Shown here: positions 1 to 64,000 of the stretch, one piece after another | How the letters are laid out: the number at the start of each line of letters is the position of its first letter | How positions within the stretch are numbered: the first letter of the stretch is position 1 | DNA from: Bdellovibrio sp. NC01 | GTDB lineage: Bacteria; Bdellovibrionota; Bdellovibrionia; Bdellovibrionales; Bdellovibrionaceae | DNA length: 64,000 nucleotides | Assembly: GCF_006874625.1 (NCBI RefSeq) | Contig: NZ_CP030034.1 | Location: 558,001-622,000, forward strand | Direction of reading: 5' to 3' | The notes under the pieces: model-generated | The model's input: only the letters and a program-made list of their open reading frames with translations | What the model was told of the DNA's origin: nothing | The model's database searches: none | Position numbers and translations under genes: made by a program

Positions 1-186
1 GAGTTAAATAAAAAGCTCGCAGCTATGAAAAGCATGTGCGCGAATCCGGAAGAACTTGAAAAATTCAATTCATCATCTCGTCGAATCCAGGAAGGTATGA
101 ATTCCGGAAAAATCGCGACAGTAAAAGCTGTTCGTGGATCGCCATCACAAATCAAAGACTCCGACGCCGTTAACGGAGTCAATTAA
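1..186 (+). CDS. C-terminal end of a hypothetical protein (partial)
   Basis: An open frame runs in from the left edge and stops with TAA at 184-186, giving the last 61 residues of a protein. The tail is hydrophilic, with a Lys/Glu-rich helical stretch, an Arg-Arg pair and a Ser/Asp-rich end. I recognise no domain. It converges on rmuC, whose stop lies 10 bases further on. It is called coding only because the frame is open to the edge and its composition resembles neighbouring genes. Confidence 0.5.
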   Translation, partial: ELNKKLAAMKSMCANPEELEKFNSSSRRIQEGMNSGKIATVKAVRGSPSQIKDSDAVNGVN

Positions 187-195
187 TCGAATGAA

Positions 196-1419
196 TTAAG
201 TCGTTTCCAATTGCGGAAGCGACTTTTCAGTTTTAGCACCCAAGCGTTTCAAATCTTCGACTTGATCCATTAGGTTGCCACGACCATCAGAAACCTTCTT
301 AATCACGTCTTCATGGGCTTTTTGTGCGGCTGTCAGCTTCTCGCCCAGGTTTTGAAGATCGCGTAGTAGGCCGGCGAATTTTTCGTATAGAAGACCGCCG
401 CGTTTTGCGATCTCAAGCGCATTCTTTTCTTGGCGATCTTGTTTCCACAAGGCTGCAACTGTGCGCAAAGTCGCAAGCAAAGTCGTTGGACTTACAATCG
501 CGACGTTCTTTTCCCAAGCATATTGGAACAAATCTGGTTTTAATTTAAACGCCAAAGCGAATGCTGGTTCCAAAGGCATAAACAACACCACGAAATCAGG
601 CGATAACAACTTGTCGGCCGCGTGATATTTCTTTTCTGACAAACCATCGATGTGCTTTTTCAAAGATTCGATGTGCAGTTTGCCGAAACGTTCTTGGTCT
701 TCGTGAGTTTCCGCTGATGAATACTGCTCGTACGCCAACAATGTCATTTTCGAGTCGACGATGATGTGTTTGTTGTCGGGAAGGCTTACGATCACGTCAG
801 GACGTAGAATCTGTCCATCGTCACCGCGCAAATCCATGTCTGTACCTTGCACGATATATTCTTCACCTTTGCGCAGGCCGGAACGCTCAAGAATGTTTTC
901 AAGGATCAGCTCGCCCCAATTACCTTGGGTTTTTACTTCGCCCTTTAAAGCTTTCGTCAAATTTTGTGCATCGGCTGACATCACTTTGTTCAGTTCCATC
1001 AGTTTTGTCAGCTCACCGCGAAGAACGCCGCGTTCAGATCGTTCTGTCGAGTACGTTTCTTCAACTTTTTTCTCGAAATCTTTGATGCGTTCTTTCAGTG
1101 GTTCAAGGACGGCGGCGATGTTTTTGTGGTTTTGCTCGGTAAAGCGAGTCGATTTTTCTTCGAAGATTTTTTGCGCAACGACTTCAAATTGCATGTTCAT
1201 GCGCTTCGCAAGTTCTTCCTGCTGCTGACGGGCTTCATGCATTAAATTTTTTTGTTCGGCCATACTTTGCGAAAGAAGATCATTTTTCATTTCCAAAGCT
1301 TGTACTTCCGCCTGCATTTCGGCTTTTTCTGAGGCAGAAATAGCTTTAGATCGGAAATAGACGATCAATCCCGAGATCAACGCACCTGCGAAAAATGCTA
1401 CAAAATTAAGGATGTTCAT
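196..1419 (-). CDS. rmuC: RmuC family DNA recombination protein
   Basis: The 407-residue protein has the RmuC layout: one N-terminal membrane segment (about residues 4-23), a long Glu/Gln/Lys-rich coiled coil to about residue 150, then the conserved nuclease-like domain with the GNWGE motif, the RPDVIVSLPD and VDSKM motifs typical of PD-(D/E)XK-like folds, and FMPLEPAF. RmuC in E. coli limits recombination at inverted repeats and is thought to be a membrane-anchored nuclease. The frame extends six codons upstream, but the ATG at 1419 puts the membrane anchor at the N-terminus and follows a G-rich stretch. It is divergent from menA. Family assignment is firm; the substrate is unknown here. Confidence 0.93.
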   Translation of the reverse strand: MNILNFVAFFAGALISGLIVYFRSKAISASEKAEMQAEVQALEMKNDLLSQSMAEQKNLMHEARQQQEELAKRMNMQFEVVAQKIFEEKSTRFTEQNHKNIAAVLEPLKERIKDFEKKVEETYSTERSERGVLRGELTKLMELNKVMSADAQNLTKALKGEVKTQGNWGELILENILERSGLRKGEEYIVQGTDMDLRGDDGQILRPDVIVSLPDNKHIIVDSKMTLLAYEQYSSAETHEDQERFGKLHIESLKKHIDGLSEKKYHAADKLLSPDFVVLFMPLEPAFALAFKLKPDLFQYAWEKNVAIVSPTTLLATLRTVAALWKQDRQEKNALEIAKRGGLLYEKFAGLLRDLQNLGEKLTAAQKAHEDVIKKVSDGRGNLMDQVEDLKRLGAKTEKSLPQLETT

Positions 1420-1491
1420 AGAGGCCCCCGTGCCCACTTTTTGCCTTTAGAAGTGCTTCAGGTCACGAGAAAAACAGTGTATGATGCGCGG

Positions 1492-2370
1492 ATGAGTCAA
1501 TTTAAAAGTATTATTCTCGCATTTCGCCCTAAAACTCTGACGGCGGCATTGGTACCTTGTTTAGCAGGTACAGCCCTTGTTAAAGCCATCGGTCTTTCAT
1601 GGGACGGACACGTTTTATTTTATGCCCTGGCGGCTTCTTTCCTTATCCAAATCGGTACCAACCTTGTGAACGACGCTGTCGACTTTAAAAAGGGTGCTGA
1701 CACCGAAAAACGTATCGGTCCGCAACGTATCACTCAGGCTGGAATTCTTTCTGCCAATCAAGTGATGGCACTAGCAAGTGTGTTGTTAGTGTTGGCGGTG
1801 GTGTGTGGAATTCCGTTGGTGATGAAGGGGGGCATGACGATCGTAGCGATTGGTCTTGCGTCTGTGTTGATGGCGTATTGCTATACGGCCGGCCCATTCC
1901 CATTGGCCTATCTTGGAATCGCGGACCTTTTTGTGATCGTGTTTTTCGGAATCCTTGCTGTGACCGGCATCGTGTTCTTAAACACAGGCGAGTGGATGAT
2001 TGAAGCCCTCGTTCTTGGTTTACAAATTGGTTTTCACGCGACAGCATTGCTTGCCGTAAATAACTTGCGCGATGCTGATGGTGATAAGCTTGTGAATAAA
2101 AAAACTTTGGCCGTGCGTTTCGGTAAAAAGTTTGCACGTTATGAAATCGCCGCGATGGCATTCTTGCCGTTCGTAATGAATCTTTACTGGTGGTTTGAAG
2201 GTTACAAAATCGCTGCGATCGTTTCATTGTTTGCATTGCCACTAGCAATCAAACTGACAAAAAACGTTTTCACGACAGAGCCCGGTCCTGTTTACAATAA
2301 ATTCTTAGGCCAAGCAGCTGGTTTGCACTTGGTATTTGGTTTGTTAATCACCCTAGGATTTATTTTTTGA
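1492..2370 (+). CDS. menA: 1,4-dihydroxy-2-naphthoate polyprenyltransferase MenA
   Basis: A UbiA-superfamily integral membrane protein of 292 residues with about eight hydrophobic segments. It attaches the polyprenyl tail to 1,4-dihydroxy-2-naphthoate in menaquinone synthesis. The first Asp motif ([11 protein letters not shown], about residues 60-70) and the second (NNLRDADGD, about 190) are both intact, as expected for Mg-diphosphate binding. A TTG at 1441 would extend the frame, but the ATG at 1492 gives the usual MenA N-terminus ([12 protein letters not shown]). The downstream menC start overlaps its stop, so menA-menC-menE are translationally coupled. Confidence 0.95.
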
Positions 2371-3359
2371 TTAAACTTAGTTACAGTCCCTACACTTTAA
2401 AACCAATCACGTCATTAAACGCGGTGAGTGTGCAAACTCATCGTGAGGGCGTGCTTTTTAAAGTTGAATGGGGGGACGGTCTTGTCGGTTATGCCGATTT
2501 GCAACCGTGGCCCGAGTTGGGTGATCCGACTTTGGAAGAACAACTCGCGGGACTTCGTGCAGGAAAAATCAGTTCACAGATTGAACAAACGATTTGGCTT
2601 GCACGCAGGGATGCTGACGCTCGTTCGAAGAAAAGAAATTTATTCGACGTAGGTACTCCGCTAAAAAATAATTATCTGATCACCCATGCTGAAGACGTAA
2701 AGCCGCTCCTTCTTGATGAAATCAAGAAGGAGGGCTACGACACGGTGAAGTTGAAAATCGGCCGAGACTTGCAAGAGGAAGCGGAAGCTTTGACTTACCT
2801 TGCAGCCGGTGATTTTAAAATCCGTTTGGATTTTAATGCTTTGGCAAACTGGCAGATCTTTGAACGCTTTATGAAAAATCTGACGCCGCAAGTGCGTGCG
2901 AGGATTGAATATGTTGAAGATCCTTTTCCATTCGATGCCAATGCCTGGAAAGAAGCGCAAGGTTTAGCGAAGATCGCCATCGACAATCAATACCACAAAG
3001 TGAAGTGGGATCAATTCACGCAAGCACCGTTTGATGTGATCGTGATTAAGCCCGCAAAAATGGATGTCGATCAAGCGATCACAAAATGCCAAGAGCACGG
3101 CTTGAAAGCAACCATCACAAGTTACATGGATCACGCTGTGGGTGTTGCTCACGCCATGACGATTGCGATGGAACTTAAAAAACTTCACGGCGATATGATT
3201 CTTGAAGCAGGTTGTTTGACTCATCGTCTGTATCAGATGGATATTTTTTCCGCAGAAATCGACACCAAGGGGCCCTTCATTCGTCGCATTCGTGGGACGG
3301 GTGTTGGCTTTGATGACTTGTTGGAGGCCTTGCCGTGGTATCACATCAAGCTCCGCTAG
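2367..3359 (+). CDS. menC: o-succinylbenzoate synthase MenC
   Basis: An enolase-superfamily protein of 330 residues that dehydrates SHCHC to o-succinylbenzoate in the menaquinone pathway. Visible family signatures are KLKIGRD (KxK-type base, about residue 127), RLDFNA and EDPFPFD (metal ligands), and VIKPAKMD (second lysine, about 228). It starts with TTG at 2367, overlapping the menA stop, and it overlaps menE at its 3' end. The order menA-menC-menE without menB, menD, menF or menH nearby means the remaining steps must be encoded elsewhere. Confidence 0.9.
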   Translation: MIKLSYSPYTLKPITSLNAVSVQTHREGVLFKVEWGDGLVGYADLQPWPELGDPTLEEQLAGLRAGKISSQIEQTIWLARRDADARSKKRNLFDVGTPLKNNYLITHAEDVKPLLLDEIKKEGYDTVKLKIGRDLQEEAEALTYLAAGDFKIRLDFNALANWQIFERFMKNLTPQVRARIEYVEDPFPFDANAWKEAQGLAKIAIDNQYHKVKWDQFTQAPFDVIVIKPAKMDVDQAITKCQEHGLKATITSYMDHAVGVAHAMTIAMELKKLHGDMILEAGCLTHRLYQMDIFSAEIDTKGPFIRRIRGTGVGFDDLLEALPWYHIKLR

Positions 3360-4495
3360 ATCTTTATTCTGACGATAATGTGATCTTACTTAATCCGCGT
3401 TTTCCAAAAGCGGATTTTGATAAACTTCATTCCCTTGCTGAAACTGTTCAAAATAAATTGCAACTGCAAGGTCACGTGTGGATTGCAACCTCGGGTTCCA
3501 CGGCTGATTCGATTGGTGCCACAAAGCTGGTGGCACTTTCTAAAAAAGCGTTGATGGCTTCCGCACAATCGGTGAACAAACATTTACAAGCGGGACCTGA
3601 AGACGTGTGGACTCAAGTGCTGCCGCATTTTCATGTTGGTGGTTTAGGAATTGAAATTCGCGCACAGCTTGCTGGTTCCCGCGTGGTGAAGGCTTTGAAA
3701 AACAACAGCTGGGACGTTCATCATTTTTATCAAACACTCGTTACTGAAAAATGTACGTTGTCAGCCTTGGTGCCCACACAAGTTTACGATCTTGTGGCTC
3801 ATGGCTTAAAATGCCCTGAACATCTGCGTGCGATTGTTGTGGGTGGTGGTGTTTTTGATGTGCCATTGTTTAATCAAGCGCGCGCTTTGGGTTGGCCAGT
3901 TCTTCCAAGTTATGGAATGACTGAAACGGCTTCGCAAATTGCGACGGCATCTTTGGAATCACTTAAAACATCTGAATATCCCGATATTGAATTGTTATCG
4001 CATGCTCAAGCTCGCACCAATCCTGAAGGATTTTTAGAAGTAAATGCGCAGTCACTCTTCACATGCTACGCTCAAAACACTTCTGAAGGGCTTCGTCATT
4101 GGGACCCGAAAGTTCAGGGCTGGTTTGTCTCTGAAGATCGTGGTGAAGTCGATGGACGAGCTTTGAAAATTTCTGGTCGTAGCAAAGACTATATAAAGAT
4201 CGGCGGGGAGGGTACTAACGTCGCAAGACTTCGGGCTGTCCTAGAGCAAACGGCCTTGGAAATGAATCCTCAATGGCCACTACATATTACTTTATTAGAT
4301 ATGCCGTCCCCTCGTCTGGGTGCAGAGATTCATATGGTTTCCACTTTGGATGTGGCAGTTGCCGAAAAAATCGCAAACGGTTACGCTGAAAAAGTACTCC
4401 CGTTCGAAAAAGTTCGTAAGATTTATTATGTCAGTGAAATTCCACGCACCGATTTAGGCAAGATCCAGTGGAGCGAGTTAAGGAGAAGGTTATGA
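3335..4495 (+). CDS. menE: o-succinylbenzoate-CoA ligase MenE
   Basis: An acyl-adenylate-forming enzyme of 386 residues, short for the ANL superfamily but normal for small MenE forms. It activates o-succinylbenzoate to its CoA thioester. Visible motifs are a Ser/Gly-rich ATP loop (IATSGSTADSIGATK), PSYGMTETASQIA, the SGRSKDYIKIGGE hinge region and the C-terminal PRTDLGKIQW with the catalytic lysine. The GTG start lies inside menC, and its TGA overlaps the ATG of the following gene. Adjacent menA and menC support the MenE assignment over other acyl-CoA ligases. Confidence 0.9.
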   Translation: MVSHQAPLDLYSDDNVILLNPRFPKADFDKLHSLAETVQNKLQLQGHVWIATSGSTADSIGATKLVALSKKALMASAQSVNKHLQAGPEDVWTQVLPHFHVGGLGIEIRAQLAGSRVVKALKNNSWDVHHFYQTLVTEKCTLSALVPTQVYDLVAHGLKCPEHLRAIVVGGGVFDVPLFNQARALGWPVLPSYGMTETASQIATASLESLKTSEYPDIELLSHAQARTNPEGFLEVNAQSLFTCYAQNTSEGLRHWDPKVQGWFVSEDRGEVDGRALKISGRSKDYIKIGGEGTNVARLRAVLEQTALEMNPQWPLHITLLDMPSPRLGAEIHMVSTLDVAVAEKIANGYAEKVLPFEKVRKIYYVSEIPRTDLGKIQWSELRRRL

Positions 4496-4809
4496 TTAAA
4501 AAAGAAGAAAATCCTTGGTCCGAAGGTATCGTTCTCGTTTGCACGAAATGCGCTAAATCTATCTCAGCTTCTTCTTTGAAAGAAGAAGGCAATGCTGGCG
4601 AAAACTTAAAAAACTTTTTGAAGAAAAGTTTTAAAGAGACGGGTGATCTTTCTAAAATCCGCATCGTCACAAGCAGTTGCTTAGATGTGTGTATTGATGA
4701 ACTTCAAGCAATCACTTATGCAAGCACAGACGGTAAAACAGAAACTTTCACGGTCCATCCAGAAAAAGACCGTGAAGAGCTGTTGAAAATGTTAAGACAA
4801 AAAATTTAG
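4492..4809 (+). CDS. Thioredoxin-like 2Fe-2S ferredoxin family protein
   Basis: A 105-residue soluble protein with a CxxC pair near the N-terminus (VCTKCAKS) and a second CxxxC pair (SSCLDVC) about 45 residues later. This spacing is seen in the thioredoxin-fold 2Fe-2S ferredoxins, such as the C-terminal domain of NuoE. The ATG at 4492 is preceded by AAGGAG and overlaps the menE stop as ATGA, so it is the last gene of the men operon. A redox role linked to quinone chemistry is inferred from position only. Confidence 0.7.
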   Translation: MIKKEENPWSEGIVLVCTKCAKSISASSLKEEGNAGENLKNFLKKSFKETGDLSKIRIVTSSCLDVCIDELQAITYASTDGKTETFTVHPEKDREELLKMLRQKI

Positions 4810-6818
4810 TGGGAAAGCGGAAGCGCGAAACTTTGAGTTTGTGCTCCGCCTGAACCGAACCCCACCATCAGTGATAAACCTACGCTGGTTTCTGAATAGT
4901 TGGTGTTAGTCGAAAGAGCATACAAGCGATACGAATTGCTATTATAAGGCTGTATGGCTGTCGCTACGCTGTTTGAAATTGGATTTGCACAGCTTGCATC
5001 TGTATAGAATTTCACCGTACTCAAATCTGCAAGACCCGTTGTGGCTATCGTCACATTTACTGGTAATTGTGCGACAAGCTCGCCCGAAGATTCTGACGTA
5101 TAAAGAGCGATCTCTGTACATTGTCCCGTTGCGAGTGATTGTGGGCTATGCATAATGTTGATGCTGTAGGAAATGGCCGGTCCGGCATTTACTTTCAGAC
5201 TACGACTCATTGAAGTCAGGCCTGATGAATACAAATTCAGCGAATAACTCTGAGGAGTCACATTCGTTTCTGTTTTGAAGTAATAAAGTTTGTTCCACTG
5301 TCCTGGTGAAAACGCCAGTGAGGAAATAGTAGTCGTACAATATGAATCGGAATAAAAAGAACCAGTCGCAGTCGTCGTTAAGCCAACGGTAACATCTGTT
5401 GTAGCAGGAATTGGCGCAAAGTGATTGTTGGCGAGAATTCCCATGTAAGCGTTGCAAGTTCCACGTTGAATTTCATTCGGTCCCCACATGTCGAGCTGTG
5501 ACACTGTTGCAGAACCCGTTTTGTCTACTTCAAGAATGAAAGAAGCAGCATCAATATTTGCTGGCTTATCGGTCGTTAGGCCGACCTTGATGCGTTCATC
5601 ACTGGAATCACTCGCAACGGAAACATATTTTACGTAAACTCCCGCGTGATAGTTGCCCGACGCAATATTGAATTCTGTGATCGCAGTTCCACAAGAGGCG
5701 TCACTGTAAAATTTTAAATTCGTGTTTGCCGCAGTTGGGGTCACAACAACTTGAGAGCTGCCTGCGTAGTATCCACCTGAATAAGAATATTGGTCGAAAC
5801 CTAACGGGTAGCAAATGTCTTTATGAATCTTATGACTTGTATTTGGATCAACAGCAACCCAAGTACGGGTTGAAGAAGGATCACGAAGTAGAACGGAATC
5901 TGCCGCACCCGATGCTAGGTTTGCACTGGCTGCCTGATAGGTGAACGTAGAATCATAACCTGTTGATGGCATGATCACGATGACCTGCATACTGTTTTGG
6001 CCCGCCGGCAAAGTGAATGTACTTACTGGGATGGCACTGCTCGCGCCTGAGACGGCATTGTTGCAATCACTCCAAGTTAAATAGCCACCCACCGGGCCTG
6101 TTGAGCCTGCAATGCCTTTGTTTATAGTGAATGAAGTTGCAGTTGAGTTCGTGGCGTAATTTCCGTTGCCATCCGTTAAAAAGACGTTGAATGACTCGCA
6201 ACGACCACCGCCGGCCAAGCCGCGTGGCCATTGTTTTTCCAAGACGATTTTAGTCGCGATGTTGGAACTACCGCCATTACTATTCTTGTCCGTCATGACC
6301 AGCACCTGTGTGTCGCCGATCAATGTCGAACCTTTCATCATGATTTGACTGACATCAATGGAGTCGTCAGAAGCGTCAAATCCCCAGATCGAAGCGATAT
6401 CTTTTTTAGTGATATAAAAATCAAATACGCCGTCGGCACAGTTGATATCGTTCGTAGGTGTCGTTTGCAAAGTCGTACCTGAAATATCAGAACTTAATGC
6501 AGGCGAGTGATACATGGCAGCCGCCGCAATTTGTGCGGCTGTTGGTCCCGAAGAGGTCGTTGTGCCAGTTGTCGTTGAGTTGTTAGTGCCAATCACAAAG
6601 CTAACCGAAAGATCGCCGACGCGATTGTCACAGATACCACTCATGTGCACGTAATTGTTGCCATCAAAAGTTTGATCGAAGGGGCTTGCACTCTTTAACG
6701 TTGGAGCTGAAAGCTTTTTGCCTAAAGATGCCACTTCCACGGCGGGATCTTCGCAACCAGCTAAAATAGCAAACGACATGAGTGATAGAAGTAAGGACTT
6801 CGAACGTACGTGCTTCAT
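4806..6818 (-). CDS. Large lipoprotein with internal FYSD-Cys repeats
   Basis: The 670-residue protein begins with a lipoprotein signal ending LAGC (cysteine about residue 22) followed by Glu-Asp. The mature part is rich in Thr, Ser, Ala and Asn, as in surface beta proteins. At least three related blocks occur in the C-terminal half: KFYSDASCGTAI, SFYSDSYCTTTI and KFYTDASCANPI, each followed about 10-20 residues later by an aromatic strand (VYVKYVS, LYYFKTE, YRLYALS). I know no function for it. It converges with the men operon. No clear Shine-Dalgarno sequence precedes the ATG at 6818. Confidence 0.8.
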   Translation of the reverse strand: MKHVRSKSLLLSLMSFAILAGCEDPAVEVASLGKKLSAPTLKSASPFDQTFDGNNYVHMSGICDNRVGDLSVSFVIGTNNSTTTGTTTSSGPTAAQIAAAAMYHSPALSSDISGTTLQTTPTNDINCADGVFDFYITKKDIASIWGFDASDDSIDVSQIMMKGSTLIGDTQVLVMTDKNSNGGSSNIATKIVLEKQWPRGLAGGGRCESFNVFLTDGNGNYATNSTATSFTINKGIAGSTGPVGGYLTWSDCNNAVSGASSAIPVSTFTLPAGQNSMQVIVIMPSTGYDSTFTYQAASANLASGAADSVLLRDPSSTRTWVAVDPNTSHKIHKDICYPLGFDQYSYSGGYYAGSSQVVVTPTAANTNLKFYSDASCGTAITEFNIASGNYHAGVYVKYVSVASDSSDERIKVGLTTDKPANIDAASFILEVDKTGSATVSQLDMWGPNEIQRGTCNAYMGILANNHFAPIPATTDVTVGLTTTATGSFYSDSYCTTTISSLAFSPGQWNKLYYFKTETNVTPQSYSLNLYSSGLTSMSRSLKVNAGPAISYSINIMHSPQSLATGQCTEIALYTSESSGELVAQLPVNVTIATTGLADLSTVKFYTDASCANPISNSVATAIQPYNSNSYRLYALSTNTNYSETSVGLSLMVGFGSGGAQTQSFALPLSH

Positions 6819-6973
6819 GCAGTACTTTTCGACAGATACCTAGGAGCGCTTAAGATTCAGAACGAGATTCTTAACAGGTCTCTTACCAATGTAAGATTTC
6901 TGTCTCAGATTGAAACGTCAAAAATGATTTTGAATAAGATAAGAATGAGATTTTGTGAGTTTATTAAATGAAA

Positions 6974-7001
6974 AAGGCAGCTCTGTTGAAGCTGCCTTTT
7001 T
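6974..7001. terminator. Bidirectional intrinsic terminator
   Basis: The stem AAGGCAGCT/AGCTGCCTT has a 6-base loop. It is flanked by a T-run on the plus strand and an A-run that gives U residues for the minus-strand transcript. It ends the DASS transporter mRNA (minus strand). There is no plus-strand gene immediately upstream. Confidence 0.85.
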
Positions 7002-7006
7002 TGTTT

Positions 7007-8473
7007 TTAGTAATATCCTAAAATCTTCCACCAGCCTGCACAGCCGATAAACCAGATGATCAGATTTAAAATACTCACAAGCAAACCAAACTTCCACCAT
7101 TCACCCATGCTGACATAACCCGCACCAAATAAGACGGGAGCTGAACCCGTACCGTAGTGAGTGATCGAAGCACATAAAGAAGAAGCAAAACCCAAGAACA
7201 AACCGAACGCCAACGGTGGAGCACCCAGCGCGACGCCAACGCCAAAGAATGAAGCAAACAACGCCGAGATGTGAGCTGTGTTACTCGCAAAGAAATAGTG
7301 AATATAGACGTACAACAACACGAGGATAATTGCTGCTGACACCCAACCAAGACCCATTGTTGCGATCTGTGCTTGTACGGATTTTGAAAACCACGCGATG
7401 ATGCCCAATTTGTTTAAGAATGTTGCCATCATCACAAGTGAGGCAAACCACGTCACTGTATCCCAGGCACCTTTTTCTTTTAGCAGATCATCCCACGTCA
7501 ATACGCCCGAGAATAACAACACACCTAAACCAACAAACGCTCCCGCCGTCGCATCAATATCAAAATGTGGATCGTCAGAAATCAACTTTGGAACTCCAGC
7601 CCAGATAATCAGTAAAAGGAAGAAGACACCGATCATGATCCATTCTTCCATTTTGATCTTGCCCATTTCAGCAAGTTTCTGATTTGCGTATTCCGCTGCA
7701 TTCGGAGTTTCTTTAATTCCCGGCGGATAAAGTTTGTATAGCACCCACGGAATAATCAAAATCGCAAGCAGACCAGGAACGATCGCGGCAATCGCCCACT
7801 GACTCCATGACACATCAATCTTTGCGATGTCACGAATACCGCTGACAACCAGCGGATTGGGTGCCGTCGCAGTTACAAACATCGCGGAAGTAATAATATT
7901 AATCTGATAAGCAACAAGAGTCAGAAACGCACCTAATTTGCGTCGTGTCTCTTCATCAGGATAAGATCCCATCGATTCCGAAATAGAACGATTGATCGGA
8001 TACATCACACCACCACCACGAGCCGTATTACTTGGCATCACCGGTGAAAGAACAAGTTCGGCAATCGAAAGCCCGTAACTGATTCCCAAAGTGCGTTTAC
8101 CAAAAAGTCGAACAAAGTAATAGGCAAGGCGCGCACCCAAACCCGTTTTGATAAAACCACGCGAAATAAAAAACGAAATCCCAATCAACCAAATAAGCGT
8201 ATTCGAATATCCACTCAAAGCATCAGCCATCGCCTTAGCAGGATTCCCAGGATTCGTAACTTGCGTAATAGCCACAAGCAAAATCCCAATCATAGCAGCC
8301 CCACCAATAGGAAGCGCTTTACCTATAATCGCAACAATGGTCCCAACAAAAATCCCAAGCAATCGCCAAGCATTAATGTCGACTCCCTCAGGAGGAGAAA
8401 TCACAAACCAAAAAAGACAAGTAACAATAAAAGCAATGACAGCCGGAACAACTTTTACATGAGGCAACTTCAT
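7007..8473 (-). CDS. DASS family divalent anion:sodium symporter
   Basis: An integral membrane protein of 488 residues with 11-12 hydrophobic segments, resembling the SLC13/DASS group (CitT, SodiT, plastid 2-oxoglutarate/malate translocators). Typical stretches are an SNTAR-type motif (SPVMPSNTARGGGVMYPI, about residue 150), the TATAPNPLV hairpin loop after TSAMFV, and a C-terminal SNTAHISALFASF repeat of the SNT motif. The two SNT motifs are the expected sodium and carboxylate sites. The likely substrate is a dicarboxylate, but the sequence does not fix which one. The ATG at 8473 has AGGAG nine bases upstream; a TTG two codons earlier is too close to that site. Confidence 0.88.
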   Translation of the reverse strand: MKLPHVKVVPAVIAFIVTCLFWFVISPPEGVDINAWRLLGIFVGTIVAIIGKALPIGGAAMIGILLVAITQVTNPGNPAKAMADALSGYSNTLIWLIGISFFISRGFIKTGLGARLAYYFVRLFGKRTLGISYGLSIAELVLSPVMPSNTARGGGVMYPINRSISESMGSYPDEETRRKLGAFLTLVAYQINIITSAMFVTATAPNPLVVSGIRDIAKIDVSWSQWAIAAIVPGLLAILIIPWVLYKLYPPGIKETPNAAEYANQKLAEMGKIKMEEWIMIGVFFLLLIIWAGVPKLISDDPHFDIDATAGAFVGLGVLLFSGVLTWDDLLKEKGAWDTVTWFASLVMMATFLNKLGIIAWFSKSVQAQIATMGLGWVSAAIILVLLYVYIHYFFASNTAHISALFASFFGVGVALGAPPLAFGLFLGFASSLCASITHYGTGSAPVLFGAGYVSMGEWWKFGLLVSILNLIIWFIGCAGWWKILGYY

Positions 8474-8646
8474 AGCCAAAAACTCCTACCGACAACGATG
8501 GAAAATCATTACCAAAAGAATTTCACCAACAAAAAGAAAGGGCAACGAATAAACAAAAAGAGGATGTGGATTGCCAATGTCGATACAAAAATCAAACGTG
8601 GATAGACACACGAAAATAACAGTTCAATAACATTGTCGAAGGCAAA

Positions 8647-8786
8647 ATTTGCGGAGGATTTAGATTTTAGCATTTGCGGATGAGGCCTTCGCGGGGCCTG
8701 GATGGCCCTCACCACGAAGTGGTGAAGCGACGAGGCAGGAAGCCGTGCCGAAGAAGCAAAGGCTAAAATCTAAAGCCTCCGCAAAT
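8647..8786. repeat. Palindrome-armed repeat element A
   Basis: Inverted arms of 25 bases (8647-8671 and 8762-8786; 24 of 25 match) enclose a 90-base GC-rich core. The core shares GGCCTTCG, GATGGC, GACGA and GTGCCGA-AAGCAAAG blocks with the element at 31342-31492. Its arms are unrelated in sequence to those of the other copies. A second ATTTGCGGA lies just inside the left arm, and a CACCAC-GAA-GTGGTG hairpin sits in the core. It lies between the transporter start and the YkgJ gene end, with no gene inside. Confidence 0.8.
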
Positions 8787-8818
8787 CCCCGCATCACGAC
8801 AATCAAGTTAAAGGACTG

Positions 8819-9274
8819 TTATTTCCCCCAGCCCTTTTCCGATTCGATCTGTTCGCGAAGTTGGCGTTCGATACTCTCAGCTGGAACGAGTTTGCCTTTG
8901 CCGACTCCTGGGCAGAATGCTTTCACATCTTTGGCCCATGATTTTGCGTTCATCACTTCGGGCCAGAATGGCCAAGTACGACATTGCGTCGGGCGTGCTT
9001 CATAAGTGCCACATGATTTGCCTTTAAGAAAACGGCAGTCAGGATTTTTCGGATCTTCTTTCAGATGCCAGATGCCACCAGTTTTTTCACAGTGTTTGCG
9101 TGTGAATGCCGATGTCGTCATACCGAAATATTTTGCGAAACGTTGGCGGTCTTCTAAATTCAAATAAACGAAACCGAATTCGCCATGAGATGTGCAGCAC
9201 TTGCCAGAACCTGTGCACTCAAAACGAACGCCTTCGCGCCACCACTCTTTACCAGTGAATTTGAATTCTTCCAT
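8819..9274 (-). CDS. YkgJ family cysteine cluster protein
   Basis: A 151-residue cytoplasmic protein with the UPF0153/YkgJ cysteine pattern: FECTGSGKCCTSHGEFG near the N-terminus, then CEKTGG, CRFLKGKSCGTYEARPTQC and a following TWPFWPE. This family is predicted to bind zinc or an iron-sulphur cluster; its role is unknown. The ATG overlaps the stop of the upstream thioesterase gene (TAATG), so the two form an operon. Confidence 0.85.
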   Translation of the reverse strand: MEEFKFTGKEWWREGVRFECTGSGKCCTSHGEFGFVYLNLEDRQRFAKYFGMTTSAFTRKHCEKTGGIWHLKEDPKNPDCRFLKGKSCGTYEARPTQCRTWPFWPEVMNAKSWAKDVKAFCPGVGKGKLVPAESIERQLREQIESEKGWGK

Positions 9275-9705
9275 TACGCTTTAACCTCGCTTGGAGTTTC
9301 CAGATATTTCCCGAAACGAGTTTTCATCTTATCAGGAAGAGCTGTCTTTTGCTTCGTTTTTAAATCAAGAACAGAGTGGACCATTGTCACAACGGCGTGA
9401 ACTTTATCCTTTTGGCTAAAGACGTATTTCATTTTAAAGGAAGTCTCACCAAAACTTGCGACCGTGACCGCGATATCATACGTTTCGCCAGGAAAAAACG
9501 GCGCTAAATAGTTCGATTCTGTGTGGCGCAAAGGGATCGCGTATTCGGGGTCTTGGAAATACTCTTTCCACGTATATCCGGCTTCCAAAATAAATTGCTC
9601 AAAAGCGTCGTGAGCAAAGCCGAAGATATTCCCGAAAAACATGATTTTAGCTGGGTCTGCTTCCCTGAAAGTCAGGGTCTTTTTCGTTTTGAAGATTTGA
9701 TTCAT
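9274..9705 (-). CDS. Hot-dog fold acyl-CoA thioesterase
   Basis: A 143-residue protein of the 4-hydroxybenzoyl-CoA/YbgC thioesterase group. It shows the FREADPAKIMFFGNIFGFAHDAFE block, with the catalytic Asp in the DxA region, and a second strand ending in LRHTESNYLAPFFPGE. Such enzymes hydrolyse acyl-CoA thioesters. Because menACE and a polyprenyl synthase lie nearby, a dihydroxynaphthoyl-CoA thioesterase (MenI-like) role is plausible, but this is inference. A general acyl-CoA thioesterase cannot be excluded. It is divergent from the polyprenyl synthase gene. Confidence 0.8.
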   Translation of the reverse strand: MNQIFKTKKTLTFREADPAKIMFFGNIFGFAHDAFEQFILEAGYTWKEYFQDPEYAIPLRHTESNYLAPFFPGETYDIAVTVASFGETSFKMKYVFSQKDKVHAVVTMVHSVLDLKTKQKTALPDKMKTRFGKYLETPSEVKA

Positions 9706-9786
9706 AATGTCTCGAACATTAAAGCCTCTAGCCCCTTGACAGCAAGCGATTAACTCGACATTTTGACGTCACATGAGGAGTCTTCA

Positions 9787-10746
9787 TTGTCGCGCAACGT
9801 CATTGATTTGAAAGTCTATGATTCCAGGGATTTCCCTGCCTATTTACCAAAGCTCAACAAGCTTTACGATGACCTCTTTGCTGGCGGTAAAGGTTTCCGC
9901 GCGAAGTTGATTCGCATGATGGCTTCCAATCTTTCTTTGGATGGCAAAGCCGAACTTCTTTTAGCACAAACAATCGAGTTCATTCACAACGCTTCTTTGC
10001 TTCATGACGACTTGATCGATCGTTCGCATCTTCGTCGTGGCAAAACAGCAGCGTGGTTGAAGTACACTCCAGAATACGCAGTTCTTGCGGGCGATTATTT
10101 GTTAGCGCGCGTGATGGTGAATCTTTCTGGTCACGGCAACATCAAGCTTGTGCAATACACAGCAGAAGTGATTTCTGATTTGCTCGAGGGCGAGTGGTTG
10201 CAAGATTCAGTGGTTGGCGATTTCTTCGTCACTCTTGAACAACTTGATCGTATTCACAATTTGAAGACAGCAAGTTTGTTCAAATGGTGTATTCGTGCGC
10301 CGTTCATCGCACAGGAACGTTACGATGAAGATCTTCACCAAACTTTGGAAGAGATGGGCACCTTGCTTGGACAATTGTTCCAACGCAGTGACGATCTTTT
10401 GGATTACGACATTCGCAACGACGAAGGCAAAGCGATCTTGGGTGATCTTAAGTCAGGCTACTTGAATTCGTTTGGTGCGTTCGTATGCAAAGGCCGCTCT
10501 CGCCAAGAGATCGACCAAATCGTGAAGTCGAAAACTTTGGAAGACTACTATAAAAGCATCGGTGGTAAAGAGATCTTCGATGCAAAACTTGCAGAGTTCG
10601 ACGAAATCAATAACGGTTTGATCAAAATGTACGATCACCATCTTGAACGTTTGAAAAAACACTTGAAGCCGGGTGAAGAGCGTTTGATCGATCAACTTCG
10701 TCCATTGACCGAGATTCTTTACTGGAGAAGGAAGCCTTCTTCGTGA
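9787..10746 (+). CDS. Trans-polyprenyl diphosphate synthase
   Basis: A 319-residue IspB/HepT-like prenyltransferase that would build the long side chain used for menaquinone. The first Asp-rich motif is LLHDDLIDRSHLRRG (about residue 75) and the second is QRSDDLLDYD (about 200); both are intact. The GGKGFRAKLI stretch near residue 40 matches the conserved GGKRxRP substrate site. I chose the TTG at 9787 because GAGGAG lies six bases upstream; a TTG at 9763 would be earlier but has no such site. The gene overlaps the next by 4 bases (GTGA). Confidence 0.88.
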   Translation: MSRNVIDLKVYDSRDFPAYLPKLNKLYDDLFAGGKGFRAKLIRMMASNLSLDGKAELLLAQTIEFIHNASLLHDDLIDRSHLRRGKTAAWLKYTPEYAVLAGDYLLARVMVNLSGHGNIKLVQYTAEVISDLLEGEWLQDSVVGDFFVTLEQLDRIHNLKTASLFKWCIRAPFIAQERYDEDLHQTLEEMGTLLGQLFQRSDDLLDYDIRNDEGKAILGDLKSGYLNSFGAFVCKGRSRQEIDQIVKSKTLEDYYKSIGGKEIFDAKLAEFDEINNGLIKMYDHHLERLKKHLKPGEERLIDQLRPLTEILYWRRKPSS

Positions 10747-11810
10747 GTGAATTGATCACGCTTTCTAAAAATTCACCTGAATTTCAGTCTTATCTGCTGG
10801 GCACATTCGCAACAGATAAGCGTGCTTTGCCAATTCAATCTTTGAACGTGAACTCAGCATCAGAAACGGTGACGTTTAAAATCGTACCGACCAAAGATGT
10901 TGTTCATCCCTCTTATTCCGTGGTTTTGGCGAAGACTTTGAAAGCGCGCAGTTTTCTGCTTCTTCTGGTCCCGTTGTTTTTGGTTCTGACTAAAAACGTG
11001 GTTGATCACACCATTCGTGATCCTTACACAGGAATCATTGCCACAGTTGGTTTGTTCCTGGCGTTCTGGTCGGCAAATCTGCGCAATGATTTTATGGATC
11101 ATGTGAAGGGTGTCGATCGTATTATCGATAACAGCGGAAGCCGTGCGATTCAAAACGGTTGGATGACTGCGATGCAAGTAAAGAACTTGTCATCGTTGTT
11201 GTTGTTGCTTGCGATCTTGTGTTCGCTTCCGGTGATCTTTGCTTTCCCAATGGTCGCTGCCGTGATTGCAGTCTCAGTTGTCGTCGGCATGTGGGCGCAG
11301 TTTAAAAAACAAAATTCGTTTAAGTATCAAATCGGTGGCGAGATTGCTTTGTTCTTGTTGCTGGGCCCATTGTTGACGATCGGTTATCAACTTTCACTGG
11401 GTGGTCCTTTAGATTCAGAAAGTTTCTGGTTGGGATGCTTGTGGGGTTGGGGCGTTTTGTACGTCGTGCATTTGAAAAACTTCGTAAACATTCTGCCAAG
11501 CAGCCAAGCTGGTTTTAAAAACACCGTGAACTGGTTAGGCTTTGATAAAGCTCGTCGTTTGCTGGCGTTCTGGTGGTTTGCATTTGTCGCAATGAACTTG
11601 GCGTATCACTACATCTATGCGGGCCTTTACTGGGGTTTCTATTTGACGGTGGCAGTGTTGCTTGCATCGATAAGCTTTGTTCAAAAGCTTAAGAATATTT
11701 CTAGTTCTGTCGGCAGCGAACTTCGTTTGGTACACAAATACGGTTTGTCATTATTCCTTATCACCATAGGCCTCTGGGTATTCGAATGTCTGTGGTACCT
11801 GTTCACGTAA
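10743..11810 (+). CDS. UbiA-fold membrane protein with a degenerate second Asp motif
   Basis: The 355-residue protein has a roughly 70-residue soluble N-terminus followed by about eight membrane segments of the UbiA superfamily. The first motif is present (NLRNDFMDHVKGVD), and the next block, SGSRAIQNGWMTAMQV, parallels MenA. Where MenA has NNLRDADGD, this protein reads HLKNFVNILPSSQ, so the second Asp motif is absent. It is coupled to the polyprenyl synthase gene, which suggests it binds a polyprenyl diphosphate. Catalysis is uncertain. Its stop codon lies inside the left arm of the next repeat. Confidence 0.75.
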   Translation: MSELITLSKNSPEFQSYLLGTFATDKRALPIQSLNVNSASETVTFKIVPTKDVVHPSYSVVLAKTLKARSFLLLLVPLFLVLTKNVVDHTIRDPYTGIIATVGLFLAFWSANLRNDFMDHVKGVDRIIDNSGSRAIQNGWMTAMQVKNLSSLLLLLAILCSLPVIFAFPMVAAVIAVSVVVGMWAQFKKQNSFKYQIGGEIALFLLLGPLLTIGYQLSLGGPLDSESFWLGCLWGWGVLYVVHLKNFVNILPSSQAGFKNTVNWLGFDKARRLLAFWWFAFVAMNLAYHYIYAGLYWGFYLTVAVLLASISFVQKLKNISSSVGSELRLVHKYGLSLFLITIGLWVFECLWYLFT

Positions 11811-11944
11811 CGCTCATTTTAAAGCCCCATCCGACTTCGTTGCTTCGTCGTCGACGTACTTGCAGTACGCCTTCCTCCTCGCGCGTGGACTTCGTCGCAA
11901 GTGCCTTTGGCACTTGTGCGGCTGAGGCTTTCAAATGAGCGTTA
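11808..11944. repeat. Palindrome-armed repeat element D, spanning a stop and a start codon
   Basis: Arms 11808-11826 and 11926-11944 are 19-base inverted repeats with one mismatch. The left arm begins with the TAA of the UbiA-like gene and the right arm contains the ATG of rsmJ. The core of about 99 bases contains the hairpins GTACTTGCAGTAC and CAAGTGC-CTTTG-GCACTTG. The architecture matches elements A, B and C, but the core is only loosely similar to theirs (CCATCC, CTTCGT repeats). Confidence 0.75.
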
Positions 11945-12690
11945 AAGAAGTTTGTATTATTTCAGACGAGGCAGGTTTAGCGAAGGCTAACGAGTGGGCA
12001 GCGTTCTTCGGTTGTCCGATCAATCCGGAAAATCTTGAGTCGTATTTCTTTCGATTTCATGTTGAAGGGGAGCGTGTTTTTGTACGTGATGCTGAAAAGC
12101 GCTTGCTTGAAATTGATTTTGATAAAAACCATCTTGATTATGAACGTCGTGGGCATTCTGGCAAAAATGAATTGATTGCGAAAGCTCTTGGCGCAGCCAA
12201 AGGCTGTCGCAAGATTTTGGATCTTTCAGTCGGTATGGGTGTCGACAGCGTATTCTTAATGCAATTGGGATTTCAAGTGACGGGCGTTGAACGTTCGCCA
12301 ATCTTGTATGCGCTTTTGAAAGAAGCTTTCGCGCGCACGACGAAAGAATATCTGAAGTCTTATCAACTGCACTTCGGCGATAGCTTGCAGTTTTTAAAAG
12401 ATCACAAAGATACGATGGACATTGATGCGATTTACTTCGATCCGATGTATCCGCATAAAAAGAAATCCGCTTTGCCGAAACAAGAAATGGTCGTCTTCCG
12501 TGATCTTGTCGGTCATGACGATGACGCCGCGAAAGTTTTAGAGCTGGCGTTGCAATGTCCGGTTCGTCGTGTGGTCGTGAAGCGTCCGATGAAGGCTGAA
12601 GACCTGTTGCCGGGAAAAATTCATTCTTTCGAAGGCAAAGTTGTTCGTTTTGATACCTATGTAAATGCAGAGCTAAATAGCAATCGCTAG
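11935..12690 (+). CDS. rsmJ: 16S rRNA (guanine1516-N2)-methyltransferase RsmJ
   Basis: A 251-residue class I SAM methyltransferase. The RsmJ/YhiQ signatures are clear: LDLSVGMGVDSVFL (SAM site, about residue 97), VTGVERSP, YFDPMYPHKKKSALPKQEM (catalytic block, about 163) and RRVVVKRPM. It methylates the small-subunit rRNA in E. coli. The ATG lies within the right arm of repeat D, and TGAGG in that repeat is placed to act as its ribosome-binding site. It is followed by a membrane protein gene 27 bases downstream. Confidence 0.9.
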   Translation: MSVKEVCIISDEAGLAKANEWAAFFGCPINPENLESYFFRFHVEGERVFVRDAEKRLLEIDFDKNHLDYERRGHSGKNELIAKALGAAKGCRKILDLSVGMGVDSVFLMQLGFQVTGVERSPILYALLKEAFARTTKEYLKSYQLHFGDSLQFLKDHKDTMDIDAIYFDPMYPHKKKSALPKQEMVVFRDLVGHDDDAAKVLELALQCPVRRVVVKRPMKAEDLLPGKIHSFEGKVVRFDTYVNAELNSNR

Positions 12691-12717
12691 CTGAATAGCC
12701 TTGGTCATGGAGCACTT

Positions 12718-13890
12718 ATGATTTTATTGTGGTTAGGAAGTTTCGTATTGATGATGATGGGTTTAAGCCAATCACAAAAATATGCAGGCGAGCTTTTCGC
12801 AAACCTTCAAAAGAAGTTTTTAAGTAAAGGTCTTGAATCAGACTTTAAAAGCATGCTGATTCGTTCGCTTGATGTCGCGATTCTTGAGGCTTCTCCGCAA
12901 AAATCTTTGTACGCCGGAATGGCGCTTTACAATTTGCGCATCGTGGGCGTCAGACCCAGCGTCTTGATTATGTGTTTAAGTACGTTAAGCGCATGGTGGA
13001 TGTTGATTCTTGGCTTCTTGTACATGAGTTTCAATGGTTTGTTCTTGATGGGCTTGTGCTCAGTGTTTTTGTTAACACCGTTTATCACTCCGAAGCTTGA
13101 TAAAGTTTTAAAATGGATTTTCTTTACGGGCTTGTTTTTGTTGGGTGGGGAAGTGCTGCTTCGTAATTCTTCGGTTGTGCAAAGCACGTTCGGTATGGAA
13201 AGCGAATTCATTTTCTTTTTAGCCGACGGACGATTCCAATCAGTACTAGCTATCTTGGCGGCAGCGATTGTGGTCAGTCTTTTTGTACAAGTCGAGTTCT
13301 GGTCGATGGCTTTGGGCTTAAGCTTGCTTTTCACTAACTTCATTTCGTTCAACGGCGCTCTTGCACTTCTTGCGGGAGAGCGCATCGGTCGTATGATTTT
13401 ATTCTGGTGGCACACGCGTTCGTTGAATCAAGATTGTCGTAAACTGGGTGCGCAGTTCGCGGTTGTTTCGGCAGTTGGCGCCATCGTCGGTTTCTTGGTC
13501 GCCGGGGAAATTCGTCATGGTATGCTGTTGGGATACTCCAACGATACAGGCGGCTTTCAAGATAAAAGTTTGCAGTTCATGATTCTATTTATCGGCATCT
13601 TATTCTTCCAATTTATTGCGCAAATGATTTGGGGTCACTTTGCAGGCAACAGCAAGCTTGAAGAAATTCAAGACGCCAAATACATTTCAAATGTGTGGTT
13701 CAGAAATGAATTTAAATCTGTGGGTGTGATGTCTTGGGCAAAAGATAAAGTGCACAAGCGCCTCAGTGAAGTGCGCTATCACGTGCAAGGCCTTGGTACT
13801 TTCAAAGAAGGCCAAGTCCCTGATCATATTCAAGCGCGTGTACGTTCTGAAGAAGAACAGCTTCAGCGTATCGAAAAGTTGTTAGTTTAG
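12718..13890 (+). CDS. Polytopic membrane protein of unknown function
   Basis: A 390-residue protein with about eight hydrophobic segments and a soluble C-terminal tail of about 75 residues rich in Lys, Arg and Glu. I do not recognise it firmly. The arrangement of two membrane halves, and a stretch GERIGRMILFWWH followed by a short loop and FAVVSAVGAIVGFLVAG, recalls Na/Pi cotransporter (YjbB/NptA) topology. The family's QSS motifs are absent, so any such link would be a degenerate one. The ATG has GGAG five bases upstream. Its stop overlaps the end of the convergent gene by 4 bases. Confidence 0.7.
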   Translation: MILLWLGSFVLMMMGLSQSQKYAGELFANLQKKFLSKGLESDFKSMLIRSLDVAILEASPQKSLYAGMALYNLRIVGVRPSVLIMCLSTLSAWWMLILGFLYMSFNGLFLMGLCSVFLLTPFITPKLDKVLKWIFFTGLFLLGGEVLLRNSSVVQSTFGMESEFIFFLADGRFQSVLAILAAAIVVSLFVQVEFWSMALGLSLLFTNFISFNGALALLAGERIGRMILFWWHTRSLNQDCRKLGAQFAVVSAVGAIVGFLVAGEIRHGMLLGYSNDTGGFQDKSLQFMILFIGILFFQFIAQMIWGHFAGNSKLEEIQDAKYISNVWFRNEFKSVGVMSWAKDKVHKRLSEVRYHVQGLGTFKEGQVPDHIQARVRSEEEQLQRIEKLLV

Positions 13891-14348
13891 AATTCTACGA
13901 CGACCGACTGAATTCCTACAGTCCGATTACCAATTTGGACCTGGCGTACTTGCGGGTCCAAAGTCATTTTAGGGATCAGGTTATTCCCACGCTCAACAGC
14001 ACTTTGCAAAACCTGAAGATTTTTGCCGCCCGAGCGGAATGATAAATCCACATTCTTAGCATTCGCCAATTTTTCATTCATCGTCACGACAACGACACCA
14101 TTGTTCGATCGAGTCGACGCGACTTTTGCTCCGTTCAAATAAATATCGACCGCTTGTCCATCGGTCGCATTCGTTAAAACATGCAATGCGGTGGCCCCTT
14201 GATAGTCGGCACTGTTCGAAGACAGCGTGGATGCCATTTGCGCTTGTTCAACGATTGTCAGGCTAACGGCAATGGTCCCAGTCGATGTTCCCGCGTGGGC
14301 TTGCGCTGAAAGAAGAAAAAATGAAAGAGCGAGTAAAGCTTTGTTCAT
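13887..14348 (-). CDS. Small secreted protein, unknown function
   Basis: A 153-residue protein with a Sec signal peptide (MNKALLALSFFLLSAQAHAG, cleavage after AHA). The mature part is Val/Asn/Ser-rich and predicted mostly beta, with a conserved-looking LNGAKVAST strand pair and no cysteine. The frame extends 17 codons upstream, but the ATG at 14348 gives the signal peptide and has AGAGG upstream. The function is unknown; it is periplasmic or surface-located by its signal. Confidence 0.75.
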   Translation of the reverse strand: MNKALLALSFFLLSAQAHAGTSTGTIAVSLTIVEQAQMASTLSSNSADYQGATALHVLTNATDGQAVDIYLNGAKVASTRSNNGVVVVTMNEKLANAKNVDLSFRSGGKNLQVLQSAVERGNNLIPKMTLDPQVRQVQIGNRTVGIQSVVVEF

Positions 14349-14586
14349 GGAACACCTCTTTGGGGTTGATAGCCCTCTTAAAGCAAAGCTTGTTCCCATT
14401 CTCTAAACAAAATCATCTCACCGAGGCCGGGGAAAGAAGTGTAGAGCAAAACGACAGAGGCAAAATATTGTTAGTTTTTTCGACGTTTCCGCCGCCAAAT
14501 ACGCTTAAATTGCACAGCACATGGAACAAAGTAGGAATAACTTTTGCTCCCGTAAGTTCCTCGAAAAAACCTTATTGGAGAAATCG

Positions 14587-15144
14587 ATGAAAGCACTTGT
14601 TACTTGCTTAGCTTTTTTATTGTGTGCTCAAGGCAGTTTTGCTTATTCAACGCCGGCAATGACTGTCAAACTTGTAGACAAAAATAACCAGCCGATCGCT
14701 GGCTTCCCGGTATTGTTGCAGACAAAGGCCACGGATCTTTCAAAAATTTTGATCCCACATTCCAGCGGTAAATCCATCAATAATCAGGTGACGACATTAA
14801 CGGGCGCAGATGGTGTCGCACGTATTGATTCCGTATTTTCTATGCGCAAAATTCAAAACATCTTGGTTGAGCCTGCCTACGTTGAAAACTGCCCGGATCT
14901 TGAAGATTACCAAACCCACACGCGAATCTCTTTCATGAGAATTGATGACGTGGGCTTTGTTATCGCTAGCGGTACTGAAAAACTGGGCTGGAGCTGCTCT
15001 ACAGGTTCTGATGGCGGATATAGCGATCTTCAAGAAAACTTGGTTTGCCGTTCGACTCTTACTAAAGAGGAACAACTTGCTTACCTTAAACAGAGAGTTC
15101 AAGAAACTCGCGCTAAAGGTTGCGAAGTAGAAAAGAACTTCTAA
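14587..15144 (+). CDS. Secreted protein with an Ig-like/carboxypeptidase-regulatory-like domain
   Basis: A 185-residue protein with a signal peptide (cleavage after SFA). The mature N-terminus MTVKLVDKNNQPIAGFPVLL, followed by TTLTGADGVARID, has the pattern of Ig-like or CarboxypepD_reg domains (xPIAGxxV and TDxxGxA). The C-terminal half carries cysteines (ENCPDLEDY, WSCSTG, LVCRS, GCEV) that may form disulphides. The ATG at 14587 has GGAG seven bases upstream. It ends just before an intrinsic terminator. The function is unknown. Confidence 0.72.
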   Translation: MKALVTCLAFLLCAQGSFAYSTPAMTVKLVDKNNQPIAGFPVLLQTKATDLSKILIPHSSGKSINNQVTTLTGADGVARIDSVFSMRKIQNILVEPAYVENCPDLEDYQTHTRISFMRIDDVGFVIASGTEKLGWSCSTGSDGGYSDLQENLVCRSTLTKEEQLAYLKQRVQETRAKGCEVEKNF

Positions 15145-15178
15145 GCGGTCGTGGAACACTACATTCCTGTTAGATTTA

Positions 15179-15210
15179 CAAAGGGGCTATCGAAGCCCCT
15201 TTGCTTTTTG
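15179..15210 (+). terminator. Intrinsic terminator
   Basis: AAGGGGCT-ATCG-AAGCCCCTT is followed by TGCTTTTTG. It ends the transcript of the preceding small secreted protein and lies just upstream of the serine protease gene. Confidence 0.8.
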
Positions 15211-15243
15211 TTACAAATGAAGGCCTCAACAAAAGTGGGACCT

Positions 15244-16053
15244 ATGAAAACGATTTCTGTGCTTAAAGCTTTAGTACTATCGCTTCTTCTGTCAGCTTGT
15301 GCGGAAAATAATTTTTCAAACAATGTTGTTGTGAATAGTGATGCTGCGATTGTGGGCGGCGATAAAGTGTCTTCATCTGATCCTATCGCAGCTCGTACGG
15401 TTTACATCAAAGATACAAATAAAAAACAATCGTGCTCTGGTATCATTATCAGCTCGCGTCTGATTTTGACGGCAGCCCACTGTGTTTACAAGGCGAAAGC
15501 TTCTGATATTGAAGTGCGTTTCGGTCTGACAGGACGGGACGCGGTTAAGGTTGCAAAACAAATTGAAGTCCATACGCACTATGTGCAACTGACACTTTTG
15601 AAAAACATGAACGACGTTGCCTTGATTCAACTGGCATCAGCGATACCAAGTAACTATCGAATCACTTCGATTCTTGAAGACTTCTCGATTTTGAAACCAG
15701 GTACGACTGTTACGACAGCGGGTTATGGTTATAGCAACGCTCGTTGGGAAACAGGCGTGGGAACTCTTCGTAAAACAAATCTGCGAATTGCGACAGAGGC
15801 GTTTTCAGAAACCACAGTAGCAATTGATCAGCTCAACACGGACTCGGGAAGCTGCCACGGAGATTCGGGCGGACCAGCATTGGTACAAACGAACCAAGGC
15901 CTCAAAGTGTTCGGAGTTGCAAATCGCATTACCGGCAAAGACAAAAAGCTAACGAAGCTGTGCAAGGGCACAGCTGTCTATACGCGAATTGATATTTATA
16001 TGCCGTGGATTCTTGAAAAAGCGGCGCAGCTCGATCCTTCTGCGCGCTTTTAA
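15244..16053 (+). CDS. Trypsin-like (S1) serine protease lipoprotein
   Basis: A 269-residue protein with a lipobox signal (LLSACAEN). The mature chain starts with a short linker and then IVGGDKV, the classical S1 activation neck. The catalytic triad is intact: His in LTAAHCV, Asp in NDVALIQL and Ser in GSCHGDSGGPAL. Two cysteine pairs match S1 disulphides. Secreted S1 proteases are abundant in Bdellovibrio and are generally considered prey-degrading; that role is inference here. The ATG at 15244 places the signal peptide first. It converges on the large fibre gene with no space between the stop codons. Confidence 0.9.
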   Translation: MKTISVLKALVLSLLLSACAENNFSNNVVVNSDAAIVGGDKVSSSDPIAARTVYIKDTNKKQSCSGIIISSRLILTAAHCVYKAKASDIEVRFGLTGRDAVKVAKQIEVHTHYVQLTLLKNMNDVALIQLASAIPSNYRITSILEDFSILKPGTTVTTAGYGYSNARWETGVGTLRKTNLRIATEAFSETTVAIDQLNTDSGSCHGDSGGPALVQTNQGLKVFGVANRITGKDKKLTKLCKGTAVYTRIDIYMPWILEKAAQLDPSARF

Positions 16054-19000
16054 TTATTTTTTCTCGATGAGTTTTTCTAGACGATCAAGACGAGCTTTCA
16101 TTTCTTGATTCTCGGCCTTGATCTTTTCGTTTTCAGAAGCCGTTTGTGCCTGTTGTTCTTTGATCGATGCAATTTCGCGCGCTTGGGATTCAACCAAAGC
16201 ATGCAATTGTTGAGAATCATCAAACCACTTGTGATAAAGCTCTTTCACAGCGCCAATCAATGGCGCCACCAAATCCGGATAAGAAACTACTTTCGTACCA
16301 CCTGGCAAAGAGCTTTCGCCATGTTCGATGCGCACAGCTTGAGGGAAAACTTTCTCGATATTTTGCGCGATCACACCGATCTTCGGTCCTTCGCCAGCGG
16401 CTCTATTTTTGTCTTTCCAAGTGAAAGTCACGCCCTCGAGTTGCAATACTTTTTCTAGAGGATTTTCAATTGGCTTGATGTTCTCTTTTAGACGACGATC
16501 TGAAGTGACGTTGAAGGACGCTGCATAGGCCGGTCCCCACGTGCTTGAGCCGTTACCAACTTTCAAGCCTCCAGTGCCGACACCCCAATTGATGTACACG
16601 GCGCGATCTGCGCCAGAGCTCCATGAATCCAAATGGAAATTACCTGAACCATTTGTTTCACCTCCGACAATTGCTGCGATCGCCGCTACCCCAGGTACAT
16701 GCAGACGGTAGTTAGGAGCGGATGTGCCAATGCCGACGTTGCCGTTTGGAAGTATGGTCATCATATTCGTAGCTGCTGTTCCGGCGTCGTTGATCTGATC
16801 AATATAGAAATTATTTGCGTTACCCGCGCCACTATTTTGCGCCATGATACGCCAGTTTTTCTTATCCGCCATACCATCGGAACGACTTAAGACCATAGAG
16901 GCTTCGGTACCAACGCCATTAAGATGAAACTGTCGAACGGGAGAAGTCGTTCCAATACCGACATACCCATTGTTCGCCAAATACATGTTGGCATTAGTGA
17001 CGCCGGTCTGACCGGTAAGAAACATACCTGATCCGCCTCCGCCATCTGTCCAAATTCGACCAAGCTGAGTGCCAGAGTAATTTGCGAAGATCACATCACC
17101 CGCATCATTCGGAAGACCCGAACCCGCTTTTAAAAGGATATCGCCGTTGGTTAGACCACCACCCACCGTTAACGCGGAAGTCGGTGCTGTTGTGCCAATA
17201 CCAACCAAACCATTTGCAGCAATACGCATGCGCTCTATCGTAGCCGTCGCACCACTTGGAGTTGTTCCAAATGTGATTAATCCAGGAGAAGAAGAGGAAG
17301 AGATCGCAGCATCAGAACTAAATCCGATCGATGCGATTTCTCTATAGGCAGCGCCATCCCAACCTCGGCCACCGATATATGAAATCAATCGTCCCGAAGC
17401 CACCGCTGTAGGAGCTGCTTGAGTGCCATCTGCAGATTGTAAAACTAACGCGCCAGCAGTTGTTCCAGAGGAACCGTAACGACCCGTTGTGATGTAGCCG
17501 TTATCAACTTGAAGCATTGATGTTGGATTTGTGGTATTGATACCAACATTGCCTGATGTATCCACTGTCATGCGAGTAGTGCCACCGGTTTCAAGACTTA
17601 ATTTATTGCTATCATTTGTACCAAGAACCGCAGTCGCACCAAAAGAATTACCACCTTGCGCGAAAGCATCGGTGATTCCATAACCACTCAAGGTCGTTGG
17701 ATTTGTTCCCGCAGTAACTCGTCCATACGTATCGACAGTCACTGATTTATAAGTTCCAGCCCCGACACCACTTGTAGGCAAATCCGCTGCTGCAAGAGTT
17801 CTAAACGTCGGTGTACCAGCAGAACCATTCGGTGCCGCAAAGAATGTATTCGCAGTTTGTGAACCGAAAGAAACTTGTGAACTTGTGACTGAAATATTTG
17901 TGCACGATAAATTATCGGTCGCGGCTGTCCACGTCAAAGTTTGCCCTGCCGTACAACCCACACCACCAAATGCTTGAGTGCCCGTGATTGTAGAACGCAA
18001 ATCAAACATGCTTACAAAATTAGGAACCCATGTCGTACCATTATAACGAAGGACCTGACCTGAAGAAGACGGCTGCGCGATCCACGAAAGATTTCCCGCA
18101 CCATCATTAAGCATGATTTGATTCGCACTTCCCTGAGCGGTCGGTAAACGCAAAACATAATTCGCCGTCACCGCACCCGATGGACCTTGCACTGTCACCG
18201 TATTAGAGCCAGAACCTGCCGTGTAAACATCGCCGGTATTCGCAGCATGAGTCACGTTGCTGGCAGCGAAGTTTCCAGAAGCATCACGTTTAACAATCGC
18301 ACTTGCCGTATTCGCATTGGTTGCAGCATTCGCAGCCAATTCCGCAGAGTGAACTTGTGCTGCCGTTGAGCCGCCAACTGAATTTACTGTCGCCGCGACA
18401 GATCCTGAACCACTGGCGCTAACATCACTTGTAAGAGCCGTGATGGTGCCACCAGATCCCGTCGCTGATGCAATCGCAACCCAAGCACTTGAGTTGTATT
18501 GATAAATAATTTTTGTATCAGTTGCGAAATAAATTGCGCCGGCGGAAGGGGAGCCGGGCTTTAAAGCATCCGTACCTGTTTGAATTGATGGTGTGCCGCC
18601 TGCGTTTGTAACAAGCTGGTCAGCGATACCATAGCCACTTAGTGAGGTCGGTTTGCCAGAAGTAATTTTCGACCAATCTAATGAAGGAATATCTGCCGCA
18701 ACTAAAGAAGCAGATCCAGAAGTCACACGACCTTTGGAATCTGTCGTTACTTTATAGTATGTACCGGCAGTTCCGGCAGCAGCTAGAGTCAACGTTGTGG
18801 AACCCGCAGACGAAGTCACATCGCCAGTAAATGCAGGCAATGCCGAGGCAGGCAATGTTCCCGTCAAATCACTTGCCGCCAATGGCGAATTCACGAAAGC
18901 CGTGCCATTAAATTTTAAATAGTCTTTATTCGCAGGCGCCGTCAGCGTTAACGTCGAACCTTGAAGTTTCGCAACCGTTGCAGCGGCAGAGCCAGGACCA

Positions 19001-20394
19001 CTTGCAGTCACATCGCCAGTTAAAGCGGTGACATAATTTCCAGCGGCTTGTTTGTTATTAAAAGTATTCCAATCCGCAGAGCTTAAGTAGCCATTTGTTG
19101 ACGTCGTCGCTTGCGAAATTGAAACAACAGGAGTTGAAGTTCCAGTCGCCACACTAATCGGTGCGGTGCCACTGACGGAAGTCACAGTTCCCGCATTGCC
19201 AGCAGGCAAAGTGGCAGGAATCCATTTCGAACCATTCCATTGCAAAACTTGATTTGAAGTTGGAACGGTTGCATCGACAGGTTGATTTTGCAAAGCCACA
19301 ACTTTCGCGGCACCAATAGAACCTGTGACGTCACCAGCAAGACCGACATTGATTGTCTGACACTGAAAATTTCCAGATACAGAATTCCAATACATCGTTT
19401 CACTGACAGAACAGCTTGCAGAAGCCACGTAACCATTGAACGCAGCCTTCGTTAAATAAGAAGATAGATTGGCGCTTAATCCAGAAACGTCACCGATTGC
19501 TAAAGTGACGGGCGTATACTTTGCACCATCGAATTTTAAAACCTGTCCTGAAGTTGGCGTGGCACTATCAACATCGCTACCACGAATTTTCGCAACCGAA
19601 GGATTCGGATAAGTGCCGCTCAGATCTCCGCCAGCACTTCCAGTTGGGGTGCGTGCATCGCTAAAGCGCGGGTCGTTACCAGCGGCAACAGTGTTCGTTG
19701 ATGTACCAACGTTCAAAGTCAGCGTTGGTGTAGATGTGTTATTGATGATCGTGATGTAGCTGTTCGCAGAAGTGACGTTAGTCACCGTACCGCCACTGGC
19801 ACCGGCCACACCCGCACACGTCAGTTGCGTGCCATCCCACGAAAGAAAGGTGCCCGAAGCACAGGTAGGAATTCCCGTTTTCAAAACGAAATCAGAAGCG
19901 ACATTGGTTCCAAGTTTTGCGGCGGAATAAGAATAACCAGCATAAGGAACCGAGCGCACAACTGAATCGGGACTGATCACTTTCCAACCAGTGCCGTCAT
20001 AAAATTGCACGCGCAAACGGCGTTCATCCGAAGCTGCTGGTGAATAAGGTGAACCACCCTGACATGTAAATGTCGCGCCGTTATTGAAAGCATCAAGAAC
20101 TGTGAATGAGCCTGATGTTGGATAAGCGACAGAGCCTTTACCAATCGGAACGTCGAACACACCGCCCGAGTTCACCATGTTAATACCGTTGACTTGTTCT
20201 TGATAGACAACGCAAAGACCACTTGGATCTGTGACTTGAAAAATGAAACTGACGTTATTGTTTTCGAGAGGCGTTCCGTCGGTTTTTAAAATACGTCCCT
20301 GATAGGTAAGTACGGCGGGACTTGCCATCACAAATTGATGGAAGAAAATAACGGCCAACAGAATGAGGTGTTTCAGGTACGTTGCAAGACTCAT
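16054..20394 (-). CDS. Large S74-chaperone fibre protein (tail-fibre/adhesin-like)
   Basis: A secreted 1446-residue fibre. After a signal peptide (about 25 residues) comes a TYQGRI module of about 150 residues, then a long shaft of phage-fibre-like repeats (GDVTG/GDLSG blocks, a GYLSSADWNTFNNK block) and at least four VGIGTT-P-L-V repeats. The C-terminus is a peptidase S74 intramolecular chaperone: the SDRRLKENI self-cleavage motif at about residue 1297, the GVIAQNIEKVFPQAV block and a final coiled coil. These features suit a homotrimeric surface fibre. Related chimeric trimeric fibres (MAT proteins) act in prey recognition in Bdellovibrio bacteriovorus; membership is my inference. A GGGAG abuts the ATG at 20394, an unusually short spacing. 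Confidence 0.85.
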   Translation of the reverse strand: MSLATYLKHLILLAVIFFHQFVMASPAVLTYQGRILKTDGTPLENNNVSFIFQVTDPSGLCVVYQEQVNGINMVNSGGVFDVPIGKGSVAYPTSGSFTVLDAFNNGATFTCQGGSPYSPAASDERRLRVQFYDGTGWKVISPDSVVRSVPYAGYSYSAAKLGTNVASDFVLKTGIPTCASGTFLSWDGTQLTCAGVAGASGGTVTNVTSANSYITIINNTSTPTLTLNVGTSTNTVAAGNDPRFSDARTPTGSAGGDLSGTYPNPSVAKIRGSDVDSATPTSGQVLKFDGAKYTPVTLAIGDVSGLSANLSSYLTKAAFNGYVASASCSVSETMYWNSVSGNFQCQTINVGLAGDVTGSIGAAKVVALQNQPVDATVPTSNQVLQWNGSKWIPATLPAGNAGTVTSVSGTAPISVATGTSTPVVSISQATTSTNGYLSSADWNTFNNKQAAGNYVTALTGDVTASGPGSAAATVAKLQGSTLTLTAPANKDYLKFNGTAFVNSPLAASDLTGTLPASALPAFTGDVTSSAGSTTLTLAAAGTAGTYYKVTTDSKGRVTSGSASLVAADIPSLDWSKITSGKPTSLSGYGIADQLVTNAGGTPSIQTGTDALKPGSPSAGAIYFATDTKIIYQYNSSAWVAIASATGSGGTITALTSDVSASGSGSVAATVNSVGGSTAAQVHSAELAANAATNANTASAIVKRDASGNFAASNVTHAANTGDVYTAGSGSNTVTVQGPSGAVTANYVLRLPTAQGSANQIMLNDGAGNLSWIAQPSSSGQVLRYNGTTWVPNFVSMFDLRSTITGTQAFGGVGCTAGQTLTWTAATDNLSCTNISVTSSQVSFGSQTANTFFAAPNGSAGTPTFRTLAAADLPTSGVGAGTYKSVTVDTYGRVTAGTNPTTLSGYGITDAFAQGGNSFGATAVLGTNDSNKLSLETGGTTRMTVDTSGNVGINTTNPTSMLQVDNGYITTGRYGSSGTTAGALVLQSADGTQAAPTAVASGRLISYIGGRGWDGAAYREIASIGFSSDAAISSSSSPGLITFGTTPSGATATIERMRIAANGLVGIGTTAPTSALTVGGGLTNGDILLKAGSGLPNDAGDVIFANYSGTQLGRIWTDGGGGSGMFLTGQTGVTNANMYLANNGYVGIGTTSPVRQFHLNGVGTEASMVLSRSDGMADKKNWRIMAQNSGAGNANNFYIDQINDAGTAATNMMTILPNGNVGIGTSAPNYRLHVPGVAAIAAIVGGETNGSGNFHLDSWSSGADRAVYINWGVGTGGLKVGNGSSTWGPAYAASFNVTSDRRLKENIKPIENPLEKVLQLEGVTFTWKDKNRAAGEGPKIGVIAQNIEKVFPQAVRIEHGESSLPGGTKVVSYPDLVAPLIGAVKELYHKWFDDSQQLHALVESQAREIASIKEQQAQTASENEKIKAENQEMKARLDRLEKLIEKK

Positions 20395-20575
20395 CTCCCT
20401 TATCTTTTCGGTTTTTTTGTTGGAATCTTTAATAAGATGTCTCAATTAGATTGTCTCTTAATGAGAACGGTCAGCCCTTAGTCCTAGGTCTTTGGTCTGA
20501 ACAAATCTTGCGAAAATAAAAGCGTCTGACTCGCCTTCAAAAACTTTCTACCATATCTGTTGTCGAGGAAGTTTC

Positions 20576-21466
20576 ATGGCGAATGACGAATCACTCAAAG
20601 AACGAATTTCAGAACTTGAACATGAGTTGGCTGTTAAAGAGGCCGAGCTGCATCGCTATCGTTTAGAGCTGACTAAAGCAAATGCTTCACTCGAGAAAAT
20701 GATTGCGCAGATCAGCCAAGAGTTGAAGATGGCGCAAGCGTTGCAAAAACTTTTGTCTCCGACTCAGCTTCCAAATATCCAGGGCTTCGAATTTAGTACC
20801 AAGTTTTTGGCCGGTACGCGCTCGGGTGGGGATTACTTTGATATCTTTGAGCATGAAGACAAACTCAAGTTTGGAATCTTGATTTCCAGCGCTTCGGGCT
20901 ATTCTTTAAGCTCTCTTTTGTTGTCCGTTATCATTAAGATTTCATCTCAGATCGAAGCTCGCCGTGGTCTTGAGGCGCACAAAGTTGTGGCGCTGCTTGC
21001 CAAAGAAGTCGTTCCCAATATTTCCAACGACGATCGCGCTAATATCTTCTATGGTATCGTCGACCGCCGCAGTTATGAGTTTCAGTATTGTTCTGTGGGC
21101 GACATCGATAGCTTCCTATCAGTTTACGGGAAAGACTCGCTTCAAGAACTGTTACCGACTGGACCAAGCCTTGGAAGAGATTTTAACACAGAGCCTCAAA
21201 GTCGCACGATTCAACTGAATCCACGTGATAGACTCATTATCGCCACTGAAGGTCTTAAAAACTCGCAGAATTCTTTGGGAGTTGCATGGGGAGGACACCG
21301 TCTTTCCGAAGCGATCTCCAAGGCCCCGAAGCAGGGCGTCCATGAACTTCGTAACGAAATTCTCTACGCCAACCAGCAGTACACGGGCAAAGAAGATCCA
21401 GTTCGTGATCAAACTCTGATCGTCACTGAAGTGAAAGATCGAGTGATTAAGCTAGCTAAGAACTAG
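20576..21466 (+). CDS. SpoIIE/RsbU-like PP2C-fold protein, probably catalytically impaired
   Basis: A 296-residue cytoplasmic protein. The first 60 residues are a coiled coil (ISELEHELAVKEAELHRYR), followed by the AQALQKLLSP linker and a SpoIIE-type phosphatase fold. GGDYFD (about residue 84) is present. The family block DVSGHG, which carries a metal-binding Asp, reads SSASGYS (about 103); TDG reads TEG (about 224); the usual terminal DDxT reads DQT. Such proteins dephosphorylate anti-sigma antagonists, but this one may be a pseudophosphatase. The ATG has GAGGAAG upstream. It is divergent from the fibre gene. Confidence 0.8.
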   Translation: MANDESLKERISELEHELAVKEAELHRYRLELTKANASLEKMIAQISQELKMAQALQKLLSPTQLPNIQGFEFSTKFLAGTRSGGDYFDIFEHEDKLKFGILISSASGYSLSSLLLSVIIKISSQIEARRGLEAHKVVALLAKEVVPNISNDDRANIFYGIVDRRSYEFQYCSVGDIDSFLSVYGKDSLQELLPTGPSLGRDFNTEPQSRTIQLNPRDRLIIATEGLKNSQNSLGVAWGGHRLSEAISKAPKQGVHELRNEILYANQQYTGKEDPVRDQTLIVTEVKDRVIKLAKN

Positions 21467-21470
21467 GTGC

Positions 21471-21499
21471 GTGACAATGGTATCGGCTTTTTATATTAC
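21471..21499 (+). promoter_or_regulatory. Putative housekeeping promoter of gltA
   Basis: GTGACA (-35) and TATTAC (-10) are separated by 17 bases, about 35 bases before the ATG of citrate synthase. The match to TTGACA/TATAAT is moderate. The call rests on spacing and position. Confidence 0.45.
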
Positions 21500-21531
21500 T
21501 TTGTTATTCAAAACTCAGAAAGGACACTCAA

Positions 21532-22671
21532 ATGGCTGAGGTTAATATCTACGAAGGCGCCTTGGATAAAGGTTTAGAAGGCGTTGTTGCTTGTACAACG
21601 AAAGTATCATTCATCGTTGGCGACAATCTTAATTTCCGCGGTTACACAATCGACGATCTAGCTGCGAACTCTACATTCGAAGAAGTTACTTACCTTCTTT
21701 GGAATGACAAACTTCCGACAGCTGCGGAATTGCAAAAATTCTCTGCGGAACTTCATAACGAAATGGCTCTTTCGCCAGATTTCATCAAAGTTCTTAAAGG
21801 TATTCCAACAGACGTTCACCCAATGGGCTGGTTGCGTACTGCTGTATCTTTGATGGCTCACTACGATAAAGATGCAAACGACATGAGCGCTGAAGCAAAC
21901 TTGCGCAAATCAGTTCGTTTGACTGCGAAAATGGGAACTCTTCTTTGCGCATTCGATGCAATCCGCAAAGGTAAAGAACCAATCGCTCCTAAAACTGACA
22001 AATCAATCGCTTGGAACATGATGTACATGTTGGGCGGCGGTAAAGAGCCAAACACTGAACACGTAAAAGTCATGGACACTTGCTTGATCCTTCACGCTGA
22101 CCATGAATTGAACTGTTCTGCATTCGCAACTCGCGTAACAGCTTCTTCATTGTCTGATCTTCACTCTGCAATCGTTTCTGCGATTGGCGCGTTGAAAGGT
22201 CCCTTGCACGGTGGTGCGAATGAGCAAGTGATCCTAATGCTTCAAAAAATCGGCACAATGGATAAAGCTCAACAATTCGTAAAAGACGCTCTTCAAGCGA
22301 AAGAAAAAGTTATGGGTATCGGCCACCGCGTTTACAAAAACGGTGACCCACGTGCTCGTATCCTTCGCGGCATGTCTGACAAATTGACTAAAGACGCTGG
22401 CATCCACACGATGTACGAAATGTCGACTTTGATCGACGATACTATGTACAAAGAAAAAGGCTTGATGCCGAACGTGGATTTCTATTCTGCGACAGTATAT
22501 TTCGCAATGGGTATCCCAACTGATTTGTTCACTCCAATCTTCGCGGCTTCTCGTATCTCTGGCTGGTGCGCTCACGCGTTCGAGCAATATGCGAACAATC
22601 GTATCTACCGTCCTCGTGGTAAATGGGCTGGTAAAGAAGGTTTGACTTGGAAGCCGGTAGCTCAACGCTAA
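21532..22671 (+). CDS. gltA: Citrate synthase
   Basis: A 379-residue type I citrate synthase, condensing acetyl-CoA and oxaloacetate at entry to the TCA cycle. Active-site signatures are present: GPLHGGANE (His, about residue 226), GIGHRVYKNGDPRA (about 263) and NVDFYSATVYFAMGIP (Asp, about 315). The length fits the short citrate synthase/methylcitrate synthase group, so some 2-methylcitrate activity cannot be excluded. AGAAAGGAC precedes the ATG, and a strong terminator follows. It is a single-gene transcription unit. Confidence 0.95.
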   Translation: MAEVNIYEGALDKGLEGVVACTTKVSFIVGDNLNFRGYTIDDLAANSTFEEVTYLLWNDKLPTAAELQKFSAELHNEMALSPDFIKVLKGIPTDVHPMGWLRTAVSLMAHYDKDANDMSAEANLRKSVRLTAKMGTLLCAFDAIRKGKEPIAPKTDKSIAWNMMYMLGGGKEPNTEHVKVMDTCLILHADHELNCSAFATRVTASSLSDLHSAIVSAIGALKGPLHGGANEQVILMLQKIGTMDKAQQFVKDALQAKEKVMGIGHRVYKNGDPRARILRGMSDKLTKDAGIHTMYEMSTLIDDTMYKEKGLMPNVDFYSATVYFAMGIPTDLFTPIFAASRISGWCAHAFEQYANNRIYRPRGKWAGKEGLTWKPVAQR

Positions 22672-22705
22672 TCCGACTGTACCAGACGAAAATCTACTAA
22701 AAATG

Positions 22706-22732
22706 GGGAGTTCAACAGAACTCCCTTTTTTT
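22706..22732 (+). terminator. Intrinsic terminator of gltA
   Basis: GGGAGTTC-AACA-GAACTCCC forms an 8-bp stem with a 4-base loop, followed by seven T. Confidence 0.92.
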
Positions 22733-22887
22733 ATTCTGTTCTTCAGTCGTGCGAAGTATTTTTCGCGCATGCATTCCGGCAGAAAGCTCGCTTTTCTATT
22801 CGAAATCCCCTCGGCTCGTGGCCAAAATCAACTAACTCTACAACGCATTTAAGAAGACAATAGAGATAGTACGAAGAGGAGGATTTT

Positions 22888-24462
22888 ATGTCTTTTTTCC
22901 GAGTATGGATGCTTACTCTTATCGGCGCGCTTATGATCAGTGGCCCTGTTCGCGCGCAGTACAATCAATCCGAAGCTGAAAGATTTTTGACCGTCTCTGG
23001 GCAGCCTGATTACATCGCGATTATCGATCAATTGTCTTTAGATGACATGCGCAACACGTTGTTAGGAATTTGGGTGCAGGGTTTAAATCCGCGCGCTTAT
23101 TGGACTGATGACATGGAGTGGGCCTATCAACGTAATGGCAGTGCTGATAAAAATTTAAAAGCGCGCACTAACCAAGAATTTCTGCAAATGCTCCAAGACT
23201 TGTACAGCGGCAGCGTCGATCCACAACTTGTCGGCTTTGATATTAAGTTTGTGCAGAAAAATTTCCTGACGACAAAACAGTTGCAGGCGCTACTGCTTGC
23301 CGCAGGTAACAGTGCTGGTGCGATTGTCGAGGCCGTAGCTCCGCAGAATCCTCCGTACTTATCAGTGAAAGAAGCGTTGAAGCGCATTTATCCGGCATGC
23401 TCGAATGGGCAGTGGACGCCGATCAAACCTTCGAAAAAATCCTTGAAATTAAATGTGAAAGATAACGTGATTATCGATATTAAAAAGCGCCTAGCACTTT
23501 TAGGTTATCGCTTCACGAACTACGACAATCTTTATGACAGTGATTTGTTAGCAGCAATCAACGATATTCAGTGGAATTTAAGAGTGAAACCAGACGGCGT
23601 GATTTCCCCTGGGGGTAGAACATGGACGTGGTTTAACGTATCTTGTGTTGATCGTGTCAGACAAATGCAAGCCGATATGGAAAAAATGCGCTGGTTTCCA
23701 CAACGCTTCGAAGATCGTTATATCTTCGTGAATCTTGCGATGACTTACTTCGGTATGCTGGATAGAAAACAAAATATGTCGATGGCTTTCAGGACCATCA
23801 ATGGTCGTCCCGAGCGTAAATCACCAACGATGCGTGATGAAATTGTGACGGTAATCTTAAATCCATCGTGGGTCGTGCCACCAACAGTATTCATGCAAGA
23901 CAAGGTGGAAGAGATTAAAAATCTTCCGTATTGGGAAATTAATAACTACTTCAACAGCCACAACTATGAAGTTTGGAATAAGAATTTTACGAAACGTATT
24001 GATCCATCAACGATCGATTGGTGGGGTATCAGCCAAGGTACTGTAGCTGTCGATATTTATATTCGTCAGAAACCGCATCTTGGTAATGCTTTAGGTGTCG
24101 TGAAGTTTGAATTGACGAATTCATTCTCGATTTACTTGCACGATACAAATCAACGCGAGCTGTTTGCGGAGCCGCAACGACAAATCAGTTCGGGTTGTAT
24201 TCGCTTAGAAAAACCGTTTGATCTTGCCGAATATCTTCTACAGGGTACGCAGTGGACTCGTCAGGTGATTGAAGCCACTGTTGCAAAACCGGGTGAAGTT
24301 TTAAATAAGTCGACAGAAATCTCATTGAAGAAAGAGCAGCGTATGCCGGTGTACCTCGCATATCTGACTTCACAAATGAGTTCTGACGGCGTCATCCGAT
24401 TTGTGATCGATTCCTACGATCAGAACTCTGATATCCGAAGATATTTGGCATCACCCTTTTGA
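22888..24462 (+). CDS. L,D-transpeptidase of the YcbB (LdtD) type
   Basis: A 524-residue periplasmic enzyme with a signal peptide (cleavage near VRA). An N-terminal scaffold is followed by a peptidoglycan-binding helical repeat (DIKKRLALLGYR...DGVISPGGRTW, about residues 190-245) and a YkuD catalytic domain. The catalytic block HDTNQRELFAEPQRQISSGCIRL contains the active-site Cys in SSGCIR, as in YcbB. The enzyme makes 3-3 crosslinks or exchanges terminal D-amino acids. In Bdellovibrio some L,D-transpeptidases remodel the prey wall; that is a possible but unproven role here. AGAGGAGG precedes the ATG. Confidence 0.9.
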   Translation: MSFFRVWMLTLIGALMISGPVRAQYNQSEAERFLTVSGQPDYIAIIDQLSLDDMRNTLLGIWVQGLNPRAYWTDDMEWAYQRNGSADKNLKARTNQEFLQMLQDLYSGSVDPQLVGFDIKFVQKNFLTTKQLQALLLAAGNSAGAIVEAVAPQNPPYLSVKEALKRIYPACSNGQWTPIKPSKKSLKLNVKDNVIIDIKKRLALLGYRFTNYDNLYDSDLLAAINDIQWNLRVKPDGVISPGGRTWTWFNVSCVDRVRQMQADMEKMRWFPQRFEDRYIFVNLAMTYFGMLDRKQNMSMAFRTINGRPERKSPTMRDEIVTVILNPSWVVPPTVFMQDKVEEIKNLPYWEINNYFNSHNYEVWNKNFTKRIDPSTIDWWGISQGTVAVDIYIRQKPHLGNALGVVKFELTNSFSIYLHDTNQRELFAEPQRQISSGCIRLEKPFDLAEYLLQGTQWTRQVIEATVAKPGEVLNKSTEISLKKEQRMPVYLAYLTSQMSSDGVIRFVIDSYDQNSDIRRYLASPF

Positions 24463-24473
24463 TTATCAAGACA

Positions 24474-25364
24474 TTATTTCAAACGAGATCGTACGATCAC
24501 GGTTGGAATCGAAGTCGAAATCAGGGTCTGGCGAGCCGTACTACCTACAAATGCGCTAACGAAGGAATTACGGCCGTGAGTTCCCATAATCAAGAACTGA
24601 TAACCTTTGCTGGCCTCTTCAACCAATGCTTCTGAAGAGGTCGATCCTTTTTCATCCATGATGAAAGAAGCCTTCACGCGTTTTGCGCGGAACTGTTTCA
24701 CTTTATCTTTTAAAGCCTGACCCGATTTCTTTCTTAACGTCGCGATAAAAGTATCATCGACATAAAGACTGCCAGACATGGCTGCATATTGATCGGCCGT
24801 GCGAATCGTTTCAAACAAAGAGTGATAGAATACGACTTCAGCTTTTAAGGCCGCTGCCAGTTTCAATGCGTAAGCTTCCGCGCGGCGACTGTTCTTAGTT
24901 AAGTCCGTCGCCACTAGAATCTTGCCACCTGTTTTAACCTCGGTGTCTTTCACTTGCGGACCTAAAATCAGAACCGGCGTTGAAGAGTGACGAATCACTT
25001 CTTCTGCGACACTGCCAAGGAAGAGACGATCTAAACCCGTCTTGCCGTGAGTCCCCATAACAATCAAACTTGGACGGGGAGAACTCGTTTCAGCGCGCAG
25101 AATTTCTTCCACCGGGCTTCCGGTTTTTGCCACAAATTGCAAACGTACTTTGCGTTTCGCAAAAAACGCCGCAACCTCTTCTCTGGTTTGATTTTCGTTC
25201 AAGGTTTCCTCTTTACGAGATGTATCTTTCACATAAAGAAGTTTGGCTGAAGCTTTTAGTTTTTGTGCAAGCTCAGAAGAGAATTCGTGAATAAGACGGG
25301 AACGTTCCTTAGAGTAGGCCGTGGCATTTAGAAGGTCGTCCGCAATCAACATATTCTTAGACAT
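24474..25364 (-). CDS. Tandem universal stress protein (UspA domains)
   Basis: A 296-residue protein with two Usp domains. The first ends with GTHGKTGLDRLFLGSVAEEVIRHSSTPVL and the second with GTHGRNSFVSAFVGSTARQTL, both carrying the GxxG-9x-G(S/T) ATP-binding pattern. A stress or starvation role is typical of the family. GGAG lies five bases before the ATG, and a 20-bp hairpin lies a few bases further upstream in the leader. Confidence 0.88.
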   Translation of the reverse strand: MSKNMLIADDLLNATAYSKERSRLIHEFSSELAQKLKASAKLLYVKDTSRKEETLNENQTREEVAAFFAKRKVRLQFVAKTGSPVEEILRAETSSPRPSLIVMGTHGKTGLDRLFLGSVAEEVIRHSSTPVLILGPQVKDTEVKTGGKILVATDLTKNSRRAEAYALKLAAALKAEVVFYHSLFETIRTADQYAAMSGSLYVDDTFIATLRKKSGQALKDKVKQFRAKRVKASFIMDEKGSTSSEALVEEASKGYQFLIMGTHGRNSFVSAFVGSTARQTLISTSIPTVIVRSRLK

Positions 25365-25378
25365 ACAGTCTCCGATCG

Positions 25379-25422
25379 AGCCTGTCAGAAATGACCAGCT
25401 GACTGATCATTTCTGACAGGCT
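25379..25422 (-). promoter_or_regulatory. Near-perfect 20-bp stem-loop in the Usp leader
   Basis: The arms 25379-25398 and 25403-25422 are inverted repeats matching 19 of 20, with a CTGA loop. The structure ends about 15 bases before the Usp start codon on the minus strand and has no T-run in either direction, so it does not look like a terminator. It may be an operator palindrome or an mRNA-stabilising or attenuating hairpin. Confidence 0.55.
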
Positions 25423-25585
25423 TGTTATGGGTCCTACAAGCGCTATCTTGCTTATTCTATCCCTGGTTTTTGAGTTGCTCCATTAGAATGTATTAAGGTG
25501 GCCATCAAAAAATGATTCTCCCACTGGGTTCTAATTTGCCTGCGCGGAAAGTCACTGTTTATACTTCAATGCGAAAGAGGTACAC

Positions 25586-25996
25586 ATGGCGTCGATTTTT
25601 ACGAAAATTATTAATGGTGAGCTACCAAGCTACAAAATTTATGAAGATGACCAAATCATTTCTATCTTGGCATTGGATCAAGTGAACTTGGGTCACTGCT
25701 TAGTGATCTGCAAAGAAGAAGTGAATCATTGGACGGAAGTTCCTGCAGATACTTATGCGCATCTACATAAAGTTTCGCAGAAAATCGGCAAGGCGATTTT
25801 GAAAGCGGCGGGATCACCGCGTGTGGGACAAATGGTTGCGGGCTTCGAAGTTCCTCACTATCACTTGCACTTGATTCCTGCGTGGTCGATTCCAGATCTT
25901 GATTTCAAAAAAGCGACTCGTCGTTCTGAAGCCGAGATGAAACAAATCCAAGCTGAGATCATCAAACACTTGCCCCAGCATTTGGAAGGCAAATAG
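25586..25996 (+). CDS. HIT family protein (histidine triad nucleotide hydrolase)
   Basis: A 136-residue protein with the histidine triad VPHYHLHLIPAW (about residues 92-103) and an N-terminal IFTKIINGELPSYKIYED block typical of HINT/HIT hydrolases that act on nucleoside phosphoramidates or dinucleoside polyphosphates. GAAAGAGG precedes the ATG. The next gene starts at GTG overlapping its TAG, so the two are coupled. Confidence 0.9.
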   Translation: MASIFTKIINGELPSYKIYEDDQIISILALDQVNLGHCLVICKEEVNHWTEVPADTYAHLHKVSQKIGKAILKAAGSPRVGQMVAGFEVPHYHLHLIPAWSIPDLDFKKATRRSEAEMKQIQAEIIKHLPQHLEGK

Positions 25997-26229
25997 TGTC
26001 TGAACCTAAATCTCCGGTCGTGAATGGCATCTATCAGCACTACAAGGGCAAAATGTATCGTGTGATCGGTGTTGGAAAACACAGTGAAACACTTGAAGAC
26101 GTCGTTTTGTATGAAGCTTTGTATGAAAATGTCTTGGGCCGCTTGTGGAGTCGTCCGCTGGGCATGTGGTCAGAACTAGTCGAAGTAAACGGCGAAAAAG
26201 TTCCGCGCTTTAAATTCTTATTTCCGTAA
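25996..26229 (+). CDS. DUF1653 domain protein
   Basis: A 77-residue protein with the DUF1653 pattern: a GIYQHYKGKMYRVIGV start, HSETLEDVVLYEAL and a terminal W-R-P-xxMW block (LWSRPLGMWSELVE). The fold is SH3-like and the function unknown. It uses a GTG start overlapping the HIT stop and is followed by a bidirectional terminator. Confidence 0.85.
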   Translation: MSEPKSPVVNGIYQHYKGKMYRVIGVGKHSETLEDVVLYEALYENVLGRLWSRPLGMWSELVEVNGEKVPRFKFLFP

Positions 26230-26234
26230 AAAAG

Positions 26235-26268
26235 AACGGACTTACTCTTAAAAAGTAAGTCCGTTTTT
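26235..26268. terminator. Bidirectional intrinsic terminator
   Basis: The stem ACGGACTTAC/GTAAGTCCGT is followed by TTTTT on the plus strand and by TTCTTTTTT on the minus strand. It separates the HIT-DUF1653 operon from the convergent small secreted protein gene. Confidence 0.9.
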
Positions 26269-26271
26269 GCA

Positions 26272-26610
26272 TTACTTGTGAAGCTTACATTGAGCTTCAA
26301 CCAAGATTTCTCTTTTCCAAATTGTATTCGTCACATCGTCTTCAAGATTGCGCAAAGTCGCATCTGCATACGAGCGAACCGTGGCATCAATATCGTAAAT
26401 TTCCATTGAATAGCGGCTGTTCACTGTGTGATTCAAAAGAACTTTGTAGCCTTCGAATTCACCGACTTCAATTTTCTGACCTTCTGGTGACGCCAAAATA
26501 AAGTCATAACGAATTTCTCCGTTCACTTTTACGACACACGATACTTCATTATTTTGTGCAGAAGCCGCTAACGAAAATAACAACACTGCGATCATTCCAA
26601 AAACTTTCAT
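26272..26610 (-). CDS. Small secreted protein, unknown function
   Basis: A 112-residue protein with a signal peptide (cleavage after ASA), then QNNEVSCVVKVNGEIRYDF and a C-terminal EAQCKLHK, so two cysteines probably form one disulphide. It is mostly beta by composition. The frame extends 17 codons upstream, but the ATG at 26610 gives the signal peptide and follows GAGGGGGA. I recognise no domain. Confidence 0.75.
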   Translation of the reverse strand: MKVFGMIAVLLFSLAASAQNNEVSCVVKVNGEIRYDFILASPEGQKIEVGEFEGYKVLLNHTVNSRYSMEIYDIDATVRSYADATLRNLEDDVTNTIWKREILVEAQCKLHK

Positions 26611-26893
26611 ACAGATCCCCCTCATCCAAAAAGCGTGGCATTCGCTGGCCAGACTGTCCATGTTGCGAGGGCTTTTTGCGTGGCTAAAGACACCGAAATG
26701 TACCAGGAATTTTCATCTCTAGACCTGCCTGCTGGGGTGGAGTTTTATGTAAGAATTCCACAGCTTAGGCGGGTGTTATCAATACGCTTTCAACTAGCTT
26801 ACAAGGCCTTCTCAACAAAGGTGAATACGCCCAGGAAATTTGTCTTTTCCATAGGGCCCCTCTACAACGGCCTTCCATGGAGATCCGAGTTTA
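26611..26893. other. Intergenic region between divergent genes
   Basis: About 280 bases separate a minus-strand secreted protein from the porin-imelysin operon. I looked for a Fur-box-like palindrome because the downstream operon appears metal-related and saw no convincing one. No hairpin with a T-run is present. Confidence 0.5.
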
Positions 26894-28279
26894 ATGAAGA
26901 GTCTAATTGCCCTATTTTTATGCATGTCCTCCTACGCTGTTGCCCAAGAGTCGGCACCTGCGTCTGTTATCAAATCTACTGACGTAACAGTTGAAACAAA
27001 GAACGATGAAGCGACGAAGCCACAACAAAATGTGACTCCGGAAGAAGCTTCTAAAAATCTTCCTGAAGCAACAATGGCGACGAAAGTGGAAGATGCAAAA
27101 CCAAAGCGTGAATATCCTTATTTCAGCTTGGTTTCTTATGGTTACTTCATCTTCAACCAAGGCGAGACTTTTAAAACAAATACTCCGACAGATCCGAACT
27201 ACAATAAACCTTACGTAAAGCGTTCGATTGATCTTGCAGCGATCGCGTTTGAAGGTTCGTACATCATGTCAAATTCCTCTTTGATCGAATTCGAAGTCGA
27301 ACTTGAACACGGTGGTACTGGTACGGCGATGGAATTTGACCCGTTCGAAGAATTCGGTGAGTTTGAAACCGAAGTTGAAAAGGGTGGTGAAGTTGTCCTT
27401 CCTGAATTCGTGTACATCAAGAACTTCAAATCAACAGACACATTGTTGAAAGTTGGTAAATTCCCATTGTTCATCTCTTTGGGCACGACATTGGAAAAAC
27501 CACGTCGTTATCCAACAGTTCTTGCTTCAGGTGTTGAAGCATACATGATTCCGCCAGAGTGGAATGAAACAGGTGTGCAAGTTGAACAAAAATTTTGGGA
27601 CTTCACAGGCCGTGTAGGTTTGGTTTCTGGTTTGAACTCTGAGTTCTTCCGTTCTTACTCTTGGATTGGCGGCGGTTACCAACGTCAATTCGAAACGATC
27701 AATGCTGATGACCTAGCAACTGTTGCAAGCATCGAATACGGCTCGATCAAAAAAGGCACGGGCCTTGCGCTTGCGTACTACACTGGTAATACGACAGACA
27801 ACCGTTGGAAGAAAGACAAGCTGACTGTTGATTCCAACATTGAACTTTGGTCACTTCTTTTAAATTACAAACTGGGTCGTTTCGGCTTCCAAGGTGAAGC
27901 GATGACGGGTACTTTGGAAAACTCTGAAGCTATCGTTAAAGCCAATGCAACTTTGGGTGGTTTGGCAAAACCAAAATCATTCGTGGCATTGGGTTCGAAA
28001 GCGGTTTTGCAAAGCTTGCTTGTATCTTATGACTTCTCTGATGAATTCGTAGCATACGTTCAGGCAGAACACGTAGATACTTTCGCTGACACGGAAGGTA
28101 CTGTTCAAAAGCTTCCTCGTTACGACATTGCTAAAAAATCTTTGGGATTCATGTGGGCGTTCGATAAAGGCGCATTCATGAAGGCTCAATACACGCGCCA
28201 AAAAACTCAACTTGATGATCTTCCAGAGACTTATCAAGCGAGCCTGGCGCTTGGCTTCGACATCGCGAAATTTAATTAG
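26894..28279 (+). CDS. Outer-membrane beta-barrel (porin-like) protein
   Basis: A 461-residue protein with a signal peptide (cleavage after AVA), a Pro/Glu/Lys/Thr-rich periplasmic linker (about residues 20-75) and a beta-barrel with alternating aromatic strands, for example FSLVSYGYFIFN, and a C-terminal strand ending LALGFDIAKFN. The protein opens a cluster with imelysin and a di-haem oxidoreductase. A porin for a metal complex or other small substrate is inferred from context. Intergenic spacing to the next gene is 35 bases. Confidence 0.75.
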   Translation: MKSLIALFLCMSSYAVAQESAPASVIKSTDVTVETKNDEATKPQQNVTPEEASKNLPEATMATKVEDAKPKREYPYFSLVSYGYFIFNQGETFKTNTPTDPNYNKPYVKRSIDLAAIAFEGSYIMSNSSLIEFEVELEHGGTGTAMEFDPFEEFGEFETEVEKGGEVVLPEFVYIKNFKSTDTLLKVGKFPLFISLGTTLEKPRRYPTVLASGVEAYMIPPEWNETGVQVEQKFWDFTGRVGLVSGLNSEFFRSYSWIGGGYQRQFETINADDLATVASIEYGSIKKGTGLALAYYTGNTTDNRWKKDKLTVDSNIELWSLLLNYKLGRFGFQGEAMTGTLENSEAIVKANATLGGLAKPKSFVALGSKAVLQSLLVSYDFSDEFVAYVQAEHVDTFADTEGTVQKLPRYDIAKKSLGFMWAFDKGAFMKAQYTRQKTQLDDLPETYQASLALGFDIAKFN

Positions 28280-28314
28280 TTTATTTTTTATTAATAACCA
28301 AACAGGAGATTCGA

Positions 28315-29403
28315 ATGAACGCTCTTAAAATGATGTTTGCAGCACTGACAATGGTTGTTGGTGTAAATGCAAAAGCAGCAACGAACGCAGAAATTATCAA
28401 GCACGTTAGCTACAACGTAATCATGAAAACGTACACTGACCTAGCGGACGCAACTGCAAACTTGAAAGTCGCAGTAGCAAACTTCGCAGCAAACCCAACA
28501 GAAGAAAACTTGGCGTTGGCACAACAACAATGGCGCTACACGCGTGTTCCTTGGGAAGCTTCAGAAGCTTTCTTGTTCGGTCCCGTAGATGCTTTGGGTA
28601 TCGATCCTATGTTGGACACTTGGCCATTGAACCGTTCAGATCTTGATGGCGTTTTGGCTGGTAAATCAAACATCACTGTTGATTTGATCCACACATTGGG
28701 TACGAACCTTCAAGGTTTCCACACGATCGAATATCTTTTGTTCGGTAACGGTGTGAACTCAAACACAAAACCAGTTTCTGCTTTCACATCTCGTCAATTT
28801 GACTACTTGAAAGCAACTTCAACTGTATTGGCAGAGCACGCAGCGGCTTTGGCTTACGCTTGGACAACAAACTACGATCCAGAAAATCCAGGTGCTCCAG
28901 GTTACGTGACTGTTATCAGCCAACCAAACTGGAACAACCAATACTACTCATCTGAAGGTGCAGTATTGGAAGAGCTTATCAAAGGTATGATGGGCATCGC
29001 TGACGAAGTAGCAAACGGTAAAATCGCTGACCCAATGGGCGGTGACATTGGTTCTGCAAACATGGCGCTTGTTGAGTCTCCATTCTCTTGGAACTCTATC
29101 AACGACTTCAAAATGAACATCCGTTCAATCTATTCAGTTTACACTGGTACTTACGGCACTGTTAAAGGCCCTGGCGTTCAAGCGTTGGTTGCTCGTTACA
29201 ACCCAACATTGGCTGCTAAAATCGAAGCTGACATCGTGAACTGCATCAACTTGATCGAAGCAATCCGTCCAGCTGGCGGTGGCGATTTCGGCCAAGCGAT
29301 CTTCACAGCAGACGGTCGTGCACGTACTCAAAAAGCGATTGAAGCATTGAATGCTCTTCACGCAACTCTTGAACAACAAGTTCTTCCATTGGCGGACAAA
29401 TAA
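28315..29403 (+). CDS. Imelysin family (M75) periplasmic protein
   Basis: A 362-residue protein with a signal peptide (cleavage after KAA). Imelysin features are the N-terminal HVSYNVIMKTYTDLADATANLKVAV helix, RVPWEASEAFLFGP, and the diagnostic GxHxxE motif in LQGFHTIEYLLFG (about residue 134). Imelysin proteins (IrpA/ICMP-like) are periplasmic or surface metal-binding proteins linked to iron uptake rather than proven peptidases. AGGAG precedes the ATG. The following oxidoreductase starts 2 bases after its stop. Confidence 0.92.
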   Translation: MNALKMMFAALTMVVGVNAKAATNAEIIKHVSYNVIMKTYTDLADATANLKVAVANFAANPTEENLALAQQQWRYTRVPWEASEAFLFGPVDALGIDPMLDTWPLNRSDLDGVLAGKSNITVDLIHTLGTNLQGFHTIEYLLFGNGVNSNTKPVSAFTSRQFDYLKATSTVLAEHAAALAYAWTTNYDPENPGAPGYVTVISQPNWNNQYYSSEGAVLEELIKGMMGIADEVANGKIADPMGGDIGSANMALVESPFSWNSINDFKMNIRSIYSVYTGTYGTVKGPGVQALVARYNPTLAAKIEADIVNCINLIEAIRPAGGGDFGQAIFTADGRARTQKAIEALNALHATLEQQVLPLADK

Positions 29404-29404
29404 T

Positions 29405-30919
29405 ATGAAAAATTCGATTCTTCTTTTTGCAGTATCAATGATCATGACAGGAGCAGCTTCGGCTGCTTCCGATATCAACATGGACTATGTGCGCGCGATC
29501 AAATCTGGTGGCGACACAACTGTATTCATTAAAGGAGAATCGATTCAAGCTTACCGCAATCCAGCGGCTAACTTGACTGAAGAGCAAATTCGCCAGCATT
29601 TGACTGGCGACATGCTTTTCGAAAGAAACTTTTCTGATGATCCAACTCGTTTCGATCACGGATTAGGCCCTGTATACAACAACACAAACTGCAATGCTTG
29701 CCACTCTAAAGATGGCCGTGGTGCTTTGCCAGTTGTACCCGTTGGCGCAGAGTGGGTTCCACTTAAACAGAACGAAGCTGTTTTCCTTCGTATTAGTATC
29801 GAAGATGGTTTGAATCATCCTAAGACGAAAGAAAATAACTGGGGCGCACCAGTCCCTGTTCCTGGTTTCTCGGACCAATTATTCCATTTGGGCTCATGGG
29901 GAGTTCGTGAAGATCTTCCTAGCCAAGGCCAAGCTCAAGTATGGATGAAATACGAAAAAACTAACTTCACTTATCCAGATGGCAAAGTTGTAGAACTTCG
30001 TAAACCGTTGTTCAAAGTAACTGGCGCCTACGATGAATACTTTGACTCTGTCACAGGTCAAACTCGCAGCCGCCTTTATGAAAAAGACGTGAAAATGGGT
30101 CCTCGTATGGGCACACCAATGATCGGTTTGGGTTTGCTTGAAGCGATCAAAGAATCTGACATCTTGGCATTGGCCGCTCGTGATTTGTCTGCTGAAGGCG
30201 TTCACGGTCAACCGAACTACGTTTTTGATATTCAAAAATCAATGGCGGGCGACGCGTATCCAGTTTCAATGGGTCGCTTTGGTTTGAAAAACAACACGCC
30301 GTCAGTATTCCATCAATCTTTGGGCGCACTTCGTGGCGACATCGGTGTAACGAACTACGCATTCCCACAAGAAAGCATCTTCGGTACAAACTTGTGGAAA
30401 CAATACGAAGCGAATCACGGTCCAGTGCCAACGGCAATCGAAGCCTCAAACCAAGTGGCTGATGATCTAGTATTCTATTCACAAACATTGGCAGTTCCAT
30501 CACGTCGTAACGTCGATGAACCAACTGTTGTTCGTGGCGCAGAAGTTTTCCACCAAGTAAACTGCACAAGCTGCCATCAACCAAGCTACACAACAGGTCC
30601 CCACACAATTCCTGCGTTAGCGAATCAAAAAATCTACCCATACACAGACATGCTTTTGCATGACATGGGCGATGGCTTGGCAGACGGCAGAAAAGACTTC
30701 GATGCTTCTGGCAAACAATGGAAAACAAGAGCATTGTGGGGCATCGGCCAATCACAAACAGTCAACCCACGCGGTGGCTTCTTGCATGATGGACGTGCAC
30801 GCACGTTCGAAGAAGCAATCCTATGGCACGGCGGCGAAGCACAATACTCAAAAGACAAATTCGTTAATCTTCCAGCCGAAGACCGCCAAGCATTGTTGGC
30901 TTTCATCAAGTCACTTTAA
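29405..30919 (+). CDS. Di-haem oxidoreductase (DHOR) family c-type cytochrome
   Basis: A 504-residue secreted protein (cleavage near ASA) with two CxxCH haem-c sites: NTNCNACHSKDGRG (about residue 98) and VNCTSCHQPS (about 388). The surrounding sequence, such as GRFGLKNNTPSVFHQ and WKTRALWGIGQ, matches the DHOR (thiol oxidoreductase-like) family that accompanies imelysins in many proteobacteria. A role in reducing or oxidising iron during uptake is inferred. The start at 29405 is preceded by the imelysin stop at a 2-base interval. Confidence 0.9.
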   Translation: MKNSILLFAVSMIMTGAASAASDINMDYVRAIKSGGDTTVFIKGESIQAYRNPAANLTEEQIRQHLTGDMLFERNFSDDPTRFDHGLGPVYNNTNCNACHSKDGRGALPVVPVGAEWVPLKQNEAVFLRISIEDGLNHPKTKENNWGAPVPVPGFSDQLFHLGSWGVREDLPSQGQAQVWMKYEKTNFTYPDGKVVELRKPLFKVTGAYDEYFDSVTGQTRSRLYEKDVKMGPRMGTPMIGLGLLEAIKESDILALAARDLSAEGVHGQPNYVFDIQKSMAGDAYPVSMGRFGLKNNTPSVFHQSLGALRGDIGVTNYAFPQESIFGTNLWKQYEANHGPVPTAIEASNQVADDLVFYSQTLAVPSRRNVDEPTVVRGAEVFHQVNCTSCHQPSYTTGPHTIPALANQKIYPYTDMLLHDMGDGLADGRKDFDASGKQWKTRALWGIGQSQTVNPRGGFLHDGRARTFEEAILWHGGEAQYSKDKFVNLPAEDRQALLAFIKSL

Positions 30920-30940
30920 TTCTTACTTCGGGCGACGCTT

Positions 30941-31091
30941 GAAAGCGGCTTAGGACTTTTTGAAGTCTAACCGCTTCGGTGGCACGCCATCCGGGCTCAA
31001 TCGTCGCGGAAGCTTCGCTTCCGTTCGCGCCATCGTGGCGCCGACGAAGGCCACCTTCGGGTCAGACTCCAAAAAGCCCTAAGCCACTTTC
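30941..31091. repeat. Palindrome-armed repeat element B
   Basis: The 32-base arms (30941-30972 and 31060-31091) match at 28 of 32, and all four differences keep G-U pairing possible on one strand. The 87-base core is the reverse complement of the core of element C, with only small changes over about 75 bases. The element begins 22 bases after the di-haem oxidoreductase stop. Confidence 0.85.
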
Positions 31092-31341
31092 AGTGTGCAA
31101 ATTAAAATAAAGTGTCTCGCTGAATGCCAGCAATGAGACAGTTCCAGCAAAAAAGAGCTCGGGATTTTTTGAGTACTGGGATGCTTCTTGTTGTGTGTGT
31201 CCGAGCACTCAACTTTCAAACTACATCCAACAAACAAATTTTTCCGATTCTTTCTTCACAATCTTTCTGTGAACTCATTGGCCACGTTTCATTTTCAAAC
31301 AATCCTTCACGCAAAATCCTGTCATTAGTGTATCTAGCAAA
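31092..31341. other. Gene-free spacer between repeat elements B and C
   Basis: The 250 bases are AT-rich and bounded by two oppositely oriented copies of the same repeat core. A 77-codon open frame crosses it but has no ribosome-binding site, recognisable domain or plausible composition. I see no hairpin or promoter worth naming. Confidence 0.5.
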
Positions 31342-31492
31342 ATTTTTTCTGTTTTAGGAGGAACCCCCTATGCGGAACGGCCTTCGTCGGCGCCACGATG
31401 GCGCGAACCGAACCGAAGCGAAGCTTCGGCGACGATTGAGCCCGGACGGCGTGCCGAGAAGCAAAGGGGGTTCCTCCTAAAATAGAAAAAAT
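31342..31492. repeat. Palindrome-armed repeat element C
   Basis: The 28-base arms (31342-31369 and 31465-31492) match at 27 of 28 and include TTTTAGGAGGAACCCCC. The 95-base core contains GGCCTTCGTCGGCGCCACGA and CGACGATTGAGCCCGGA, both also found inverted in element B, and GTGCCGAGAAGCAAA, shared with element A. Confidence 0.85.
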
Positions 31493-31670
31493 CCCCGCTT
31501 GAAACACGAACCGAAAGACAGGAAACCCGCTCTGGTAAAGGATTTGAAAGAAAATGAAACGAGACCAAAGAATAAACATAGAAAGAAAAGTGGAGAAAAG
31601 TCGAAGGACTATTGTAGGATTAGGGAAAGCTTCTATTGGGGCTGGGAAGGGGGTGGTGCTTATGGTTAAT

Positions 31671-31676
31671 TATAAT
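31671..31676 (+). promoter_or_regulatory. Putative -10 box of the structured RNA
   Basis: TATAAT lies in an AT-rich run (TTAATTATAATAACT). No good -35 box is visible at 16-18 bases upstream. It would place a start near 31683. Confidence 0.4.
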
Positions 31677-31682
31677 AACTGT

Positions 31683-31814
31683 GACATAACCAAGGCGGAG
31701 GTGGCGGCTTCTTAGCCGACATGACCTTCGCCTAGGATTCTGAAAAGAATCAGTGTTACATAAGGCCACGCGATGAGCACCGGAAACGGATCCAGTCGAG
31801 TGGCCTTTCTATTT
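31683..31814 (+). ncRNA. Candidate structured small RNA
   Basis: Three consecutive hairpins follow a TATAAT box. The first is GGCGGAGGT/ACCTTCGCC with an inner CGGC-TTCTTA-GCCG. The second is GATTCT-GAAA-AGAATC. The third is a long terminator hairpin AAGGCCAC/GTGGCCTT with an internal CCG-GAAA-CGG, ending in TTTCTATTT. Two loops are GAAA (GNRA type). There is no open frame of note. I cannot match it to 6S, SRP, RNase P, tmRNA or c-di-GMP riboswitch consensus. It could be a stand-alone sRNA or a leader. It lies about 120 bases before cheA. Confidence 0.45.
31762..31814 (+). terminator. Intrinsic terminator of the candidate RNA
   Basis: AAGGCCAC pairs with GTGGCCTT across a structured loop, followed by TTTCTATTT. 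The 30-base loop contains further pairing. Confidence 0.6.
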
Positions 31815-31935
31815 AGGGCAAATGAAGCTTCACTCATAAAAATCTAGTCTTTTTTGTAATACTAAGAACCTCTCTTAAATCACTGAAATTCCGATAAATT
31901 CTTGAACCGCTAGTGGTCAACGCTTCAAGGATTTT

Positions 31936-33672
31936 ATGTCAGACGAGCAAAATCAAAACTCTCCATCACAGCTCGATGAGATGTTTGTGATCGACTTTGA
32001 ACAAGTCGAACAGGTGTCTGCTGCGTTCTTTGAAGAATCCAAAGAGATCCTCGAGACTCTTGAAGAGCAAATTCTTAAGCTCGAAGAAACTCCCGATGAC
32101 ATGGATCAAATCAATTTGGTGTTCAGGAAAGTTCATACGCTGAAAGGCAGTGTGGGCGCAGTTCCTGGTGGACAATTGTTTGGTTCGTTATCGCATGAAT
32201 TCGAAGCTTTACTAAACCGAATTAAGCAAGAATACAAAACGGTTACGCGTGAAGCGATTGATTTGTTTTTACAAAGTTCACGTTTACTAAAAATCCTAGC
32301 AGAAGCGCTTCGTGAAAAACGCGAAGTGTATCCGGAAGAGCTCAGCGAAGCGATCGAAACGATCACTCGTTATGGTGCTTTTCAGTTCTCGGGTCAAAAA
32401 GCGATGCCGCGCAAATCTTCGACGCCAAAACGTGTCGTCAACTCAGAAGACGAGCAAGGCGTGTGGTTGTCGATGAAGCAATTGAACGAGATGTTAAAAA
32501 TCTCGGGCGAGCTTTTGGTTCTTAAAAACTTCTTCAATATGATGAATCAGACTGTGAACTTCCGTGCGCAGCCTGATTTGTTTGAACGTCGTCAAAGCGA
32601 TTTTTCTCATAATTTGACGAAGATTTGCGACCAATTTCAGTCACAAATCCAAAGCGTTCGTAAAGAAAAAGCGGAAGAAAGTTTTCAAGGTATTACGCTG
32701 CTTGTTCGTCAAGCAGCAACCGAGCTTAATAAACAAGTTCAATTCGACATGTACGGAATGGATTTGTTAATTGATAAGGCTTTGGGGAAAGACCTTTCCG
32801 ATTGTGTTGTGCATTTAGCACGTAACTCGATCGATCACGGTATCGAAGATCAATTCGAAAGAACGGTAGAGGGCAAACCTTCCATCGGTCAATTAAGTCT
32901 AGAGATCTCTGAAAAGAACGGTCTGATTAATTTAATTTTTAAAGACGACGGTGCTGGTCTGAATAAAGACCGTATTCTTGCGCGCGCTTTATCAACAGGT
33001 CTTGTGACTGAAGAAGAAGTACCGCAATTAAGCGATGATCAAATCTATCGTTTTATTTTCAATGCGGGCTTTTCAACGAAAGAAAAAATCACAACGATCT
33101 CGGGTCGTGGTGTCGGTATGGACGTCGTGCAAAACGTTGTCGATGCGTATGCGGGACAGATCTATATCGAGACAGAGCTCGGCAAAGGAACGACGTTCCG
33201 AATCGAGTTGCCAGTTCCACAGCACATCATGGTGGAATCAGCATTGTTATGCTCGTGGGGAGATTATCAGATGGCCGTGCCACTGATGGCGGTATCGCAC
33301 ATTACTTCGTGTGAGCAATTGCAGATCACGACTGTGAATCACTTGCGTTATTGTCAATTCAGCGGCTTGACGGTGCCATTATTGAATTACCATGAAATGC
33401 TTAATATGAGCGTGGCTGAAGCCGAAGAAAAAGTAAAACGTTCGTCGGCTGTGTTTATTCGAACGAAAGATGCGACGTTTGCATTGTTAGTCGATAAGAT
33501 TGACGGGCAGACAGACCTTGTTGTGAAAAGCTTTGGTAAGATTCTGGGTTCGCAAAAAGGCTTTAAAGGGATTTCGATCCTGGCAGATGAAAAAGTGGCT
33601 TACATTGTTGATCCAGATTTGTTATTTGCAGTCATTGCGAAACCTTCTTCGCTTGAACAGGAGGCCGCATGA
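31936..33672 (+). CDS. cheA: Chemotaxis histidine kinase CheA
   Basis: A 578-residue CheA: N-terminal Hpt (P1) with the phosphorylatable His in VHTLKGSVG (about residue 67), no obvious P2, dimerisation P3 (GVWLSMKQLNEMLKISGELL, about 175), HATPase P4 with HLARNSIDHGIED, DDGAGL and GRGVGMDVV, and a C-terminal CheW-like P5 domain. It phosphorylates response regulators in response to receptor arrays. It heads a three-gene operon with overlapping junctions. No receptor, CheR or CheY gene is next to it, so its partners lie elsewhere. AAGGA precedes the ATG. Confidence 0.93.
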   Translation: MSDEQNQNSPSQLDEMFVIDFEQVEQVSAAFFEESKEILETLEEQILKLEETPDDMDQINLVFRKVHTLKGSVGAVPGGQLFGSLSHEFEALLNRIKQEYKTVTREAIDLFLQSSRLLKILAEALREKREVYPEELSEAIETITRYGAFQFSGQKAMPRKSSTPKRVVNSEDEQGVWLSMKQLNEMLKISGELLVLKNFFNMMNQTVNFRAQPDLFERRQSDFSHNLTKICDQFQSQIQSVRKEKAEESFQGITLLVRQAATELNKQVQFDMYGMDLLIDKALGKDLSDCVVHLARNSIDHGIEDQFERTVEGKPSIGQLSLEISEKNGLINLIFKDDGAGLNKDRILARALSTGLVTEEEVPQLSDDQIYRFIFNAGFSTKEKITTISGRGVGMDVVQNVVDAYAGQIYIETELGKGTTFRIELPVPQHIMVESALLCSWGDYQMAVPLMAVSHITSCEQLQITTVNHLRYCQFSGLTVPLLNYHEMLNMSVAEAEEKVKRSSAVFIRTKDATFALLVDKIDGQTDLVVKSFGKILGSQKGFKGISILADEKVAYIVDPDLLFAVIAKPSSLEQEAA

Positions 33673-34436
33673 GCGACTTCTTTGGTGATGATTTTACGGC
33701 CGAGCTGAAAGGCTATTATCTAGATAGCCTTTCGCAAGAGCTCGATAAATTCGTCGATTTACTTGATGAATCAACTTGGAACCGTATTCGTGCGGAAATT
33801 CGTGACGCCACAAAGACGTGGATTGTCGATGCCAAAAGTAATGAGTTCGAATTTCTGTCGAACTGGTTTCAAACATTCTCTGAAAAATTAGATCAATTTG
33901 CTGGTCCTGCGGACCTGATTCCAGCATTGCGTTTGGCGAATAAATACGTCGAGCAATTGATGGACACTAAAAAAGATTCTCCTGAAATCGCTGCGCAGTT
34001 TACTCTGACAGTCGAACAACAGGGCGAGAGTCTTTATCTTCATTGTAAAGTATCAGATCAAGAATTCGTGATTCCTATTAAGAACGTTGTCGAAGTAATT
34101 CCTGCTTTGCCGTTGTTTCCGTTGCCGCAAAAGAAGTCAGGCCTGTTGGGTGTGATTCCATTCCGTGGTGATGCTATTCCTGTATTCAGTTTGCAGGACT
34201 ATGGGTTCAATAAGAATGAAACCAACGATTTCTTTTATGTGATTTGTGATTACGAAGGCACGCGCTTCTCGTTACAAGTGACAGAGACTGAAGAACTTAT
34301 CAGTCTTCGCAATAAAGAATTGCAAAGTATCGAAGCGAACCCTGTGATGATTTCGGTTCCCTTTATTCGAAACTTCTTCGTCAAAGATCAACGCAGCGTA
34401 ATGGTCCTAGATATTGAAAGATTGGTGGCGGCGTGA
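33669..34436 (+). CDS. CheW-like scaffold protein with N-terminal extension
   Basis: A 255-residue protein. The first about 110 residues are helical and acidic with no domain I recognise. The rest is a CheW domain (KVSDQEFVIPIKNVVEVIP, then LLGVIPFRGDAIPVFSLQDYGF), which links CheA to receptors. Ordinary CheW has about 150-170 residues, so the N-terminal part is an addition. The ATG overlaps the cheA stop and has AGGAGG upstream. It overlaps the CheD-CheB gene by 4 bases. Confidence 0.85.
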   Translation: MSDFFGDDFTAELKGYYLDSLSQELDKFVDLLDESTWNRIRAEIRDATKTWIVDAKSNEFEFLSNWFQTFSEKLDQFAGPADLIPALRLANKYVEQLMDTKKDSPEIAAQFTLTVEQQGESLYLHCKVSDQEFVIPIKNVVEVIPALPLFPLPQKKSGLLGVIPFRGDAIPVFSLQDYGFNKNETNDFFYVICDYEGTRFSLQVTETEELISLRNKELQSIEANPVMISVPFIRNFFVKDQRSVMVLDIERLVAA

Positions 34437-36001
34437 ATTCGCACTATTTATTCCCTGGTAAGATGGCAGCTTTTAAAGAAGAGACCATCATTTCAACTCT
34501 GCTTGGTTCTTGTGTTGCAGTTGCGATTCATGATCCGACAACTCACATCGGTGGTTTAAATCACTACTTGCTTCCAGATGGTTTACCGAATGAGTCTTTG
34601 AATACGCGTTATGGATCGTTTGCTATTCCAGCGTTGATTGATGAATGTGTGCGCTTAGGTGCAAATCGCAGTCGTCTTCAGGCCAAAATCTATGGCGGTG
34701 CCAATGTTATCGCCGTGTCATCGTTGGGTGACGGTATCGGCAAACGTAATATTGAAGTGGCTGAAACTATTTTGAAGCAAATGAATATCCCGATCATCGA
34801 AAAGAACGTTGCGGGAGAACACGCGCGCACGATTAAGCTGAATACTGCAAACTTCGACATCCTTCACAACTCTTCAGGCGGTGGCGCTGGCGAAACGTCA
34901 AAACAACCCGTCGACGTGTCGGGATTTAAGCCATTGGCCATCGCTAAGAATGTGAAAGTTCTGGTGGTTGATGACTCGGCGACAGTTCGTACGTTGTTTA
35001 CGAACATCTTCACGAAGAGTGGCCTTGAGGTTGTCGGTGCAGCAGCAGACGCTTATCAAGCACGTGAACTAATTTTAAATAAAAAACCAGACGTGATGAC
35101 TTTGGATATCGAGATGCCAAAGATGTCTGGTGTGATGTTCCTTGAAAAAATCATGAAGCATCATCCAATTCCGGTGGTGATGGTTTCTTCACTGGCAAGT
35201 ACGGGTGATGCGGCAATGAAAGCCCTTGAATTGGGTGCAGTTGAATTCGTTCATAAGCCTTCGCAGTTCGATCCAGCGGTCTTGAAAGATCTAGCAAGTA
35301 TGCTTGTTGATAAAGTACGTGCTGCGGCCTCTGTGAATGTATTGAAGAAGTTAAAAGAAGCTCCTCCTGTAAGTGATATCAGACCAACATTGTCATCTTC
35401 GCCGGTTGTAAAACGTGCGGCGGAATTGAAAGTTGTTGTGGTTGGTGGCAATGCCGGAAGTGCTGACTCTTTAGAAAGATTTATCAAAGGTTTGGCTGCC
35501 GATACTCCGCCAGTGGTTGTGTCATGCAGTACAGTTGCGAACTTCGTGACGGCATATATCGGTAAATTAAAAACAGCATCGAAAGTGACTCCTGTCGTTG
35601 CAAAAGACGGCGAGTTTTTAAGAATGGGTCACGTTTATTTCATCCCGGCAGAGCACCATGGTCGTATTGCTCCAGGTCCTCAAGGCCCCGTATTGAAATT
35701 GGCGAAAGGTGCGCCGGTGGCGTCGCAACTTCCTTCTAGTAACGTTTTATTCCAGTCGGCAGCGGCTTCCTTCAATAAAGGTGTGTTCGCAGTCCTCTTG
35801 GGTGGATTCGGCTCAGATGGCGTGGATGGTTTGACGGACGTGCAAAAGCTTGGTGGAGCTACTGTTGTGCAGCATCCTGATGAGGCGCAGTTCCCTTATG
35901 GCCCACAAAAAGCGATTGAACTCGGTGTGGCGGATGAGGTACTAAAAGCTGATGCGCTTTCAGGCTATCTGATGCAATATCGAAATCAGAACTTGTATTA
36001 A
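34433..36001 (+). CDS. CheD-CheB fusion with degenerate methylesterase domain
   Basis: A 522-residue fusion. Residues 1-145 are CheD, the receptor glutamine deamidase, with Cys27 in LLGSC and His44 in GGLNHY. Residues about 178-300 are a receiver with VVDDS and phospho-acceptor Asp in TLDIEMP. Residues about 333-520 have the CheB esterase fold, but the nucleophile motif GxSTGG reads VGGNAGS and the QHM histidine motif reads SCS; only the Asp region GGFGSDG is kept. Deamidase activity therefore looks possible and methylesterase activity does not. The GTG start overlaps the CheW-like gene. Confidence 0.88.
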   Translation: MNSHYLFPGKMAAFKEETIISTLLGSCVAVAIHDPTTHIGGLNHYLLPDGLPNESLNTRYGSFAIPALIDECVRLGANRSRLQAKIYGGANVIAVSSLGDGIGKRNIEVAETILKQMNIPIIEKNVAGEHARTIKLNTANFDILHNSSGGGAGETSKQPVDVSGFKPLAIAKNVKVLVVDDSATVRTLFTNIFTKSGLEVVGAAADAYQARELILNKKPDVMTLDIEMPKMSGVMFLEKIMKHHPIPVVMVSSLASTGDAAMKALELGAVEFVHKPSQFDPAVLKDLASMLVDKVRAAASVNVLKKLKEAPPVSDIRPTLSSSPVVKRAAELKVVVVGGNAGSADSLERFIKGLAADTPPVVVSCSTVANFVTAYIGKLKTASKVTPVVAKDGEFLRMGHVYFIPAEHHGRIAPGPQGPVLKLAKGAPVASQLPSSNVLFQSAAASFNKGVFAVLLGGFGSDGVDGLTDVQKLGGATVVQHPDEAQFPYGPQKAIELGVADEVLKADALSGYLMQYRNQNLY

Positions 36002-36055
36002 TCTTCTCTGGCACGTCGGAGAAGAACCGACGTAAGCTCGAGGAAGAAAAGTACT

Positions 36056-37438
36056 TTGGAAATTCTTAACTTTATCGGGGGCGAATTTGTCGCCTCTGAC
36101 AGTAAAAAATCTTTCAGCAAAAAATCTCCATTTGATGGCAGCGCTCTTGCGCAGGTCACTGAATCCGATGCGATGGATGTCATTAAGTCCTTGCAGGCAG
36201 CCAAAAAAGTTTTGCCCCAAGTGGAAGCGTTGTCGGTCATAGAGCGCGCAAAAGTTCTTTCTGATCTTGCAGACTATCTAGAGTCGAAAAAATCCGATAT
36301 CGCTCGTTTGGAAGCTCTTCATCAAGGTTTGCCAAAAAGTTTTGTTCTAAAAAATTCTGTAGAAGTAGCAATTGCTCATCTGCGTGCGACGTCTGAAAGA
36401 TTGTTGCAGCCATTGCCGTCGGGCTTTGAAGTTTACGCGACGGGTATCATCGGTGTGATTACTTCCTGGTGTTTGTCATTGCGTTTGATCACCGAGCGTT
36501 TGGCACCAGCGATGGCAGCAGGCAATGTAGTGATTGTAAAAGTATCAGAGCATTCGCCGATCACAGCAGTTGTTTTAGGTGAAGCACTGAAAGCGGTAAA
36601 TGCACCTGCGGGCTGGGTGCAATTCATTCAAGGTAAGGCTGACGTCGCACAAATCGTTGCCGGTCATCCAAGCATTCGTGCCGTGACAGCGGTAGGTCGC
36701 AATTCGACGATGGAAGCCGTTGCGAAAGCAGGTCTTACGCAATTTAAAAAATTACAGTTAAGTGCTGGCGCAAAAAATGGTGCGGCGGTTTTGTCTGATT
36801 TTGATTATGCGACTCGAATGCCTGAAGTCATGCGTTCGTTCATGATCGGCCAAGGACAAATGTGTTGGAACACTTCACGTTTATTTTTGATCGAATCTTT
36901 TCATAAAGAATTCAACGAAGCTTTGCACGCCTACATGCAAACTTTGGAACCGCTGCAATCTCCTGATGGCGAATCGGTGTGGACACCACTTATCAGCGAG
37001 GAACGTGCGCAGCTTTTAGCGGAACGTACAAGCTTCGGTGTTTCGGAGCACGGTAAAGTTATCTGGGGTCAGCAAAAGTTGGATCTTCCGGGAAATTTTG
37101 TGAAGCCAACATGGATGCTTGATCTGCCAAATTGTTCGGTCATGCAACAAGATGAACTTCATGCGCCTCTGTTTTTAATCACTTCGGTGAAGTATCAACA
37201 TGAAATTTTGAAGTGGGCGAATACATCTTACTTAGGACACTCTGCCGTACTTTGGGGTGGTGCAGAGAAAGTTCAAAAAGTTGCGACGAAGCTTGAGTGC
37301 GCTCACGTGTTTGAAAACTCGTGGATGAACGGTGAAAGCAACATAATTTTTGGTCACAAACAATCAAGCTTTGGAAATCTAGAAATGGATTGGAAAAGTT
37401 CGTTCTATTCTGACGGCAAGAAGTTGACGGGCATCTAA
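36056..37438 (+). CDS. Aldehyde dehydrogenase superfamily protein with altered catalytic residues
   Basis: A 460-residue ALDH-fold protein. The nucleophile Cys is present in GQGQMCWNTSR (about residue 269). The oxyanion-hole Asn normally in PWNFP is replaced (TSWCLS, about 136), and the general-base Glu of LELGGK is Gln (LQLSAGAK, about 232). The cofactor Lys in VIVKVSEHSP is kept. It may be a slow or specialised enzyme, or a non-dehydrogenase binding NAD(P) or thioesters. A TTG start with GAGGAAG upstream is assumed. It stands alone after the che operon. Confidence 0.8.
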   Translation: MEILNFIGGEFVASDSKKSFSKKSPFDGSALAQVTESDAMDVIKSLQAAKKVLPQVEALSVIERAKVLSDLADYLESKKSDIARLEALHQGLPKSFVLKNSVEVAIAHLRATSERLLQPLPSGFEVYATGIIGVITSWCLSLRLITERLAPAMAAGNVVIVKVSEHSPITAVVLGEALKAVNAPAGWVQFIQGKADVAQIVAGHPSIRAVTAVGRNSTMEAVAKAGLTQFKKLQLSAGAKNGAAVLSDFDYATRMPEVMRSFMIGQGQMCWNTSRLFLIESFHKEFNEALHAYMQTLEPLQSPDGESVWTPLISEERAQLLAERTSFGVSEHGKVIWGQQKLDLPGNFVKPTWMLDLPNCSVMQQDELHAPLFLITSVKYQHEILKWANTSYLGHSAVLWGGAEKVQKVATKLECAHVFENSWMNGESNIIFGHKQSSFGNLEMDWKSSFYSDGKKLTGI

Positions 37439-37485
37439 AAGCGTCAACCTTCTGACAATTTTCACCGTCGGAACTTTGACAAAAG

Positions 37486-37692
37486 CTAGTTCAAAATATG
37501 CGTTTTCGCCCGAGTTTTGACATCACAATGAGTGCAAAACGCTTCTTCTTTTACTTCATCAGCATCACGATCTGTGATGTGTTTTAGTTCCAGTACAGTG
37601 CCGCAAAGTATGCAATTGTTTTGGGAAATTATAAACTCGCGGTATTTTGGAGTGTCGGATTTTTCGAAGTAGTTGATCTTGCTGTAGTCCAT
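37486..37692 (-). CDS. Small zinc-ribbon protein
   Basis: A 68-residue soluble protein with two CxxC knuckles (NCILCG and FCTHCDV) 28 residues apart, the pattern of a zinc ribbon. An acidic segment (DRDADEVKEE) lies between. GGATGAG precedes the ATG. It is divergent from the following lipoprotein gene. The function is unknown; nucleic-acid or protein binding is typical of such folds. Confidence 0.7.
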   Translation of the reverse strand: MDYSKINYFEKSDTPKYREFIISQNNCILCGTVLELKHITDRDADEVKEEAFCTHCDVKTRAKTHILN

Positions 37693-37864
37693 TTTCTCAT
37701 CCTTGAGTTGCTTTATCTAAACGTCCTGTAAAGAAAGCAAAATAGAGTCACTGCAAAACCTGTTCACAGGCGAAAGTCCGGACGCCGGACGCGTCATTCG
37801 ATTAATGCCAATTCGATCAGGAAACCATTTTGAAAAGCTCCCTCGCGCTATCAAAGGAGCAAAT

Positions 37865-38791
37865 ATGCAATCCCCAAAATTATTCTTCACGATTTTATCT
37901 CTATCGATCCTCTGCAACGCCTGCGTAGAAATCCGCGACAACAAAAAGGCAGAGACCCCGCCTCCACAGATTAAAGAAGAAGTTTATGACTCTCTTACAA
38001 TCAGCGAGCGCATGTACTTCTTCAATGGCAAGATCTTGGATGAAAAGTCTTACCTTCAGGAGCAAAAAGAACTTTTCGAAGCAAAAGCTCAGCCGATCAA
38101 AGAGCTTAAACTTCGTTTGCAAACACTAACTATTGAAAAAGGTGGTGTTCTTATTGTCGGAGACAACTGGTTACATATTCAAACGAACGAATTCATTTCT
38201 GAGAGCGGCGAAATTACTACTTTTCCAGCAGAACAAACAGCATCCGATCAGCGAGATGGTAGAAATGGTGGATTAATATTTGTTGAAACAAACTCTGCGA
38301 TAGGAACATTGTTGGTAACTTTACGTGGGGAAAATGGTGGCAAAGGAGCCCGGGGTGCTAATCCGGGACCGGAATTGAATGGTAAAGATAACTATACCCA
38401 AGGCAAACCCGGCGACAGTTTCAATGGAGTTTCCGGTTGTAAAAGTGGCGGACCAGGAGGTGCAGGTGAACCCGGCAAGCAAGGTTATCAGGGCGGCACG
38501 GGCATGAAAGGTGGAAATACGGGAGCCTTTCAAATTAAGATGAATGAGGATAAAGGCTTCTTTCCTGTCATAAATAAGTTTGCAGGAAAAGGAGGCATTG
38601 GTGGTGACGGTGGCGGCGGTGGCCAAGGTGGTTTGAACGGTCCCAAAGGACATGACGGTTGTGCAAATTTGAGTATGGGTGGTCCTTCAAGAGCGAGTTC
38701 TGGCGAACAAGGAAATCCAGGCAACCCAGGTCAAGCCGGTGAGAAGCAAGAGTTCTGTCAGATCATAGGTGATAAAAGGTCATGTAATTAA
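37865..38791 (+). CDS. Lipoprotein with glycine-rich, collagen-like C-terminal half
   Basis: A 308-residue protein with a lipobox (SILCNACVE). The N-terminal half has no recognisable domain but contains a parallel-beta-like stretch (LRLQTLTIEKGGVLIVG). From about residue 155 the sequence is glycine-rich with many Gly-Pro-Gly and Gly-x-x triplets (GGPGGAGEPGKQGYQGGTG, GGGGQGGLNGPKGHDG, GNPGNPGQAG), suggesting a surface-exposed extended region. GGAG precedes the ATG at 37865, and a strong terminator follows. Confidence 0.75.
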   Translation: MQSPKLFFTILSLSILCNACVEIRDNKKAETPPPQIKEEVYDSLTISERMYFFNGKILDEKSYLQEQKELFEAKAQPIKELKLRLQTLTIEKGGVLIVGDNWLHIQTNEFISESGEITTFPAEQTASDQRDGRNGGLIFVETNSAIGTLLVTLRGENGGKGARGANPGPELNGKDNYTQGKPGDSFNGVSGCKSGGPGGAGEPGKQGYQGGTGMKGGNTGAFQIKMNEDKGFFPVINKFAGKGGIGGDGGGGGQGGLNGPKGHDGCANLSMGGPSRASSGEQGNPGNPGQAGEKQEFCQIIGDKRSCN

Positions 38792-38807
38792 ATTTTATGT
38801 GGAATTA

Positions 38808-38840
38808 AAAAGGGCGGTCGAGGGATCGCCCTTTGTTTTT
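38808..38840 (+). terminator. Intrinsic terminator
   Basis: AAAGGGCG/CGCCCTTT stem followed by GTTTTT, directly after the collagen-like lipoprotein gene. Confidence 0.85.
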
Positions 38841-38893
38841 GCCACCGTAGTACAAAGTTAATAAAATCATCTGGTCAACGTGGAGGAAATCAT

Positions 38894-39607
38894 ATGCTGC
38901 GACTGAGTTTATTTCTTATTCTGATTTCTGTAGTTTCTTGTGCAACGAAAGCTCCTGAACAAAGACCACCACCAGAAGTTGTGGGTCTTGTGTCATTGTT
39001 CGATGATCAATTGCTGATCTCTTCGACGGGCAAATTCAAAGATATTAAAGTTGATACCAAAGCATGGGATATCAATAACCAATTTATCAGCGAGTACGAT
39101 AACCAACTTAAAACTTTCTACCGCAATAGCATTCGTATCAATCTCGACGCAAAAACTGTGAAAGATCTGATCGCTGAAGCACGCGGGTTAAAAGACATTT
39201 ACCTTGGTGATCGTTGGCAGATTCTTGTGCAATATGTGCTGACACAAGCGCAGCAACAAGGTGCTAAGCACGTGATCATGGTGCACCCAATCTCTAACAA
39301 CGGATTTAAAAACTACCGCGCTGGTTACGGTGTGTACTGTGCTCAGAACTTAAGTAAAACGAACGAGTCAGTTGCATACTTCCTAATGCGCGCTGAGCTT
39401 TGGAATGTAGAAACGAAAAAGATCGAGGCGACTTCAACAGTGACGCCAGATCAATCCTCAGTGCCACTTATGAAAAACTGCGCAGCCCTGACAAAACTTA
39501 AAGCCGATAAATTAAATGAAGAGTTGCAGCCCGTATTCACGGAACTTGTCAAACGCGCAACAGATATGAATCTTCAGGGAATCGGTATTAAAAACGCTCT
39601 TCAATAA
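38894..39607 (+). CDS. Lipoprotein, unknown function
   Basis: A 237-residue protein with a lipobox signal (ISVVSCAT). The mature part alternates short helices and strands, with a conserved-looking VMVHPISNNGFKNYRAGYGVYC segment and two later cysteines. I recognise no family. GGAGG precedes the ATG, and a bidirectional terminator follows. Confidence 0.75.
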   Translation: MLRLSLFLILISVVSCATKAPEQRPPPEVVGLVSLFDDQLLISSTGKFKDIKVDTKAWDINNQFISEYDNQLKTFYRNSIRINLDAKTVKDLIAEARGLKDIYLGDRWQILVQYVLTQAQQQGAKHVIMVHPISNNGFKNYRAGYGVYCAQNLSKTNESVAYFLMRAELWNVETKKIEATSTVTPDQSSVPLMKNCAALTKLKADKLNEELQPVFTELVKRATDMNLQGIGIKNALQ

Positions 39608-39627
39608 AAAGAAAGAGCCCAAAAAAG

Positions 39628-39656
39628 AAAAGGCGCCGCAAAGGGCGCCTTTTTTA
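39628..39656. terminator. Bidirectional intrinsic terminator
   Basis: The stem AAGGCGCC/GGCGCCTT is followed by a T-run on the plus strand and preceded by an A-run that gives U residues on the minus strand. It separates the lipoprotein gene from ddl. Confidence 0.88.
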
Positions 39657-39675
39657 TTTCTTCGGTGAAGAAGAA

Positions 39676-40764
39676 CTATTCTAGATAACTTGTTTTCAAT
39701 TTGCTTTCGATTTCAAATTTCTCAAAAGCCAAGTTGATTAATGATGTGATCAACTCTTTATAAGAAACGCCTGAAGCTTCCCACATTTTTGGATACATGG
39801 AAATTTTCGTGAAACCAGGGATTGTGTTGATTTCGTTGATGTAGATATCGCCATTTGGACGAAGGAAACCATCTACGCGAGTCAAACCATCGCAACCCAT
39901 CACGTGGAAAGTCTTTTCTGCCAAAGTTTGCATGCGTTTTGTTTCGTCGCCATTAAGCTTCGCAGGAATTTCGATCAAGGCCCCGTTATCATCTACGTAT
40001 TTCGCTTCGTAAGAATAGAAATCGTGTTGCGGGATCACTTCACCAGGCAATGAAGCTTTTGGTTTGTGATTCAAGCCCATGACCGAACATTCAAGTTCGC
40101 GGCCTTTGATGAATTCTTCCGCCAAAACTTTATTGTCGAATTGGAAAGCGTCTTTCAAGTTCACAGCGAAATCAGATGCTGACTTCACTTTGTGAACGCC
40201 CACGGAAGAACCCGCGTTTGCAGGCTTGATGAAGAATGGAGTTCCCAATTTGGCAACGATCTCTTCATAAGAGGTATCTTTGTACGGAGTCAGCAACATG
40301 TAACGTGCACTTGGGATACCAGCTTGTTCCAAAAGACGTTTCATCACTTCTTTGTCCATGCCAGCAGCAGACGACCAAACGCCGCAACCAACGAATGGCA
40401 ATTGCACCATTTTGAACAAACCTTGGATCGTACCATCTTCACCCATTGTTCCGTGCAAGATAGGGAAGGCGCAGTCGACAGTCGTTTTACTTTGATCTTT
40501 CAAAGAGTAAAGTACTGGAGCACCTTTCAAGGCGATCAACGCAACCGGTTCTGCCTCAGCAGGCAAGTGCGTGTCGTCGATCGTGATATTTTTAAATACG
40601 TCGTTATTCGCGAAACGGTACCAGCTACCTTGTTTGCTGATCCCGATAAATACAGGCGAGAAAAGATCTTTATCCAAAGCATCTGCAATGTTTTTAGCAG
40701 AGCGAAGAGATACTTCGTGCTCTGCAGATTTACCACCGAAAATAAGTGCGATTGTCTTTTTCAT
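39676..40764 (-). CDS. ddl: D-alanine--D-alanine ligase
   Basis: A 362-residue ATP-grasp ligase forming D-Ala-D-Ala for peptidoglycan precursors. Signatures are [15 protein letters not shown] at the N-terminus, [41 protein letters not shown]-type strand ([13 protein letters not shown]) and EINTIPGFT at the C-terminus. The serine-type KSAEHEVS loop and a tyrosine-bearing [11 protein letters not shown] omega loop are typical of Ddl, so D-Ala rather than D-lactate is likely. It lies 18 bases downstream of elbB on the same strand. Confidence 0.95.
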
Positions 40765-40782
40765 TTTAAATCCAATTCTTTC

Positions 40783-41436
40783 TTAAGCCCACTCAACCAA
40801 TTCATGCGCCAAACCGAAAATGCCTGCGAAGACTTGGTTTGGTTTTGCATCGCCGTACATGTATGCCGGAGTTGAAACGACTTTTGTTTCGCGATCCGTG
40901 ATGTAATCATCAACGGGACATTCTTCGTGTTGGGCGCCGGTTTTCAAAATCTCTGCGATTGTTCCTGCGTCTTCACCGATCGTCACTGTGACTTTTTGTT
41001 TGCCAAGAACACGAGCGATCAAAGCGGGAGCGATACAGATGGCGCCGATCGGCTTGCTTGCGTTGAAGAAATCCATGATCACGCGTTCCGCTTCAGGATT
41101 CACATCGCACTTCGCACCTTTTTCAGCCCAGTTGCAAAGATTCTTAGCGGCACCGAAGCCACCTGGGAATGCCACGGCATCAAAATCTTTTGCGTGAAGT
41201 TTTGAAAGTGATTGAACGTGACCGCGAGCAATGCGGGCCGCTTCAACCAACACAGAACGTTTTTCGCCTGTGGCTTTACCATCGATGTGATTTACAACTG
41301 ACAATTCGACTTCTGGAGCAAAGCACGAAACTTCAGCACCAGCTTGATTTAGAGCAATAAGAAGACTTACGGCTTCAGTGATTTCGCTTCCGTCTAAGTA
41401 ACCAGAACCAGAAAGGACAACAGCGATTTTTTTCAT
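40783..41436 (-). CDS. elbB: Isoprenoid biosynthesis glyoxalase ElbB
   Basis: A 217-residue DJ-1/PfpI-superfamily protein of the ElbB group. The signatures are VVLSGSGYLDGSEITEAVS at the start, FPGGFGAAKNLCNWA, and the nucleophile-elbow region IGAICIAPALIA with Cys about 134. In E. coli ElbB has weak glyoxalase activity. GGGAGG precedes the ATG at 41436. It is probably cotranscribed with ddl. Confidence 0.9.
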   Translation of the reverse strand: MKKIAVVLSGSGYLDGSEITEAVSLLIALNQAGAEVSCFAPEVELSVVNHIDGKATGEKRSVLVEAARIARGHVQSLSKLHAKDFDAVAFPGGFGAAKNLCNWAEKGAKCDVNPEAERVIMDFFNASKPIGAICIAPALIARVLGKQKVTVTIGEDAGTIAEILKTGAQHEECPVDDYITDRETKVVSTPAYMYGDAKPNQVFAGIFGLAHELVEWA

Positions 41437-41488
41437 GAAAACCTCCCGAAGAACACACTCTACAGGAGGCGATTATAAGAGGCAAATG

Positions 41489-42448
41489 TTAGTGTGGCGC
41501 GGGCTTGTAGTCTTTTTGTCTGTTGCAGACAGTAACTAGTACCTTTGTTCCACTGGATGGAATATCGACAAGACCTCGCGAACAGTACTCAACTAAGCGC
41601 GACAAGAATGGAAGATCCTGACTTAGCGCCATTGAGTAATTAATTTTCTGCGAGTGAGTTGTAGTTCCTTTTTTCGTAATGAACGACCAATCGAAATTGA
41701 TGCGTTTCAACTTGATCTTACAGTCTGTTAATCCACCGCAGTTGGCCAAAGCTTTCATTGAAGGAGGCGCATCTTGCGAGTCCTCTTTAACTGCTAGATT
41801 TGAACATTGAATGTCGCATGTATCGACGCCCAGTTGGTCTTTGCAGTACTGCGCAAGGCTATCAGATTTTTGGCAGGCGTAAGCAAGACTCAAAAACTTT
41901 TCAAAGCCCAAAGACATTTGATAATCATCAGCATAAGGTTTGATATCTGATGAACCACCCGCGGCTTTTTGCAGTTTCGAAAGACCTCTAAGCTCTTTCG
42001 GAACGGCAGTCGTTGAAGACGAACCATCGGAAGAATCAGACGAGCCGTCTGAAGGAGTAGGATCTGGACAGCCATTGTCGTTTTTAGCAACACAACGGTG
42101 ATCTTCACGCGTTGATTGCTGCGACGATGTTCCGTTAATGACAGCGACTTGATAGAGATAAGTATAATTCACTTCGTTGGTAGCATCGGCTTTATTGGAA
42201 ACGGTGATACCTTCTTGCAAAACCAAACGTGGATCTTGCTGTTCAATGCGCTGATCTGTTTCTGTGTAAACGAAATCGTTCACGGTCATTGATAAAGGAT
42301 CTGAATTGCCCCAGCTTTTCGCCATTGCACTTTGAACTTCTTGAACAGAAGCGGGTTCTGCTTTCTCATCAAGTTCAGGTGTTTTCATACACGAGCTGCT
42401 GACCAATGAAATCATCGGTAGCAACACAGCTAAGCGCCAAGATCTCAT
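41489..42448 (-). CDS. Lipoprotein, unknown function
   Basis: A 319-residue protein. From the ATG at 42448 it carries a signal peptide ending in VSSSCMKT, a likely lipobox. The mature part has a Ser/Asp linker (SDGSSDSSDGSSS, about residue 135) and later a cluster of cysteines (QYCKDQLGVDTCDIQC, NCGGLTDC) likely forming disulphides. ATGs further upstream are in frame but would bury the signal. The start overlaps the GNAT stop as ATGA. Confidence 0.75.
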   Translation of the reverse strand: MRSWRLAVLLPMISLVSSSCMKTPELDEKAEPASVQEVQSAMAKSWGNSDPLSMTVNDFVYTETDQRIEQQDPRLVLQEGITVSNKADATNEVNYTYLYQVAVINGTSSQQSTREDHRCVAKNDNGCPDPTPSDGSSDSSDGSSSTTAVPKELRGLSKLQKAAGGSSDIKPYADDYQMSLGFEKFLSLAYACQKSDSLAQYCKDQLGVDTCDIQCSNLAVKEDSQDAPPSMKALANCGGLTDCKIKLKRINFDWSFITKKGTTTHSQKINYSMALSQDLPFLSRLVEYCSRGLVDIPSSGTKVLVTVCNRQKDYKPAPH

Positions 42449-43536
42449 ATCGAATCCCATCCCCAGACCCATAAGTTCAACGGCAAAACTTTTTCAAATT
42501 TTTGTACAGTTTCTTCTTTGAAGATGCCAAGCGCACGGTAATCAACCGGACCGAATAACAAGCGAACCATGTCCGTTTCATTGTTGATCGTGTAAAGATC
42601 CTGGCCACAACCGAAAACAAAATTATCGGGATGTTTTTCCAGAACGATGTCAGCAACACCTTCAGCACGGAAGGCGCGTTTGATTTTTGCCGCCAATTGA
42701 TCGAAGTTGACGAATTTGATCATGCCCAAGAAGCCTTGATTCATCATCACAGGCTTCGCTTTCAATTGCTCAATCAAGTTCGTCGCATGTTTAGGAACAA
42801 TGATCGTATACGGTTGAGCTTTGTGGGTACGAATGAAGCTAAACAAAGCCATCAACTTAGAAACAGAGCCGCCCCATTCATGAATGTAACCACCTAAATC
42901 CACACCTTTGCCTTCGATTGCATAGGCCGCTAATTGACCGTTTGCCTCCCAAGCTGTGTAGACTTTTGTTTCAGGGATCGCCAAGAATTTGCGAGTTTCT
43001 TCAATCGTGCGCACGGAATTCACTGAGTGCGAGGAATAAAGACGATAGATAGCATCCGGAGAAACTTTTGAATCCGTAGAGAATCGTAAGTTTGAAGTCG
43101 GAACATCGAACTCTTCATCGATAATGAAACTGATTTCGCTACCGGCCAGTTCAAAACCCATTTTGCGATAGAAATCGAAAAGGTCTGTCCAAAGAATCGC
43201 GATATCACAAGACTGCTCTGTCGCCAGTTTTAAACAGTCATTAATCACGCGTGTGCTTAAGCCTTGCCCACGGTGTTGATCGTCGGTAACGACGGAACCG
43301 ATGGCGCCCACTTTAAAAATTACATGGGGAGATTTGATGATAAGCGGTTTCATCACGGCGTGTGAAAGCACTCTTTCTTCATCCGAGATAATGCGCATAT
43401 TGTGCAAGTTGTTAGCTGTAAACGCTGTAGGGTATTCCGCTGCAATCGACCAAGGAGCTTCAGAACGAAGTTTTTTATTAAGGAAATCTAGAACTTGCGG
43501 TAACTCAGCTTCCCGCGGCGAACGAGGTCCTTCCAT
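42445..43536 (-). CDS. GNAT family N-acetyltransferase with C-terminal extension
   Basis: A 363-residue protein. The first half is a GNAT domain with the acetyl-CoA motif VVTDDQHRGQGLSTRVI (about residues 82-98) and the DFYRKMGFELAGSEISF block. The second half, about 190 residues, resembles a second, degenerate acyltransferase-like or sterol-carrier-like half, as in Eis-type proteins. The substrate is unknown. AAGGAGGG precedes the ATG. The first gene of a two-gene unit with the lipoprotein. Confidence 0.8.
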   Translation of the reverse strand: MEGPRSPREAELPQVLDFLNKKLRSEAPWSIAAEYPTAFTANNLHNMRIISDEERVLSHAVMKPLIIKSPHVIFKVGAIGSVVTDDQHRGQGLSTRVINDCLKLATEQSCDIAILWTDLFDFYRKMGFELAGSEISFIIDEEFDVPTSNLRFSTDSKVSPDAIYRLYSSHSVNSVRTIEETRKFLAIPETKVYTAWEANGQLAAYAIEGKGVDLGGYIHEWGGSVSKLMALFSFIRTHKAQPYTIIVPKHATNLIEQLKAKPVMMNQGFLGMIKFVNFDQLAAKIKRAFRAEGVADIVLEKHPDNFVFGCGQDLYTINNETDMVRLLFGPVDYRALGIFKEETVQKFEKVLPLNLWVWGWDSI

Positions 43537-43701
43537 GAACCCTCCTTACATATTCCTTTAAGAATACCGGTAAATGGGCCAGACCCCCAGCATTCAGCAA
43601 AAGGGGACTAGAAAAATGCGACCCAAGTCTGGAATAAGGCTGCTCCGGGGTTTGACTTCAGGACGAAAAAGACTATATTGTGCGCATATTTAGGAGTCCC
43701 C

Positions 43702-43938
43702 ATGGCAGAGAAAAGTCAAAGCTGGAAAGAAAATAAGCCCGGCAAAATGTTCGTCGATCAATCATGCATTGCTTGCGATGCTTGCGTATTGACGGCTCCT
43801 AATAACTTCTCAATGCATGAAGAAGACGGCCACGCTTTCGTGACAAAGCAACCAGGAACACCTGAAGAAGAAGCTCTTTGTAAAGAAGCGATGGAAGGTT
43901 GTCCCGTAGAGGCTATCGGCAACGATGGCGACGAGTAA
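43702..43938 (+). CDS. 4Fe-4S ferredoxin
   Basis: A 78-residue ferredoxin with the cluster ligands in DQSCIACDACVLTAP and a distal EGCPVEAI, i.e. a single 4Fe-4S site of the monocluster type. Such ferredoxins serve as electron carriers. TAGGAG is nine bases before the ATG at 43702. It overlaps nth by 14 bases, which suggests coupled translation. Confidence 0.9.
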   Translation: MAEKSQSWKENKPGKMFVDQSCIACDACVLTAPNNFSMHEEDGHAFVTKQPGTPEEEALCKEAMEGCPVEAIGNDGDE

Positions 43939-44668
43939 GAAGACTAAGAAAAAAGTTAAAGTCGTTAAGAAGGCAGCTCCGAAATCTGCGAAGGCTGCCA
44001 CAGCTCCTGCTAAAAAAGCTCTGAAAAAACCACCGTTTAAAAAAGCGGCTCCGATCTTACCTACAATCGCTCTGTTAAAACGTTATTATCCTGATGCTCA
44101 CTGTGCTTTGGATTTCACCAATCCATGGGAGTTGTTAGTTGCAACGTCTTTGTCTGCACAATGCACGGATGAGCGCGTGAACATGACGACACCGGCGCTG
44201 TTTAAAAGATGCCCGACACCGCAAGCCTTATTGAAAACGCCGGTTGAAGACATCGAAAAGATGATTCATTCGTGTGGCTTCTATAAAAATAAAGCGAAGA
44301 ATTTAAAAGCTGCAGCTGAAACTCTTGTTGAGAAATACAACGGGGAAGTGCCAAAGGATCTCGAGGCTTTGGTCGAGTTAGGTGGCGTCGGTCGCAAAAC
44401 GGCGAACGTGGTTCTTGGCAATGCGTTCGGAATTCCAAGTGGCATCGTGGTTGATACGCACGTGACTCGTTTGTCCAATCGCTTAGGTTGGGTGGACACA
44501 GAAAATGCTGTGCAAATCGAACGCGAACTTTCGGAAGAAGTTCCGCAAGAAGATTGGATTATGTTATCGCATTGGTTGATCTCGCATGGTCGAGCTATCT
44601 GTAAGGCGAGAAAACCTGATTGCAGTCATTGCTTCTTAGAGGAGACTTGCCCTAAGAGGGGCGTCTAG
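43925..44668 (+). CDS. nth: Endonuclease III with Lys/Ala-rich N-terminal tail
   Basis: A 247-residue DNA glycosylase/AP lyase for oxidised pyrimidines. It carries the helix-hairpin-helix LGGVGRKTANVVLG with the catalytic Lys, VVDTHVTRLSNRLG with the catalytic Asp, and the four-cysteine loop (CKARKPDCSHCFLEETC) for the 4Fe-4S cluster. The first about 38 residues are almost only Lys, Ala, Pro, Val and Thr, a tail absent from E. coli Nth (211 residues) and resembling histone H1-type tails. The adjacent ferredoxin is overlapped. Confidence 0.93.
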   Translation: MATSKKTKKKVKVVKKAAPKSAKAATAPAKKALKKPPFKKAAPILPTIALLKRYYPDAHCALDFTNPWELLVATSLSAQCTDERVNMTTPALFKRCPTPQALLKTPVEDIEKMIHSCGFYKNKAKNLKAAAETLVEKYNGEVPKDLEALVELGGVGRKTANVVLGNAFGIPSGIVVDTHVTRLSNRLGWVDTENAVQIERELSEEVPQEDWIMLSHWLISHGRAICKARKPDCSHCFLEETCPKRGV

Positions 44669-44682
44669 TTCACAATGTGCTC

Positions 44683-45165
44683 ATGTTCACTTCATTCTTT
44701 GAGAGCGTTAAATACGTAGGCCATCTTCTTCCGATCTCTTTCTTAAGAATTTTCTTGGGTTATTACTATCTTGAACAAGCATTGATCAAATTCCGCGGCG
44801 ACTTTTTAACTCGTCCACGTATTGCCGATCAAATCGCAGAGTGGTTGCCAGCAAGTCATGCTCCGAACTGGTTTAAAATTTTCGCAAGTTCAACGATGAT
44901 TCCAAATTGGCAAACAGTGGCTTTCATTTTGTTGGGGCTTGAGTTCGCGTTAGCGATTTCCTATATCATCGGTTACGTGGTTCGTCCGATGGCTTTGATT
45001 GGTATTTTGTTGTGTGTGGTCAGTCTGTTTATTTCGGGCCCAGGTCACGAAGACTTATACAAAACATTCTTTGCGATTCATTTGATTCTTGCTTGGGTTG
45101 GCGCGGGTCGCTGCTTGGGGCTGGATTATTATTTCTTCAAACGTCGTCGCGGCATCTGGTGGTAG
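44683..45165 (+). CDS. DoxX-like membrane protein
   Basis: A 160-residue protein with four membrane segments. LRIFLGYYYLEQALIKF near the start and a terminal ILAWVGAGRCLGLDYY are typical of DoxX/TQO small-subunit-like proteins. The role is unknown. The start is uncertain: GTG 44677 and ATG 44683 are both possible and neither has a clear ribosome-binding site. It lies 8-14 bases after nth and 6 bases before thiB. Confidence 0.75.
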   Translation: MFTSFFESVKYVGHLLPISFLRIFLGYYYLEQALIKFRGDFLTRPRIADQIAEWLPASHAPNWFKIFASSTMIPNWQTVAFILLGLEFALAISYIIGYVVRPMALIGILLCVVSLFISGPGHEDLYKTFFAIHLILAWVGAGRCLGLDYYFFKRRRGIWW

Positions 45166-45171
45166 GCATCC

Positions 45172-46212
45172 ATGAGACATTTCATTATCTTCCTTGCGGT
45201 GATCTTCTTGGGTTTGTTCTTGGCGGTACTAAACCGTCCTGATTCAAATCCAGTTGCAGGTTCGCAAGCGACATTGCGTGTATTCGGTTATTCTTCATTC
45301 ACAGGGCGTTGGGGCCCAGGCCCGTTATTGAAAGAAGCTTTTGAAAAACACTGCAAATGCAAAGTGGAATTCATCGAAGGCAGCGATTCCGGAATCTTGT
45401 TACAACGCCTGCGCATTGAAGGCGAAAGTTTAGGAGCTGACCTCGTAGTCGGCCTTGATCAATTCGATCTTTCAAAAGCAATGGATGAACAAAAATGGAG
45501 AAGCCTCAGTCTTGGTAAAATGGATGTCTATGACTCTGTGAAGCCAGCTCTTTCAAATAACTTCTTTGTTCCTTATGACTGGGGTGCTTTAACGTTCATC
45601 GCAAGAAAAGGGGAGCTTTCCAAAGTTCCTTCCACAATGGATGAGTTGTTATCACCAGAGTTAAATAAAAGAATCGCGTTGGAAGATCCACGCACGAGTT
45701 CTCCGGGTATGCAGTTCTTGTATTGGGTGATTCGTACAAAAGGTGAAGACGAAGGCTTTAAGTTCATTCAAAAGATGATGGACCAAGCGCACAGCTTTTC
45801 ACCGACATGGTCGACAGCTTATGGCTTGTTCACAAACAAACAAGCAAAGATGGCGTACTCTTATGTGACGTCACCGCTGTATCACGAAATTGAAGAAAAA
45901 AAGAAAGAGTACTACGCGGTCTCTTTCGTTGAGGCTTTGCCATTACAATTTGAATTCGTAGGTATTCCTGAATTCTGTCGTCACTGCGATCTGGCTGAAC
46001 AGTTTGTGAATTTGATGCTTTCTCCTGAAGGGCAAAAAATCATCATGGAAAAGAACTATATGTTCCCGGTGATGAAGGGTGTTCGCGAAAATACTCCATT
46101 TGCGACTTTGCCGCCGATGAAAACGATGGATAAGTTCGAAATCCTATCGACGACTGAAGTCGATCGCTTATTGAAAAAATGGACGGACATCCGCAGAGGC
46201 GAACTTAATTGA
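45172..46212 (+). CDS. thiB: Thiamine-type ABC transporter substrate-binding protein
   Basis: A 346-residue ThiB/TbpA-like protein, anchored or exported by an N-terminal hydrophobic segment (FLAVIFLGLFLAVL). Family blocks are GADLVVGLDQFDL, VPYDWGALTFIARKG and DPRTSSPGMQFLYWV, characteristic of thiamine/thiamine-phosphate binders over iron binders. A CHCDLA segment with a CKCK pair is unusual. The stop overlaps the TTG start of the permease gene. Confidence 0.85.
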   Translation: MRHFIIFLAVIFLGLFLAVLNRPDSNPVAGSQATLRVFGYSSFTGRWGPGPLLKEAFEKHCKCKVEFIEGSDSGILLQRLRIEGESLGADLVVGLDQFDLSKAMDEQKWRSLSLGKMDVYDSVKPALSNNFFVPYDWGALTFIARKGELSKVPSTMDELLSPELNKRIALEDPRTSSPGMQFLYWVIRTKGEDEGFKFIQKMMDQAHSFSPTWSTAYGLFTNKQAKMAYSYVTSPLYHEIEEKKKEYYAVSFVEALPLQFEFVGIPEFCRHCDLAEQFVNLMLSPEGQKIIMEKNYMFPVMKGVRENTPFATLPPMKTMDKFEILSTTEVDRLLKKWTDIRRGELN

Positions 46213-47678
46213 GTCAACTGAACCTGCGTAATCTTTTACGTCTTAGCTTAGTGCTATTCTTGGTATTCCCATTTCTGTTTCTGCTAACCCAATTTCGTTT
46301 TGGCGGTAGAACAGATTGGGCTGAGCTGGCGTGGGCTTTTAAAAATAGTTTCTTACAAGCATTCTTTTCCGCAGTCTTTGCTTTGATATTTGGTTTTTGG
46401 TCTGCTCTAGGTCTTTTGACTTTCACAAACCATCGTCGTCATTACCGCATGGTTTTAGAGATCCTGTGTCTGCTTCCGAACTTTCTGCCACCTATCTTTA
46501 TTTTGCTAGCGACATTGAACGTTGTTGATCCTTTTCCCATGGGGATCACGGGTATCGTCTTCATTCACACGCTTATGAACTTCGGCCTGGCTGCGGTGTT
46601 GTTGGCAGGATTGATTGAAAATAAAGTGGGTGGAGTGATCGAGCTTGCTTACGTCGAAGGTTCCAGCCGTTTTAATTTTTTAACAAAGGGTCTAATCCCA
46701 ATGTTGAAAAAAGACTTATGGCTTTTGTGGCTTTTCATTTTTGTGGTGTGTTTCGGCAGCTTCTCGGTTCCATTAATCGTGGGTGGCGGCAAAGGCACAA
46801 CGGTCGAAGTATTGATTTATGAAAAGATCCGTTTATCGAGTGATTGGAGCAATGCGGTTTTCTTAGCATTCCTTCAATCCATCTTTATCTTCGCGCTATC
46901 CTGGATCGCAGGCAAAGGGCAGGGCTCACACCGAAGTCGTCTTGCGAACTTGAATCTTGTGCGCATGCCAACGGGTATTTTAGTTATCGGTGGTATTTCG
47001 CTTCTTTACCTTGCAGGGTATGTGCAGGGTTTATTTGCTGGCGTGAAGATGCTCTCGACTTTTTATGAAGCACAGTCGGCGATTGTGTGGAATTTCTTAG
47101 GCAGCTTGAGTGTGGGCCTTAGTGTCGGTGTGTTTTGTTATGTAGGTCTTATGGTCATTGCGTTCTGTTGGCCGAAAGCGTGGTTTGAAAAATTCTTAAA
47201 TGGATATGTGGCACCGTCGACTTCGCTTGCGTGTTTTGCATTATTGATCTTCGGTCCTAACGAAGGCATCAATCCATTTATCAAAATTCCGTTAGCGTTA
47301 ACGCTTTTAAGCTTAAACAGCTTATTCCGCATGGGTTGGGATGGAGAGCTTCATTCATTGCATTCACAAATGACAGTCGCGCGCTGTATGGGAGCGTCTT
47401 CGAAGCAGATCTTTTGGGAAATTTTATTTCCACAACTGTCTTCACGAGCGGGTGTTCTTGCCGGGATCGCTTCGATCTGGGCTTGCGGGGATTTCGCAGT
47501 TTCAAGAATTTTAGCCCATCGTGATTTAAGTATCGCGATGATGACCGAGACATTGATGTCGAGCTATCGCCTGAATCAGGCAACAGTGCTAAGTCTGTTG
47601 ATTGTGGTTGCAGGTTTAATTTGTTTTGCAATTTGTGTAGGGGGAAGTCGTGTCCTTCGTCGAAAACTTACGCCGTGA
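46209..47678 (+). CDS. thiP: Thiamine-type ABC transporter permease
   Basis: A 489-residue permease with about 12 membrane segments, the fused double-domain form of ThiP (each half a binding-protein-dependent transport domain, with EAA-type loops YVEGSSRFNFLTKGLIP and ARCMGASSKQIFWEILFP). It starts with TTG overlapping the thiB stop and ends inside the start of thiQ. Its length and two-domain form match ThiP. Confidence 0.87.
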   Translation: MSQLNLRNLLRLSLVLFLVFPFLFLLTQFRFGGRTDWAELAWAFKNSFLQAFFSAVFALIFGFWSALGLLTFTNHRRHYRMVLEILCLLPNFLPPIFILLATLNVVDPFPMGITGIVFIHTLMNFGLAAVLLAGLIENKVGGVIELAYVEGSSRFNFLTKGLIPMLKKDLWLLWLFIFVVCFGSFSVPLIVGGGKGTTVEVLIYEKIRLSSDWSNAVFLAFLQSIFIFALSWIAGKGQGSHRSRLANLNLVRMPTGILVIGGISLLYLAGYVQGLFAGVKMLSTFYEAQSAIVWNFLGSLSVGLSVGVFCYVGLMVIAFCWPKAWFEKFLNGYVAPSTSLACFALLIFGPNEGINPFIKIPLALTLLSLNSLFRMGWDGELHSLHSQMTVARCMGASSKQIFWEILFPQLSSRAGVLAGIASIWACGDFAVSRILAHRDLSIAMMTETLMSSYRLNQATVLSLLIVVAGLICFAICVGGSRVLRRKLTP

Positions 47679-48297
47679 TTATGGCGACTTTAAATTAGAT
47701 ATCCCACAGTGGGAAATCCTTGATGAAGGAGTCACTGTGCTATGGGGCCCGTCGGGTTCAGGAAAGACCTCGGTCTTTAGAATTCTTTTAGGCTTAGAAA
47801 CGTGCCCTGGTATGAAATGGAATTTTCAAGGTGTCGATCTTGCGAAAGTCAAAACCCCGCAACGTCATTTAGGAGTTGTGTTTCAAAGTTTAGATTTATT
47901 CCCGCATATGACGGCTAAAGAGAACATTTTGTTCGCCGCTCGCGCTCGTAAAATCAGTGAAGAAAAGTCCCGCAATCGTTTGAAAGAACTGGCGACGATT
48001 TTGAAAATGGAATCGTTTTTGGAAAGACCTGCTAGTATTATTTCGGGCGGTGAAAAACAACGTGTCGCAATTGCTCGTGCGATCATGGGTGAGCCACGCT
48101 TGTTATTACTCGATGAGCCGTTTTCAGCACTGGATCAAGAGTTGCGCGAAGAAAGTCGTCGTTTGGTAAAACATGTGATCGAAGTGGAAAAAATTCCGAC
48201 GTTACTGGTGACTCATGACGAACAAGACGTGAAATATCTTGCGAACAAAGTCAGCACGATTCGTAACGGCAAAATTGTTGAAGAAAAAGTTCTATAA
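47650..48297 (+). CDS. thiQ: Thiamine-type ABC transporter ATPase
   Basis: A 215-residue ABC ATPase: Walker A WGPSGSGKTS (about residue 34), Q-loop VVFQSLDLFPHMT, signature ISGGEKQRVAIARAI (about 135), Walker B LLLLDEPFSALDQ and switch His in LLVTHDEQD. It is short, without the regulatory C-terminal domain. The GTG start overlaps thiP by 29 bases and has GGGGGA upstream. Confidence 0.88.
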   Translation: MSFVENLRRDYGDFKLDIPQWEILDEGVTVLWGPSGSGKTSVFRILLGLETCPGMKWNFQGVDLAKVKTPQRHLGVVFQSLDLFPHMTAKENILFAARARKISEEKSRNRLKELATILKMESFLERPASIISGGEKQRVAIARAIMGEPRLLLLDEPFSALDQELREESRRLVKHVIEVEKIPTLLVTHDEQDVKYLANKVSTIRNGKIVEEKVL

Positions 48298-48298
48298 A

Positions 48299-50293
48299 CT
48301 AAGACATATAATCGAGCAGGGTCATGTAGAGGACACCTGAATCGATTGGTTTTGTCAGATAGTCATTGCAGCCAGCTTCAATGCAGCGGTTGCGATCTTC
48401 AGACATCGCATGTGCAGTTAAAGCAATAATCGGTTTTGTAAAGCCATGTTCACGCAGGCGCTTAGTCGCCGTGTAGCCGTCCATAACGGGCATCTGCATA
48501 TCCATCAGCACGACGTCGTAGTTGCTATTTAAGGCTTTATTAACAGCCATTTCGCCATTGTCAGCGAATTCCGAAATCACGCCTTTTTTCTTTAAGTACA
48601 GTTGAATCAGCAATTGATTGTCGCTGGAGTCGTCGACAATCAAAACTTTTCTGCCCTGAAGTTGCATAAGATCTGGTTTGTTCTGTGCCACGGCCGGCTT
48701 TTTCGCTGGTTTTTCAACGTCAGGAATATCCGTCGCAATCGTTACACGGAAGACAGAGCCCTTGTTGACGTAACTTTCTAGAAGAACGACCTCACCACCC
48801 AAAGATTGTGCGATCTTCTTAGAAAGAACCAAGCCTAAGCCTGTGCCTTCATAACGGCGCGTGCTTGATGAATCGATTTGCGAAAACGTTTGGAACAAGT
48901 CTTTCTTGGATTCAGCAGGAATACCAATGCCGGTGTCTTTCACGTCGATATAAATCTGTTTATCTTTCAAACCATAACAAACTTGGATCGTTCCGTTGTG
49001 AGTAAACTTGATGGCATTGTTAATCAAGTTAATCAGGATTTGTTGCAGACGGCTTTTATCCGTGAAGATCACTTCAGGAACTGGCGTTTCTTTCTTCACT
49101 TCAAAACGATTGCCTTGCAAATCCGCTTTGATGCCCATCATTGTCGAGATCTCGCTGATCACGTCGTCGATATGCACATCACTGCCTTGAAATTGCAAGT
49201 GGCCTGATTCAACTTTCGTGATGTCCAAAATGTCGTTAATAATGCCAGTTAAATTTTTACCGGTAGATTCGATAATATGAATGTACTTAAGACGCTCTTC
49301 TTCTGACAGATTGTTGTCTTTGATGATTTCTGTCAGACCAAGAATAATTCCCAGCGGAGTACGAATCTCGTGGCTCATGTTCGCAAGGAATAAGGTCTTC
49401 ACTTGGTTGGCATTTTCGGCTTGCATCCTTTGGCCGATATTTTTTTCCAAGTCAGAATTCATTTTATTCAATGTCATCGCAAGCTGTCCCAGTTCGTCGT
49501 TCGAGCGAACAGGAACTGTTTGTGAAAGATTGCCTTCGCCAAGGTCTTTGGCGGCACGATTCAGCTCTGCAAGGCTGCGGCTTAGGTTGCGGTTGAAAGA
49601 CACCGTTAGCATCAGGCCCGTGCTTTCTACTGTCAGGACTGCAAAGAACAATGTCACCATCAAGATGTGTTCAAGCCAGCGCGCACCGTCGCCAATTGTC
49701 GCAGAAAAATCATCAGCTAAAGCTGTGATTTCAGTATTGAGCTTATGTAAATCGATAAGAATACGTTTAATTTCTTTATTATCAGCGCGCCCTGAACTGA
49801 TCACGTCGTGAATGTTTGCCGCGAAGTGCATGAGCTGATCAATTTTAACGTCAGCCTGTTCCCACGCAACCAGTGCATGATCGATGTATGGGGCGTTATG
49901 AAAGCGCAAAAGCAGATTTGCAGCACCTGGAATATCGCCTTCAGCAACACCACCCTGGCGAAAGCCTTCAAAGACTTTCTTCATGTCACGCTCAGCTGCG
50001 GGCTTCATCAGTTCCAAGCGTGCCTGGCGATCACCCAAGTTCACTCGTAAATTGTAAGAGAAATCTTCGTAGTATTTCGGTTCCTGCGTCAGGATATAAA
50101 GATAAAGACTGTGAATGCTGTTTTTCTGCGCCTTAGACCACGAACCTTCGCCACCGACGAAGGCACGTAACGTTGATAGAGTGTTCATCGCAAAAAGAAG
50201 CGTGACTAACTCGAGCGCAACAAGGAAGGCCATGAAGCCAACTACTGCATACAGTTTTTTCGAGACAGACAGATCTTTCCAGAACTTGAACAT
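48299..50293 (-). CDS. Hybrid sensor histidine kinase with HAMP and receiver
   Basis: A 664-residue kinase. Two membrane segments (about 15-37 and 213-235) enclose a periplasmic helical sensor of about 175 residues. HAMP is at about 235-290, HisKA with MSHEIRTPLG (His about 313), HATPase with INLINNAIKFT, DTGIGIP and GTGLGLVLSKK, and a C-terminal receiver with VDDSSDN and the phospho-acceptor in VVLMDMQMP. There is no PAS domain. No cognate regulator is adjacent. GAGG precedes the ATG. It converges on thiQ with no gap. Confidence 0.9.
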   Translation of the reverse strand: MFKFWKDLSVSKKLYAVVGFMAFLVALELVTLLFAMNTLSTLRAFVGGEGSWSKAQKNSIHSLYLYILTQEPKYYEDFSYNLRVNLGDRQARLELMKPAAERDMKKVFEGFRQGGVAEGDIPGAANLLLRFHNAPYIDHALVAWEQADVKIDQLMHFAANIHDVISSGRADNKEIKRILIDLHKLNTEITALADDFSATIGDGARWLEHILMVTLFFAVLTVESTGLMLTVSFNRNLSRSLAELNRAAKDLGEGNLSQTVPVRSNDELGQLAMTLNKMNSDLEKNIGQRMQAENANQVKTLFLANMSHEIRTPLGIILGLTEIIKDNNLSEEERLKYIHIIESTGKNLTGIINDILDITKVESGHLQFQGSDVHIDDVISEISTMMGIKADLQGNRFEVKKETPVPEVIFTDKSRLQQILINLINNAIKFTHNGTIQVCYGLKDKQIYIDVKDTGIGIPAESKKDLFQTFSQIDSSSTRRYEGTGLGLVLSKKIAQSLGGEVVLLESYVNKGSVFRVTIATDIPDVEKPAKKPAVAQNKPDLMQLQGRKVLIVDDSSDNQLLIQLYLKKKGVISEFADNGEMAVNKALNSNYDVVLMDMQMPVMDGYTATKRLREHGFTKPIIALTAHAMSEDRNRCIEAGCNDYLTKPIDSGVLYMTLLDYMS

Positions 50294-50393
50294 TCAATCC
50301 TCGGAGTGACTCTTACAGAGTGCGGGCACTCTAACGTAAATTTTAATCATAGCAACTGATTACATCAACAATTAGAAATTTATTTATATGATT

Positions 50394-53108
50394 CTAGATA
50401 GTGTAACGCTGGACCATTTCCAAGAGCGCAGTCTTTTTTACCGGTTTAGTTAGGTGTTCTGTGCAGCCAGCATCCAAAGATTTTTGTACATCTTCAGCCA
50501 TGGCGTTGGCGCTGACGGCAATGATTGGGATCGCTTTCTTCCCATGTTGTTTTTCCCACGCGCGAATTTTTTGAGTCGCAACGTAGCCATCCATCACAGG
50601 CATTTGAATGTCCATCAGAATCAAATCAAAGCTTTCATGTGTGGCTTTGTCCACCGCGACCTTACCATTTTCCGCTTGAACAACGTCGAATGGATATTTC
50701 TTTAAATAAGTTAAAAGCAAGAAGCGATTATCTTCAGTGTCGTCGACAACTAAAATACGCGCGTTTCTAGCGACGTTCACATCAGTCAGCGGCAATGCTG
50801 GGATAGGCTCTTCATAAGTGCGAGTTGTTTCCAGCGCTTTCGCGTCTGTCGGAACGTAAGGAATTGTGAAGAAGAACGTACTTCCTTTATTTTCCTCGCT
50901 GGCAAACCAAATTCGTCCACCCATCAGTTCGACAAGGTTCTTTGAAATCGTTAAGCCCAAACCACTGCCGCCAAATTTGCGAGTGATTGATGAATCGGCT
51001 TGAACGAAGTTTTGGAATAATAAGTGCTGCTTGTCTTTCGGGATCCCAGTTCCTGTATCACGAATCGCAAAGCGCACGAATTTGTGTTCTTTACCTTCGA
51101 AGTCAACTTTGACAGAGATCTCTCCCGTTTGCGTAAACTTGATGGCGTTACCAATCAAGTTGAACAGAATCTGACGAAGGCGAGTCGGGTCGCCGATGAC
51201 CATGTGAGTTTCCGCGTGATCCAAATCAACTTTCAAGTTGAAGTTCAGGCTCTTCTCATTGGCTTTTTGTTTTAAGATGTCGCAAATATTTTTTGTTGTC
51301 GCTTCAAGATCGAAGGCGATTTTTTCCAAACGCACTTCGCGCGCTTCGATTTTCGAGATATCCAGGATGTCGTTGATCAGGGCCAGCAAGTTTTCACCGG
51401 CATTTGCGCACACGCGCACAAGCTGAGCTTGCTCTGGCTTCAATTCTGACTCACCTAAGATGTCGGTGATACCGATGATCGCATTCAGTGGCGTTCTGAT
51501 TTCATGGGACATACGCGCCAAGAATTCAGATTTCGCTTGCGATGCTTTGACGGCTTGTTCACGCGCTTCGATTAAAGCGTTTTCGGCCTGGATACGATCC
51601 GTGATGTCAGTACATACGAACACGAATGTTAAGTCTTTGCTTGTACGATTTGGTAAAGCCGCCCAGTTCATCAAGATCGGAATGCGACGACCATCGTGGT
51701 TGACGATTTCAGCTTCGATACTGTGGCGAGTTTGCAAAAGCCAAGTATAGTTTTGGAACTCTTCCGTGGAGTGAATCAAAGTTTTTAAGTCGATCTTAGA
51801 AACCTGTTGCGCCGTTAAACCTAAAAGTTTCAGCGCGGCTTCATTCGCTTGCGAAATCATGTACGAAGCTTGGCGCCAATCATCGTGATGCGTGACTTTA
51901 ACGATGAAGAGGAATGCTTTAATCGATTGAATAACGCTATCAAGGAACTCTTTGGAAACCACGGTTGTTTCCAGACGGTCGGCAAGCTGGTTGTATTTCG
52001 TAACCAGCAAACCAATTTCGTCTTTCGAATGATAATTGATTTTTTGAGTTAAGTTACCCGCGCCCAGTTTTTCCAAACGGTCCGTCAATAGTTGAATTGG
52101 TTCGACAACTTTTCCAGTCGCAGCGAATGTTGCGAAGAAGAACAAGATGAAGATCAAGACGGCAGCGGCACTGGATGCGATCGCGATTCGATCCAAGACG
52201 GCGAAGGCTTCGCTTTCGTCGATTTTACTTTGGATGTACCACAGCTCACCATTTGGTAAATAAATCTTACCGATCGAGCGAATGACTTTTTGCCCACGAT
52301 AATCGATACCGGTTTCGCGAACCTCGCTGAGGTTTTCGATTTTCTTGATATCTTCATCACCACGGTTGCTCGAGAACAGCTCGCCTTCAGTCCCGTTAGA
52401 ACCACCGCTTTCAACGCGGAAACGACCGGTGTTACGCAAGCTCCAGTCTTCGCCGTAAATCAAGGTTTCGCCGGTTTGACCCATGCCGTGAGTCGCCCAC
52501 GCGAAGTTGTCACTGGTAATGCGATCAATTTCGGAAATGGAAATTTTTAAAAGAACAGCACCCAGGAATTTATTATTGCGATAGATCGGCGAAGCAACGA
52601 ATCCCGTAGAAATTTTTGGATTGATCGGGTCTTTGTCGAAGTCCAGGAAGAGAGTGCTGCCTTCCTGTGCTTTCTGCGCCCACGTGAATAGATCTTTTAA
52701 CTTTGTTCCGCCGGCAGTGTTCTTGTAGACGGAAACTCCGTCCTCAATGTCTTTACGAGTGGTGTAAAGAATTTTGCCTTTGGGATTAAGCAAAGCCATG
52801 TCGTAGATGTTGAAATCAAGAACGTAGTTGTCGAGAAGGCGACGGAATTCGGGTTGCGCATCGGGACTATCCGATCCCAGCAAATCGTCCGTCAATTCGT
52901 GAGATGCAATAAGGTTGATCGCCATTTGCAAATCGCGGAAATAATTTTCGATGGCCGTTGTTTTTGCGATGCGAATTTGTGTGAGGCGTTCGTAAGTGCT
53001 GTCGACAACCGTGGATTCAACAATCTTGAGGCCAATAATTGCAACAACAAAGGTCGCGAGAAAGACCGAGATTAGGTTGAATAAGAAGATCCTTAGTCGT
53101 AAAGTCAT
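50394..53108 (-). CDS. Hybrid sensor histidine kinase with Cache, HAMP, PAS and receiver
   Basis: A 904-residue kinase. After a TM segment comes a dCache-like periplasmic sensor (about 35-300), a second TM, HAMP (about 330-385), PAS (about 395-515), HisKA with MSHEIRTPLN (about 545), HATPase with LFNLIGNAIKFTQ and DTGTGIPK, and a receiver with VVDDTEDN and LILMDIQMP. Cache domains bind small amino-acid-like or carboxylate ligands. It is divergent from a solute-binding protein gene at 53214. Confidence 0.9.
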   Translation of the reverse strand: MTLRLRIFLFNLISVFLATFVVAIIGLKIVESTVVDSTYERLTQIRIAKTTAIENYFRDLQMAINLIASHELTDDLLGSDSPDAQPEFRRLLDNYVLDFNIYDMALLNPKGKILYTTRKDIEDGVSVYKNTAGGTKLKDLFTWAQKAQEGSTLFLDFDKDPINPKISTGFVASPIYRNNKFLGAVLLKISISEIDRITSDNFAWATHGMGQTGETLIYGEDWSLRNTGRFRVESGGSNGTEGELFSSNRGDEDIKKIENLSEVRETGIDYRGQKVIRSIGKIYLPNGELWYIQSKIDESEAFAVLDRIAIASSAAAVLIFILFFFATFAATGKVVEPIQLLTDRLEKLGAGNLTQKINYHSKDEIGLLVTKYNQLADRLETTVVSKEFLDSVIQSIKAFLFIVKVTHHDDWRQASYMISQANEAALKLLGLTAQQVSKIDLKTLIHSTEEFQNYTWLLQTRHSIEAEIVNHDGRRIPILMNWAALPNRTSKDLTFVFVCTDITDRIQAENALIEAREQAVKASQAKSEFLARMSHEIRTPLNAIIGITDILGESELKPEQAQLVRVCANAGENLLALINDILDISKIEAREVRLEKIAFDLEATTKNICDILKQKANEKSLNFNLKVDLDHAETHMVIGDPTRLRQILFNLIGNAIKFTQTGEISVKVDFEGKEHKFVRFAIRDTGTGIPKDKQHLLFQNFVQADSSITRKFGGSGLGLTISKNLVELMGGRIWFASEENKGSTFFFTIPYVPTDAKALETTRTYEEPIPALPLTDVNVARNARILVVDDTEDNRFLLLTYLKKYPFDVVQAENGKVAVDKATHESFDLILMDIQMPVMDGYVATQKIRAWEKQHGKKAIPIIAVSANAMAEDVQKSLDAGCTEHLTKPVKKTALLEMVQRYTI

Positions 53109-53213
53109 GCTATAAAATTGCCTCGCAAAGTTATTGATATCTTACAGGCGGAAACACGGCAACGAGTAGTTGTGTTTTTAGAGTGAAAACCAGCCCGTAG
53201 AGTGAGACCTTAA

Positions 53214-53966
53214 ATGAATGTAATAAAACCGATCCTTGTACTAGTTTTTGTATTCTTTGGTGTGACGTTCCAGGTTAAGGCTCAGACGGAACACTGGATA
53301 ATAAATACACTCGAATGGCCGCCTTACACGTGCTCGCGTTGCGCGGAAAATGGGGCTGCGGCTAAAGCTCTTCGCGACTCTTTGAAAACTGTTGGTGTTG
53401 AAGTGGAATTCGTTTTCTACACGTGGTCGCAAACAATCAAAAAAGCCGCAGAACCTAAGGTCTTTGGTTATTTTCCTATGTGGTACGATACGTTGAAGCC
53501 GGGTTTTATCAGATCACCAGCCTTGTTTTCTTCGCCGATCGGAATCATTCAACAGCGTAAAAAACCTTTAGTCTGGAATAATCTTTCGGATCTCAAAGGA
53601 AAGAAGATCGGTGTGACTCAAGACTACAATTACTCGGAAGAATTTAATCGTCTTGTGAAGTCAGGTGCGATCAAAGTTGAAACGGCTATCTCTGATGACA
53701 TTAACTTGACTAGAGTTGCGTCGGGAGAACTCGACGGAGCGATGACCGATATTAACAATGCCCGATATTTTTTATTTAATTCTTCGGCCGAAGTTTTCAC
53801 TAAAGTCGAAGTGAATCCTAAAATTTTGGAAACAAAAGAGTTGTTCATCGGCATTAATGAAAAGAGTGCAGGCAAGATTGATAAACTCAAACAAGCTTTG
53901 AAAAACGTGAATTATCAACGACTTGTCGATGAATATTTGTTGCGCTATCAACGCAGAGTTGAATAG
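53214..53966 (+). CDS. Orphan family 3 solute-binding protein
   Basis: A 250-residue periplasmic protein with a signal peptide (cleavage after VKA) and a transporter-substrate-binding (SBP_bac_3) fold: TLEWPPYTCSRCAENGAAAKALRDS, LSDLKGKKIGVTQDYNYSEEF and ELDGAMTDINNARYFL. Amino acids or small organic acids are typical ligands. A CSRC cysteine pair sits near the site. No permease or ATPase is next to it. The position divergent to a Cache-domain kinase raises the possibility of a sensory partnership. Confidence 0.8.
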   Translation: MNVIKPILVLVFVFFGVTFQVKAQTEHWIINTLEWPPYTCSRCAENGAAAKALRDSLKTVGVEVEFVFYTWSQTIKKAAEPKVFGYFPMWYDTLKPGFIRSPALFSSPIGIIQQRKKPLVWNNLSDLKGKKIGVTQDYNYSEEFNRLVKSGAIKVETAISDDINLTRVASGELDGAMTDINNARYFLFNSSAEVFTKVEVNPKILETKELFIGINEKSAGKIDKLKQALKNVNYQRLVDEYLLRYQRRVE

Positions 53967-54073
53967 CAGTTTTACACTTAAGTAAGCTTCATAAGAGGCT
54001 TTGTCTTTTCGCTCTTCCTCCTGAAATAATCGCCTTTCTTTGTTATCAATGGGGTTAGGAAGGGAGAGCTCGA

Positions 54074-54850
54074 ATGAAAACACTCAAGAAAGTCCTCGTT
54101 CTTTTTGCTTTCGCTTCTCAGATCGTGTCGTGTGCGGCATCGAAGGCGTCTGACGGCGATGCGAACATGTTAAATCCCACAATCTATTACAAGCCGACGA
54201 TTCGTGTTGATCGCACAAAGTGCGATGCTTCCGAAATCACAGAGATGAAATCTCCTGAAGATAAAGTATTAGCCGTGATGTGTTTGCGTGATTTCAATAA
54301 CTGTGTGATGCAAGGTTCTTGTTTCATTGTCTCTGAAGATTCGCGCATGCGTTCGTTTAACTACTATGCGCGCGGTCCTGATACGATTCCACGTTTTGTA
54401 GAAGTGGATATTCGTCGTTGTCCTTATGGCTATGGCATGCGCAATACGTGTCTTGATCCGTACTTTACCGTCGCTGCTGATTTGAAAATTTATAAATTAG
54501 GTGACGTGATTTTTGTTCCGCGCTTAGTAGGACAGTTGATGCCTGATGGACAAACGCATGATGGTTTCCTTGTCGTGCGCGATGCGGGTGGTGGAATTAA
54601 TGGTGCCAATCGTTTCGACTTCTTTACGGGTTTCTACAATCATCTGGCGCGCGAAAATACTCTGGCACGCTTAGGCTTCGGCGATAAAACAAATGCGTTT
54701 GAATTCCGTGTCGCCTCAGAGGAGGAAGCGAAAGAAGTGCGCGATCGCCGTGGTTATCCTGGCTTGAAAAAAGAGATTATTATCTCTCCTGAAGGGCCTT
54801 ATGGGGCTCGTCCCGCATCGCTTTCTGCTCCTCCTAAATCGGTGGAGTAG
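54074..54850 (+). CDS. Lipoprotein with 3D domain
   Basis: A 258-residue protein with a lipobox (IVSCAAS). The C-terminal half has the 3D domain pattern (DPYFTVAAD, VPRLVGQLMPDGQTHDGFLVVRDAG, NRFDFFTG) found in MltA-like murein hydrolases, with the three Asp-containing blocks. The N-terminal half carries paired cysteines. It could cleave or bind peptidoglycan; MltA-type catalysis is suggested but unproven. GAAGGGAGAG precedes the ATG. Confidence 0.85.
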   Translation: MKTLKKVLVLFAFASQIVSCAASKASDGDANMLNPTIYYKPTIRVDRTKCDASEITEMKSPEDKVLAVMCLRDFNNCVMQGSCFIVSEDSRMRSFNYYARGPDTIPRFVEVDIRRCPYGYGMRNTCLDPYFTVAADLKIYKLGDVIFVPRLVGQLMPDGQTHDGFLVVRDAGGGINGANRFDFFTGFYNHLARENTLARLGFGDKTNAFEFRVASEEEAKEVRDRRGYPGLKKEIIISPEGPYGARPASLSAPPKSVE

Positions 54851-55015
54851 GAGCTTTAAGGTCTCATTTTTGTGTAACATAAAACGTTGATTTTTCTTCG
54901 ATTTCCCACCCTTAGTCGAGGTCTAGCTAGACCTTTGGCGATATTTCTTGCAAAATTTTTTATCAATAAAATCAGGGGTTTAATAAACCTCACAAAAAAT
55001 TTCTGGACCAAAGCC
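54851..55015. other. Intergenic region upstream of the flagellin promoter
   Basis: AT-rich, gene-free sequence. A perfect 16-bp palindrome AGGTCTAGCTAGACCT lies at 54919-54934, about 80 bases upstream of the sigma-28 -35 box. No terminator follows the 3D-domain gene. Confidence 0.5.
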
Positions 55016-55042
55016 TAAAGTTTTCTGGACCTTCGTCGATAC
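55016..55042 (+). promoter_or_regulatory. Sigma-28 (FliA) promoter of flagellin 1
   Basis: TAAAGTTT-N11-GTCGATAC is a close match to the sigma-28 consensus TAAAGTTT-N11-GCCGATAA. It implies a transcript start about 55050 and a leader of about 290 bases before the ATG at 55341. Confidence 0.8.
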
Positions 55043-55049
55043 GTTACCT

Positions 55050-55340
55050 CGTACACGTTGGTGCAACCGAATACGGACCCCTCCTTCTCCTGAAAAGCAG
55101 GAATCCCTCTTCGGACAAGTTCCTCGACGAGAGCGTCAGTCACCGCTGTCATCGAGGAACCTGCTCCAACCTTTTATTCCAATTTTTAAGTTAGTGAGAG
55201 TTAGGAAATTTTAAAACGCAGATCATAGTACGTTGTTGGATCCCGGATTTTTTCTGAAGGTAAGTGGTGCGACCACAGATCTTATTCCGATTCCCAAAAA
55301 AGACAGCGACTTGATCTCAAAAATCCCAAGGAGGATTACT
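55050..55340 (+). other. Long structured leader of flagellin 1
   Basis: The leader between promoter and start contains TCCTG-AAAAG-CAGGA (about 55088-55102) and a longer hairpin GTTCCTCGA/TCGAGGAAC (55119-55127 with 55152-55160) enclosing AGCG/CGCT. AAGGAGG precedes the ATG by six bases. The long folded leader may stabilise or regulate the flagellin mRNA. Confidence 0.5.
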
Positions 55341-56168
55341 ATGGGCTTAAGAATCGCGACCAATACTGCTTCGATCGCAGCACAACGTGTGTTGGGTACT
55401 CAGCAGAAACGTTCCGAACATTCGGCGCAGGCATTAGCTTCTGGTAGCCGTATCGTTCACGCCGCCGACGACGCTGCCGGTTTGGCGATCTCCGAAAACT
55501 TCAGAGGACAGTTAAGAGGTATCTCTGCTGCCCGTAATAATGCCAACAACGCGATTTCATTCGCGCAAGTAGGTGAGGGTGGTCTTTCTGAAGTTTCTAA
55601 TATCTTGGTTCGTCTTCGCGAGCTTGGAGTTCAAGCAGCCTCTGACACTATCGGTGAAACAGAGCGCGGATTCTTGAACAAAGAGACGCAACAGCTTCTT
55701 CAAGAGGCGGACCGTATTGCGAAAACAACAACGTTCGGTAATAGAAAACTCCTCGACGGCTCTGGCGGTGACTTGCAATTCCAAGTCGGTGCGAATGCCG
55801 GTGAAGATAATATGATTAAGGTGACCTTCGATGCCGATGCGACTGCAAGTAATCTTGGTATCGACGGAATTGCCATGGCCGACAAAGGTGATGCTCGAGA
55901 CTCGTTAGAGAAAATCGACAAAGCCTTGGTGAAGGTCTCAGAGATGCGTGCGGGATTTGGTGCGACTCAATCGCGACTTGAATCTACGGTCTCTAACTTA
56001 GATGTGTCTTATGAAAACTTATCTGCTGCGAATTCACGTATCCGTGATACTGACGTAGCGAAAGAAACTGCAGAACTTGCGTCTGCGAATATTCTCCAAA
56101 ATACGGCGGTATCGGTTCTGTCACAAGCGAACATGTTACCGAACGTAGCTATGAAACTAGTGGGCTAA
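55341..56168 (+). CDS. fliC: Flagellin 1
   Basis: A 275-residue flagellin of the short type: conserved D0/D1 ends (LRIATNTASIAAQR...SGSRIVHAADDAAGLAISE and SAANSRIRDTDVAKETAEL...SVLSQANMLPNVAMKLVG) with a small central region. It forms part of the sheathed polar filament in Bdellovibrio-like bacteria. The frame extends upstream in the leader, but AAGGAGG and family alignment place the ATG at 55341. It is separated from flagellin 2 by a RAYT element. Confidence 0.95.
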   Translation: MGLRIATNTASIAAQRVLGTQQKRSEHSAQALASGSRIVHAADDAAGLAISENFRGQLRGISAARNNANNAISFAQVGEGGLSEVSNILVRLRELGVQAASDTIGETERGFLNKETQQLLQEADRIAKTTTFGNRKLLDGSGGDLQFQVGANAGEDNMIKVTFDADATASNLGIDGIAMADKGDARDSLEKIDKALVKVSEMRAGFGATQSRLESTVSNLDVSYENLSAANSRIRDTDVAKETAELASANILQNTAVSVLSQANMLPNVAMKLVG

Positions 56169-56210
56169 GTTTAATCCACACAGCCTTAGCTAGTTAATAT
56201 CCAAGAAAAA

Positions 56211-56340
56211 GCTCCTTCAACTTCGGCCTACACCCGAAGCTGCGGGAGCATGAGCGAAAGAAAGCTCTTTAGTTAATAAATAAAAAGTTACGAACCACAA
56301 TTAGCAATTCGAGAGGGTTTTCTTGGGATAGAGCCCTCTC
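56211..56340 (+). other. Structured 3' region of flagellin 1
   Basis: Two hairpins follow the stop codon: GCTCC...CTTCGG-N7-CCGAAG...GGAGC (56211-56249) and GAGAGGG/CCCTCTC (56311-56340). Neither has a T-run, so they look like mRNA-stabilising structures rather than terminators. Confidence 0.5.
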
Positions 56341-56379
56341 AATGAGTAGTCGCCCACAAAAACTGCTCATGTTAAGCCC

Positions 56380-56411
56380 ACCCCAGAAGGCCTCCGCCTT
56401 CTGGGGATTTT
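56380..56411 (+). terminator. Intrinsic terminator of flagellin 1
   Basis: An 11-bp perfect stem CCCCAGAAGGC-CTCC-GCCTTCTGGGG followed by ATTTTT. It ends two bases before the left inverted repeat of the RAYT element. Confidence 0.88.
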
Positions 56412-56413
56412 TA

Positions 56414-57198
56414 GGGTGTCTGTCGTTTTTTTGGGTCTACAACGCGTTAAATTCCAAGTCTGAAGAACGCTTGTTAACTTTGCTAAGAACGAATTCTGGC
56501 CTCTTGAGCGCCTTTCTGACTAAATCCCAATCTTCTTCTAATGGTGCAGTATTCAACCAAGCGAGAGTTGCTTGTCTTGTTTCCCAATTTCCCCAATTAT
56601 CATCTTCTTGAACGGGTACTTCCATCCAACTATTTCCTAAAACTCCATGAAGAGAACTGAATTTATAATCTTCTACTCTTTCAACTAATCCTGCTGTGAC
56701 CGGATTTCGGTAAACGTATTTATAGGCGTGCAAATAGTAGAGTGGAGAGGCAATTAGTGTGCGATGGAATCTTCCGCCGTAACAGTGGTTGATTCTTTTA
56801 CTTAACTTTGAAATCTCTTTGCTCGTTTGAGTCATAAAGAATTTCATTGCTTCACTGATGTTGCCGTCAGGTGCTCTTACTAGCATGTGAAAATGATTAC
56901 TCATCAATACGAATGCTTGGATTCGCAAGTTGAACGCGTGATTGATGAAATATAAATTTCTAGTCATCACCTCCCAAACTACTTCCGGATTTTGGCTGAA
57001 CCATTCCTTATTAATACATCTAGCAGTGACGTGATATGGATACTCTGACTGATTGATAAATTGCTTTCTTCCCATTCTCGACTGAAGAGCAAACTTCTTT
57101 CTTAGATATACCCGCACTAAATACATCAATACCTTCGTGTGAATCCGAAATTCAAAAAAATCTGACGCGATGTAGACCCAAAAAAACGACAGACACCC
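56414..57198. mobile_element. RAYT-type element with 27-bp inverted repeats
   Basis: Perfect 27-bp inverted repeats at 56414-56440 and 57172-57198, containing GGGTGTCTGTCG and TTTGGGTCTAC, bracket one transposase gene on the minus strand. Similarity continues a few bases inside (AACGCGTT vs the complement of the other side). The 785-bp unit sits between the two flagellins. I saw no target-site duplication and no further copies of the repeat in the window. Confidence 0.8.
56437..57126 (-). CDS. REP-associated tyrosine transposase (RAYT, IS200-like)
   Basis: A 229-residue single-domain Y1 transposase. SEYPYHVTARCINKEW near the N-terminus, the HUH-like MSNHFHMLVRAP (about residues 106-117) and YKYVYRNPVTAGLVE with the region of the catalytic Tyr are RAYT hallmarks. 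Such proteins cut and join single-stranded palindromic REP sequences. The ATG at 57126 has GAAGG five bases upstream; ATG 57075 is an alternative with no such site but fits the usual RAYT start. The frame is intact. Its TAG stop lies inside the left inverted repeat. Confidence 0.85.
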   Translation of the reverse strand: MYLVRVYLRKKFALQSRMGRKQFINQSEYPYHVTARCINKEWFSQNPEVVWEVMTRNLYFINHAFNLRIQAFVLMSNHFHMLVRAPDGNISEAMKFFMTQTSKEISKLSKRINHCYGGRFHRTLIASPLYYLHAYKYVYRNPVTAGLVERVEDYKFSSLHGVLGNSWMEVPVQEDDNWGNWETRQATLAWLNTAPLEEDWDLVRKALKRPEFVLSKVNKRSSDLEFNAL

Positions 57199-57326
57199 TC
57201 TTCTGTTGGCGAGTCTTGGATTTGGTGGGCCGGGCTTTGGTCGGGGTTTTTTGTGGATTTTGGGCTGGATTTCAGGGCCTTGGTCTAGGTTTTTCGGGAC
57301 CATGGTCTAGTTTTGCTGGACGTGAC

Positions 57327-57353
57327 TAAAGGCTTCACAGACCTCGCCGAAAG
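57327..57353 (+). promoter_or_regulatory. Sigma-28 (FliA) promoter of flagellin 2
   Basis: TAAAGGCT-N11-GCCGAAAG matches the sigma-28 consensus with the correct 11-base spacing. The start would be about 57360, giving a leader of about 160 bases before the ATG at 57523. Confidence 0.75.
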
Positions 57354-57359
57354 GTATGT

Positions 57360-57522
57360 CAGAAGCAACGACGGAACTAAAGTCGAAACGCTCGAGAGAC
57401 TCTGAAGGAGTGACTGCCTGATGAGAATCGCTTGTAGAGCCCTAGACGGAAGTGAAGTCCCAACGTGTACAACAGGCAAGCCTAAGTAGGTATAAGGCTG
57501 CCGCAATTAATGGGGGTCCCAA
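57360..57522 (+). other. Structured leader of flagellin 2
   Basis: The leader holds short pairings (ACTC/GAGT, AGCCT/AGGCT) and a G-rich GGGGGTCCC just before the ATG, which serves as or overlaps the ribosome-binding site. It has no similarity to the flagellin 1 leader that I could see. Confidence 0.4.
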
Positions 57523-58356
57523 ATGGGAATGAGAATTTCTACAAATATTTCTGCCGTGAATGCGCAAAGAACGATGAGCCAGTCTCAACGTGCAATTGGC
57601 AAATCTATGGAGCAATTGGCTTCTGGATCGCGCATCAATAAAGCAGCCGATGACGCTGCCGGCTTGGCGATCAGTGAGGGTATGAAATCCCAAATCAGAT
57701 CTTTAGGTCAAGCACAACGAAACGCGAACGATGGTATCTCGATGGTACAAACTGCTGAGGGTGGTTTGAATGAGGTTTCAAATATCTTAACTCGTATGCG
57801 TGAGTTGGGTATCCAAGCTTCTTCTGACACTATCGGTGATACAGAACGCGGTTTCTTGAATAAAGAGGTTCAACAACTTAAAGCTGAATCACAACGTATT
57901 ACTCAAACAACAAGATTTGGTAATGCGAAATTGATCGACGGTTCAGGCGATAAGTTTGATTTCCAAGTAGGTACAGGTAACGACTCTGAAGCGGACCGTA
58001 TCTCTTACAACGCGGCTGAGACAAACGCATCTATCGATAACTTGGGTATCGCTGGTTTCGACTTCTCTTCTAAAGAGGGCGCACAAGAAGCTCTAGAGAA
58101 AATCGATAAAGCGCAAACGCAAGTGAACGGTTTCCGCGCAGGTCTTGGTGCCCTTCAAAACCGTTTGACATCTACAGTTGATAACTTGGGTGTGCAAAAC
58201 GAAAACATCTCTGCAGCGAACTCACGTATCCGTGATACTGACGTAGCAGCAGCAACAGCTGAGTCAGCTCGTAACCAAGTATTGATGGCAGCAAATACAT
58301 CAGTATTGTCACAAGCTAACTCCATGCCGAATGCAGCGATGAAATTGATTGGTTAA
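57523..58356 (+). CDS. fliC: Flagellin 2
   Basis: A 277-residue flagellin, close in length and layout to flagellin 1: MRISTNISAVNAQRTMSQSQ...SGSRINKAADDAAGLAISEG at the N-terminus and SAANSRIRDTDVAAATAES...VLSQANSMPNAAMKLIG at the C-terminus. The middle differs from flagellin 1 (DSEADRISYNAAETNASID versus NAGEDNMIKVTFDADATAS). Having several flagellins in one filament is known in Bdellovibrio. Confidence 0.95.
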   Translation: MGMRISTNISAVNAQRTMSQSQRAIGKSMEQLASGSRINKAADDAAGLAISEGMKSQIRSLGQAQRNANDGISMVQTAEGGLNEVSNILTRMRELGIQASSDTIGDTERGFLNKEVQQLKAESQRITQTTRFGNAKLIDGSGDKFDFQVGTGNDSEADRISYNAAETNASIDNLGIAGFDFSSKEGAQEALEKIDKAQTQVNGFRAGLGALQNRLTSTVDNLGVQNENISAANSRIRDTDVAAATAESARNQVLMAANTSVLSQANSMPNAAMKLIG

Positions 58357-58376
58357 TATTAAAAGAGTTTTGTTCT

Positions 58377-58440
58377 GAGAGGATGCCTCCGTGTCCTCTC
58401 GGTACCAACCTACCCAGGGTGCTTTAATACTCACCCTGGG
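58377..58440 (+). other. Structured 3' region of flagellin 2
   Basis: Two stem-loops follow the stop: GAGAGGA/TCCTCTC (58377-58400) and CCCAGGGTG/CACCCTGGG (58413-58440). The first resembles the GAGAGGG/CCCTCTC hairpin after flagellin 1. Neither has a T-run, so a rho-independent terminator is not clear. Confidence 0.5.
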
Positions 58441-58460
58441 GTACTTAAGGTGTGGGGCAG

Positions 58461-59072
58461 TTAGTGATGAAGACTTCTGTCCTTTTTCTCGTTTCGATTC
58501 GACATCGAGCCAAAGAGTGAAACATCGTGCGGACCTTCCGCAAATTCTTCGATCATCTTTTTGTTAAATGCAGGAATATCGTCAGGCTTACGACTTGTGA
58601 TTAAGCCGTTATCGACAACAACTTCTGTATCCATCCAATTTGCTCCCGCATTAATCATGTCTGTTCTTAATGAGCCATAGCTGGTCATGTTTTTTCCACG
58701 AAGATATCCCGTTTCAATCAGAACTTGGGGGCCGTGACAGATAGCCGCAATCGGTTTTCCGTGCGCGATGAAGTCTTCAACGAAATGAACGACAGATTCT
58801 TCCTGGCGAAGTTTGTCAGGATTCATCACACCGCCGGGTAACATCAAGGCATCGTAATCCTCTTCATCAGCAATATCGATTGTGGCATTCACGTCGATGG
58901 ATTCGCCCCAATCTTTTTTATTCCAGGCTTTAATTTTTCCTGACTTTAAAGAGACAATGTCGACTTGTGCTCCGGCATCTTCTAACGCTTTCTTCGGTTC
59001 AAACAGTTCGGATTGTTCAAAACCATCCGTGGCAACGATTGCTACGCGTTTTCCTTCTAATGTTTTTTTCAT
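58461..59072 (-). CDS. DJ-1/PfpI family protein (type 1 glutamine amidotransferase-like)
   Basis: A 203-residue protein with the GFEQSEL Glu-containing motif and the nucleophile elbow AAICHGPQVLI (Cys about 122), as in PfpI/YhbO/DJ-1-type deglycase, chaperone or protease proteins. The ATG at 59072 has GGAGG five bases upstream; upstream ATGs in frame are less likely. It is divergent from the FAD-Rieske oxidoreductase, so the two may share regulation, perhaps in stress. Confidence 0.88.
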   Translation of the reverse strand: MKKTLEGKRVAIVATDGFEQSELFEPKKALEDAGAQVDIVSLKSGKIKAWNKKDWGESIDVNATIDIADEEDYDALMLPGGVMNPDKLRQEESVVHFVEDFIAHGKPIAAICHGPQVLIETGYLRGKNMTSYGSLRTDMINAGANWMDTEVVVDNGLITSRKPDDIPAFNKKMIEEFAEGPHDVSLFGSMSNRNEKKDRSLHH

Positions 59073-59251
59073 AAATGCCTCCATTTCTCTTACGAGTTCA
59101 TATCTGCATTGTAGACCCGCAACCAGTTCACACAAAATTTCGCAGACCATTTTGAGCAATGACATGATTTGTGGTGATTATCGACACTGGGCCTCGGGCA
59201 CTTATGAGGATCGTCGTGGAGTTGCTAAAATTTATTTTCAGAGGGGGAACC

Positions 59252-60853
59252 ATGGCACAATACCAACAAAGTCACCTGTCTTTATGGCAGGAAGATATCA
59301 TTTTCCCAAATCTCGAACCGTTGAGTGAATCTATCACGACTGAAATTTGTATTGTGGGAACTGGTTTTGCCGGATTATTGCTTGCGTATCGCTTGCTGAA
59401 AGCAGGACATAAAGTCGTCCTGCTAGATAAAGACCCTTTGGGATACAACGAGTCGTCGCGAACTTCCGCGCATATTTCTGATGCCTTTGATGATCACTTC
59501 ACAAAAATTTTAAAAAAGCATGGCAAAGAAAAAGCTCAGTTGTCTTATCAAAGTCATCATGAGGCTATCGATTTGTTAGAGCAAATCGCGCGTGAAGAAA
59601 ATATTGATTGTGATTTTAAACGCGTCGATGGCTATCTTTTCCTTGGTGAAGGCGATGACATACAAACTTTGCAAAAGGAACTGGAAGCCGCAAAAACCTG
59701 TGGAGTGATTGAGGTCGAGCTTTTAGAAAATACGCATGGAATGTTCTTTGATATGGGTGCAGCCCTGCGCTTCGGACATCAGGCGCAATTTCATCCCTTA
59801 AAATTTACAAGTGCATTGATAAATATCATCAGAAATAGGGGGGCGAAGATTTTCACGCGCTCACAAGTTGTTAAAGTTCACGACGATGTGAAAGCGCCGT
59901 GGGTGGAATTGGCAAATGGTACGAAAGTCACCGCACAAAAAGTCGTCATGGCGACAAATGTGCCCGTGAATAATTTGATTTCCATTATTGCTAAAGAAGC
60001 GGCGTTTCGCTCTTACGTGTTGGGAATTAAAGTTCCGCGTGGCAGTGTGAATCAAGCTTTGATGTGGGATACTCACGATCCTTATCATTACATCCGTATC
60101 GATGCGTCGCCTGAGCGTGATTATGACATTCTGATCGTTGGGGGAGAAGATCACCGCGTAGGGCAAGAAGAACATCCCGAGTTGCGTTTTGAACGAATTC
60201 AACAATGGGTCACCGAAAGATTGGGTTTGAAAGATCCGCAGGTGGTTTACAGTTGGTCGGGACAAATTATCGAACCCATGGATGGCCTTGCATACATTGG
60301 CAGAAATCCCGGAGATAAAAATGTTTTCATTCATACGGGCGATTCAGGGCAGGGAATTACACATGCTGCCATCGGTTCGATGATCCTGACGGATTTGATT
60401 GAAGGTAAAGAACATCGTTGGGGGTCGGTGTATGATCCAAGTCGATTTCATCTCAGCGGCCTCAATGATTTTTTAAAAGACAATTTACAGAATGGAATTC
60501 AATACGCGGATTGGATTTATCGCGATGAAAAAGATCTGACTGAATTACTGCCAGGCGAAGGCTGCGTAGTGAATTCAGGTTTAACCAAAACCGCTGTTTA
60601 TCGTGATAAAGAAGGTTCACTTCATAAGATGTCAGCGATCTGCACCCATGCCGGCGGAATCGTAAAGTGGAATGCCGGAGAAGAAACATGGGATTGTCCT
60701 TGTCACGGTTCGCGCTTCAGTAAAATGGGAGAAGTTCTGAACGGTCCCGCGATGCACAATCTGCCTCTGAAAAAAGAGGAAAAGAATGAAGAATCACCGC
60801 TCAAGAAAAAAGACGATTCACAGATGGATACTTTTTCTCGAGGTACTCGCTAA
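59252..60853 (+). CDS. FAD-dependent oxidoreductase with C-terminal Rieske domain
   Basis: A 533-residue protein. The N-terminus has the dinucleotide motif ICIVGTGFAGLLLAYRLL (about residue 30) and a DAO fold, with HTGDSGQGITHAAIG as a C-terminal FAD contact (about 375). The last about 110 residues are a Rieske domain with CTHAGG and CPCHGSRF (2Cys-2His). It probably oxidises an amine or amino acid-like donor with electrons to the Rieske centre; the substrate is unknown. GAGGGGGA precedes the ATG at 59252. Confidence 0.88.
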   Translation: MAQYQQSHLSLWQEDIIFPNLEPLSESITTEICIVGTGFAGLLLAYRLLKAGHKVVLLDKDPLGYNESSRTSAHISDAFDDHFTKILKKHGKEKAQLSYQSHHEAIDLLEQIAREENIDCDFKRVDGYLFLGEGDDIQTLQKELEAAKTCGVIEVELLENTHGMFFDMGAALRFGHQAQFHPLKFTSALINIIRNRGAKIFTRSQVVKVHDDVKAPWVELANGTKVTAQKVVMATNVPVNNLISIIAKEAAFRSYVLGIKVPRGSVNQALMWDTHDPYHYIRIDASPERDYDILIVGGEDHRVGQEEHPELRFERIQQWVTERLGLKDPQVVYSWSGQIIEPMDGLAYIGRNPGDKNVFIHTGDSGQGITHAAIGSMILTDLIEGKEHRWGSVYDPSRFHLSGLNDFLKDNLQNGIQYADWIYRDEKDLTELLPGEGCVVNSGLTKTAVYRDKEGSLHKMSAICTHAGGIVKWNAGEETWDCPCHGSRFSKMGEVLNGPAMHNLPLKKEEKNEESPLKKKDDSQMDTFSRGTR

Positions 60854-60877
60854 GAAAGTTCGCGATCACGACTCGAC

Positions 60878-60939
60878 ATCGGCCTTGAAATTCTCGACCT
60901 GGGACGTGCGTGCTTAAGTCCTCAGCATTCAAGGCCGAT
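60878..60939. promoter_or_regulatory. 12-bp inverted repeat overlapping the flaG promoter
   Basis: ATCGGCCTTGAA at 60878-60889 and its exact reverse complement at 60928-60939 are 38 bases apart. The right arm overlaps the sigma-28 -10 box of flaG. It may be an operator or a hairpin. Confidence 0.4.
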
Positions 60940-60941
60940 AA
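60915..60941 (+). promoter_or_regulatory. Sigma-28 promoter of flaG, near-leaderless
   Basis: TAAG-N15-GCCGATAA has a perfect sigma-28 -10 box. A start about 7 bases downstream would be near 60948, only about four bases before the ATG at 60952, so the mRNA would have almost no leader. Confidence 0.65.
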
Positions 60942-60951
60942 GTGTATCGCT

Positions 60952-61326
60952 ATGAACATTAAAGGCCTTATTCCAAACATCAATGCGCCAGAAGTGAAAG
61001 CGGTCGACCGAGCGGGTCGCGCTATTCAATCTGATTCCGCGCATGACAGAGATGCGAACGGCCAAGAAAGTTATCAGCAACAGCAGCAAGAGCAAAAACC
61101 TCCAATGACAGAAGAGCAACTTGAAACTTCGATGCAGCACTTGCGTGCGCTTCCTGCTTTCAAAGAGCATCGTTGGTCCGTGGAGCTTGTGAATGAAGAC
61201 GGTGCGCGCTTCGTTCTTGTAAAAGATAACTTGGGCACACTGATTCGTAGAATTCCTGAAGCAGAGTTGTGGACTTTGCCGACAGATGATTCTCCTCGAG
61301 GCCAGCTTCTGAAGAGATCTGCTTAA
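60952..61326 (+). CDS. flaG: FlaG-like flagellar protein
   Basis: A 124-residue protein. The C-terminal part SVELVNEDGARFVLVKDNLGTLIRRIPEAE has the FlaG pattern (V-D-x-G-x-x-I-R-x-IP). The N-terminal half is a Gln/Glu-rich hydrophilic linker. FlaG proteins help control filament length, and the gene usually lies next to fliD. I chose the ATG at 60952 because the frame upstream passes through the promoter. Confidence 0.78.
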   Translation: MNIKGLIPNINAPEVKAVDRAGRAIQSDSAHDRDANGQESYQQQQQEQKPPMTEEQLETSMQHLRALPAFKEHRWSVELVNEDGARFVLVKDNLGTLIRRIPEAELWTLPTDDSPRGQLLKRSA

Positions 61327-61497
61327 TATTTTTTTCCGAGCAGTATTTGTTTCCTATATGTACGTCCTGAAAAAGACCCCTCTGTCAAAATCGCTGCTGC
61401 ATAAATTCGAATAGAGCGAGTTTTTACTCGTCGCTAGCCCTAACTCTAGACATTTAATTGACTCACGGTCGCTGTATGAATTTGAGACGATAAATTC
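61327..61497. other. Intergenic region between flaG and fliD
   Basis: A short hairpin-like stretch (AGCGAGT/ACTCG) and a GACGATAA that resembles a sigma-28 -10 box just before the fliD ATG, but no matching -35, so I do not call a promoter. Nothing else is visible. Confidence 0.4.
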
Positions 61498-62868
61498 ATG
61501 GCAGGCATACGCATTACAGGAATGGCCTCTGGGCTACCACCAAATATCGTCGATCAGCTCATGGATGCTGAGCGTATTCCTGTGAAGCAAATGGAAGAGA
61601 AACGTACCGAGAAAGACGAAAAGTTGAAACTCGTGACGGAGCTTGAAACCAAAGTGAACGACATCACTAAAAACTTGGGCGAGCTGACAAGTAATGGTGG
61701 CTTCACTGATAAAAAGTTTGTGACTAGCGATAACACAGTTGTCGATGGTGCACTTGATCCGGCAACGGCGGTTCCAGGGAATTATTCTTTGGAAGTTGTA
61801 CAGTTGGCGGAAAAACCTGCGGCGATTTCGAACGGGTTTCCTGACAAGGACAAAACTCAGATTGGTGTTGGTTACATCAAGTTCGAAACTGAAGAGGGTG
61901 AAAAAGAAGTTTATATCAACGGCAAGAATTCAACTCTTGATGGCGTCGCAAAGCAAATTAACTCTGCGAACGTTGGCTTAAAAGCGCAAGTGTTGGAAGA
62001 CCGTAAGGACAAAGAAAATCCGTTCAAGCTTTTGGTATCAGGGCTTGGCACAGGGGACGATAAACAAATTACGTTCCCAAAAATTTATCTCTTGGATGGA
62101 GATCAGGACATGTATTTCGATCAGTCCCGAGCTTCAAAAAATGCCAAGGTCAAAGTGGACGGGTTTGAAATTGAACTTCCGGAGAATAAGTCGACGAGCA
62201 TTATTCCGGGTGTGACGCTTGATTTGAAATCGGCGGCTCCAGGAAAAGTGATCAACATGACTGTGAAAGAAAATTTAGAAGTCATCAGCGGTAAAGTGAA
62301 AAGCTTTGTCGATGCATACAATGCGGCTTTGGCATTTATCCAAAAGCAGCATCAATTGCAACCGGGTGCAAAGGGTGGAAATCCATCTTTGGGTCCTTTG
62401 GGTGGTGACGGTTTGCTTCGCACGATTGAAAGCAGCTTACGTAGCACGCTTTTGAATCCGGTGAATGGAGTGCAGTCTCCGGTCACTCGTATTAGCGAAT
62501 TGGGTATTACATTTAATCGTAACGGTACTTTGGATTTCAGCCAGGACAAGTTCAATAAAGTTCTGAATGCAAATCCACAAGGAGTCGCTGCCTTCTTCAG
62601 AGGAGACGGCTTCTCTACAGGTTTCGTAGCGAACGTGAAAAGAATGGTGACGAATTTGACGAATGGTCAATTCGGGGGCATCGCAAACCGTAAAAAAGGT
62701 TTGGATTCTCAGATCAAGCAGATCAATTCACGTATTGATACGAAAGAACGACAGCTTGAAAGAAAAGAGGACAGCTTACGTAAAAAGTTTGCTGACCTTG
62801 AAACCAAAATGTCAGAGATGCAGGCGCAACAAGCGAAGTTTGCGGCGATGTCTCGACAGGGTGGATAG
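61498..62868 (+). CDS. fliD: Flagellar filament cap protein FliD
   Basis: A 456-residue FliD (HAP2): the N-terminus GIRITGMASGLPPNIVDQLM matches the FliD_N motif, the central region contains the VDGFEIELPENKSTSIIPGVTLDLK strand, and the C-terminus is coiled coil (FLIC-like, LDSQIKQINSRIDTKERQLERKEDSLR). It caps the growing filament and promotes flagellin polymerisation. It is followed by fliS 60 bases downstream. Confidence 0.95.
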   Translation: MAGIRITGMASGLPPNIVDQLMDAERIPVKQMEEKRTEKDEKLKLVTELETKVNDITKNLGELTSNGGFTDKKFVTSDNTVVDGALDPATAVPGNYSLEVVQLAEKPAAISNGFPDKDKTQIGVGYIKFETEEGEKEVYINGKNSTLDGVAKQINSANVGLKAQVLEDRKDKENPFKLLVSGLGTGDDKQITFPKIYLLDGDQDMYFDQSRASKNAKVKVDGFEIELPENKSTSIIPGVTLDLKSAAPGKVINMTVKENLEVISGKVKSFVDAYNAALAFIQKQHQLQPGAKGGNPSLGPLGGDGLLRTIESSLRSTLLNPVNGVQSPVTRISELGITFNRNGTLDFSQDKFNKVLNANPQGVAAFFRGDGFSTGFVANVKRMVTNLTNGQFGGIANRKKGLDSQIKQINSRIDTKERQLERKEDSLRKKFADLETKMSEMQAQQAKFAAMSRQGG

Positions 62869-62928
62869 AATTAATTAGGTAATTAGTTTTTAGAAAATAG
62901 TTTTCCGATTTAGGACGAAGAGGGAGCA

Positions 62929-63342
62929 ATGAACAAAAACGCATATCAACAGAAGTACAAAGCCACGTCGGTGCAAAGTGCAAGCAAAGAGAAAATCTTG
63001 CTTATGCTTTATGAAGGCGCAATCAAGTTCACAAAACTTGCAATCAAAGCCATCGAAGAAAAGAAGATCGCTGACCGCGGTATGAACATCGGTCGTGCAT
63101 TCGACATCATCATGGAACTGAACAACACTCTGGACCACAAAGTGGGAGGGGAAATCGCTTCTCAGCTTGAGCAGCTATACATGTTCATGATGGAACAGTA
63201 CACGAAAGCCAACATCCATGGCGATACAGCGCCATTGCATGCAAATCTAAAGCTTTTGCAAACGCTTTATGATGGTTGGGTACAAGCAGTAGAAAAAATC
63301 AAAAAAGAATCAGACAGCTCATCAGGACAGAAAGCAGGTTAA
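62929..63342 (+). CDS. fliS: Flagellin export chaperone FliS
   Basis: A 137-residue FliS: YQQKYKATSVQSASKEKILLMLYEGAIKF at the start, then NTLDHKVGGEIASQLEQLYMFM. It binds flagellin C-termini in the cytoplasm before export. AGAGGGAGCA precedes the ATG. It is immediately followed by a FliT/FlgN-like gene. Confidence 0.95.
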   Translation: MNKNAYQQKYKATSVQSASKEKILLMLYEGAIKFTKLAIKAIEEKKIADRGMNIGRAFDIIMELNNTLDHKVGGEIASQLEQLYMFMMEQYTKANIHGDTAPLHANLKLLQTLYDGWVQAVEKIKKESDSSSGQKAG

Positions 63343-63359
63343 TTCTCATGGAGGAGAAC

Positions 63360-63785
63360 ATGACTAGAATCATCACGTTGCTGAACGAAAAGAATCACTA
63401 TTTGGAAAAGTTCTACTCATTGAATGAGGTTGAACTTGCGAACTTCGCGCAAGGTCAATTTGATAACCTGCAACACTTTTACCAAACACGTGAAAGAATC
63501 CTTGATGTCTTGAAATACGTTGATGCGCAAATCGATAAGGCGCAAAACGAAATGGGTCCTGATGTACAACTTGCCGAAGATATGCGCGCGCAAGCTTGTG
63601 AAGCATTGGCGATCAAAGATGAATACGTAACTCGTATCATTGAGCAAGATATCCAGGTCTTGGCATGTATCGAAACTGCAAAGAACTCTATTATTAAGGA
63701 ACTTCAGGAAGTGCGTCGTAATCGCAAAGGTATTAGCGGTTACAAAACGAAGACTTTCACAAACAGACTAGACGAAGAGGTCTAG
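63360..63785 (+). CDS. FliT/FlgN-like flagellar chaperone
   Basis: A 141-residue helical protein with heptad-like hydrophobic spacing (LLNEKNHYLEKFYSLNEVEL...) and a position right after fliS, as usual for FliT/FlgN-type chaperones. The sequence is too diverged for me to choose between them. GGAGG precedes the ATG at 63360; a start at 63348 is possible. Confidence 0.6.
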   Translation: MTRIITLLNEKNHYLEKFYSLNEVELANFAQGQFDNLQHFYQTRERILDVLKYVDAQIDKAQNEMGPDVQLAEDMRAQACEALAIKDEYVTRIIEQDIQVLACIETAKNSIIKELQEVRRNRKGISGYKTKTFTNRLDEEV

Positions 63786-63805
63786 GAAATTTTTTCCCGA
63801 CAAAA

Positions 63806-63865
63806 TACTGACAGCAAGTTTGGTTGAAGAGTCAAATCCCACGACTAAACTTGCGTCAGAACTTC
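63806..63865 (+). other. Inverted repeat after the FliT-like gene
   Basis: An imperfect long stem (CTGAC-GCAAGTTT / AAACTTGC-GTCAG) encloses about 25 bases, in the gap before the next gene. No T-run follows. Its role is unknown. Confidence 0.45.
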
Positions 63866-63941
63866 TCAGATTAAATTAAATCAAGAACGAAGCATTGGCA
63901 TCTGTGTTGCTCCATCAACTTCACGAAGGAGATCCAGTCAG

Positions 63942-64000
63942 ATGTTGGAAAATCAGTTCGTTCAAAAGTCCAGTGAAACCTTTGGCGATATTACGCCGCA
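63942..64000 (+). CDS. Start of a hypothetical protein (partial)
   Basis: ATG at 63942 is preceded by AAGGAG at 63926-63931. The frame is open to the right edge (19 residues plus), beginning MLENQFVQKSSETF. Too short to identify. Confidence 0.5.
   Translation, partial: MLENQFVQKSSETFGDITP

Follow-up and report, generated by a model that had tools for sequence, protein, structure and literature searches.

A conserved CheD-receiver-CheB fusion of Bdellovibrio with a catalytically dead esterase domain and a plausible phospho-control of CheD

Introduction

Two receptor-modifying enzymes are the closest described relatives of the protein studied here. CheB is a methylesterase (EC 3.1.1.61) in which a receiver is followed by an esterase domain with a Ser-His-Asp triad. 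CheD is a deamidase that uses a catalytic Cys, His and Thr. In Bacillus subtilis, binding of CheD to receptors and to CheC, under the control of CheY-P, outweighs its deamidase activity (PMC3513319). Besides amides, CheD reportedly hydrolyses methyl esters too (review PMC12654446).

Here we describe a protein that joins the two. It is encoded in a 64,000-nucleotide stretch of the Bdellovibrio sp. NC01 genome (the window; NZ_CP030034.1, positions 558,001 to 622,000), and its CheB part lacks the catalytic Ser and His. A first-pass annotation, made from the letters alone, had proposed that a phospho-receiver attached to an active deamidase and a dead esterase would be a new regulatory layout, in which phosphorylation by the adjacent CheA might gate deamidation instead of demethylation.

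Results

The fusion gene and its neighbours

The fusion gene has the coordinates, strand and reading frame first assigned to it. Pfam finds CheD, Response_reg and CheB_methylest in the open reading frame, each over its cut-off. The features of the locus, in window coordinates, are:

31936-33672, + strand: CheA2, with an HPt domain (His67 in HTLKG), an HATPase domain with N, G1 and G2 boxes, and a CheW domain; no receiver
33669-34436, + strand: CheW2, an N-terminal region of about 120 residues followed by a CheW domain; ATGA overlap with cheA2
34433-36001, + strand: CheD-receiver-pseudo-CheB fusion, 522 residues, GTG start (Pfam domains; AlphaFold2 model, pLDDT 89.3)
34433-34870, + strand: CheD domain, residues 1-146; Thr22, Cys27 (34511-34513) and His44 (34562-34564) kept
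34949-35317, + strand: receiver domain, residues 173-295, with D180, D181, phospho-Asp D225 (35105-35107) and K275
35423-35977, + strand: pseudo-esterase domain with the CheB fold, residues 331-515
35444-35461, + strand: GGNAGS, the former nucleophile motif, residues 338-343, with Asn340 for Ser164 (alignment to CheB)
35525-35530, + strand: C365-S366, once Gln189-His190 of the QHM motif (alignment to CheB)
35816-35818, + strand: D462, equivalent of the triad Asp286, retained (alignment to CheB)

The fusion comes third in the tightly packed operon cheA2-cheW2-fusion, and a GTGA overlap of 4 bp joins its start to the CheW-like gene cheW2. The N-terminal region of CheW2 aligns to the HPt domain of CheW proteins from two relatives, G032 and G060, and lacks the His of HxxKG. 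This region (33669-34030) resembles a former HPt; the domain is intact in G032 and G060. The relatives of CheA2 in G032, G060 and G090 are about 700 residues long, and the one in G032 has an N-terminal receiver. The Bdellovibrio operon contains no receiver other than that of the fusion. Because CheA2 has no receiver and CheW2 no HPt His, the fusion receiver is the sole phospho-acceptor of the operon besides the CheA2 HPt.

CheA2 is probably the counterpart of Bd0578 in strain HD100, as judged from an imelysin-like gene nearby (Bd0575 encodes an imelysin; PMC12546842) and from the published list of CheA genes (PMC6428892). Bd0578 has been reported not to interact with RomR (PMC6428892). Promoter and terminator searches gave nothing that clearly exceeded shuffled controls. 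Upstream of cheA2, the non-coding gap contains two similar stretches (30950-31110 and 31368-31579) that run in opposite directions and whose translations share GSIVAEASL; these are perhaps a dispersed repeat. An aldehyde dehydrogenase gene lies 54 bp downstream of the fusion (36056-37438). Such a gene also adjoins CheD in several genomes without CheA2, CheW2 and the tail that follows CheD here, and a functional link of the dehydrogenase with CheD is possible.

Catalytic residues and predicted fold

We aligned the esterase domain with solved CheB structures. A profile alignment to 1chd and 1a2o (E about 1e-31) pairs N340 with Ser164, C365-S366 with Gln189-His190 and D462 with Asp286. An independent MAFFT alignment gives the same equivalences. 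The catalytic loop QHMPPGF is rewritten as SCSTVANF, and CheB Met283 is replaced by Phe459. The domain is clearly recognized by PF01339 (111.9 bits versus a cut-off of 24) and misses the NCBIfam CheB cut-offs (245.2 versus 293 and 213.9 versus 342). With N340, S366 and D462, it does not have the Ser-His-Asp triad of a CheB methylesterase. In the eight diverse esterase domains of our alignment A2, not one His or Cys column is invariant, so no alternative intact triad is conserved in the domain. The annotated loss of the catalytic Ser and His is borne out.

The other two domains keep their key residues, as the first-pass annotation had noted. The CheD part aligns with Thermotoga maritima CheD (2f9z; E 3e-21), with the Cys and His columns matched, and the catalytic Cys-His-Thr set is present as C27, H44 and T22. 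PF03975 and the 2f9z fold place the domain in CheD, and it misses the NCBIfam CheD equivalog cut-offs (best 123.2 versus 223). Every dead fusion that has a CheD N-terminus keeps the Cys and His. The Met-Phe signature of CheC binding is absent, being Val-Ile here and Val-Ile or Val-Leu across dead fusions. The receiver (PF00072) retains the acidic pair, D225, the S252/S253 position and K275.

An AlphaFold2 model built from a 70-sequence alignment has a mean pLDDT of 89.3 and a pTM of 0.80; with only 18 aligned rows the confidence was low (pLDDT 60.9). The model matches full-length CheB (1a2o) with a Z-score of 40.0 and 3.0 Å over 335 residues, in the same domain arrangement. It also matches the isolated CheB esterase domain (1chd; Z 30) and CheD (2f9z; Z 24). 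The prediction is thus that the CheB fold persists although the catalytic pair is gone. The many intact CheBs among the aligned sequences may have forced the closed receiver-esterase arrangement on the model.

Age and preservation of the dead domain

The substitutions are widely shared. GGN at the nucleophile position and the missing QH motif occur in 20/20 full-length orthologues of the genus and in two further genera. Ser is also changed to Asn in G060 (Oligoflexia bacterium BroJett040), MAG-399/G095, G090, G105 and G103. Across the dead members, which span three GTDB families of the order, the Asn is invariant, the Asp is always kept, and the old His has become Ser, Ala or Thr. As judged from these alignments, the loss of Ser and His is far beyond chance. 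A sequencing error or strain quirk was ruled out, as more than 20 species share the substitutions. Outside Bdellovibrionota, one genome-contig scan using only two peptide patterns returned no dead CheB; its Methylococcaceae match was rejected, having an intact triad.

The dead esterase domains form one clade (support 100/100), and the stem leading to it is about 2 changes per site long. Given this very long stem, the clade may or may not descend from intact CheD-receiver-CheB fusions. Within the genus, six close pairs give a dN/dS of 0.016-0.039 for the dead esterase domain, somewhat above the receiver (up to 0.010) and similar to CheD (0.007-0.032). The former active-site motifs are better conserved than the remaining esterase domain (entropy of GGNAGS 0.15 versus a domain mean of 0.52). 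The dead domain is under strong purifying selection. Since Ser and His were lost long ago and the domain has nonetheless been strongly preserved, it is probably a regulatory or docking part and not an enzyme.

These data bear on two other explanations. The domain could be what is left of a gene fusion in decay, retained solely because CheD lies upstream; some genomes have indeed lost the tail and keep CheD. Decay of the domain is ruled out by its dN/dS, the domain arose once and has since been kept in at least three families, and the losses remove the whole tail along with CheA2 and CheW2. We give this explanation almost no credence. Alternatively, the domain may not be dead, with Asn340, Asp462 and their neighbours supporting a different reaction, or binding a ligand, in the old pocket. 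The invariance of Asn and Asp in all dead members of the three families and the low entropy of the motifs would fit. However, no His, Cys or Ser is invariant at the catalytic positions, and the residue at the old His varies, which makes such a change of function very unlikely.

Intact CheB and CheR

A second, intact CheB and a CheR were sought in the genome. Both are encoded elsewhere (C1:3548287-3550000), beside another CheA. In five relatives (G032, G060, MAG-399/G095, G103 and G105) an intact CheB lies directly behind the dead fusion, and these CheBs group together (82/84). The G032 operon reads cheR-cheA(REC-HPt)-cheW(HPt)-dead fusion-intact cheB; that of G060 is similar, and both are ancestral-looking. 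Because intact CheB and CheR are encoded elsewhere, and relatives have an intact CheB behind the fusion, the phrase "instead of demethylation" was too strong for the cell.

Three further observations concern related loci. The intact CheB behind the G105 fusion (L183, 1804-2814) has a weak receiver whose conserved Lys-Pro seems to be altered (KLP). The G103 fusion (L185, 5255-6391) has CheD joined straight to the dead CheB domain, between cheW and the intact cheB. The Bdellovibrio sp. NC01 genome also holds a separate MCP-CheR-CheD-triple CheW cluster (C1:2972652-2978000); its CheD is probably the counterpart of Bd2829, which has been reported as part of a protein cluster of the attack phase (PMC12546842).

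A further explanation is that of a shield or decoy. The pseudo-esterase would recognize receptor methylation helices without being able to cut, and so compete with intact CheB; CheD would help placement and phosphorylation would control the competition. The tandem arrangement in five genomes, the grouping of their intact CheBs, the better conservation of the former active-site motifs and the persistence of the dead domain beside a live CheB in G103, where the receiver is absent, all speak for it. Against this, neither catalytic loop keeps its original sequence, so that substrate recognition may be lost, and the intact CheB of Bdellovibrio is no longer within the same operon. We consider competition of this kind possible but rather unlikely.

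We also looked at the sites on which CheD would act. In 20 receptors of the genome, 33/37 strict methylation consensus sites are Glu-Glu. Outside the strict pattern, Gln is present in a conserved EQ pair in 18/20 receptors. As the strict sites are mostly Glu-Glu, Gln deamidation may not be the main task of the fusion's CheD.

Co-inheritance of the receiver and CheA2

Among 66 genomes of the family, 24 have the dead fusion, and all 24 have a CheA2 orthologue (E at most 5e-113 each). Outside the family, G090 (E 3e-94) and G095 (E 1e-115) have both. A receiver-bearing dead fusion thus occurs with CheA2 in 26 genomes (21 of the genus, G035, G032, G060, G090 and G095). A CheA2 match in G029 (E 3e-72) stands alongside an intact-triad fusion. 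Conversely, CheA2 is absent from 7/7 genomes with CheD alone (G012, G017, G028, G084, G085, G086 and G033). These genome counts are not independent, and represent perhaps three to five co-loss events, not thirty.

In 5/7 of the CheD-only genomes, CheD adjoins the downstream aldehyde dehydrogenase gene, and the genus members G017 and G012 also retain the same upstream peroxidase-like gene. CheD-only loci carry no sequence trace of the lost parts. The solo CheDs nest among dead-fusion CheDs, and a clade of dead-fusion CheDs only is rejected (AU p 0.016). The tail was therefore lost, not never gained; on the sequences compared, several lineages have shed it along with CheA2 and CheW2.

Two further genomes outside the family bear on the pattern. 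G103, whose dead fusion is receiver-less, follows it, with no CheA in its operon and no CheA2-like match (best 1e-55). The dead domain therefore has some phosphorylation-independent use, and usefulness without a receiver would suit a part that docks, or competes, next to the live CheB. In G105 (64% complete) the fusion receiver is present and there is no strong CheA2 match, but as its contig begins just before the fusion, this genome counts neither way. Across the order, the presence of the receiver tracks that of the operon CheA. This fits CheA2 controlling the fusion, and the putative kinase link between CheA2 and the receiver is supported by co-loss.

The same pattern could be attributed to a phosphate sink or direct output, where the receiver drains or transmits phosphoryl groups from CheA2 and the CheD and CheB folds only hold it at the array. 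The fusion carries the only receiver of the Bdellovibrio operon, this is the most conserved domain of the fusion (89% mean pairwise identity), and it is lost together with CheA2. Such a role leaves unexplained the esterase-domain dN/dS of 0.02-0.04, the invariant GN motif and the receiver-less fusion of G103, and we find it quite unlikely.

Discussion

Our main reading, to which we assign a probability of about 0.5, is that the behaviour of CheD is set in cis by a CheB-type phospho-switch. CheA2, coupled to receptors via CheW2, would phosphorylate Asp225. By analogy with CheB autoinhibition, the unphosphorylated receiver would pack on the esterase-fold domain and release when phosphorylated. 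Because the esterase cannot hydrolyse anything, this movement would act on CheD engagement: how readily CheD and the CheB-shaped docking surface reach the modification region of the receptor, or how tightly they bind there, would change. One chain would then do what CheC and CheY-P do for CheD in B. subtilis, and chemical demethylation would be left to the separate intact CheB. The reading draws on sequence features: the CheD active site and the receiver are both intact, the CheB domain has neither the Ser nor the His, receiver and CheA2 are inherited together, and the dead domain is under strong purifying selection. The fusion of G103, which does without receiver and CheA2, the small number of co-loss events and the scarcity of Gln at strict consensus receptor sites weigh against it. 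The regulated activity could be deamidation, ester hydrolysis or binding only. Since CheD reportedly hydrolyses methyl esters (PMC12654446), catalysis may even have moved, with the CheB serine esterase engine replaced by the CheD cysteine hydrolase and the CheB body serving as a phospho-controlled chassis for receptor docking. We regard this last idea as doubtful.

The fusion would be a conserved pseudo-enzyme within a pathway of chemosensory adaptation, and would give a ready test of whether CheD can come under direct kinase control. Nature has supplied deletion mutants in the lineages from which receiver, dead domain or kinase have gone, singly or jointly, and Bdellovibrio, which carries the operon, is a bacterial predator that can be handled in the laboratory.

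The layout proposed from the letters alone, phospho-control of CheD, is plausible on the comparisons made here. Its novelty stands in part. The CheD-receiver-CheB fusion as such is not new, because the order also contains intact-triad versions. What appears undescribed is the conserved form with a pseudo-CheB: no paper on CheD-CheB fusions or on pseudo-CheB was found in the literature searched, most subscription papers lying outside it.

How, then, does the fusion compare with known systems? It resembles CheB (E. coli/Salmonella, 1a2o; P. atrosepticum, 6ymz) in its receiver-esterase order, fold, modelled domain arrangement, phospho-Asp and triad Asp. It differs in having Asn and Ser for Ser164 and His190, CheD in front, and NCBIfam CheB scores below cut-off. 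It shares with the CheD deamidases of T. maritima (2f9z) and B. subtilis the fold (Z 24) and the Cys, His and Thr positions; unlike them, it is fused to a receiver and a CheB fold and has no Met-Phe CheC-binding signature.

Fusions with an intact triad and the same domain order occur in eight genomes (G051, G029, G042, G083, G085, G067, G072 and G107), and receiver-less intact-triad CheD-CheB fusions in three (G066, G085 and G099). Both kinds sit near MCP, CheR, CheW or CheA genes. In contrast to the protein described here, they have Ser-His-Asp, and their CheB domains fall outside the dead clade. A mirror case is found in G063 (L189, 4667-6478), where a CheD-receiver-CheB protein has an intact CheB triad and the CheD Cys is changed to Ser.

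Finally, the proposed logic is that of the B. subtilis CheC-CheD-CheY-P system (PMC3513319), in which a phosphorylated receiver governs the engagement of CheD with receptors. As the Met-Phe signature is absent, control by CheC and CheY-P has probably been replaced by the tail. In B. subtilis this control acts in trans via CheC, whereas in Bdellovibrio it would act in cis via the pseudo-CheB domain.
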